Assembly: GCA_021776135.1 (NCBI GenBank)
Contig: JAJFGL010000050.1
Location: 1 to 32,739, forward strand
Length of the DNA: 32,739 nucleotides
DNA from: Kiloniellaceae bacterium
Lineage (GTDB): Bacteria > Pseudomonadota > Alphaproteobacteria > Kiloniellales > J153
Reading direction: 5' to 3'
Shown: piece by piece, positions 1 to 32,739 of the stretch
Position numbering within the stretch: the first letter of the stretch is position 1
Layout: every line of letters starts with the position of its first letter
Position numbers and translations under genes: made by a program
The notes under the pieces: generated by a model
What the model was told of the DNA's origin: nothing
The model's input: the letters and a program-made list of their open reading frames with translations, nothing else
Database searches by the model: none

Positions 1-64
1 CAGCACCCCGCTTCATAACAACCCCATCAGACCAGCCTAACTGACCAATTCGACGCTCTGTCAT
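1..64 (-). CDS. Partial CDS, N-terminus of probable IS5-like transposase
   Basis: A leftward reading frame starts with ATG at 64-62 and runs open off the left edge for 21 codons (MTERRIGQLGWSDGVVMKRG...). A GGAG Shine-Dalgarno lies six bases upstream of the ATG. The short N-terminus resembles the opening 'IGQLS..D' segment of some IS5-type transposases, but 21 residues are too few to be sure. The flanking bases 65-130 are clearly more AT-rich than the genes to the right, as expected at an insertion-sequence end. It could instead be an unrelated small protein. Confidence 0.4.
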   Translation of the reverse strand, partial: MTERRIGQLGWSDGVVMKRGA

Positions 65-131
65 GCTTCACTCCAATCAATGAACTAACAAAATCATCGA
101 ATCACTATCTATCCCTTCGTGCAAAGGTCTC

Positions 132-157
132 CATCCTGAGCTTGTCGAAGGACGCAC
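132..157. repeat. Dispersed repeat, CCTGAGCTTGTCGAAGGAC type, copy 1
   Basis: This 26 bp stretch matches 1488-1513 at 23 of 26 positions. The consensus core is CCTGAGCYTGKCGAAGGACG. It is a familiar kind of intergenic repeat in alphaproteobacterial genomes. Both copies here lie between genes. Confidence 0.6.
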
Positions 158-180
158 GGCGTTAATCCAGGCAATTGTTC

Positions 181-208
181 TTGATTTGTTCCTACCTGGC
201 GCTACACT
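181..208 (+). promoter_or_regulatory. Candidate sigma70 promoter for the radical SAM gene
   Basis: TTGATT (181-186) and TACACT (203-208) are separated by 16 bases. The -10 box ends six bases before the ATG at 215 and there is no Shine-Dalgarno, so transcription would begin at or next to the start codon, giving a leaderless mRNA. Prediction from sequence only. Confidence 0.4.
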
Positions 209-214
209 TCCCCC

Positions 215-1309
215 ATGGCCGATATCTTAGCCAGCCAAGCGCGCAAGGGGCGCGGCGCGGTCAGTAACGCGAGCGGGCGTTACGAAGCCCTGACCCGCGT
301 CGCCGTGGACGATGGTTGGCTAAACCAGGGTTGGATGGACCGGGACGAAGACCTGCCACCCCTGCGCACCAGCGTCGCCATCGACGCCAGCCGCACGGTG
401 ATCGCCCGCAACGCTTCGCCCGATGTGCCCTTCGACCGCTCGATCAACCCCTACCGGGGCTGCGAACATGGCTGCGTTTATTGCTTCGCGCGCCCGACCC
501 ATGCCTGGCTGGGCCTGTCGCCGGGGCAGGATTTCGAAACCAAGCTCTTCGCCAAGCCCGAAGCGGCGCGTCTGCTGGAAGCGGAACTCGCCAAGCCGTC
601 CTACAAGCCCGAGGTCATCGCCCTGGGCACCAATACCGATCCCTATCAGCCGGTCGAGCGGCAAATGGGCATCATGCGCGAGATTCTGGAGGTTCTATGG
701 CGCGCCCGCCATCCGGTCGCCATCGTCACCAAGTCGAACCTGATCCTGCGCGATCTGGATATCCTGGGGCCCATGGCCGCGTCCGGCCTGGCGCGGGTCA
801 TGGTTTCCCTGACCACCCTGAAGCCGGACCTGGCCCGCAAGCTGGAACCCCGCGCCCCGCGCCCGGCCTTGCGCCTGGCGGCCATGGCGGGCCTGGCGAA
901 AGCCGGTATCCCCCTTGGCGTGCTGACCGCGCCCCTGATCCCGGCCCTGAACGACGACGAGCTCGAGGCCTTGCTGGAAGCCGCCCTGGCGGCGGGGGCG
1001 GGCAGCGCCGATTATGTCCTTTTACGCCTGCCCCTGGAAGTCGGACCCCTGTTCGAGGAATGGCTGGACGCCCACTATCCGGACCGTAAGGCTCATGTCC
1101 TCAGTCTGGTGCGCCAAACCAGGGGTGGAAAACTCTACGATTCCGCCTGGCACACAAGGCGCAGTGGGCGTGGGGTTTACGCCAAGCTCATGGCGCACCG
1201 CTTCGCCCTCGCCTGCACCCGCCTCGGCCTGGGCCGCGATGTCTGGGCCCTCGACACGGCGCAGTTCCAAAGGCCCGTGCTTCCCGGCGCGCAGCTCAGC
1301 TTGCTTTAG
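215..1309 (+). CDS. PA0069 family radical SAM protein (SPL-like)
   Basis: This 364-residue protein belongs to the spore-photoproduct-lyase-like radical SAM group annotated as PA0069/Rv2578c family. The [4Fe-4S] cluster motif CX3CX2C is at C83, C87 and C90 (CEHGCVYC), directly after the conserved NPYRG segment. It is followed by the family-typical 'PTHAWLGL' and 'LGTNTDPYQP' segments that belong to the SAM-binding TIM-barrel core. The substrate is unknown in this family; a DNA-repair role has been suggested only by similarity to photoproduct lyase. The length is normal. The start ATG has no Shine-Dalgarno but lies six bases after a -10-like box, which suggests leaderless translation. It stands alone; the next gene is about 320 bases downstream. 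Confidence 0.88.
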   Translation: MADILASQARKGRGAVSNASGRYEALTRVAVDDGWLNQGWMDRDEDLPPLRTSVAIDASRTVIARNASPDVPFDRSINPYRGCEHGCVYCFARPTHAWLGLSPGQDFETKLFAKPEAARLLEAELAKPSYKPEVIALGTNTDPYQPVERQMGIMREILEVLWRARHPVAIVTKSNLILRDLDILGPMAASGLARVMVSLTTLKPDLARKLEPRAPRPALRLAAMAGLAKAGIPLGVLTAPLIPALNDDELEALLEAALAAGAGSADYVLLRLPLEVGPLFEEWLDAHYPDRKAHVLSLVRQTRGGKLYDSAWHTRRSGRGVYAKLMAHRFALACTRLGLGRDVWALDTAQFQRPVLPGAQLSLL

Positions 1310-1365
1310 CGCCTGCCGGAGGAGGGCTTGGATCGATACTGTGCGTGCTTCAATAACCCAATAAC

Positions 1366-1394
1366 GTCATTGCCGGACTTGATCCGGCAATCCA
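1366..1394 (-). repeat. Dispersed palindromic repeat (TCAAG-core), copy a
   Basis: On the minus strand this reads TGGA-N8-TCAAG-N8-TGAC, with the two 8-base arms complementary (TTGCCGGA/TCCGGCAA). It matches 22111-22139 at 27 of 29 positions, and the two differences are compensatory. Together with the copy at 1420-1448 it forms a head-to-head pair. Confidence 0.7.
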
Positions 1395-1419
1395 TCGAGC
1401 CCCGAGACCGGCTTTGCCA

Positions 1420-1448
1420 TGGACCCACGGATCAAGTCCGTGGGTGAC
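1420..1448 (+). repeat. Dispersed palindromic repeat (TCAAG-core), copy b
   Basis: Same architecture TGGA-N8-TCAAG-N8-TGAC, but with different complementary arms (CCCACGGA/TCCGTGGG). It lies 25 bases from copy a, in opposite orientation. The 318-base gap 1310-1627 holds these two repeats, the repeat at 1488-1513 and the promoter region of the antiporter gene. No gene is visible in it. Confidence 0.65.
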
Positions 1449-1487
1449 GATAAAAAGAATGACGATCTTCCTCATCCTGAGTCGCCT

Positions 1488-1513
1488 CACCCTGAGCCTG
1501 GCGAAGGACGCAC
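1488..1513. repeat. Dispersed repeat, CCTGAGCTTGTCGAAGGAC type, copy 2
   Basis: Matches 132-157 at 23 of 26 positions. A further partial copy of its first ten bases (TCATCCTGAG) begins about 16 bases upstream. Confidence 0.6.
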
Positions 1514-1627
1514 CGGCGAGGCCGCGGCGCTAAACAGTCTTGCCCTGCCCGCCCAAGGCGCTCTCTTGCCCAAAATCGGGTATCATGTGTAAGCATGAGC
1601 TTCATCTAAGGCGTCTGAGTTTAGGTT

Positions 1628-2971
1628 ATGCACGAAACCGCGAGCGCCCTGACCGGATTGGCGATCGTCGCCGTGGCGGCCTTGGGCTGCGGCATGCTCA
1701 TGCGGCGTTTCAAGCAGCCGGCGGTCATGGGTTATATCCTGGCCGGCGTTATCCTGGGGCCGGGCGGCCTGGGCCTGGTCGAAAGCCGCGAGTTTATTTC
1801 CCTCCTGGCCGAGCTTGGCGTGCTCTTGCTTCTGTTTCTGATCGGCATGGAGATTTCCCTGCGCGCGATCCGCGAGGTCTGGAAGATCGCGGTCACCGTG
1901 ACCCTGCTGCAAATCGTCATCGGCCTGGGCGCCATGTCGGCGGTCGGCGCGGTACTCCAGTGGCCCCTGGCGCTCACGGTCCTGCTCGGCTTCGTGGTCG
2001 CCTTGTCGAGCACCGCGGTCGCCATCAAGATGCTGGAGGATCTGGGCGAGCTGCGCAGCCGCACCGGCCAGATCACGATCGCGATCCTGGTCGCCCAGGA
2101 CTTGGCCGTGGTGCCCATGATGCTGATTGTCGGATCGTTCCGGGGCGGCCAGGGAATCGGTTGGAGCGCCCTGCTGACCGTGGCCTTGTCGGTCGTCTTT
2201 CTGGCGATCCTGATCGTTTTCCTTCTACGCCGGCAACGCCTGCGTCTGCCCTTCGCCCGCGCCGTGGGCAATAGCGCCGAGTTGACGCCGCTCGCGGGGC
2301 TGGCGTTTTGTTTCGGCGCCGCCGCGCTCTCGGGCCTGCTCGGGCTTTCCGCCGCCTATGGGGCCTTTCTGGCCGGCATGGTGATCGGCAATTCAACCAG
2401 CCGCCGGGCCATGATCCATCACATGCTGCCGATCCAATCGGTGTTGTTGATGGTGTTCTTCCTGTCCATCGGCCTGCTGCTCGACATCACATATATCTGG
2501 GACAATATCTGGACGGTTCTCGCCATCGTGGTCTTTGTCGCGGTCTTCAAGACCGCCTTGAACATCGTCTTGATCCGGGGCCTGGGCGAGACTTGGCCGC
2601 GCGCCTTTCTGGCCGGCGCCATGCTCGCGCAACTGGGTGAGTTTTCCTTTGTCCTGGCCGCCCTGGGCCTGAGCGCGGCGGCCATCGACGACCAGGGTTA
2701 CCGCCTGATCGTCGCGGTCACGGTCTTATCCCTGCTCGGCAGCGCGTTTTGGCTGGAGACGGCGCGGCGCCTGAACCGGGTTGTCCTGCTGGGCATCACC
2801 TCCGGCCGCGAAACCATGCGCGTCGCCTTCGGCCACGAGGCCGGCGCCGTGGTGCGCTCGACCCGGCGCGCCGAAAGCGCGGTGGCCGATGCGGCAGGCA
2901 GTGCGCAGCGCTGGTTTAGCGGCATCAAACTTCACCGCCGCCCCAGCGCGCCGCCGGACAAAACGGACTAG
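1628..2971 (+). CDS. CPA2-family monovalent cation:proton antiporter (KefB/YbaL-like core)
   Basis: This 447-residue inner-membrane protein has a run of about 12-13 hydrophobic segments from residue 7 to about 385, matching the Na+/H+ exchanger domain of the CPA2 family. Typical segments include 'QPAVMGYILAGVILGP' near the N-terminus, 'ALSSTAVAIKMLED' and 'LAQLGEFSFVLAALG'. It would exchange K+ or Na+ for protons. The C-terminal tail after the last helix is only about 65 residues, polar and basic. The RCK/TrkA-N nucleotide-binding domain that gates KefB and KefC (about 600 residues) is absent, so glutathione-adduct gating is not expected. The stop lies five bases before rnhB, so the two are probably cotranscribed. 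An AGG just upstream of the ATG gives a weak ribosome site. Confidence 0.85.
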   Translation: MHETASALTGLAIVAVAALGCGMLMRRFKQPAVMGYILAGVILGPGGLGLVESREFISLLAELGVLLLLFLIGMEISLRAIREVWKIAVTVTLLQIVIGLGAMSAVGAVLQWPLALTVLLGFVVALSSTAVAIKMLEDLGELRSRTGQITIAILVAQDLAVVPMMLIVGSFRGGQGIGWSALLTVALSVVFLAILIVFLLRRQRLRLPFARAVGNSAELTPLAGLAFCFGAAALSGLLGLSAAYGAFLAGMVIGNSTSRRAMIHHMLPIQSVLLMVFFLSIGLLLDITYIWDNIWTVLAIVVFVAVFKTALNIVLIRGLGETWPRAFLAGAMLAQLGEFSFVLAALGLSAAAIDDQGYRLIVAVTVLSLLGSAFWLETARRLNRVVLLGITSGRETMRVAFGHEAGAVVRSTRRAESAVADAAGSAQRWFSGIKLHRRPSAPPDKTD

Positions 2972-2976
2972 CCCCC

Positions 2977-3615
2977 ATGCCCGATTTCGCGTTGGAATTG
3001 GAACACGCCAAGGACCGCATGGTGATCGGCCTGGATGAAGCCGGGCGCGGGCCCTGGGCCGGGCCGGTGGTCGCCGCCGCCGTCTGGCTCGACCCGCAAC
3101 GCACGCCGGAAACTTTGTTGGCCGGTTTGGACGACAGCAAGGCGCTCAGTCCGGCGGCGCGCGCGAAGCTCCATGATGCAATCCTAGCCAGCGCGCGCGC
3201 GGGCGCCGCGGCTTATGGCATCGCCGAGGCCACGCCCGGGGAAATCGACGAGATAAACATTCTCCAAGCGAGCCTGCTGGCCATGAGCCGGGCGGCGGAA
3301 CAACTGGCGGTGGCCGCCGGACGCAAACCCGGTGCGGCGCTGGTGGACGGCCTCCATGCCCCCAAGCTGACCTGCCCGGCGCAACCCGTGGTCAAGGGCG
3401 ACGCCTTGAGTCTCTCCATCGCCGCCGCCTCGATTCTGGCCAAGGTGACCCGCGACCGGATCATGGGCGAACTGGCGGCGCGCCATCCGGGCTATGGCTG
3501 GGAACGCAACAAGGGCTACGGCACCGCCGAACACCGCCGCGCGCTAGACTGGCTGGGAGTCACGAAAGAGCACCGCCGCAGCTTCCGCCCGGTGCGCGAA
3601 CGCTTGGCGGACTAA
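2977..3615 (+). CDS. rnhB: Ribonuclease HII
   Basis: This cytoplasmic enzyme cleaves the RNA strand of RNA-DNA hybrids and starts removal of single ribonucleotides from DNA. The 212 residues are the usual length. The N-terminal signature GLDEAGRGPWAGPVV gives catalytic D20 and E21. D124 in 'VDGLHAP' and D142 in 'KGDALSLSIAAASI' complete the acidic metal-binding set. The gene follows the antiporter by five bases and has no clear Shine-Dalgarno, suggesting translational coupling. It converges on gshA, 40 bases away. Confidence 0.95.
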   Translation: MPDFALELEHAKDRMVIGLDEAGRGPWAGPVVAAAVWLDPQRTPETLLAGLDDSKALSPAARAKLHDAILASARAGAAAYGIAEATPGEIDEINILQASLLAMSRAAEQLAVAAGRKPGAALVDGLHAPKLTCPAQPVVKGDALSLSIAAASILAKVTRDRIMGELAARHPGYGWERNKGYGTAEHRRALDWLGVTKEHRRSFRPVRERLAD

Positions 3616-3655
3616 TACCGGCGGCTTCAGCCCGCGCCAGGCTCAACATGTGGCG

Positions 3656-5023
3656 TTAGTAGGGAATATCGCAAAACAGTTCGTCGATATCGCCGCCCCA
3701 GTCGCCGTGAAAAGCCGCCAGCAGGCCTTCGGCCGGGGTTGGGCCGCCGGCCACGATCTCGTGCAGATCGTCGAGGAAATGGGTTTCGTCCAGGCCGCCG
3801 CCGTCGAGACGGGCGCGCGCCTTTAGGCCGCCGGTGGCGATCTCCAGGGTTGTCTTCGCGGCCTCGCGCAGGGTGGCGCCGCGAAACGGGGTCGCCAGAC
3901 CTTGGCGCGGCACCCCGGCGCGCAGGGCCAGGTGTTCTTCGTGGGTCCAGTCCTTGACCAGATCCCAGGCCGCATCCAGGGAGCCTTGGTCGTAGAGCAG
4001 CCCGACCCAGAGCGCGGGCAGGCCGCAAATGCTCTCCCAGGGTCCGCCGTCGGCGCCGCGCATTTCCAGAAAGCGCTTCAGCCGCACTTCGGGAAACAAG
4101 GTCGACATGTGATCGACCCAATCGCTGCCGGTCGCGGTCTCGCCGGGCAGGGCCGGCAGCTTGCCGGCCATGAAATCGCGGAACGACTGCCCGCGCGCGT
4201 CGATGTAACGGCCATCGCGGTAGACGAAATACATGGGCACGTCGAGGACGTGATCCACATAGCGCTCGAATCCCATGCCGTCCTCGAACACGAAGGGCAG
4301 GATGCCGCAACGGTCCGGGTCGGTATCGGTCCAGATGTGGCTGCGGTAACTCAGGAAACCGTTTGGTTTTCCTTCGGTGAAGGGGGAATTGGCGAACAGG
4401 GCCGTGGCCACCGGCTGCAGGGCCAGGGCGACGCGGAATTTTTTCACCATGTCGGCTTCGGAGCGGTAGTCCAGATTGACCTGCACCGTGCAGGTGCGCA
4501 GCATCATGTCGAGGCCGAGGCTGCCCTTGGCCTCCATCTGCGCGCGCATGATTTTGTAACGGCCCTTGGGCATCCAGGGGATATCGGCGCGCCGCCATTT
4601 GGGCTCGAAGCCGATACCGATCACCCCGGCGTTCAGCGGCCCGGTCACGTCCTTGACCTGGTCCAGGTGGGTGTGCACCTCGTCGCAGGTCTGGTGGATT
4701 GTCTCAAGCGGCGCGCCGGAGAGCTCGAACTGCCCGCCGGGCTCCAGGGTGATGCTGCAAGCGTCCATTGTCAGGGCGATGGGTTGCCCGTCTTCCTCGA
4801 TCGCCTGCCAACCGAATTTCGCGCTCATGCCGTCCAGAACCGCGCGGATGCCACCGGGCCCGTCGTAGGGCGCCCGGCGCAGGCCGTCGCGCAGATAGAT
4901 GAGCTTTTCATGCTCGGTCCCGATACGCCAGTCCTCGGGCGCCTTGTTGCCGGCCTCAATGTAAGCGACCAGTTCGCCCTTGCCGGAAATCGGTTCGCCC
5001 TTGCCTTGGGGAGGTGCTGACAT
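3656..5023 (-). CDS. gshA: Glutamate--cysteine ligase, alphaproteobacterial/plant type
   Basis: It catalyses the ATP-dependent first step of glutathione synthesis, joining L-glutamate and L-cysteine in the cytoplasm. The protein belongs to the GCS2 group shared by plants and alphaproteobacteria. Recognisable segments are 'GTEHEKLIYL', the substrate-binding 'EPGGQFELSGAPLETIHQ', 'GIGFEPKWRRADIPWMPKGRY' and 'HMSTLFPEVRLKRFLEMRGAD'. I chose the ATG at 5023 (455 residues, starting MSAPPQGKG) over a longer frame. An AGGGAA Shine-Dalgarno precedes it, overlapping the rsmE stop codon eight bases away. That spacing makes rsmE-gshA an operon. Confidence 0.93.
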   Translation of the reverse strand: MSAPPQGKGEPISGKGELVAYIEAGNKAPEDWRIGTEHEKLIYLRDGLRRAPYDGPGGIRAVLDGMSAKFGWQAIEEDGQPIALTMDACSITLEPGGQFELSGAPLETIHQTCDEVHTHLDQVKDVTGPLNAGVIGIGFEPKWRRADIPWMPKGRYKIMRAQMEAKGSLGLDMMLRTCTVQVNLDYRSEADMVKKFRVALALQPVATALFANSPFTEGKPNGFLSYRSHIWTDTDPDRCGILPFVFEDGMGFERYVDHVLDVPMYFVYRDGRYIDARGQSFRDFMAGKLPALPGETATGSDWVDHMSTLFPEVRLKRFLEMRGADGGPWESICGLPALWVGLLYDQGSLDAAWDLVKDWTHEEHLALRAGVPRQGLATPFRGATLREAAKTTLEIATGGLKARARLDGGGLDETHFLDDLHEIVAGGPTPAEGLLAAFHGDWGGDIDELFCDIPY

Positions 5024-5031
5024 TTGTTTCC

Positions 5032-5799
5032 CTAATCCAATGTGCGCCATGCGGGCCGGGCCTGCCCGTCGCCGAGTATCGCCTGCCAAGACGCCAGGGC
5101 CGCCAAGGCGGCGGTGTCGGCGCGCAGCACGCGTGGGCCCAAACCTACGGGAATAACAAATGCGCGCCGGCGCAGATCGTCAAGTTCGGATTGCGCATAG
5201 CCCCCCTCCGGCCCGGTCATGACCGCCCAGGGACCGGAGGCGGACTCGCCAGCCGCCGCGCTCAAGACCTCGCCGATGGGCCGGGCCGGGCCCGCCTCGG
5301 CGCAGACCAGAAGGCGGCGTTCTACGGGCCAGCCCTCCAGAAGCGATTCCAGGGTAACCGGCGCGCGGACCTCGGGCAGGCTCAAGCGGCCGCAAAGCTC
5401 GGCCGCCTCGCGGGCATTGGCCGCCAGGCGTTCGGTATTGACCCGGCTGACGGCGGTAAAGCGGGTCATGACCGGTTGCAGCACGGCGGCCCCCAGTTCG
5501 GTCGCCTTTTCGGCCAGGAAGTCGATGCGGGCGCGCTTGATAGGGGCGAAGACCAGCCAGATATCGGCCGCCGGACGTGGCTCGCGCAGTTGTTCGTGCA
5601 GCCCCAGCGAGCACCAGCCCTTGCCAAGGCCGTCGATACGCGCCCGCCATTCGCCGTCGCGGGCGTTGAAGACGGCCAGGTCCGCCCCCCGCTCAAGCCG
5701 CAGGACGCTGCGCAGATAATGGGCGCGGGCGCGGTCGAGGCCGATTTCCCGGCCTTCGCTAAGCTCGTCGTCCAGGTAAAGCCGGGTTTCCGTCCGCAT
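5032..5799 (-). CDS. rsmE: 16S rRNA (uracil(1498)-N(3))-methyltransferase
   Basis: RsmE methylates N3 of U1498 in 16S rRNA of the 30S subunit using S-adenosylmethionine. The fold is an N-terminal PUA-like domain followed by a SPOUT (trefoil-knot) methyltransferase domain. The C-terminal SAM-site signature is clear: 'TGPEGGYAQSE' followed by 'VGLGPRVLRADTAALAAL'. The start is set at the ATG at 5799 (MRTETRLYL..., 255 residues). The frame is open 148 codons further upstream, but that part lies antisense to ubiA and is not conserved-looking. It is divergent from ubiA and upstream of gshA, an arrangement common in alphaproteobacteria. Confidence 0.93.
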   Translation of the reverse strand: MRTETRLYLDDELSEGREIGLDRARAHYLRSVLRLERGADLAVFNARDGEWRARIDGLGKGWCSLGLHEQLREPRPAADIWLVFAPIKRARIDFLAEKATELGAAVLQPVMTRFTAVSRVNTERLAANAREAAELCGRLSLPEVRAPVTLESLLEGWPVERRLLVCAEAGPARPIGEVLSAAAGESASGPWAVMTGPEGGYAQSELDDLRRRAFVIPVGLGPRVLRADTAALAALASWQAILGDGQARPAWRTLD

Positions 5800-5849
5800 T
5801 CGGCCAATCCATTTCGCGCCGAGCCGTTTCGCGCGCCAAGGCTCCTTGA

Positions 5850-5855
5850 TATAAA
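5850..5855 (+). promoter_or_regulatory. Candidate -10 box for ubiA
   Basis: TATAAA lies seven bases before the ubiA ATG, with no good Shine-Dalgarno between, which would produce a leaderless or nearly leaderless transcript. No convincing -35 box is visible at the right distance. Confidence 0.3.
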
Positions 5856-5862
5856 GACGATT

Positions 5863-6777
5863 ATGGCAGATGCCAGCGATATACGCACCGACCATTGGAC
5901 CCTGCGCCGCGCCCCGGCGGGCTTGCGGCCCTATCTGCGCCTGATCCGCATCGACCGCCCCATCGGCACCTGGCTGCTGCTGTTCCCCTGCTGGTGGAGC
6001 CTGGCCCTGGCGGCCGGGGCGCAAGGCGCATGGCCCGATGGGCGGCTGATGGCGCTCTTCGCCCTCGGCGCCTTGATCATGCGCGGCGCGGGCTGCGTGG
6101 TGAACGACCTGGCCGACCGCAGAATCGACGCTTTGGTCGCGCGCACCGCCGCCCGCCCCATCGCCAGCGGCGAGGTCAGCGTCGCCCGGGCCTTGGCGTT
6201 CCTGGCCGCCCTCCTGCTGGCCGGTCTGGCGGTCCTGCTTCAACTCAATAGCTTCGCGATCGTCCTGGGCGCCGCCTCCCTGCTGCTGGTCGCGGTCTAT
6301 CCCTTGATGAAGCGGGTGACATTTTGGCCCCAGGCCTGGCTCGGCCTGACTTTCAATTGGGGCGCGCTACTGGGCTGGGCGGCGGCGCGCGGTGAGATTT
6401 CAGCGCCCGCGCTTTGGTTGTATGCCGCCGGGATCGCCTGGACCCTGGGCTACGACACCATCTACGCGCACCAGGACAAGGAGGACGACGTGCTGGCCGG
6501 GGTCAAGTCCACGGCCCTGAAGTTCGGCCCCGCGACCAAGTCCTGGCTGACCGGTTTCTACGCCCTGACCCTGGCGTTCCTGGCCGCCGCCATGATGAGC
6601 GCCGGCTTGTCCTGGCCGTCCTATCTTGGCATCGCCCTCGCCGCCCTGTTGTTTGCCTGGCAGATCGTCAGCCTCGATATAAACAACGCGGAAAACTGCC
6701 TGACCCGCTTCAAATCCAGCCGCTTCGTGGGCTGGCTGGTTTTAGGTGGGATCGCCGCTTCTAGCGCCTGGGCATGA
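5863..6777 (+). CDS. ubiA: 4-hydroxybenzoate polyprenyltransferase
   Basis: UbiA attaches the polyprenyl tail to 4-hydroxybenzoate, the first membrane step in ubiquinone synthesis. The 304-residue protein has multiple transmembrane helices. It carries both Asp-rich Mg-diphosphate motifs: N81-D82-x2-D85-x3-D89 within 'NDLADRRIDALVARTAARP', and 'YDTIYAHQDKEDD' at 197-209. I start it at the ATG at 5863 (MADASDIRTD); the same frame is open to 5014, but that part is antisense to rsmE. It lies back to back with rsmE. The 3' end overlaps the end of the converging mch gene by 17 bases. Confidence 0.95.
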   Translation: MADASDIRTDHWTLRRAPAGLRPYLRLIRIDRPIGTWLLLFPCWWSLALAAGAQGAWPDGRLMALFALGALIMRGAGCVVNDLADRRIDALVARTAARPIASGEVSVARALAFLAALLLAGLAVLLQLNSFAIVLGAASLLLVAVYPLMKRVTFWPQAWLGLTFNWGALLGWAAARGEISAPALWLYAAGIAWTLGYDTIYAHQDKEDDVLAGVKSTALKFGPATKSWLTGFYALTLAFLAAAMMSAGLSWPSYLGIALAALLFAWQIVSLDINNAENCLTRFKSSRFVGWLVLGGIAASSAWA

Positions 6778-7816
6778 GGACCGTATAGTCGAGGTCGAGG
6801 ACCACCGCCGGGTCGGCCTTGCCCTCGGCGTCCGCAAGCGGAAAGCCGGCGCAGGGCCGGTTCTTGGCGGCGATGGTGCGCAGGCGCAGGGCGCCCAGGT
6901 CACGGCGTCCCGGCAGGGCCGTCTTCTCCAGAACTTGCGACCAGGCATAGATGGTATCCCCGGCGAAGCTGGGCGCGGTGTGGCGTCCGCCGTTGATGGC
7001 GGCGATGCGAAAGCCGTTGGCCAGGCCGTTGAAGCCGAGCGCCCGGACCAGGGAGATAACGTGCCCGCCATAGACGATGCGTTTGCCGAAGCGTCCGGCC
7101 TGGGCCGCCAGCAAATCGAAATGCACCCGCGCGGTGTTCTGATACAGGCGGGTCGCCATCTGGTGTTCGGCCTCTTCGATGGTCATGCCGTCCCTATGGT
7201 CGATGCGCTCGCCCACCTCGTAGTCGTCCCAAAGATGGGCGGCCCCGGCCAAGCCGCAATCGTACTTGGAGACATCCAAACCCGGCGGCACGGTAATATC
7301 GGCAAGCGGGACGCTTTCGGGCAACGCGGGTATGACCGCATCGGGCGCGGGCGATTCCGGATCGCGCTTCTGGACCATGACCCAGCGGATGTAGTCGAGC
7401 ACCGCCTCGCCGTTCTGATTGACCCCATGGGTGCGAACGTAAACGACGCCGGTTTTACGGTTGGAATTTTCCTTGAGGCCGATCACGGTGCTGACCGCGC
7501 TCAGGGTATCGCCGGGAAAGACCGGCGTCCCGAAAACGCAGGACGCATAGCCCAGATTGGCAACCGCATTGAGGGAGATATCGGGCACGGTCTTGCCGAA
7601 GACCGTGTGAAAGACCAGAAGATCGTCGAGCGGCGCGCGCGCCAAGCCCAGGGCGCGGGCGAAGCCGTCCGAGGAATGAAGCGCGAAACGCGATCCGGTC
7701 AGGGCCGTATAAAGCGCCTGATCGCCCGTGGTCAGGGTGCGCGGCGTAGGGTGGGTCAGGGCTTGGCCGGGCGCGAAGTCCTCGAAAAAATTACCCTGGG
7801 CGGTCTTGCCGGACAC
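6761..7816 (-). CDS. mch: Mesaconyl-CoA hydratase (MaoC-like, double hotdog)
   Basis: This enzyme interconverts mesaconyl-C1-CoA and beta-methylmalyl-CoA in the ethylmalonyl-CoA pathway, used for acetyl-CoA assimilation without isocitrate lyase. The 351-residue protein has the characteristic block 'VFGKTVPDISLNAVANLGYA' followed by 'PGDTLSAVSTVIGLKENSN' and 'LDYIRWVMVQKRD', as recalled for the Rhodobacter enzyme of about 343 residues. A second hotdog half lies from about residue 190 to the end. The start is a GTG at 7816, one base after the stop of the CoA ester lyase gene, so the two genes are translationally coupled. Its 3' end overlaps ubiA by 17 bases. A related MaoC-type dehydratase of other substrate range is the alternative. 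Confidence 0.82.
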   Translation of the reverse strand: MSGKTAQGNFFEDFAPGQALTHPTPRTLTTGDQALYTALTGSRFALHSSDGFARALGLARAPLDDLLVFHTVFGKTVPDISLNAVANLGYASCVFGTPVFPGDTLSAVSTVIGLKENSNRKTGVVYVRTHGVNQNGEAVLDYIRWVMVQKRDPESPAPDAVIPALPESVPLADITVPPGLDVSKYDCGLAGAAHLWDDYEVGERIDHRDGMTIEEAEHQMATRLYQNTARVHFDLLAAQAGRFGKRIVYGGHVISLVRALGFNGLANGFRIAAINGGRHTAPSFAGDTIYAWSQVLEKTALPGRRDLGALRLRTIAAKNRPCAGFPLADAEGKADPAVVLDLDYTVLMPRR

Positions 7817-7817
7817 T

Positions 7818-8702
7818 CTAGGCCGCGCCCGCTTCCAGGGCCTCGATGGCGCCGTGAAGGGCGACCAGACGTTGGGCGTTTTCCACATGCAGGTTTTCGA
7901 TCAGCTTGCCCTCGACCACGACCACGCCTTGGCCTTCCTTTTCCGCCGCTGCGTGGGCCGCGATTATTTTTTGCGACCACGCAATCTCCGCCGCCGAGGG
8001 GCCGAATACTTCGTTGGCTTTAGAAATGGTCTTGGGGTGAATGAGGGTCTTGCCGTCGAAGCCGAAGGCCTTGCCCTGCACGCATGACTCCGCGAAGCCC
8101 GCGTCGTCGGCCAAGTCCAGATAGACGCCGTCCACTATGGCCAAACCGTAAGCGCGCGCCGCCAAGATGCACAGGCCGAGGGAGGTTACCACCGGCAGGC
8201 GCTCCGGCGTATGTTCGGCCTGCAAATCCTTGACCAGATCGGACGTACCCATGACCAGGCAGGAGATGCGCGGGCTGGCGCCTGAGATTTCCTCGGCATG
8301 GAGGACGCCGAGCGGAGTTTCCATCATGCACATGATGGCCATGTCCTTGGGGGCGCCGGCGGCCGCCATGGCGGTTTCCAGATCTTGGATCATGGCCGCG
8401 CTTTCCACCTTGGGCAGCAGGATCGCATCGGCGCCGCAGGCCGCCATGGCGGTCACGTCCTCGGCGCCCCAGGGCGAATCGAGGCCGTTGATCCGCACGA
8501 TTATTTCGCGCGCCCCATAGCCGCCGGCACCTACCGCCTCGGCAATTTGCCGGCGCGCCGTGGCCTTGGCGTCGGGCGCCACGGCGTCCTCGAGATCCAG
8601 GATCAGAGCATCGGCGGGTAAGCCGCGCCCCTTTTCCAAGGCGCGGGCGTTGGAGCCGGGCATATACAACACGCTGCGGCGCGGGCGGGTCTGTGCGGTC
8701 AT
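7818..8702 (-). CDS. CoA ester lyase, malyl-CoA lyase/thioesterase family (CitE-like)
   Basis: A 294-residue HpcH/HpaI-aldolase and citrate-lyase-beta superfamily enzyme. Visible motifs are 'LYMPGSNARALEK', 'ILDLEDAV' (36-41), the CoA-site region 'VRINGLDSPWG' (69-79), and the Mg ligands E129 in 'MMETPLG' and D155 in 'MGTSDLVKDL'. Near the end it has 'FGFDGKTLIHPKTI'. Close coupling with mch suggests it acts on beta-methylmalyl-CoA or malyl-CoA in the ethylmalonyl-CoA pathway. The N-terminus looks closer to (3S)-malyl-CoA thioesterase (Mcl2) than to the lyase Mcl1, so the exact activity is open. The ATG at 8702 follows a GAGGA ribosome site by eight bases; the longer open frame upstream is antisense to pdxY. 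Confidence 0.85.
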   Translation of the reverse strand: MTAQTRPRRSVLYMPGSNARALEKGRGLPADALILDLEDAVAPDAKATARRQIAEAVGAGGYGAREIIVRINGLDSPWGAEDVTAMAACGADAILLPKVESAAMIQDLETAMAAAGAPKDMAIMCMMETPLGVLHAEEISGASPRISCLVMGTSDLVKDLQAEHTPERLPVVTSLGLCILAARAYGLAIVDGVYLDLADDAGFAESCVQGKAFGFDGKTLIHPKTISKANEVFGPSAAEIAWSQKIIAAHAAAEKEGQGVVVVEGKLIENLHVENAQRLVALHGAIEALEAGAA

Positions 8703-8759
8703 TTCTAGCGTCCTCAATGAATCGGGCGCGACTATAAACCAGGGCGCGGCTGTGGCAAG

Positions 8760-9617
8760 GTGGGGCTTGTGAACATCCTCTCCATCCAATCCCATGTCGC
8801 CTACGGCCATGTCGGCAACGCCGCCGCCGTGTTCGTGCTGCAACGCCTGGGCCTTGAGGTTTGGCCCCTGCACACGGTGCAGTATTCCAACCACAAGGGC
8901 TATGGCGACTGGACCGGCCAGGATTTCAGCGCCGGGCATATTTCCGGCCTGGTCGCGGGCTTGGGCGCGCGCGGGGCCTTGGCTGACTGCGACGCGGTGC
9001 TCTCGGGCTACATCGGCCAGGCGGAGATGGGCGCGGCGATCGTGGGCGCGGTCAAGGCGGTGCGCCGGGCCAATCCGCACGCGCTCTATCTCTGCGATCC
9101 GGTCATGGGCGACGAGGACGGCGGGCTCTACGTGGCCAAGGACATCCCGGCCTTCTTCCGCGAACGCGCCTTGCCCCTGGCCCAGATCGTCACGCCCAAC
9201 CGCTTTGAGTTGGAGCAGCTCACGGGCCGCAAGATCGCGGGCCAGGACGACGCCCTGGCGGCCGCGCGGGCGGTGATCGCCCTGGGGCCGCGTATCGTGC
9301 TTTTGACCGGCTTTCGCGGCGCGGCTGCCGGCGATATAGAGATCCTGGCGGTGACCGAGGGGCAAGCCTGGCGCGTGCGCACGCCCTACCTGGCCCTGGA
9401 CCCCATGCCCAATGGCGCCGGCGATACCCTGGCGGCGCTTTTTCTGGCCAAGTATTTGGCGCGGCGCGATGTCCCTGCGGCGCTTGCCCAGGCCGCCGCC
9501 GCCCTCCACGCCGTGCTGCGCGCGACCCAGAAGGCCGGCGCCCGCGAACTGCAACTCATCGCCGCCCAGGACGCGTTAGTTAAGCCCGCGCGTAGTTTCG
9601 AGGTGGAGGCGCTCTAA
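8760..9617 (+). CDS. pdxY: Pyridoxal kinase
   Basis: It phosphorylates pyridoxal to pyridoxal 5'-phosphate in the vitamin B6 salvage pathway. The protein has a ribokinase-like fold of 285 residues. The N-terminus '[18 protein letters not shown]' is diagnostic for PdxY/PdxK. '[13 protein letters not shown]' and '[13 protein letters not shown]' follow. The C-terminal '[16 protein letters not shown]' carries the anion hole and catalytic Asp. Two GTG codons are possible starts, 8760 and 8769 (VNILSIQSH); the second has an AAGGTGGGG sequence just upstream and is the more likely. The gene converges with argB and their stop codons overlap by four bases. Confidence 0.93.
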
Positions 9618-10522
9618 GCGCGTTTGACGAGGGTGCCGATGCCGCCGTCGGTGAAAATTTCCAGCAGCAGGGTATGGGGGACGCGGCCATCCAGGATAAC
9701 GGCGGCGCCGACGCCGCTTTCCACCGCCGCGATGCAGGTTTCCATCTTGGGAATCATGCCGCCGGAGACGGTGCCGTCGGCACACAGGGCCTGGGCTTTC
9801 TCCACCGACAGTTCGGCGACCAGTTCTCCCGTCTTGTCCAGAACCCCGGCGACATCGGTCAGCATCAGCAGCCGCGCCGCGCCGATGGCGCTGGCGACCG
9901 CGCCCGCGACCGTGTCGGCGTTGATGTTATAGGTCTCGCCGCCCGCCCCGACCCCGATCGGGGCGATGACCGGAATCATGCCCGATTGTTCCAGGGCGGT
10001 CAGGATGCTGGGCTTGATGCTTTCCGGTTCGCCGACGAAGCCCAGGTCGAGCACTTTTTCGATATTCGAGTCGGCGTCGCGCACTTTCCGGCGCAGGCGC
10101 TTAGCCTGGATCAAGCCGCCGTCTTTCCCCGATAGGCCGATGGCGGTGCCGCCGGCCTTGACGATGGCGTTGACGATGGATTTGTTGATGCTGCCCGACA
10201 GCACCATCTCGACGATGTCCACGGTCGCGGCGTCGGTCACGCGCAGGCCGTCCACGAACTCGCTTTGAATTTTCAGGCGCTCCAGCATGTGCCCGATTTG
10301 CGGCCCGCCGCCGTGAACCACCACCGGGTGAATCCCGACTTGTTTCATCAGCACGATGTCCTTGGCGAAGACCTCCGCCAGTTCCGGGTCGCCCATGGCA
10401 TGGCCGCCGTACTTAATGACGAAGGTCTGCCCGGCATAGCGGCGCATGAAGGGCAGGGCTTCGCTGATGGTGCGCGCCGTGCGCAGCCAGTTCTTGGTGT
10501 CCGAGAAGCTTTTCCGGGTCAT
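9614..10522 (-). CDS. argB: Acetylglutamate kinase
   Basis: ArgB phosphorylates N-acetylglutamate, the second step of arginine synthesis. The 302-residue protein carries '[11 protein letters not shown]' and '[10 protein letters not shown]' in the nucleotide and substrate region, '[17 protein letters not shown]', 'LLTDVAGV'-like '[10 protein letters not shown]' and '[10 protein letters not shown]'. The N-terminal helix '[19 protein letters not shown]' is the extension that builds the hexameric, arginine-inhibited form, so feedback inhibition by arginine is likely. The start is the ATG at 10522, ten bases after the engB stop and without a strong Shine-Dalgarno. It is the last gene of the rpmH operon. 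Confidence 0.95.
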
Positions 10523-10532
10523 GGCTACTACA

Positions 10533-11228
10533 CTAAGGCGCTTCGCGCGCAATCGCCACATCTTCGGCGAAGGCGGCCAGGGTGGCGCGCAGTTCCGCGA
10601 TACCGGCGCCGGTCTGGGCGCTGGTCACCGCGATGACCGGGTGGGCGGCAGGGTGGCGCGCCAGCTCCTTGGCCGCGGTCTCCAGGTTTTTGGCCAGGTC
10701 GCCGGGCTTTGGCTTGTCGGCCTTGGTGAAGACCACTTGATAGGAGACGGCGGCGGTGTCCAGACTCGCCATGAGGTTCCGGTCGCTGTCCTTCAGGCCG
10801 TGGCGCGCGTCGATCAGCAGGAGCACGCGGCGCAACTGCGGCCGGCCCTTCAGGTAGTTTTCGCTTAGCGCCGACCAGGCCTGCACTTCGGTCTTCGCGG
10901 CCCGGGCATAGCCGTATCCGGGCAGGTCGGTCAGGACCAGCCGGCCGCCCAGATCGAAGAAGTTGAGCTGGCGGGTGCGCCCCGGCGTGTTCGAGGTGCG
11001 GGCCAGGGTCTTGCGCCCGGTCAGGGCGTTGACCAGGCTCGACTTGCCGACATTGGACCGGCCGGCGAAAGCGACCTCGCGAAGGCGCCCTGGGGGCAAG
11101 CGGCTTTCCTCGGCGGCGCCGGCCAGGAAGGTGCAGGCCTGGGCGAAAAGAACCCGGCCCGCCTCGATCTCGGCCGGTGTCGCTTGATCCGGGCTTTCCC
11201 TGGCGGGGATTGTGTCTTCGCCGCTCAC
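10533..11228 (-). CDS. engB: Ribosome biogenesis GTPase EngB (YihA/YsxC)
   Basis: This cytoplasmic TRAFAC-class GTPase is needed for assembly of the 50S ribosomal subunit. The 231-residue protein has G1 'GRSNVGKS' (56-63), G2 region '[10 protein letters not shown]', G3 'DLPGYG' (101-106) and G4 'TKAD' (168-171). The GTG start at 11228 overlaps the yidC stop (GTGA), which shows translational coupling. A longer open frame extends upstream inside yidC and is rejected because the EngB similarity begins only after this GTG. Confidence 0.94.
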
Positions 11229-12979
11229 TTGTTGCCGATGGGCACGCCGTGGCGCCGCATGATGGTATATTGCTGGGCGATCGAAAGCGTGTTGTTCCAG
11301 GTCCAGTAGATCACCAGCCCGGCCGGGAAACTGGCCAGCAGGAAGGTGAAGATGATCGGCATGAACAGGAATATCTTGGCCTGAACCGGGTCCGGCGGCT
11401 GTGGATTCAGGCGCTGCTGCAGGAACATGGTGGCGCCCATGAGCAGGGGCCAGATGCCGATGCTGATGACGCTCAAGGCGCCAAGCTCCGGGATACCCCA
11501 GGGCAGAATCCCAAAACCGTTCAGAATCGAAGTCGGGTCGGCGGCCGAGAGATCCTGGATCCAGCCGAAGAAGGGCGCGTGACGCATTTCGATGGTCACG
11601 AACATCACCTTGTAGAGGGCGAAAAACACTGGAATCTGAACCACGATCGGCAGGCAACCGGCCAGGGGATTGGCGCCTTCTTTCTTATAAAGGGCCATCA
11701 TTTCCTGATTCAGGCGCTGCTTGTCATCGCCGAAGCGTTCTTTCAGCTTGACCGTCTCCGGCTGTAGTTTCTTCATCTTCGCCATGGAGACGAAGGACTT
11801 ATTGGCCAAGGGGAAGAACAAAATCTTGACGCCGACGGTCAGGATCAGGATCGCGATGCCGAAATTACCGATCTTTTCGTTGAGATAGTGCAGGGCATAA
11901 AACAAAGGCTTGGTGAGGAAATAAAACCAGCCGAAATCGACCGAGAGATCGAATTGCGCGAAACCCTGCTCTTCCTCGTATCGGTCGAGAAGCAGAACCT
12001 TCTTGGCCCCAGCGAAAAGATGGCTGGTAACTTCGGCCATGGCGCCGGGCAAGATGCCGGTGCCGGCGTAGAGGTAATCGGTCTGGTATTTATCCACGCC
12101 GCTGCGCCCGTCATGCAGGAAGCGCGCACTCACCGCGCGCTTCTGATCCGGGACCAGGGCGACCAGCCAATATTTATCGGTGATGCCCAGCCAACCGCCA
12201 GTGGTCTCTACTTGTATGGGGCCGTCGTCGCTCAAATCGCTATAGTCGACTTCCTTGAGAACGTCGTCGAAGACCCCGAGCAAACCTTCGTGGAGAATAT
12301 AGAAGCCCAGGATATCGGGCGTGCCGGTCCGCGATATCAAGCCGTAGGGCAGCAGGGTTACCGCGCCGCCGGCGTTGTTGAATACCCGTTGCGTGACCGT
12401 GAAAAGATAGTTTTCGTCGATCTTGTACAGGGTTTCGAAACGCAGGCCGGCGCCGTTGTCCCAGGACAGGGTCAGGGGTTGTTCCGGGGTCAGGACATCG
12501 ACGTCGGCTTGCCAAATCGTTTCCGCGTTCGGCAAGGCCGCGCCGGCGGCGGCGCCGGTCCAGCCGAAATCGGCGAAATACGTGTTTTGCGCCCCCTGCG
12601 GGGATAGCAGGACGATCTGCTTGCTTTCCGGATCGATGGTCTCGCGGTAGCCGGTCATGGTTAGATCGTCGATGCGCGCCCCGCGCAGGGATATGGAACC
12701 GCGCAGGGTCGGAGTTTCGATGAATACCCGCGCGCCCTGGCCGATGACCTCGGCGCGGGTCAGTTCGTCCGGTACGGCGGGAACGGCGGTGCCGCCGCCG
12801 GCCGTCGGCACGCTGACCCCGCTCGGTGCGGTGCTTGGCGGCGCCGTGCCGCCGGTTTCCTGAGCCGTTTCCGGGCCACTGGGCGGCGGCGCGACTGTTT
12901 GCTCGCCGACAATAAGTTGAAAGCTGAGCAAGATGGCGACCGAGAGGACAATCGCCAGGATGAGGTTTTTTTGGTCCAT
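11225..12979 (-). CDS. yidC: Membrane protein insertase YidC
   Basis: YidC inserts and folds inner-membrane proteins, alone or with SecYEG. At 584 residues it has the Gram-negative layout. There is an N-terminal transmembrane helix (about 6-24), a Pro/Gly-rich linker, and a large periplasmic beta-domain to about residue 350. The conserved Oxa1 core follows with 'WFYFLTKPLFYALHYL', 'GNFGIAILILTVGVKILFFPLA', the cytoplasmic hairpin 'KMKKLQPETVKLKERFGDD', and the last helices ending 'GLVIYWTWNNTLSIAQQ'. The gene lies nine bases after yidD and overlaps engB by four bases. Confidence 0.97.
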   Translation of the reverse strand: MDQKNLILAIVLSVAILLSFQLIVGEQTVAPPPSGPETAQETGGTAPPSTAPSGVSVPTAGGGTAVPAVPDELTRAEVIGQGARVFIETPTLRGSISLRGARIDDLTMTGYRETIDPESKQIVLLSPQGAQNTYFADFGWTGAAAGAALPNAETIWQADVDVLTPEQPLTLSWDNGAGLRFETLYKIDENYLFTVTQRVFNNAGGAVTLLPYGLISRTGTPDILGFYILHEGLLGVFDDVLKEVDYSDLSDDGPIQVETTGGWLGITDKYWLVALVPDQKRAVSARFLHDGRSGVDKYQTDYLYAGTGILPGAMAEVTSHLFAGAKKVLLLDRYEEEQGFAQFDLSVDFGWFYFLTKPLFYALHYLNEKIGNFGIAILILTVGVKILFFPLANKSFVSMAKMKKLQPETVKLKERFGDDKQRLNQEMMALYKKEGANPLAGCLPIVVQIPVFFALYKVMFVTIEMRHAPFFGWIQDLSAADPTSILNGFGILPWGIPELGALSVISIGIWPLLMGATMFLQQRLNPQPPDPVQAKIFLFMPIIFTFLLASFPAGLVIYWTWNNTLSIAQQYTIMRRHGVPIGNK

Positions 12980-12988
12980 GGGGTTTCT

Positions 12989-13279
12989 TTATATCCTGGT
13001 CTGGGGCGCGGCCGTTTCGAGGCGCTTGGGGGCTGGCTTATGGCCACACTCGGGCACCGGATCGAGCCCGGAGCCGCCCCAGGGATTGCAGCGCAGCAGC
13101 CGCCAAAGCGAAAGGGCGCCACCGCGGAACACGCCGTGGCGGCGCACCGCCTCGATGGCGTAGTTGGAACAGCTTGGCCAAAAACGGCAAGACATGGGCA
13201 AAATCGGGCGAATCAGCCACTGATAGCCGCGAAGCAGGCCAACCGCCAAGGTTTCCAGGACATTCTCCAGGACTTTCAT
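12989..13279 (-). CDS. yidD: Membrane protein insertion efficiency factor YidD
   Basis: YidD is a small membrane-associated protein that helps YidC-dependent insertion. The 96 residues contain the invariant cysteine block 'MSCRFWPSCSNYAIEAVRRHG' (about 29-49) and 'RCNPWGGSGLDPVP', preceded by an amphipathic N-terminal helix with 'LLRGYQWLIRPIL'. The ATG at 13279 overlaps the rnpA stop codon in an ATGA arrangement. The same frame stays open upstream but that part is antisense-like to rnpA coding logic and is not part of the protein. Confidence 0.94.
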   Translation of the reverse strand: MKVLENVLETLAVGLLRGYQWLIRPILPMSCRFWPSCSNYAIEAVRRHGVFRGGALSLWRLLRCNPWGGSGLDPVPECGHKPAPKRLETAAPQTRI

Positions 13280-13659
13280 CCGCGCCTCACCTTCGCTCCC
13301 GCACTCTTCCGGCGCGTTTCGCCGATACCCGCCAGCGCCTCGCGCAAATCCTCGGCCAGGGCGCCATAGGGCCGATCCAGCGTCGTCCGGCGCCCGATCA
13401 AGACGTAGTCCGTGCCCGCGCGGGCGCCGGCCGGCAGAATCGCCCGCGCCACGGCACGCAGCCGGCGCCGGGCCCGATTCCGCAGGACCGCGTTGCCGAC
13501 CTTGCGGCTGACCGTGAACCCGACCCGGATATCCAGGGACTTGTCCGTCTGGTGCCGGCGGGCCTGAAGTATCAGGCCGGGAGTCACCCATTTAGTGCGC
13601 GCGGCGGCCACTTTGAGGAAGTCGGGCCGCTTTTTCAGCCGCCCGATGCAGGACACCAT
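13276..13659 (-). CDS. rnpA: Ribonuclease P protein component
   Basis: RnpA is the protein cofactor of RNase P, which trims 5' leaders of tRNA precursors. The 127 residues start 'RLKKRPDFLKV' after a short tail and contain the RNA-binding RNR motif in 'GFTVSRKVGNAVLRNRARRRLR' (split here: GFTVSRKVGNAV, then LRNRARRRLR). The basic composition fits. The start codon is only seven bases from the end of the inverted-repeat element at 13666-13932, and no good Shine-Dalgarno is visible in those bases, so the element must supply or mask the ribosome site. The stop overlaps the yidD start. Confidence 0.94.
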   Translation of the reverse strand: MVSCIGRLKKRPDFLKVAAARTKWVTPGLILQARRHQTDKSLDIRVGFTVSRKVGNAVLRNRARRRLRAVARAILPAGARAGTDYVLIGRRTTLDRPYGALAEDLREALAGIGETRRKSAGAKVRRG

Positions 13660-13665
13660 GGCGGG

Positions 13666-13932
13666 TTATACCAAGGAACGCCGATAATGATCCCTAGAGA
13701 CGGCTGACCAAGGCTTTCGGCTAGGAGCGTGCGGCGTGGCGATGCGGGGCATCGCGAGGCGTGCGCGACGCCGTCCGAAAGCCTTGGCCAGCCACCGTTC
13801 CGGTCGCCTAGGCGGCCCGTCGGAGGGCGTCGGAAAACCTTGACGATGTCCCACATCGCCTTCGGCTTCCCTCCTGCCCGACGGGTCGCCTAGGCGATCT
13901 CTAGGGGTCATTATCGGCGCTCCTTGGTATTA
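13666..13932. mobile_element. MITE-like element with 35 bp inverted ends and two internal hairpins
   Basis: The ends 13666-13700 and 13898-13932 are inverted copies, 32 of 35 positions matching. Inside are two further inverted pairs. The first is 13702-13720 with 13775-13793 (18 of 19), capped by the perfect hairpin 739-745/749-755 (GCGATGC/GCATCGC, at 13739-13755). The second is 13804-13823 with 13878-13897 (19 of 20), capped by CGATGT/ACATCG at 13844-13858. The 267 bp therefore fold as an outer stem with two long arms, as DNA cruciform or as RNA. No coding sequence is convincing. One end overlaps the TAA stop of rpmH and the other lies seven bases before rnpA. Size, ends and lack of a transposase suit a non-autonomous element (MITE) or a large repetitive palindrome; no clear target duplication is seen. 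Confidence 0.65.
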
Positions 13933-14064
13933 CGCGGAAAGGCGCTTGCGGCCCCTGGCGCGCCGGCGCGCGATGACATTGCGGCCGCCCACGGTCGCCA
14001 TGCGGGCCCGAAAGCCGTGGCGGCGCTTGCGGACCAGCACGCTGGGTTGATAGGTGCGCTTCAC
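13930..14064 (-). CDS. rpmH: 50S ribosomal protein L34
   Basis: This 44-residue basic protein of the large ribosomal subunit reads [17 protein letters not shown] near the start and ends GRKRLSA, the complete L34 sequence. The start is GTG at 14064; the nearby ATG six bases upstream is out of frame with a TGA two codons later and cannot be used. A GGAG ribosome site lies nine bases upstream. It is the first gene of the leftward operon rpmH-rnpA-yidD-yidC-engB-argB. Its TAA stop lies inside the terminal repeat of the inverted-repeat element. Confidence 0.96.
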
Positions 14065-14105
14065 GGCATGATCTCCGGTGTTTGGAAGCTTGGAATTCGG
14101 CTGGC

Positions 14106-14134
14106 TGTATACGAGCCGCCACCCGCTCTGTCAA
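14106..14134 (-). promoter_or_regulatory. Sigma70 promoter of the rpmH operon
   Basis: On the minus strand a perfect TTGACA (14134-14129), a 17-base spacer and TATACA (14111-14106) form a near-consensus promoter. Transcription should start near 14099, leaving a leader of about 35 bases before the rpmH GTG. Confidence 0.85.
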
Positions 14135-14231
14135 CGGCGGCAGGAAGGACTGTTTCCGGCCGGGGTTACCAGTCGAGGCGAAGTTATGATACTAGAAAGC
14201 TGGCTTCTGGGGAACCCTCGGGGAAGGGCGT

Positions 14232-14969
14232 GTGAATACCATGACCGGAACGACCGGCCAGGCCGGGAAAAAGGGGCGGCTGCTCTATCGTTTGTTGCCC
14301 CTGGCGGTTCTGGGCGCGGGCCTGGTGGCGTTCTTCGCCCTTGACTTGGACCGCTTCGCCGGGCTCGACGCCCTGCGCGAACATCGCGGTTGGCTGACCG
14401 GCCAGGCCGAAAACAACCCTTTGCTCACCGGCCTCGGCTTCATGGCGATCTATGCCCTGGTGGTGGCCTTCTCGATCCCCGGCGGCGCCTTGCTCACCGT
14501 GACCGCTGGATTTCTGTTCGGCACCGTGCCGGCGGCGGTTTGCGTCGTGGCCGGGGCCACCCTCGGGGCGACCGGCTTGTTTTTGGCCGCCCGCACCGCC
14601 CTGGGCGGCGTGCTGCGCGCCAAGGCCGGCCCGGCCCTGCGCCGCATGGAGGAAGGTTTCCGGGAAAACGCCCTGAATTACTTGTTGGTCCTGCGGCTGA
14701 TCCCCTTGTTCCCCTTCTGGCTGGTCAATCTGGTGCCGGCCTTCCTGGGCGTGTCCCTGCGGGTTTATGTAATCGGGACCTTTTTCGGCATTATTCCCGG
14801 CACCTTCGTCTATGCCAGCCTCGGCAATGGGCTGGGGGCGATCCTGGACGCCGGCGACACCCCGGACCTGGGGGTCATTTTCATGCCGGATATTTTGATC
14901 CCGATCGTCGGCCTGGCGGTTTTGGCGCTGCTCCCGGTGGTTTACAAGAAAATCAAGGCGCGCCGCTAA
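14232..14969 (+). CDS. TVP38/TMEM64 family membrane protein (VTT domain)
   Basis: This 245-residue inner-membrane protein has about six hydrophobic segments. It shows the VTT (DedA-related) signature: 'SIPGGALLTVTAGFLFG' followed by the Gly-spaced helix 'GATLGATGLFLAART', then 'LRLIPLFPFWLVNLVPAF' and 'GIIPGTFVYASLGNGL'. The family is linked to lipid scrambling and membrane homeostasis in general, but the bacterial role is not settled. The start may be the GTG at 14232 (with GGGAAGGG just before it) or the ATG at 14241. The stop lies 15 bases before the flavoprotein gene, so the two form an operon; the same pair, sometimes fused, occurs in other bacteria. Confidence 0.87.
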   Translation: MNTMTGTTGQAGKKGRLLYRLLPLAVLGAGLVAFFALDLDRFAGLDALREHRGWLTGQAENNPLLTGLGFMAIYALVVAFSIPGGALLTVTAGFLFGTVPAAVCVVAGATLGATGLFLAARTALGGVLRAKAGPALRRMEEGFRENALNYLLVLRLIPLFPFWLVNLVPAFLGVSLRVYVIGTFFGIIPGTFVYASLGNGLGAILDAGDTPDLGVIFMPDILIPIVGLAVLALLPVVYKKIKARR

Positions 14970-14984
14970 AGCTATGGAGCCGGC

Positions 14985-16409
14985 ATGAGCAATAGTCTAA
15001 CCCCGGACATCTGTGTGATCGGCGCTGGGTCCGCCGGCTTGTCGGTCGCGGCGGGGGCCTCGCAAATGGGGGCCGATACGGTCCTGATCGAAAAGGCCAA
15101 GATGGGCGGCGATTGCCTGAACTATGGCTGCATCCCCTCCAAGGCCCTGCTGGTCGCCGCCAAGGCCGCCGCCGGCCATGACCGGGCCCGGGCCCTGGGG
15201 GTCCATTATGACCCGCCGCGCATCGATTTCAGGGCCGTCCACGACCATGTTCAGAGCGTCATCGCCGCCATCGCCCCCATGGATTCGGTGGAGCGTTTCG
15301 AGGGCCTTGGCGTCACGGTTTTGAAATCCACCGGCCGCTTCGTCAATGACCGCGAGGTGGAGGCGGGGGGGACGCGCATCCGGGCCCGGCGTTTCGTGGT
15401 GGCGACCGGATCCCGGCCCCTGGTGCCGCCCATACCGGGGCTCCAGGATACCGGCTTCCTGACCAACGAAACGGTCTTCGATCTGACCGAACTTCCCGAA
15501 CATCTGATCGTGGTCGGGGGCGGGCCGATCGGCTGCGAACTCGGCCAGGCGTTCCGGCTGCTGGGCGCCCAGGTCAGCATCGTCGAGATGGCCGAAATCA
15601 TGCCCAAGGACGATCCCGAGATGGTCGCGATCCTGCGCGCCAAGCTGCGCGCCGACGGTATTCAGCTCTACGAAAACACCAAGGTCGCCGCGGTCGAACG
15701 CCGGGACGGCGCGGTCGCCGTGAAAATTGAGCGCGAGGGCCGGGAGGACTGGATAACCGGCACGGCCCTGCTTCTGGCCGCCGGGCGGGTGCCTAGTCTT
15801 GAGGGTTTGGGCCTTGAGGCCGCGGGCATTGCCTTCGGCCGTCAGGGGATCGAGGTCGATGGCCGTTTGCGTACCGCCAACCGGCGGGTTTTCGCGGCCG
15901 GCGACGTGGCCGGCGGCCCGCAATTCACCCACATGGCGGGCTATCACGCCGGGATCGTCATCAAGAACGCTTTGTTCCGCTGGCCCGCCAAGGTCGATAT
16001 CCGGGCCCTGCCCTGGGTGACCTACACGGCGCCGGAACTGGCCCAGGTCGGGATGACCGAAGACGCCGCGCGCCGGGCCCATGGCGATATCCGCATCCTG
16101 CGCTGGCCCTTCGCGGAAAACGACCGGGCCCAGGCGGAACGCCAAGACCATGGCATGGTCAAGGCCATCGTGGCGCCGAACGGCAAGATTCTGGGCGCCT
16201 CCATCGCCGGGGAACATGCCGGGGAACTGATCCAGCCCTGGGTTCTGGCCCTATCGCAAGGGGCCAAGGTGTCGGCCCTGGCCGGCATGATCGCGCCCTA
16301 TCCGACCCTGGGCGAGGCCAGTAAGCGCGCCGCGGGCAGCTTCTACGTGCCCAAGCTGTTTAGCGCCCGCACCAAGTGGCTGGTGCGCCTGCTTGCCCGC
16401 TTGGGGTGA
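14985..16409 (+). CDS. FAD-dependent disulfide reductase, MerA/dihydrolipoyl dehydrogenase-like
   Basis: A 474-residue class I pyridine nucleotide-disulfide oxidoreductase. The FAD-binding GAGSAG is at 13-18. The redox-active disulfide is C44/C49 in 'GGDCLNYGCIPSKAL'. The NAD(P) site is 'VVGGGPIGCELG', and the second FAD motif is 'RVFAAGDVAG'. In the dimer-interface region the family's catalytic His of 'HPTxxE' is a Tyr here ('APYPTLGE', Y439/E444), as in mercuric reductases. The MerA C-terminal Cys pair and N-terminal metal-binding domain are both missing, and there is no lipoyl-enzyme context. So it is neither a standard Lpd nor a standard MerA, and the electron acceptor is unknown. It is cotranscribed with the TVP38-family gene. 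Confidence 0.82.
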   Translation: MSNSLTPDICVIGAGSAGLSVAAGASQMGADTVLIEKAKMGGDCLNYGCIPSKALLVAAKAAAGHDRARALGVHYDPPRIDFRAVHDHVQSVIAAIAPMDSVERFEGLGVTVLKSTGRFVNDREVEAGGTRIRARRFVVATGSRPLVPPIPGLQDTGFLTNETVFDLTELPEHLIVVGGGPIGCELGQAFRLLGAQVSIVEMAEIMPKDDPEMVAILRAKLRADGIQLYENTKVAAVERRDGAVAVKIEREGREDWITGTALLLAAGRVPSLEGLGLEAAGIAFGRQGIEVDGRLRTANRRVFAAGDVAGGPQFTHMAGYHAGIVIKNALFRWPAKVDIRALPWVTYTAPELAQVGMTEDAARRAHGDIRILRWPFAENDRAQAERQDHGMVKAIVAPNGKILGASIAGEHAGELIQPWVLALSQGAKVSALAGMIAPYPTLGEASKRAAGSFYVPKLFSARTKWLVRLLARLG

Positions 16410-16441
16410 TGGCGGCGGCGAAAATTCCGGCAAGTGAGAAA

Positions 16442-16461
16442 TACGTGATAACTTTCACGTA
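16442..16461. promoter_or_regulatory. Operator-like palindrome upstream of the Cys-repeat gene
   Basis: TACGTGA (16442-16448) and TCACGTA (16455-16461) form a perfect 7-base inverted repeat with a six-base spacer. Further CGTGA half-sites follow at about 16483-16495 (ACGTGAGTCGTGA). This is typical of a dimeric repressor or activator site; the protein that binds is unknown. It lies about 180 bases before the ATG at 16643, with the flavoprotein gene ending at 16409. Confidence 0.45.
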
Positions 16462-16642
16462 CTTGTGAACCAAAACACCCAGACGTGAGTCGTGAATCCC
16501 GAACTTAGCCGCCATTATCCTGGGGCGTGGTTGTCCGGGCCCGCATCTTGCCGCCCATAAACTTGCGGTCATGCCCGTTAACCAAGGCCCGGTACGCGCG
16601 GCCGGCTAGTCCGCCGGTAAGCATCACTTTAGGAGGCGAAAT

Positions 16643-16936
16643 ATGATTAGAAAGACTGTTTTGGCGCTTAGCGTCGCAACCTTGGCCACCGGCGCCGCCA
16701 CCCTTCCGGGTGCGCAAGCGCAGGCGGGAGAGGCCCCGATTCAACTCGCTGCAAGCCACAGTGCTTGCAATCCCTGCAACCCCTGCGCGGCGGCCAAGTG
16801 CAATCCTTGCAACCCCTGCGCGGCGGCCAAGTGCAATCCCTGCAATCCCTGTGCGGCGGCCAAGTGCAATCCCTGCAATCCTTGCGCGGCGGCCAAGTGC
16901 AACCCCTGCAACCCCTGCAAGGCGACGACCAACTAA
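16643..16936 (+). CDS. Small exported Cys-rich repeat protein (CNPCNPCAAAK repeats)
   Basis: I do not recognise a characterised family. The 97 residues start with a signal peptide (MIRKTVLALSVATLATGAA..., likely cut near AQA-Q at about 26-27). After a short linker comes an array of CNPCNPCAAAK units, four complete and a fifth ending after CNPCNPC. There are 15 cysteines between residues 42 and 92, and the tail is KATTN. The DNA repeats as 33 bp units with mostly third-position differences, so selection keeps the protein sequence. A perfect AGGAGG lies seven bases before the ATG, indicating high translation. It is monocistronic: an upstream region of 230 bases with a palindrome, and a hairpin terminator after it. 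Metal or thiol buffering in the periplasm is the natural guess, but there is no direct evidence. Confidence 0.85.
   Translation: MIRKTVLALSVATLATGAATLPGAQAQAGEAPIQLAASHSACNPCNPCAAAKCNPCNPCAAAKCNPCNPCAAAKCNPCNPCAAAKCNPCNPCKATTN
16766..16918 (+). repeat. Tandem 33 bp coding repeat, about 4.6 units
   Basis: Four 33 bp units (16766-16897) plus a 21 bp partial unit encode CNPCNPCAAAK. Units differ only by silent C/T changes. Slippage between units could change copy number between strains. Confidence 0.9.
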
Positions 16937-16972
16937 GCTAAGGCGAAGTTGGCCCTCGCTTGCTGAGGTGCC

Positions 16973-17027
16973 GGCGCGTCCGCTACCGTCCGAACCCTCC
17001 CTCTCCCTTGGTCGGTAGCGGCGCGCC
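16973..17027 (+). terminator. Hairpin terminator after the Cys-repeat gene
   Basis: GGCGCGTCCGCTACCG (16973-16988) pairs with CGGTAGCGGCGCGCC (17013-17027), a 15-bp stem with one bulge. The following bases (ACTTCTTTCATTT) are T-rich but not a clean run. It separates the Cys-repeat gene from the histidine kinase. Confidence 0.6.
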
Positions 17028-17069
17028 ACTTCTTTCATTTCCACGCGGGTTGGCGCGGCCACTTCATGG

Positions 17070-17075
17070 TATAAT
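17070..17075 (+). promoter_or_regulatory. -10 box (TATAAT) of the histidine kinase gene
   Basis: A perfect TATAAT ends six bases before the ATG at 17082, so the transcript would be leaderless. The only -35-like hexamer, TTGGCG at 17050-17055, is a short 14 bases away. The AGGA between box and ATG is too close to act as a Shine-Dalgarno. Confidence 0.4.
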
Positions 17076-17081
17076 AGGACC

Positions 17082-18479
17082 ATGACGGCGACCTCATCGA
17101 GACTCCCGCCCCTGGTCAAGAGCCTGTCGGCCAAGCTTTTGCTGCTGACGATCTTTTTCGTGATGCTGGCGGAAGTGCTGATATTCGCGCCTTCCGTCGG
17201 CCGGTTCCGCCTGTCTTACCTGCAAGACCGGCTGGGCGATGCGCACCTGGCTATTCTCGCGCTCGAGGCGACCCCCGATAACATGATCAGCGCGGAGTTG
17301 GAACGCGAGCTGCTGTCCCACGTCGGCGCCTCCATGGTCGCCCTGACCAAGCCGGACGCGGGCAAGTTGATTCTCATGACCGCCAAGCCCGAGCGCCTGG
17401 ACGCCAGTTTCGATTTACGCGAGATGAACTTCTTCGCCCTGATCGGCAGCGCCGCGCGAACCATGCTCGGCGACGGCACCCGTATCCTGAGGGTGGTCGG
17501 GCCCTCGCCCAGCGATCCCGATATACTGGTCGAGATCGTGCTCGGCGAAACCGAACTCCGGGCCCTGTTGATCGGTTACGGGAACCGTATCTTGGCCCTT
17601 TCTTTCGGCATTTCGCTGTTCACGGCGGCGCTGGTGTTTCTCAGCCTGCATCTGCTCATGGTCCGGCCCATGCGCCGCTTGACGGAAAACATGGCGCGCT
17701 TTCGCGAGAATCCCGAGGACGGCTCGCGCATCGCGCAACCGACCGCGCGTCAAGACGAGATCGGCATCGCCCGGCGCGAGCTGGCCAGCATGCAGCAGGG
17801 CTTGCGCGATGCCCTCCAGCAACGCGCACACCTGGCGGCGCTGGGAACCGCCGTCACCAAGATCAATCACGACTTGAGAAACATACTGTCCACGGCGCGC
17901 CTGATCTCCGACCGCTTGGCGGCGAGCGGCGATCCCGAGGTGCAGCGCATCGCGCCGACCCTGGTCAACGCCATCGACAGGGCCGTCAATCTGTGCGCGC
18001 AAACCCTCGATTTCACCCGCCAGGGCGCCCCAAGAATAAAGCCGCGCCGTTTCGATCTGGCCGGCTTGATCGCCGAGGTCGGCAGGGACCTGCCGGCGCC
18101 GGTCAACGGCGCGCCCGTGCTTCGCTGCGCGATCGACGGCAGCTTCGAGCTTGAGGCCGACCACGAGCAACTGCACCGGGTCTTGAGCAACCTAAGCCTG
18201 AATTCGATTAACGCCGGCGCGGCTCATGTCGAGGTCAGCGCGGAACGCGGCGAAGATCTCATCGCGGTCTATGTCACCGACGACGGCCCCGGCCTGCCGC
18301 CAAGGGCGCGCGAGAACCTCTTCGTGCCCTTCGCCGCTTCGGCTCAAGCCGGGGGCACCGGGTTGGGCCTGGCGATCGCCCGCGAACTGATGCGGGCCCA
18401 TGGCGGCGATCTGGTCTTGGAATCCTCGACCGCCAAGGGAACCCGCTTCAAGCTCAGCCTGCCTTTGGGTAGCGCTTAG
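17082..18479 (+). CDS. Membrane sensor histidine kinase (orphan)
   Basis: A 465-residue two-component sensor kinase. One transmembrane helix lies at about 17-40 and another at about 165-190, enclosing a periplasmic sensor region of about 125 residues without recognisable domain. A HAMP segment follows (about 190-245). The dimerisation/phosphoacceptor helix has H263 in 'KINHDLRNILS'. The ATPase domain shows N box 'LSNLSLNSINAG', G1 'DDGPGLPP' and G2 'GGTGLGLAIARELMRAHGG'. It would autophosphorylate H263 and pass phosphate to a response regulator, but none is encoded next to it. It follows the Cys-repeat gene by 145 bases across a terminator. Its stop overlaps that of the converging GNAT-like gene by four bases. 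Confidence 0.92.
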   Translation: MTATSSRLPPLVKSLSAKLLLLTIFFVMLAEVLIFAPSVGRFRLSYLQDRLGDAHLAILALEATPDNMISAELERELLSHVGASMVALTKPDAGKLILMTAKPERLDASFDLREMNFFALIGSAARTMLGDGTRILRVVGPSPSDPDILVEIVLGETELRALLIGYGNRILALSFGISLFTAALVFLSLHLLMVRPMRRLTENMARFRENPEDGSRIAQPTARQDEIGIARRELASMQQGLRDALQQRAHLAALGTAVTKINHDLRNILSTARLISDRLAASGDPEVQRIAPTLVNAIDRAVNLCAQTLDFTRQGAPRIKPRRFDLAGLIAEVGRDLPAPVNGAPVLRCAIDGSFELEADHEQLHRVLSNLSLNSINAGAAHVEVSAERGEDLIAVYVTDDGPGLPPRARENLFVPFAASAQAGGTGLGLAIARELMRAHGGDLVLESSTAKGTRFKLSLPLGSA

Positions 18480-18937
18480 AGCACCTTGCATAGCAGCAGC
18501 GATTCGACCGCATGACCGCGTTCGCGCAGAATCGAGGCCAGGCCGCCGGCGGACTCAGGCAAGCGGTCGGCGCCCTCGATGATTGAGGTGTGCAAGGCGC
18601 TGCACCCATGCCGCCGTCCCAGGTCTTCCAGAAACTCCGCCAGAGCGTTGGCCACGGCCGGGCGATCGAACAAATCGAGGGCCATGAAATGCTCCGCGAT
18701 CAAGGCGGGGCCATGGAAAAGGCACGCTTCAATGCGGTAAATACACAGTCCTGCGATGTAGTTTTGTTCCGCGACCACGCATTGTATCCCCTGGCAAGCG
18801 GTGGCGGCGGCGCCAATTCTATCGCGTCCAAAGGCGCGCCAATCCTCAAGATCGATGCCCGGCACGCAAGCCTGAACCAGAGGAAAGACTTGGTCGATTT
18901 GCCCGATCTCCAGGGGATGTATGGTTAATTCGCGCAT
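18476..18937 (-). CDS. GNAT-like N-acetyltransferase, substrate unknown
   Basis: A 153-residue protein whose pattern fits the GNAT fold. An N-terminal 'IHPLEIGQIDQVFPLVQACVP' helix region comes first, then 'CVVAEQNYIAGLCIYRIE' and a 'IAEHFMALDLFDRPAVANALAEFLEDLGRRHGC' segment where the acetyl-CoA-binding strand and helix would lie. The classic Q/RxxGxG/A loop is not clear, so the assignment is tentative. The upstream region is shared with the divergent FNR-type regulator gene, which has an FNR box 63 bases before this ATG. Confidence 0.55.
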   Translation of the reverse strand: MRELTIHPLEIGQIDQVFPLVQACVPGIDLEDWRAFGRDRIGAAATACQGIQCVVAEQNYIAGLCIYRIEACLFHGPALIAEHFMALDLFDRPAVANALAEFLEDLGRRHGCSALHTSIIEGADRLPESAGGLASILRERGHAVESLLLCKVL

Positions 18938-18999
18938 GGCTAAGCGGAATTCTCATGTCAAATGGGCCTCCATGCTGGACTTTCGTGGCGGAGGGCTCC

Positions 19000-19013
19000 T
19001 TGACCTACATCAA
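19000..19013. promoter_or_regulatory. FNR box
   Basis: TTGACCTACATCAA is an exact TTGA-N6-TCAA site for FNR/FixK-type regulators. It lies between the GNAT-like gene and the FNR-type gene, 98 bases before the latter's ATG, which suggests autoregulation. Confidence 0.65.
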
Positions 19014-19044
19014 TGGCCGAGGTCAAAAAGCCTGGACGCCACGC

Positions 19045-19060
19045 GATATGGCGCCATATC
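19045..19060. promoter_or_regulatory. Perfect 16 bp palindrome in the regulator's promoter region
   Basis: GATATGGCGCCATATC is fully self-complementary and lies between the FNR box and the regulator's start. It could be a second operator; no matching regulator is known to me. Confidence 0.4.
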
Positions 19061-19110
19061 CGCCGGGGGCTGGATTCTAGGCAGCCGCAGTGTAGTATTA
19101 GCGGAACGCA

Positions 19111-19887
19111 ATGAAGCGCGGACAGGCCGTTATGACGCTGTTTGAGATCAGGAAGATGTCGGCCCACTTGCCCAACCCCGTACCGCGGGCCGGGGGGGTC
19201 GTGTCGCCTTGCTCCGCCTGCAATGTGCGCCACCTAACCCTGTGCGCGGCCCTGGACGACCGGGAAGTGACGGAGATGTCGGCCATTGTCTCTAGTGTCG
19301 AGCTGGGGCCGGGGGAACCGCTGTTCGACGAGGCCGAACCGGCCAAGAACGTCTTCAACGTGACCGCCGGCGCGGTCAAGGTTTACAAGCTGTTACCCGA
19401 TGGCAGGCGGCAAATGACCGGGTTTCTGTTCCCCGGCGATTTTCTCGGCCTCGCCAATGAGGAGAATTATGCCTACAGCGCCGAAGCGGTCACTTTCACG
19501 ACCCTGTGCCGCTTTCCCAGAAAGAAGCTTGAGGGGCTGTTGGAGAAATATCCGCTGATGGAGCGCCGCCTCCTCGGCATGGCGAGCCATGAGCTGGCGG
19601 TCGCGCAAGAGCAAATGTTACTGCTCGGACGCAAGACGGCGCGTGAGAAGGTGGCCTCGTTCCTGCTCATGCTATCGCGGCGCGCGGTCCAGCGCGGCCA
19701 GAAGGACAACCCGATTTCGGTTCCCATGAGCCGTAACGATATCGGCGACTACCTGGGCCTGACGACCGAAACCGTGAGCCGGACCTTCACCCTGCTGAAA
19801 CAAGCCGGGACGATCACCTTGCTGGGCAACGGAAAGGTCGAATTATCCGACCGCAAGACCCTCGAGGTCATGTCCGACGGCGCTTAG
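19111..19887 (+). CDS. FNR-type oxygen-sensing transcription regulator (FnrL-like)
   Basis: A 258-residue Crp/Fnr family protein. The N-terminal cluster motif CX2CX7C (C34, C37, C45 in 'CSACNVRHLTLC') with a central C133 matches FnrL-type proteins that hold an oxygen-labile [4Fe-4S] cluster. A cyclic-nucleotide-binding-like beta-roll follows (about 55-140), then a long dimerisation helix (about 145-185). The HTH domain has recognition helix 'TTETVSRTFTLL', in which E220, S223 and R224 are the residues that read TTGA-N6-TCAA. Under low oxygen it should dimerise and activate genes for anaerobic or microaerobic growth. An FNR box upstream suggests self-control. The start could also be ATG at 19132 or 19156. 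panC follows 27 bases downstream. Confidence 0.9.
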   Translation: MKRGQAVMTLFEIRKMSAHLPNPVPRAGGVVSPCSACNVRHLTLCAALDDREVTEMSAIVSSVELGPGEPLFDEAEPAKNVFNVTAGAVKVYKLLPDGRRQMTGFLFPGDFLGLANEENYAYSAEAVTFTTLCRFPRKKLEGLLEKYPLMERRLLGMASHELAVAQEQMLLLGRKTAREKVASFLLMLSRRAVQRGQKDNPISVPMSRNDIGDYLGLTTETVSRTFTLLKQAGTITLLGNGKVELSDRKTLEVMSDGA

Positions 19888-19913
19888 GGCATGTTCCGGT
19901 CAAATGGTTCAAT

Positions 19914-20783
19914 ATGAACGGATCTTTCTCTAGAGACTCCAAGTTCGCAGTCGCGCGGAGCGTCTCCGAGCTGCGCGGTGAGCTTGGCCGCTGGCGCGCC
20001 ACGGGCGATACTATCGCGCTGGTTCCCACCATGGGCGGGCTGCACGAAGGGCATCTGGCCCTGGTCCATGCCGCGCGGGCCCAATTCCGCCGCGTGGTCG
20101 CGACTATTTTCATCAATCCAATGCAATTCGAAGATTCGGCCGATCTGGCGTGTTATCCAAGCGATATCGAGCGCGACGCCGAGCTGTTGTCAAAGGCCGG
20201 CGCCGACCTTTTGTTCCTGCCGGCGGTCGGGGAAATGTATCCGCCCGGCTTTGCCACTACCGTCGGGGTCGCCGGCCTGACCGACTGTTTGTGCGGGGCC
20301 GCGCGGCCTGGCCACTTCGACGGAGTCAGTACCGTCGTCTCCAAGTTGTTGTGCCAAGCCACGCCCGATGCGGCCTTTTTTGGGGAAAAAGACTATCAGC
20401 AGCTGCTCGTGGTTCGGCGGGTGGTTCGGGATCTGGACATTCCCGTTCGGATTGAGTGCGTGGCGACGGTGCGCGCGGACGATGGATTGGCGCTGTCTTC
20501 GCGTAATTTCAATCTCTCACGCGAAGAGCGGGCTCTCGCGCCGTCTCTTTACCGGATTCTTAGCGGCGTGGCCCAGGCCCTGGCGCCGGGCGGTCCGGCC
20601 CCGGCCGCGCTTGAAGACGGACGGGAGGCACTCAAGAGCGCCGGCTTCGCGCGGGTCGATTATCTCGAACTCCGCGACGGTGAGACCTTGGCCAAGCTCG
20701 AGCGTGCCCGCCCGCCGGCGCGGCTTTTCGTTGCCGCACGCTTGGGGGCCACGCGCCTTATCGACAATATATCGGTCGCTTGA
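19914..20783 (+). CDS. panC: Pantothenate synthetase
   Basis: PanC joins pantoate and beta-alanine with ATP to make pantothenate, the precursor of coenzyme A. The 289 residues carry the nucleotide-binding 'PTMGGLHEGH' (HEGH at 44-47; most homologues have PTMGALHEGH), 'FINPMQF', 'GHFDGVSTVVSKLL', 'FFGEKDYQQL' and the KMSKS-like 'DGLALSSRN'. It lies just downstream of the FNR-type gene in the same direction, but the functional link, if any, is unclear. panB is not in the window. Confidence 0.95.
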   Translation: MNGSFSRDSKFAVARSVSELRGELGRWRATGDTIALVPTMGGLHEGHLALVHAARAQFRRVVATIFINPMQFEDSADLACYPSDIERDAELLSKAGADLLFLPAVGEMYPPGFATTVGVAGLTDCLCGAARPGHFDGVSTVVSKLLCQATPDAAFFGEKDYQQLLVVRRVVRDLDIPVRIECVATVRADDGLALSSRNFNLSREERALAPSLYRILSGVAQALAPGGPAPAALEDGREALKSAGFARVDYLELRDGETLAKLERARPPARLFVAARLGATRLIDNISVA

Positions 20784-20796
20784 TTCCAAAGCCCGG

Positions 20797-21285
20797 CTAG
20801 GGCTCGGCTTTAGTGCGCGCCAGGGGCGGCACCGAGCGCAACTCGGTATCCCAGGGAAATAAAATCCAGGTATCCTGGCTAACCTCGGTGACAAAGGTAT
20901 CGGCCAGGGGCCGCCCGGCCGGCTTGGCGTAGACCGTGGCCAGATGCGCCGCCGGCAGGTGCGCGCGAACCACCTTGGCGGTTTGACCGGTATCGACCAG
21001 GTCGTCGACGATCAACCAGCCCTTGCCATCGCCTTCCACGTCCTTGAGTACCTGCACCGCGCCGATCTCGCGGTCGTCGTAGCTGACTACGCAGAATGTA
21101 TCGATCAGGCGTATCTCCAACTCCCGGGCGACGATCGCGGCGGGCACCAAGCCGCCGCGCGTGACCGCCACGATGCCCCGCCACGGGCCGCCTTCCATCA
21201 GGCGCCAGGCAAGGGCCTTGGCGTCGCGGTGCAACTGGTCCCAGGAGACCGGAAATGTTTTAGGCGGCGCGGCGGCATGGGGCAT
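20797..21285 (-). CDS. gpt: Xanthine-guanine phosphoribosyltransferase
   Basis: This purine salvage enzyme converts xanthine, guanine and hypoxanthine to their nucleotides with PRPP. The 162 residues have the type I PRTase fold. '[11 protein letters not shown]' lies near residue 40-50, the PRPP-binding motif 'IVDDLVDTG' is at 92-100, and 'FPWDTE' near the end is typical for Gpt. The ATG at 21285 has a CTGGAG ribosome site eight bases upstream. A tandem 16 bp repeat lies just upstream. It converges with panC, with 13 bases between the stops. Confidence 0.92.
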
Positions 21286-21300
21286 GGGCGGGCTCCAGGG

Positions 21301-21332
21301 GTTGCGCGTTGCGGTGGTTGCGCGTTGCGGTG
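21301..21332. repeat. Perfect tandem repeat, 2 x 16 bp
   Basis: GTTGCGCGTTGCGGTG occurs twice in direct succession, 15 bases upstream of the gpt start codon. Each unit itself contains two GTTGCG-type half units. Confidence 0.85.
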
Positions 21333-21666
21333 CTAAATTAAAAAACGATAGAGTGAAGCTTCCCGGTCCGCCCCCTGTGGAAGAAACGGTGGACCGATTG
21401 TGCGCAGTGTACAGATTCGTCCACAGAATTCTCGATCAAACTTTATTTTTGCGATTGTTCGCCCAAGCGAAATGGCGGAACGTTAACTTGCGCGTTTGAG
21501 GTCTTTCGGGAACTGAAGCGTGTGAACCGGAAGGGCCTTTTTTGGGTCTCCGCTTCGCCGGGCAAGATGGCTTCCGGGCCATGGCGCCAAGTGAAACGGG
21601 CGGTCTTCGGATCGCGGGGTTCCTCTAATCCACGGCTCTTCGGGGCCGCGTGAAAAGGGAGATCCA

Positions 21667-21682
21667 GGGTCTAAATAGACCC
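21667..21682. other. Small perfect hairpin
   Basis: GGGTCTAAATAGACCC forms a 6-base stem with an AAAT loop, just upstream of the large hairpin at 21691-21762. It may belong to the same transcript. Confidence 0.4.
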
Positions 21683-21690
21683 CACGGTTC

Positions 21691-21771
21691 GGAAGGCGTC
21701 AGGGTTGCATTCTTAACGAGTGCAGAGCGAAGGGCCCCGCGTCCGCGCACCTGGCGCCTTCCTTTATTTTT
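21691..21771 (+). ncRNA. Structured RNA 3' end or large intrinsic terminator
   Basis: On the plus strand GGAAGGCGTCAGG (21691-21703) pairs with CCTGGCGCCTTCC (21750-21762) over 13 bases with one G-U pair, and is followed directly by TTTATTTTT. Inside is a second stem-loop, TGCATTC/GAGTGCA (21706-21724). This looks like the end of a rightward transcript. No protein gene lies upstream on this strand, so an unidentified small RNA is possible. I see no match to tmRNA, SRP RNA or RNase P RNA. The gene-free stretch 21286-22180 also holds the other hairpins and repeats listed here. Confidence 0.35.
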
Positions 21772-21801
21772 ACCGGCGGAAATAGCGGCATTAAAATGAC
21801 A

Positions 21802-21850
21802 ACGGCCCGGTTCGGCGATCCGCCAAGGCGGCCGCGCCGAACCGGGCCGT
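21802..21850. terminator. Perfect 16 bp stem hairpin, possible bidirectional terminator
   Basis: ACGGCCCGGTTCGGCG (21802-21817) and its exact complement (21835-21850) form a GC-rich stem with an inner CCGCC/GGCGG loop stem. On the minus strand it is followed by TGTCATTTTAAT, a weak T stretch. It may end transcription coming from the lipoprotein gene, though it lies about 330 bases past that stop. Confidence 0.4.
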
Positions 21851-21964
21851 GTCGTCAGGGTCTTGCTCATGGGCCCGCGTCCATGCACCTGTAGGGTTCT
21901 GATATCAAGGCCGTTCGCGCCGGGTCAACCGGGTTTTGCGGGACGGCGGAAGAGAAGAAGATTC

Positions 21965-22042
21965 ACCGCGAAGACACAAAGGCGCGAAGAAACGCAAATA
22001 TTCTTACTTCGCGGCTCCTTCGCGCCTTTGTGTCTTCGCGGT
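21965..22042. repeat. Perfect 25 bp inverted repeat
   Basis: 21965-21989 and 22018-22042 are exact reverse complements (ACCGCGAAGACACAAAGGCG and five further bases), with 28 bases between. This GAAGACACAAAGG type is widely scattered between genes in many bacteria. It lies downstream of the lipoprotein gene and could end transcription. Confidence 0.8.
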
Positions 22043-22110
22043 AATTTAATTTCCATGCGCCCTTGGCGCGTACATCGCCCTAGCAAGCGTGGTCCGGGGT
22101 GCGGCTGCCA

Positions 22111-22139
22111 TGGATTGCCGGGTCAAGCCCGGCAATGAC
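22111..22139 (+). repeat. Dispersed palindromic repeat (TCAAG-core), copy c
   Basis: TGGA-N8-TCAAG-N8-TGAC with arms TTGCCGGG/CCCGGCAA. It matches the copy at 1366-1394 (opposite strand) except for one compensatory base pair. Confidence 0.7.
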
Positions 22140-22180
22140 GTGGAGAGAGGTCGGGAGGCTAGCGCTCCACCGGGCCGGGC

Positions 22181-23326
22181 TTAGCGCACGTAGACGTGGA
22201 CCTCGTTGCCCTGGGCTTGGGCGCTGCTGGTCGCGGTCAGGGTGATGCGGTCGGCCGGCAGTCCCATGCTGGTCAGGGAACGCAGGACATTTTCGGCGTT
22301 GCGGCGCGACTTGGTGGTCGCCAGGGATATCTGCGCGGCCGTGCCCAGGTTGGGCGTGATCGCGACCAGATCGAAGCCAGCGTTGGGGCGCCGTTCCAGA
22401 GCCCGGTTCACGACCGAGAACAAAGCCTGCTCATACTGGACGTTGGGGTCGGCGAAACGGATCACCACCAGGGGCTGGCGCTGGCCGACAAGAGACGCGG
22501 CCCCGCCGGCGGGCGGCGGCGCGGGAATGCCATAGGCCCGGCTCGCCAAGCTGCCGCCGATGTATTCGCCATTGTCGATGGCGATCTGCATGGCGGTGAG
22601 GTTCGAGCGCTCGGCCGTGAAGTAGTTCTGGGTCCGCGACACATCTTCCGAGAGCTCGTTCAGCAGACGCTCGATAACCACGACCGTCTTGTTGACCTCG
22701 TCTTCCAGGATCGCCAATTGGCGGTGGTCTTCTTCCACGGCGCCGCGAAGTTCGAAGGTCGCGCGGGTCGATTCCAGCAGAAACGCCGCCAGGGCCGAAG
22801 TCGAGGCGGCCTCGTTGGACAGGCCGTTCAAAATCGAAATGCTCTCGCCGACCTTGTCCAGCTCGACCTGGGCCTGATTCCATTCGGCCACCAGCTCCGG
22901 ATTGCCGGGGGTGGTGCCGAGTTGGAGGCGCGAGTTCACGTCGCCGATCAGGCTGTGATAGGTATTGGCGCTTTGCCGCGCCGTGGCGCGTTGGCCTTGC
23001 AATTGCGTGTTATGTTCCGACATGCGCGATTGAAGCCGGGCCAGGTCGCCGCGTAATTCTTCGATCTTCTGGCCGACATGGGTGCCGCTGGGTTGCGCGT
23101 TGGTGACCCCCGGGGCTTCGAAAGTCGAAGAGCCGAACAGCGACGGCGCGCCGCTTGGCGCGGCTTGAGGCGCCGGCGCGGCCGCTTGCGTCTGGGCGCT
23201 GGGCGCCGGTTCTCCGGTCAGCGAAGGCAGCAAGGCCTCGTCGGCAAAGGCGCAGGCGCCCAAGAACAAAACCGCCGCCGCGACGGGTGCGACCCGTCTT
23301 GCCAGAGAGATTTCTCTTTTATACAT
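22181..23326 (-). CDS. Coiled-coil outer-membrane lipoprotein with OmpA-like tail
   Basis: The 381-residue protein starts with a signal peptide ending in a lipobox (FLGAC, Cys25, followed by Ala, which favours the outer membrane). A Pro/Ala-rich linker follows to about residue 80. Residues about 85-265 are a long predicted helical, coiled-coil region ('KIEELRGDLARLQSRMSEHN' and onwards). The last 95 residues resemble an OmpA-type fold: 'VVIRFADPNVQYEQALFSVV', 'AQISLATTKSRRNAENVLRSL', 'LPADRITLTATSS'. It may bridge outer membrane and peptidoglycan. The true function is unknown. The ATG at 23326 has a GGTGGGAA ribosome site; an upstream in-frame ATG at 23440 is rejected because it would destroy the signal peptide and overlap the promoter. 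Confidence 0.75.
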   Translation of the reverse strand: MYKREISLARRVAPVAAAVLFLGACAFADEALLPSLTGEPAPSAQTQAAAPAPQAAPSGAPSLFGSSTFEAPGVTNAQPSGTHVGQKIEELRGDLARLQSRMSEHNTQLQGQRATARQSANTYHSLIGDVNSRLQLGTTPGNPELVAEWNQAQVELDKVGESISILNGLSNEAASTSALAAFLLESTRATFELRGAVEEDHRQLAILEDEVNKTVVVIERLLNELSEDVSRTQNYFTAERSNLTAMQIAIDNGEYIGGSLASRAYGIPAPPPAGGAASLVGQRQPLVVIRFADPNVQYEQALFSVVNRALERRPNAGFDLVAITPNLGTAAQISLATTKSRRNAENVLRSLTSMGLPADRITLTATSSAQAQGNEVHVYVR

Positions 23327-23411
23327 GGAGATTCCCACCGAATATTTCGCGAACAATGAATCCTTGAAATAAGCAAGAGCCAATTGCCGCCGTCCCCCTA
23401 AACGAGCGGCG

Positions 23412-23440
23412 ATAGTACTGGATGGATTCTTGGCGTACAA
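23412..23440 (-). promoter_or_regulatory. Candidate sigma70 promoter for the lipoprotein gene
   Basis: On the minus strand TTGTAC (23440-23435), a 17-base spacer and TACTAT (23417-23412). It would give a leader of about 80 bases. Confidence 0.45.
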
Positions 23441-23499
23441 GTCACATTTCCCCTAGATTAAGCGATGGAATCTCACGATTCCAGCCGCTTGCGAAGCCC

Positions 23500-23528
23500 T
23501 TGCGCCGCGCAACGCGCTCGCGTAATGT
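23500..23528 (+). promoter_or_regulatory. Candidate promoter for tRNA-Arg
   Basis: TTGCGC (23500-23505), 17-base spacer, TAATGT (23523-23528), about 53 bases before the tRNA 5' end. Confidence 0.4.
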
Positions 23529-23581
23529 CCGCGCGCTTCGAGGTCCGCTGGAGCGTTTCTCAGCCGGATCGCCGCCGCGCC

Positions 23582-23658
23582 GCGCCCGTAGCTCAATTGG
23601 ATAGAGCGTCTGACTACGGATCAGGAGGTTGGGAGTTCGAGTCTTCCCGGGCGCACCA
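23582..23658 (+). tRNA. tRNA-Arg (anticodon ACG)
   Basis: The 77 bases fold as a cloverleaf. The acceptor stem is GCGCCCG/CGGGCGC, the D stem GCTC/GAGC. The anticodon stem is TCTGA/TCAGG (one G-U pair) with loop CTACGGA giving ACG at 23616-23618. The T arm holds GTTCGAG, the discriminator is A, and CCA is encoded. A at position 34 is normally converted to inosine so that CGU, CGC and CGA are read. It stands alone between two leftward transcription units. Confidence 0.96.
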
Positions 23659-23822
23659 GTATTCCTCTCGTCAAACAAGTTAGCTGCCTTCATTGGCATG
23701 GCCGCGGGCGAAGCGCGGACGCGCGGCCGAGTCGGAAAATCCAGTCTTCCCGGTTTACACGGGGTTTGGTGAATGAGGCGTTAACAGGCCGCCGCCGCCC
23801 AGGCCCGCTTCGTAGTTTGCGG

Positions 23823-23839
23823 CCCGGATCAAGTCCGGG
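23823..23839. repeat. Degenerate TCAAG-core palindrome, copy d
   Basis: CCCGGATCAAGTCCGGG keeps the invariant TCAAG centre with 6-base complementary arms. The outer TGGA is lost and the TGAC end is degenerate. The rest of 23659-23911 shows no gene. Confidence 0.45.
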
Positions 23840-23911
23840 ATGAAGCTGGTATGGGTATACGGCCTGCTTGGCCTCCTATTTTTACCCAGCCCGGTGAGGA
23901 GCAACAGAAAA

Positions 23912-25018
23912 TTACTCCGCCGCCGCGAAGCGGCGATAGGTGAAGGGCGGGGCCGGGGCTTGGGATTCGGCCTCGGCCAGGGCAATCAGGGCCTCGTGAT
24001 GGGGCGATTTGGCGCAGGCCGGGTCGGTCGCGGCGGCGTCGCCCAGGATCGCCAGGGCCTGACAGCGGCAACCGCCCCAATCGACCTCGCGCTGGTCGCA
24101 GCTTTGGCACGGTTCAGGCATCCAGGCGGTGCCGCGAAAGCGCGCGAAGGCTTGCGAATGGCGCCAGATATCGCCCAAGGGACGGTCTTTCACGTTGTCG
24201 AAGCTTAGGTCCGGAATGGTCTCGGCGGCGTGGCAGGGCATGACCTTGCCGCTGGGCGTGACATTGATGAACTGCCGCGCCCAGCCGCCCATGCAGGCCT
24301 TGGGCCGGCGGGCGTAGTAATCCGGCACCACATAGTCGAAGACCATGGTGCCCTTGAGCCGGGCCCGCGCCGCCTCGACGATTACCGTCGCGCGCTCCAA
24401 CTGCGCGCGGGTGGGCAAGAGCGCGGCGCGGTTTTTCAGGCCCCAGCCATAGTATTGAACGTGGGCGACCTCAAGCCGCCCGGCGCCGAGGCTTAGCGCC
24501 AGCTCGATAATATCCTCCAGGTGTTCCAGATTTTGCCGGTGAACCGGCGCGTTGACGGTTAGCGCCATGCCGGCCTCGTGAACCCAGGCGGCCAGGGCCA
24601 TCTTGCGCGCGTGCCCGCCCTTATAGCCGCCGATGCGGTCGGCGTTGGCCGCATCGCTGTCCTGAATGCTGAGTTGCAGGTGATCGAGCCCGGCTTGGGC
24701 CAGGCGGTCCAGACGCGCCCGGTCGATCAGGACGCCGGAGGTTATGAGGTTGCTATAGAGGCCAAGGCGCGCCGCTTGGGCGACCAGGTCTTCCAGATCC
24801 TTGCGCACCGTGGGTTCGCCGCCGGAGAAGTGAACTTGCAGGACGCCAAGCTCGCTGGCCTCTTCCAGAACCCGCATCCAAGCCGCGGTATCGAGCTCCG
24901 CCGCCGCCCGTTCCAGCGCCAGGGGGTTGGAGCAGTAAGGGCATTGCAGCGGACAGCGGTGCGACAATTCGAACAGGATCGCGAGCGGCGCCGCCGGCCC
25001 GGTGCTGGCCGCGCTCAC
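23912..25018 (-). CDS. pqqE: PqqA peptide cyclase (radical SAM) PqqE
   Basis: PqqE makes the Glu-Tyr carbon-carbon bond in the precursor peptide PqqA during synthesis of pyrroloquinoline quinone. The radical SAM motif CX3CX2C is C22, C26 and C29 ('CPLQCPYC'), followed by '[16 protein letters not shown]'. The C-terminal SPASM region binds auxiliary clusters: '[10 protein letters not shown]', '[18 protein letters not shown]' and 'DPAC'. The 368-residue length is normal. The GTG start at 25018 overlaps the pqqC stop (GTGA). PqqE normally works on PqqA held by the chaperone PqqD, and no pqqD lies between pqqC and pqqE here; a fused PqqD domain is not visible at the N-terminus. Confidence 0.96.
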
Positions 25019-25743
25019 GAGGCCCGATCCTCGGGCACGAAGGCGCCGGGCGGGATGTTGCCCGGTTCCACATAGGCGTGATGCAGGGCGTCGAGCTGCG
25101 CCCAAAGCACGTCGGTCTTGAACAGAAGCGCACCGATCACGCCCTGCTGCTGGGCCTCGCTACGGGCCTCGCGCAGCACGTAGGCAAGCCCGAACTTCAC
25201 ATCGCGCGGCGCCTGCTCCAGGCGCTTGCGGAAGTAGGACAGGGATTTGTCGTCGGCGAAATCGTAGTGTTTCAACAGCCCGGCGATGCGTTCCTTGTGG
25301 ATAGTGGGGGCGAACAACTCGGTCAGGGAGGACGCGATGGCATCCAGCAAGGGGCGCTCGCGCACGAAACGCACATAGGCCTCGACCGCGAACTTGGTCG
25401 CCGCCAGGGCGCCGTGCGTGGACATCACGTAGTCCCGCTCCAGGCCCACGCCCTCGGCGAGCACGAGCCAGCGTTCGATCCCTCCTTCGCCGGGGCCGCT
25501 GCCGTCGTGGTCCTCGATGCGCCGCCGCCATTCGCGCCGCAAGTCCACATCGCCGATGCGCGAGATCAGGGCCGCGTCTTTTCTGGGAATGGCGTTTTGA
25601 TAGCAATAGCGGTTTAGAACCCAAGCCTGAACCTGCCCCCGGTTCAGCGCGCCGCCGTGCAGCAGATGGTGGAAGGGGTGCAGGTTGTGATAGCGCTCGG
25701 CGCCGATCTGGCGCAGGCGGGCCTCCAGTTCGTCCGGGCTCAT
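25015..25743 (-). CDS. pqqC: Pyrroloquinoline-quinone synthase PqqC
   Basis: PqqC is the cofactor-free oxidase that performs the last ring closure and eight-electron oxidation of PQQ synthesis. The 242-residue all-helical protein has '[25 protein letters not shown]' (in two parts: [25 protein letters not shown]), '[19 protein letters not shown]', '[17 protein letters not shown]' and '[17 protein letters not shown]'. The C-terminus stops at 'FVPEDRAS' with no PqqD fusion such as the PqqCD of Methylobacterium. The start overlaps the pqqB stop (ATGA). Confidence 0.96.
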
Positions 25744-26675
25744 ATCTCGATCTCCTGGCCGTCCATGGCGATCTCCCAGCCGCCGCGCTCAATCGCCGCG
25801 CGCTCGCGCGAGCGCTCCAGGAGTACCGGGTTGGAATTGTTGATGTGAATGAAAACCCGGCGTTCGACATTGAGGCCGGCGAAGGCGGCAATGGCGCCCT
25901 GGGGCCCCGACATGCTGAGATGGCCCATGCGTTGGCCGGTCTTGGGGCTCAGGCCGCCGGTCACCATCTCCGCGTCTTCGTAGAGGGTGCCGTCGAAGAG
26001 GACCAAGCGCGCGCCCGTCAGCCGCGCCGCCAGCGCCGGGGTCAGCCCGGCGCAGCCGGGGATATAGAAGAACGCGGCGCCGCTATCGCGCGCCCGCACG
26101 CACAGGCCGATGGTGTCGCCCTCGGCGGTGCCGAAATTCGCTTCCGCGCCGGCGCTTGCATCCTCCAGGTATAGCGCGACCTTGCCCGGCACCGGGAAGG
26201 CTTCGACGCTCAGGCCGGTATCGCCGCCGTCGCGGCCGCGAATCTCCAGCGCGGTATCGAGGGGCAGGGGGCGGCGGCTCACGAAATCCGGATTGAGAAC
26301 CCCGAATATGGGATTGGCGCCGAGCACGCCGAGGATCCGCTCAGAGGCGTAGAGCGCCAGGGGCTGGCTTTCGCGCAGGGTCAACAATCCGGCGACATGA
26401 TCGACATCGGCGTTGGTCAGGACCACCGCGGCCAGGGGGCTGTGGCGCGCCCCGGCGCGCGGGTGCAGGGCCGGGTTCTCGTTGATTTGCTGGCGCAGAT
26501 CCGGCGAGGCATTGAACAGCACCCAGCGCTCGCCATCGGCGCTGACCGCGATCGAGGATTGGGTGCGCGCCCGCGCGGCGCCGTCGTTCGCCCGCGCCGC
26601 CCGGCAGACCGGACAATTGCAGTTCCATTGCGGAAATCCACCGCCGGCCGCCGATCCCAGAACAAGTATTTTCAT
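25740..26675 (-). CDS. pqqB: PQQ biosynthesis protein PqqB (metallo-beta-lactamase fold)
   Basis: PqqB is an iron-dependent hydroxylase of the metallo-beta-lactamase fold that hydroxylates the tyrosine part of the cross-linked precursor. The 311 residues begin 'ILVLGSAAGGGFPQWNCNCPVC', split as ILVLGSAAGGGFPQW and the zinc-type NCNCPVC loop. They contain 'NASPDLRQQI' and the altered metal motif 'NADVDHVAGLL'. It is the first gene of pqqBCE. No pqqA peptide with an ExxxY motif is visible in the 217 bases upstream. Confidence 0.95.
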   Translation of the reverse strand: MKILVLGSAAGGGFPQWNCNCPVCRAARANDGAARARTQSSIAVSADGERWVLFNASPDLRQQINENPALHPRAGARHSPLAAVVLTNADVDHVAGLLTLRESQPLALYASERILGVLGANPIFGVLNPDFVSRRPLPLDTALEIRGRDGGDTGLSVEAFPVPGKVALYLEDASAGAEANFGTAEGDTIGLCVRARDSGAAFFYIPGCAGLTPALAARLTGARLVLFDGTLYEDAEMVTGGLSPKTGQRMGHLSMSGPQGAIAAFAGLNVERRVFIHINNSNPVLLERSRERAAIERGGWEIAMDGQEIEI

Positions 26676-26802
26676 GGCTCAGGTCATTTCCCGGTTCCAG
26701 ACAGACAAGCGCGGTTTGTCGCCTTTATCAAGGATACTATGCCATGGCTGTCCGATTTAACATCGCGCTCCCCGCCCGGGCGGGTTTCTAGCACCGCAAG
26801 TC

Positions 26803-26873
26803 CCCCCACCCCGGCCCTTGCCTGTTGCGTTTGCCTTCGTTTGTAGAGCAACGTGCAAGGGCCGGGGTGGGGG
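26803..26873. repeat. Perfect 19 bp inverted repeat between pqqB and the DUF1194 gene
   Basis: CCCCCACCCCGGCCCTTGC (26803-26821) and its exact complement (26855-26873) flank a 33-base loop. Located just downstream of the DUF1194 gene and upstream of pqqB, it could stop or attenuate transcription between them. Confidence 0.8.
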
Positions 26874-26892
26874 TGACGGCCTCGCCAAGTAT

Positions 26893-27621
26893 TCACGGCA
26901 TCCGGAGACGCGCCGCTTTCCTGTCCCTGGGCCGCTTTAGCCGGCTGATGTGGGGGGTGATTTCGCGCCGGAGCTTGCGCAGGAAGGCGCGGGCGAAATC
27001 GTCGTAGCTCTGGGCGGTTTCAAGGAAGGCGCCCGGCCCCGCGATAACGTTGTCGCGGTAATACTCATCCAGACCGTAGGTGCTGACCATGACCGGCAGG
27101 CCGTTGATGGCGATGCCCTGGGAAGAGGCCCGCAAGCGCGCCGGCGCCATAAGAGACCCGACATTGTCGCGGCCATCGCCCGAAATATCTATTTTCAGGC
27201 GCTGGCCGGCGAAGTTGTTCCCGGTAATGAGGCGAACGCCAAAATCCATGGCCCTGCCAAGGCCGGTGAACAAGTGGGCCGGGGAGCGTACGAGGGCTTT
27301 CACCTCGGCGGCGAAGGCCAAGACACTGGCCGGATCGCTCAAGAGGCGCCAAGGAACCCTATAATGCTCGTCGGGGAAGTTGCTCCACTGGAACAGGGTC
27401 ACGGCGACGCCGTTTTGCTGCCCGATAAGATCGATGATTTCGGGGTGCCGGAACGCCTCGACGATGCCGGTCATTTGTAAATCGTATTCCTCGTCATCGA
27501 CGCTGAGCGAGGTATCGACGGCGAGAACCAGTTCAATGGAAACCGGAATTTCCGCCCGCGCGTAACCTGGATGCAACAGCGCCAAGGCGGCTAAAAGGAG
27601 GCGGAGAGATAGCCGGGGCAC
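26893..27621 (-). CDS. Secreted DUF1194 protein (von Willebrand A-like)
   Basis: The 242-residue protein has a signal peptide (hydrophobic 8-22, likely cut at ARA-E near 23-24), then a vWA-like domain. The MIDAS motif DTSLS is at 36-40 in 'ELVLAVDTSLSVDDEEYDLQ' (20 residues). 'KIDISGDGRDNVG' and 'STYGLDEYYRDNV' continue the fold. It belongs to the DUF1194 family, common in alphaproteobacteria and of unknown function; metal-dependent adhesion or complex assembly in the periplasm is plausible. The start is GTG at 27621, six bases after the stop of the FAD oxidoreductase gene, so the two are probably cotranscribed. No clear Shine-Dalgarno is seen. Confidence 0.85.
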   Translation of the reverse strand: MPRLSLRLLLAALALLHPGYARAEIPVSIELVLAVDTSLSVDDEEYDLQMTGIVEAFRHPEIIDLIGQQNGVAVTLFQWSNFPDEHYRVPWRLLSDPASVLAFAAEVKALVRSPAHLFTGLGRAMDFGVRLITGNNFAGQRLKIDISGDGRDNVGSLMAPARLRASSQGIAINGLPVMVSTYGLDEYYRDNVIAGPGAFLETAQSYDDFARAFLRKLRREITPHISRLKRPRDRKAARLRMP

Positions 27622-27627
27622 GCGCGT

Positions 27628-28752
27628 TTAACGCAGGCGTTGCGGCGCCAGATCGGACGCGCGCAAGCCCTGGTCCCTGAGGTCATCGGGCAGGGCGCCG
27701 GAGACGATCAGCGCCGCCGCCGCCCGGCCCATGGCCGGGGCGGTCTGGATGCCGAAACCGCCCTGACCGGCGAGCCAGAAGAAGCCCTCGGCGTCATCGT
27801 CCATGCCCGCCACGGGGGACTTGTCGGCGACGAAACTGCGCAAGCCCGCCCAACGGTGGGCGATACGCGGGACCGTGAGCGCGGTCGCGGTTTGGATACG
27901 GTCCACGGCGATGGCCACGTCGATATCCTCCGGCCGCGCGTCGCAGGGCGGCGAGGGCGTCTGGTCGGCGGGGGACAGCAGAAGCAAGCCGGATTCCGGC
28001 TTGAAGTAGAACTCTTCGTCGATGTCTATGGTCAAGGGCCAGGCGGAAATATCCAAACCCGGCGGCGGTTCGACGGTGAAGGCGGTGCGCCGCTTGGGAA
28101 CCAGGCCGATGGGCCGCACGCCGGCAAGTTCGGCGATGACATCGCACCAGGCGCCGGCGGCGTTGACGACCACCGGGGCCGCGAAACTGCCCGCCGGGGT
28201 CTCGAGCGTCCACGCCCCCTTCGATCTGGATAGGGCCGTGACCTCCGCCCCGGTGACCACCTTGCCGCCCCTTTGGCGCAAGCCTTTCAAGTACCCTTGG
28301 TGAAGTGCATGGACATCGATATCCATGGACTCCGGCTCGATCACGGCCGCCGCCACGTAGCCTTCTTTCAAGACCGGGACGATTTCGCGGGCCTCTGGCG
28401 CCGAAAGCCGCACGATACTGGGCGTCAGGCGGCGAACTTCGTCCTCGAAAAGCTTCAGCGCATCCAGTTGGTCGGCGCGGGCGATGAACATCGCCGCGCG
28501 CTTGGACAGGAGCGCTTGCTCCGCGAAGCCCGCGGGGGTTTCGAAAAAGAACCCGTGGCTGGCGCGCGAAAGGGCCCTAACCGTCGCGTTGCCATAGGTT
28601 TCCAGGAATTGGGCCGCCGAGCGCCCGGTGGTGTGGTAGCCCGGCTGGCTTTCGCGCTCCAGCACCGTGACGCCGCGCGTCTCCGCCAGTTCATAGGCCG
28701 CCGAGGCCCCGGCCATGCCGGCGCCAATTACCAGGATATCGGACTTGTTCAC
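27628..28752 (-). CDS. FAD-dependent oxidoreductase, DAO family
   Basis: A 374-residue flavoenzyme of the D-amino-acid oxidase/glycine oxidase fold. The FAD-binding GAGMAG is at 10-15 in 'ILVIGAGMAGASAAYELA', followed by 'TTGRSAAQF' and the internal 'VVNAAGAWCDVIAELAG'. The C-terminal FAD segment is 'FFWLAGQGGFGIQTAPAMGRAAA'-like (FFWLAGQGGFGIQTAP). It probably oxidises an amino acid or N-methylated amino acid; the substrate cannot be read from sequence. The start is GTG at 28752. It heads a two-gene unit with the DUF1194 gene. Confidence 0.85.
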   Translation of the reverse strand: MNKSDILVIGAGMAGASAAYELAETRGVTVLERESQPGYHTTGRSAAQFLETYGNATVRALSRASHGFFFETPAGFAEQALLSKRAAMFIARADQLDALKLFEDEVRRLTPSIVRLSAPEAREIVPVLKEGYVAAAVIEPESMDIDVHALHQGYLKGLRQRGGKVVTGAEVTALSRSKGAWTLETPAGSFAAPVVVNAAGAWCDVIAELAGVRPIGLVPKRRTAFTVEPPPGLDISAWPLTIDIDEEFYFKPESGLLLLSPADQTPSPPCDARPEDIDVAIAVDRIQTATALTVPRIAHRWAGLRSFVADKSPVAGMDDDAEGFFWLAGQGGFGIQTAPAMGRAAAALIVSGALPDDLRDQGLRASDLAPQRLR

Positions 28753-28815
28753 GTCGCGGTTTCGCTCGTTGCTATGATAAAATCAAAAAAAGGCGGCGCG
28801 CCGGTTCAAGGGCGC

Positions 28816-29661
28816 TCACTCGGTCCCGCCGGCATCCTTGAGCAAACGGATGACCGCATGATGATCGTCCATCCGGAAATTGTGGGGTTGCGCGAAGCGC
28901 TTCGCTAACGAGGCTATCCCGAGCGCCGTCATGCCGGCATTATTGCGCAGATTAACCTTGGCGCCACGCTTAAGCAGCAGGGCGACGACGTCGAGCCGCG
29001 CCCGGCTCGCCGCGTAGGATAGTGCCGTCACGCCGACGTTCGTTGTGGCATCGACGCCGATACCCAGATCGAGCATGGCCGCGACCGTGCCCGCGCTTCC
29101 CCTCCTGGCACCAATGAGCAGCAAGGAGCGTTTGAGCGCCGCGATCGCCGGGCCGCCGTCCTTCGTATTTATCGCCTCAAGATCGTCGCCGGTCGCGCCG
29201 CGCTTAAACAAATAGAGCATGGGCGCGACCTGGACCTGCCAAGCAGCCAGGCCATGAACGACCATGTCACCGACGGCATAGATCTGGCAATCACGCGCCG
29301 CGCGCCGCCGGCAGTCCTCGAGCGAGTTTTCGATGGCAATTTCGGGCCAACTGGAACTCATGCCTTGACCCCACATACCGCTCGCGGGCTCGATGGCGAA
29401 GGCCAGGTAAACGCGCGCGCTCAGCTCCTCCCGGTATTTTCGAAAGCGATCGCGCACCCCTGGCCGTAGCTGGGCCGCGGCCGTTAGCGGCGCGGTATTG
29501 GCGGCGAAGCGATAGCCGAATTCGCGCCGCTCGCCGCGCATGTCTTCATGGTTGAAAGGCGTTTGCCCGCCGCGCGCCTTCATGGCCCAGGCGTCCGTTG
29601 TCATGCCTATCGCGCCTAAAATCATAGCCGCCGCAAGAAAAGTACGGGATAGCATCCACAC
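28816..29661 (-). CDS. Exported ankyrin-repeat protein
   Basis: A 281-residue protein with a signal peptide (about 1-26, ending DAWA). The middle contains 'ALEDCRRRAARDC'-like 'NSLEDCRRRAARDCQIYAVGD' (here NSLEDCRRRAARDC), which resembles the end of DUF4189-type domains. Two to three ankyrin repeats follow from about 185 on: 'GTVAAMLDLGIGVDATTNVG', 'VTALSYAASRARLDVVALLL', 'KRGAKVNLRNNAGMTALGIA'. Its role is likely protein binding in the periplasm. The GTG at 29661 is favoured over the ATG at 29655 because AGGAGA lies eight bases upstream of it. A perfect 16 bp palindrome sits just upstream. Confidence 0.75.
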   Translation of the reverse strand: MWMLSRTFLAAAMILGAIGMTTDAWAMKARGGQTPFNHEDMRGERREFGYRFAANTAPLTAAAQLRPGVRDRFRKYREELSARVYLAFAIEPASGMWGQGMSSSWPEIAIENSLEDCRRRAARDCQIYAVGDMVVHGLAAWQVQVAPMLYLFKRGATGDDLEAINTKDGGPAIAALKRSLLLIGARRGSAGTVAAMLDLGIGVDATTNVGVTALSYAASRARLDVVALLLKRGAKVNLRNNAGMTALGIASLAKRFAQPHNFRMDDHHAVIRLLKDAGGTE

Positions 29662-29676
29662 GGCCTATTCTCCTAT

Positions 29677-29692
29677 TGCTTGCCGGCAAGCA
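29677..29692. promoter_or_regulatory. Perfect 16 bp palindrome before the ankyrin gene
   Basis: TGCTTGCCGGCAAGCA is self-complementary and lies three bases upstream of the ribosome site. It may be an operator or a leader hairpin. The rest of the 392-base gap 29662-30053 becomes AT-rich from about 29760 and shows no convincing gene. Confidence 0.4.
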
Positions 29693-30053
29693 TAGAGGAG
29701 TTCGGGGCGGGGGTCATAGGGGGATCGAGGCCCGCCCGAATTCAAACCGGTGCGCTACCGGCTCTTATGTCGTGGCCGTGGCGTCAAATAGTGACCCTAA
29801 ATTCGATAGTATAAAAAGATCATGGTGCTTATGAAGTCAAATCTAAGTGCGTCCGTGAAATAAATGACAAGAGTAATAAATGATCAAGCTGGCATCAATT
29901 CGGATTTGACTTCGCATTCAAGAGTCCACGGCGCAATACTCATGACGTCTTCTCTTGACTCGCTTCCGGACATGCAAAAGGCAGTGAGCGCAGGTCCGGG
30001 TAGTGCCAGGAGCAGAACTATCTGGTCGCCAGCTTTAGCGGCAGCACATACGG

Positions 30054-30719
30054 CTACCACACTCCTGGCAACAATCGCCAACGAACCCGGGCCTGATACT
30101 CACGATAGCCAGCAAGATGGTCCCGGAGGGTTCGATCTTCGCGTGATGTTCGCGCCACGAAGAAGATCGTGCCTATGGACGCAGGCACCAAAGCCCAGCT
30201 GGAGCCCAGTGCGAACGGAAGGGCCAGGTGGGCGAGAAGCACGCCCGCGTAGCCAGGATGCCTGATCAGGGCGTACGGACCCGACGAGACGACCGAGTGA
30301 TCGCGATCATCCTGAATTCGCACGAAGGTGGAGAAGAACGGGTTGGAACGAATTGCCCAGAACGCGAAGCCATAGCCGAGCGCAAAGACGAGAAACGCCG
30401 TCACCTGAGCGGATTGGGGGATGGGGATGGCCGGGCCCAAGCGAATTGCATCAAGACCAGCGACCACGAACGTACCAGGGTAAAGGCCTAGTAATCCCAA
30501 TGTCGTGAGCACCACGTCGACGCGATCCACGCCTGGCCCGGGAGCCACCCGCTCCATGATGAGCTCCGAGTCGACGAAGGCGAAGGTGGCCGCCTTGGTG
30601 ACAGCATAAACACCCAGAACAGCCCAGGCCATGGGCCATAAGAGCTGTCCGGCGGCACCAAATAGACACCCTCCCAGGACGAGGAGTTCCGCCAGAGTGA
30701 TTACAGTGGCCCGTATCAA
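30054..30719 (-). CDS. Isoprenylcysteine carboxyl methyltransferase (ICMT) family protein
   Basis: A 221-residue integral membrane protein with about five hydrophobic segments. The C-terminal half has the SAM-binding signature of the ICMT/phospholipid methyltransferase group: 'GPYALIRHPGYAGVLL', then 'SREDRTLRDHLAGYREYQ' and 'RVRWRLLPGVW'. Bacterial members methylate small molecules or lipids; the substrate here is unknown. The start is a rare TTG at 30719, supported by a strong AAGGAGG four bases upstream and by the lack of an in-frame ATG or GTG nearby. Codon use is more AT-rich than in the genes to the left, which fits lateral acquisition with the neighbouring insertion sequence. Confidence 0.75.
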   Translation of the reverse strand: MIRATVITLAELLVLGGCLFGAAGQLLWPMAWAVLGVYAVTKAATFAFVDSELIMERVAPGPGVDRVDVVLTTLGLLGLYPGTFVVAGLDAIRLGPAIPIPQSAQVTAFLVFALGYGFAFWAIRSNPFFSTFVRIQDDRDHSVVSSGPYALIRHPGYAGVLLAHLALPFALGSSWALVPASIGTIFFVARTSREDRTLRDHLAGYREYQARVRWRLLPGVW

Positions 30720-30918
30720 AGTCCCTCCTTGCCGAACTCCGACCCCGCTATCAACTCATCAACAGTAAACACGATTGATGATCCCGTCGAGAGCGATTGG
30801 GGTCGGTCAAAGAACGTCCTTGGATACGACCGGCTGACCGTCGCGAGCGTTCCAATAGTCCGCCCCTGCCTGTGAGCCGTCTTACATCGCTAGCACCCGT
30901 TCGTCTGCTGTGGGTCGA

Positions 30919-32501
30919 GGCCGTGTGGAAACGCGCGTGCTTGACTGCCTATGATGGCGGCTTTTTTTCGCGTGCGGCGAAGGCGCGCAGCGGCAGGCGA
31001 GCGAGGTCAGGCGACGATGGCCTTGATCAGCGGCTTGACGCCGAAGATGTTGATCATTCGCTTCATATTGTAGGCGAGCACCTGCAAGCTCATTTCAGTT
31101 TTGACCTTTTCAAGGGTCTTGGTCAGGAAATGGGTACTGCCCATCCATGCCTTGAGGGTTCCGAACGGATGCTCGACGGTCTGCCGGCGGATGGTCATGG
31201 CGTCCGGCATGCGCTCGAGCCTGGCCTGCATCTTGTCGAGGACGCCCTCGTGCTCCCAGCGCTTCAGGCGCTTGTGCTTGTCAGGCGTGCATTTGGGCTT
31301 GAGCGCGCAAGTCGAACAGGCCGTGAGGTTGCGGTAGTGGTCGATATTGTCCCGGCGGTCTGAGCGTACCTTTCCCTTAGTCAGGTGCTTGCCCACCGGG
31401 CAGGTGTAGCGGTCGTTCTCGGCGTCGTAGATGAAATCCTGCACGGTGAAGAGACCGCGCTTGGCATTACCGGATGTCAGCGTCTTGGGAATGCAGGCCA
31501 GCACGCCGGTTCCTTCGCAGGCCAGCACCTCGTCTCTGTTGTAATAGCCCCGATCGGCCAGCACAGTGGCTTCCTCCCATCCGGTCGCCTCGCGGACCTT
31601 GCGGCCCATCGACGCCAGTTGTGCCCGGTCATTGCCAAGATTGGTCACCTCGTGCGCGACGATCAGATGGTGCTCGGCCTCGACGGCTGCCTGGACGTTG
31701 TAGCCGACAATGCCGGTGCCTTTGCCGCTGGTCGCCATCGACCGCGCGTCGGGGTCGGTCAGGGAGACTTGTTTGTCGGGCGAGGCCTCGACCTGCTTGC
31801 CCATCTCCTTGAGGGATTGCATTTGTCGGCGCAGACCTTCGATCTTCTCCTTGAGGCGGGCCGTCTTTGCTTCGGCCACATCACCGTCCTGCCGGTCGGC
31901 GCGATCCAAAGCGGCCAGGTAGCGTGCGATGCTGGCCTCCACCTGCTCGATACGCTTGGCAACCTTGGCCACCGTGAAGTTTTTGTCACGGTTGTTGACC
32001 GCCTTGAACTTGCTCCCGTCGATGGCGACAACGGCGCGCGTGAACAGCTTGAGCTGCCGGCACAGCACAACGAACTGCACGCAGGCCGCGCGGATCGCCG
32101 GTCCGTTGTCGCGGCGGAAGTCGGCGATCGTCTTGAAGTCCGGCATCAATCGCCCGGTCAGCCACATCAGCTCGATGTTGCGCTGCGTCTCCCGTTCGAG
32201 CCGCCGGCTCGACTGGATGCGATTGAGATAGCCGTAAAGATAAATCTTCAGCAGCGTCGCCGGATGATAGGCCGGCCGCCCGGTTGCTTCCGGCACAACG
32301 CCGGCAAAACCCAGGGCGCCCAGGTCGAGTTCGTCAATGAAAACATCGATGACGCGGACCGGATTGTCCTCCGCCACATAATCTTCCAGGTTATCAGGGA
32401 GCAGTGTCCCTTGCCGACGATCCTCGCACTCTATGAAACGCTTCATCTTGACCCCCGCTGATTAGATCCACTCTATCAGATCAGCGCGTTTCCACACAGC
32501 C
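30919..32501. mobile_element. Complete IS1182-family insertion sequence
   Basis: The ends 30919-30936 and 32484-32501 are inverted copies of GGCYGTGTGGAAACGCGC, 17 of 18 positions matching. They enclose one full-length transposase gene. The element is 1583 bp. The hexamer TGGGTC occurs at 30911-30916, two bases outside the left end, and directly outside the right end (32502-32507); it may be a target-site trace. Just to the right lies a hairpin (32512-32545), consistent with the family's liking for palindromic targets. Confidence 0.85.
31007..32446 (-). CDS. IS1182 family transposase
   Basis: This 479-residue DDE transposase appears intact. The catalytic triad is D143 in 'VVAIDGSKFKAVNN', D298 in 'VLADRGYYNRDEV' and E425 in 'RRQTVEHPFGTLKAW'. 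The N-terminal 'PDNLEDYVAEDNPVRVIDVF' and 'GRPAYHPATLLKIYLYGYLN' (both 20 or fewer residues) are typical. A coiled insertion lies at about 155-220, and a Cys-rich zinc-ribbon-like stretch at about 349-386 ('CSTCALKPKC'). No frameshift or stop interrupts it, so the element could be active. Confidence 0.95.
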   Translation of the reverse strand: MKRFIECEDRRQGTLLPDNLEDYVAEDNPVRVIDVFIDELDLGALGFAGVVPEATGRPAYHPATLLKIYLYGYLNRIQSSRRLERETQRNIELMWLTGRLMPDFKTIADFRRDNGPAIRAACVQFVVLCRQLKLFTRAVVAIDGSKFKAVNNRDKNFTVAKVAKRIEQVEASIARYLAALDRADRQDGDVAEAKTARLKEKIEGLRRQMQSLKEMGKQVEASPDKQVSLTDPDARSMATSGKGTGIVGYNVQAAVEAEHHLIVAHEVTNLGNDRAQLASMGRKVREATGWEEATVLADRGYYNRDEVLACEGTGVLACIPKTLTSGNAKRGLFTVQDFIYDAENDRYTCPVGKHLTKGKVRSDRRDNIDHYRNLTACSTCALKPKCTPDKHKRLKRWEHEGVLDKMQARLERMPDAMTIRRQTVEHPFGTLKAWMGSTHFLTKTLEKVKTEMSLQVLAYNMKRMINIFGVKPLIKAIVA

Positions 32502-32511
32502 TGGGTCATAC

Positions 32512-32549
32512 CCAGACATTATCCCGATGCTTCGCCTATGTCTGGTTTT
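32512..32549 (+). terminator. Hairpin with T run right of the IS element
   Basis: CCAGACAT (32512-32519) pairs with ATGTCTGG (32538-32545) and is followed by TTTT. An overlapping TGGGT/ACCCA palindrome begins at 32502. It may be an intrinsic terminator reading rightward, or the palindromic target of the IS. Confidence 0.45.
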
Positions 32550-32683
32550 GTCCCTTCAGCGGACTTCCGCCGCAGGTCTCTCGTTTATGAGTCCATGACC
32601 TAGGTTGAGAACCTATACAACTCGTTGATATTGTGGCACTGAGAAAGCCCTTATTGGGTATTTGTTCTGACGAGGTGTCTGAC

Positions 32684-32739
32684 ATGGATCTTTTTTGGCT
32701 TTCAGATGAAGCTTGGGCGGCGATTGAACCGCATCTACC
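32684..32739 (+). CDS. Partial IS5-family transposase (N-terminus)
   Basis: The frame starts ATG at 32684 and is cut by the window edge after 18 full codons (MDLFWLSDEAWAAIEPHL). The FWLSDEAWAxIEPHLP opening is typical of IS5-family (IS427/IS1031-like) transposases. A GAGGTG ribosome site lies upstream. The left end of this second element is probably between 32620 and 32683 but I cannot place its terminal repeat. Confidence 0.75.
   Translation, partial: MDLFWLSDEAWAAIEPHL

Follow-up and report, generated by a model that had tools for sequence, protein, structure and literature searches.

The window, a stretch of 32,739 nucleotides from a Kiloniellaceae bacterium, encodes a cysteine-rich peptide that we read as an exported thiolate array, which would serve as a soft-metal buffer in a co-regulated periplasmic system together with cytochrome P460 proteins, a protein resembling formylglycine-generating enzyme (FGE) and a DUF6969 protein. 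We put the probability of this reading at about 0.45, a little below even odds. The peptide has an export-type sequence and a regular cysteine array, it belongs to a family of array proteins that co-occur with the FGE-like protein and DUF6969 across genomes, and a common palindrome is found upstream of array genes. The gene and its reading signals are as follows.

16643-16936, forward strand: gene of the exported-type CNPC-repeat peptide, an open reading frame (ORF) of 97 amino acids with 15 Cys, aligned with its relatives
16631-16636, forward strand: ribosome binding site AGGAGG, 6 bases 5' of the ATG
16643-16723, forward strand: Sec-type signal peptide region, recognised by eye (basic start, hydrophobic stretch, AQAQA) and kept in relatives
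16766-16918, forward strand: 33-bp tandem array, 4.6 copies of CNPCNPCAAAK (Tandem Repeats Finder, codon comparison)
16973-17027, forward strand: stable hairpin 3' of the gene, a possible terminator without a T run (fold compared with shuffles)

A preliminary description of this DNA had proposed a 15-Cys peptide built of CNPCNPCAAAK repeats that differ only silently between DNA units, with a signal peptide and a perfect AGGAGG site, and all of these features were recovered. Tandem Repeats Finder reported the array with a period of 33, 4.6 copies, 92% matches, no indels and a score of 264. Five of the 11 codon columns varied between the units and 100% of the changes were silent, which indicates that the repeat is either selected at the protein level or has been homogenised. 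The signal-like start is followed by five CNPCNPC clusters linked by AAAK, so that the mature part, with the signal region placed by eye, comprises about 70 residues with five CxxCxxC clusters. The signal-like start and the array were retained in 12 aligned relatives with 62-86% identity to the window peptide, indicating that the gene is conserved. The proposed terminator was borne out in part: the hairpin was stable (z -2.96, with equal stability in 2 of 200 shuffles), but a consensus scan around the gene found no T-tailed terminator. A scan for sigma-70 promoters around the gene gave no match. The peptide matched no family in Pfam (E 0.001), NCBIfam (E 1) or PHROGs, in agreement with the earlier statement that no characterised family was known.

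Relatives were collected by a scan of genome contigs (best 80 of 172 confirmed, forming 78 loci), which together with the window and a second locus of the same genome (L007) gave 80 loci. The L007 paralogue, 428 aa long, begins with a signal-like segment, contains 33 CNPC motifs and bears a Cytochrome_P460 domain with CxxCH at its C-terminal end; directly 5' of its gene lies a second Cytochrome_P460 gene, which encodes 214 aa (L007:6336-6977). This P460 pair adjoins a divergent Rrf2 regulator and SufB. The window peptide resembles the cytochrome P460 family (PF16694) in that its sister proteins bear the domain and CxxCH behind the array; it differs in consisting of the array alone, without the PF16694 domain or the haem motif. 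The 80 loci (best 80 of 172) contained 56 array-P460 proteins, 38 stand-alone arrays, two of which (L043, L044) extend past a contig end and could be truncated fusions, one open-ended array (L061), and seven proteins with a cytochrome c between arrays. PF16694 was tested for L007 and L049, and the 56 tails align. Stand-alone peptide and array-P460 gene occurred together in 19 of these loci (best 80 of 172). In L074, from the cultured Denitrobaculum tricleocarpae R148, array, array-P460 and DUF6969 genes sit inside a stretch of about 5 kb. All seven array-flanked cytochrome c proteins came from gammaproteobacterial or Granulosicoccaceae records (best 80 of 172), those of L021, L027 and L071 being gammaproteobacterial, and a SoxA/TsdA domain was assigned by Pfam in the one tested (L021).

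Peptide homologues other than those next to the kinase described below had 63-70% identity and were located in loci with FGE, P460 or DUF6969 genes: FGE, P460 fusion and DUF6969 in L036, FGE and P460 fusion in L046, FGE and DUF6969 in L069, and DUF6969 and P460 fusion in L049. The genomic surroundings of the homologues were non-random, the opposite of what the preliminary description had named as counting against its proposal. The genome of the window has the peptide, the P460 pair and an FGE/DUF6969 pair spread over three contigs. A mobile or viral origin was not supported: there was no plasmid match at E 1e-5, and 46 pattern stretches gave a single weak match in IMG/VR; this match was to an IMG/VR contig (L086; 52%, query residues 45-92). 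CNPC matches with one internal stop in five genomes (G066, G236, G250, G254, G260) are decayed copies or alignments that overrun the end.

Locus genes were called with a custom ORF script, with rough starts, and neighbour families were BLAST clusters with one Pfam-tested representative each. DUF6969 (PF22308) was present in 41 and an FGE-sulfatase (PF03781) protein in 26 of the 80 array loci, and 37 of the 80 had neither gene in the fetched flanks (best 80 of 172). Where both genes occurred in one locus (24 loci, best 80 of 172), they overlapped by 4 bp in 7 cases. In the genome of the window they are adjacent on a separate contig, and the second DUF6969 gene stands alone.

In 24 FGE-like sequences, among them the copy of the window's own genome, the motif GGSWDDxGCGxCR is invariant, and the proteins have a signal-like stretch. 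They scored 118.9 bits (L069) and 140.2 bits (own-genome copy) against PF03781, for which the cut-off is 23.3, and the structural model (pLDDT 83) was closest to ToxD (E 8e-20), CalU17 and FGE (6s07, E 7.5e-15). The partner thus belongs with the FGE family by profile and model, and is set apart from it by the invariant CGxC and by N-terminal motifs of its own. In canonical FGE the copper-binding Cys pair sits in the loop after GGS, so that by analogy the CGxC of the FGE-like protein may represent an altered site for metal binding or redox chemistry. DUF6969 shows no signal by eye, and a set of its His, Asp and Glu residues is invariant in 28 sequences (H66, D71, D74, H84, H86, E95, H98 and H100 in A2). 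Its model (pLDDT 92) gave no clear PDB match (best E 0.09 by Foldseek; best Z 3.7 by VIA-align, rmsd 4.0 over 48 residues), which establishes neither that the fold is new nor that it is known. A supposed cupredoxin-like neighbour was dropped for lack of a Pfam match.

Across 289 genomes of the class, CNPC arrays were found in 31, DUF6969 in 70, MNIO in 120, and the CGxC FGE type (scores above 330 bits, the best of the remainder being 122) in 23, a number that may include misses as mostly only eight first-look candidates per genome were scored. DUF6969 was present in 27 of the 31 CNPC genomes vs 43 of the 258 without CNPC (p 4e-15), and the FGE type in 18/31 vs 5/258 (p 3e-16), whereas MNIO, used as negative control, was distributed evenly (13/31 vs 107/258, p 0.55); since the genomes are related, these Fisher values overstate independence. 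A link between DUF6969 and MNIO (35/70 vs 85/219, p 0.07) was not counted. At the level of families, CNPC was accompanied by DUF6969 in 18 of 21 and by the FGE type in 14 of 21, the family total (143) being taken from the numbering of family labels. The CNPC matches include weak ones (such as G006 and G036), and leaving out five weak matches DUF6969 was present in 24 of 26 genomes. Among 38 closer relatives, DUF6969 was found in 21/21 CNPC genomes vs 7/17 without CNPC, and the FGE type in 18/21 vs 3/17. The exceptions in the class were 13 of the 31 CNPC genomes without the FGE type and 4 without DUF6969, and conversely 5 of the 23 FGE-type genomes and 43 DUF6969 genomes without a CNPC match.

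Twenty DUF6969 regions (139 kb, one cut to 3.7 kb) were chosen from these 43 CNPC-less genomes, four of them for the FGE type. ORFs with at least two NPC motifs, such as NPCAAK repeats alone or with P460, were found in 10 of the 20 regions and were absent from the other 10, vs none in 15 control regions with a smaller total of 62 kb. One DUF6969 region also contains an ORF of Cys- and Gly-rich repeats (CGGSHAGDCGG) that opens with a signal-like segment (L093:4187-4573), possibly another type of substrate.

Alignment of eight genomes revealed a conserved island 5' of the peptide gene.

16454-16469, forward strand: palindrome TTCACGTACTTGTGAA, putative operator common to array genes (upstream alignment, motif counts)

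The palindrome is perfect in the window and lies about 173 bp ahead of the peptide ATG. Sites with one mismatch precede the lone P460 gene (L007 6220) and the CNPC-P460 gene (L007 6987) of the same genome, and another lies 184 bp ahead of the second DUF6969 gene (L091 6510). Altogether 12 sites were counted in 716 kb of this genome, a non-random sample since it includes the system loci; seven were inside long ORFs, and those outside were the window site, the three just named and a core site in L157.

With up to one mismatch, TTCAC-N6-GTGAA was found ahead of 32 of 85 array genes vs 23 of 634 others (best 80 of 172; both sets leave out the window, L008 and L009). The enrichment was observed at a spacer of 6 only, and this motif surpassed all 29 other half-site permutations, the next best of which preceded 5 of the 85 array genes. 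The exact core TCAC-N6-GTGA preceded 36/85 array genes vs 19/634 others (best 80 of 172), and 7 of these 19 share the site with a system gene; more than half of the array genes are without the core. When the eight aligned loci and L007 were omitted, the counts were 34/79 vs 16/566 (p 8e-23; best 80 of 172). The exact core was also present ahead of 9 of 26 FGE genes, a count that stayed the same with those loci omitted, 2 of 41 DUF6969 genes and none of the 6 gammaproteobacterial fusions scored (best 80 of 172). In 25 of 52 sites, TTGA stood at a distance of exactly 5 bp on the downstream side; it is also present behind the site of the own-genome CNPC-P460 gene and is missing at this distance from the site of the window. 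Since the exact core had been adjusted on the initial 80 loci, the 20 DUF6969 regions outside that set (L092-L111, 139 kb) provide an independent test: they contained seven core sites, six of which were directly ahead of array genes (12 present). The core was also seen ahead of a VTT gene (L012, L013, L059), a Sel1-repeat gene (L025, L030) and a gene for a small exported-type protein without a Pfam match (L041, L046, L079), all possible members of the regulon.

A near-identical inverted repeat is known from the CenK-CenR regulon. According to parts of PMC9561847, CenR of S. meliloti has a binding site, AGTCAC-N6-GTGACT, immediately ahead of the -35 box of srlA, which encodes a thioredoxin-fold protein for peroxide tolerance, and a related promoter has ATTCACGACGTTGTGAAT. 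CenR sites of R. sphaeroides, such as TGACGCAGCTGTGAA, precede exported or envelope genes, dsbC among them, as described in parts of PMC9275681. The array genes resemble these regulons in the inverted repeat, in S. meliloti placed upstream of -35, and in having exported or envelope products among the targets (PMC9561847, PMC9275681, in the parts available), but the R. sphaeroides site is given there as a direct repeat, TGA-N8-TGA. The wordings of the palindrome motif were not found in a Brucella CenR paper. By this analogy the regulator of the array genes is plausibly of CenR type.

The preliminary description had placed the peptide in a possible sensing and buffering unit with its immediate neighbours.

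14232-14969, forward strand: VTT-domain membrane protein (Pfam), context, not obligate
14985-16409, forward strand: flavoprotein of the pyridine nucleotide-disulphide oxidoreductase family (Pfam, NCBIfam), context, not obligate
17082-18479, forward strand: sensor histidine kinase of 465 aa (Pfam), no response regulator seen alongside, context

The flavoprotein had been called MerA-like; it scored 374 bits against the NCBIfam MerA model, below the cut-off of 454, so that the term holds as a family resemblance only. The row was compared in the 38 closer relatives, 21 of which had a CNPC match. The peptide was immediately 5' of the kinase in 19 of these 21; in the other two, the kinase begins at a contig end (G298) or has no peptide ahead of it (G283). 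The kinase was present in 35 of the 38 relatives, and the row of VTT protein, flavoprotein and kinase is, judging by this distribution, old. Flavoprotein and kinase were adjacent without any CNPC match in 14 of the 38, separated by at most 76 bp in 12 and by about 0.7-0.8 kb in two. Because the row is kept without the peptide in these 14, the peptide gene either joined a row that was already there or disappeared from it. The surroundings are non-random and not obligate, and the constant co-occurrence with flavoprotein or kinase that would have spoken for such a unit did not hold; the recurrent partners are CNPC-P460 cytochromes, the FGE-like protein and DUF6969. An obligate operon as the main unit was rejected on account of the 14 relatives without the peptide. 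A single operon for metal sensing and buffering, made up of the genes for peptide, flavoprotein, VTT protein and kinase, we regard as very improbable: the position ahead of the kinase in 19/21 peptide-bearing relatives and the core ahead of some VTT genes speak for it, but these 14 keep flavoprotein and kinase without the peptide, and the remaining homologues are found in FGE/P460/DUF6969 loci. The two genomes with the wider gap (L131, L132; G297, G307) possess DUF6969 and the FGE type, and a search of this gap in the two f144 genomes for a Cys-rich ORF, as a remnant of the peptide, found none. In another relative (L149; G314) the peptide occupies the same position ahead of the kinase with altered repeats, CDPCAPCDPCAPC, in which the PC rhythm is kept and Asn is not.

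The thiolate-array reading assigns the peptide, exported with its roughly 70 mature residues and five CxxCxxC clusters, to a co-regulated periplasmic system as one of its products. The other parts in the same genome would be the CNPC array-P460 fusion, the second P460 cytochrome, the exported-type FGE-like protein and DUF6969, in which no signal is seen by eye. An activator bound at TCAC-N6-GTGA upstream of a -35 box probably drives transcription, plausibly CenR, an alphaproteobacterial envelope response regulator. Each cluster would most likely bind soft metal through its thiolates, Cu(I) in the first place, the arrays would buffer metal, and thiol oxidation, around the cytochromes, and the FGE-like protein and DUF6969 would load, mature or protect the cysteines. 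This role as a thiolate buffer for soft metal, with Cu(I) in the first place, is suggested by the CxxCxxC clusters, the export, the ties to haem proteins and to a cuproenzyme family, and the parallel with bufferins. FGEs are described as cuproenzymes, and Buf1-Cytochrom_C-FGE-sulfatase fusions among the copper-chelating bufferins, in parts of PMC12452194. The chemistry suggested in the preliminary description, metal binding or thiol buffering in the periplasm, is plausible.

The same partners could be accommodated by a modified precursor, whose cysteines the exported FGE-like enzyme, with DUF6969, would alter, for example to formylglycine or a different oxidised product, so that the modified array is the active form, parallel to the thiooxazoles of bufferins but without MNIO. 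The target motif of FGE is CxPxR, and the repeat holds its core C-x-P but no Arg at +4 (CNPCN, CNPCA) and hence not the full motif. The association of the FGE type with the arrays (18/31 vs 5/258), the resemblance of the model to ToxD, CalU17 and FGE, the invariant CGxC directly after GGSWDD and the published bufferin fusions with FGE-sulfatase (in parts of PMC12452194) argue for such a modification; divergent NPCAAK arrays, however, are largely without C-x-P, 13 of the 31 CNPC genomes lack this FGE type, and DUF6969 has no clear PDB match to suggest a chemistry. On balance we consider it doubtful.

The CxPC spacing also fits a dithiol redox buffer, in which the array, induced by envelope stress, would absorb oxidants or be a periplasmic disulphide reservoir; CNPC is a C-x-P-C dithiol, like the CGPC of thioredoxin. 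The CenR-like palindrome is consistent with this, CenR controlling srlA in S. meliloti and having dsbC in its R. sphaeroides regulon (parts of PMC9561847 and PMC9275681). Pfam on selected cluster representatives recognised no fixed thioredoxin-fold or exported reductase neighbour, however, and the flavoprotein neighbour occurs without the peptide; we regard this explanation as unlikely. A broader proposal, possible although we would not lean towards it, is an unrecognised class of periplasmic Cys arrays with its own non-MNIO pair, in which a CGxC FGE-like oxidase outside and DUF6969 inside would convert or metal-load CNPC/NPC repeats; the arrays, which would work both alone and as tails of P460 and further c-type cytochromes, would be controlled by an envelope regulator of CenR type.

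Dense CxxC thiolates are characteristic of metallothioneins and cysteine-rich storage proteins. The peptide shares them with these proteins, and differs in having no Pfam or NCBIfam match, an export-type start and a strict periodicity. Bufferins, MNIO-modified and Sec-exported copper-chelating RiPPs, are likewise Sec-type, Cys-rich products with dedicated partner genes, and have published fusions to cytochrome c and FGE-sulfatase (parts of PMC12452194). A Sec signal and a Cys-rich core, as in bufferins, were recognised by eye in the sequence and conservation of the peptide, but the partners of the CNPC arrays are DUF6969 and the FGE-like protein, not MNIO. The lack of a Pfam match means that the peptide has no DUF2282 match. 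Membership of the bufferins was rejected, as MNIO (PF05114) had no match in the own genome and CNPC was not associated with MNIO.

No publication on CNPCNPC/NPCAAK arrays or DUF6969, or on cytochrome P460 with formylglycine-generating enzyme or a cysteine-rich repeat, was found in the open-licence PMC literature, and the set of repeat peptides, unusual cytochromes, FGE relative and DUF6969 appears undescribed in the literature searched. Judging from the sequences, its probable role is the buffering of metal or thiols on the outer side of the inner membrane. DUF6969, an unusual FGE branch, P460 cytochromes and Cys-array peptides are thereby joined in one testable system with a common operator, so that functional work on one could give function to all parts, and the system would represent a copper- or thiol-buffering peptide route without MNIO enzymes. 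Elsewhere in the window, a short tandem repeat of 16 bp in 2.1 copies was observed at 21300-21332.
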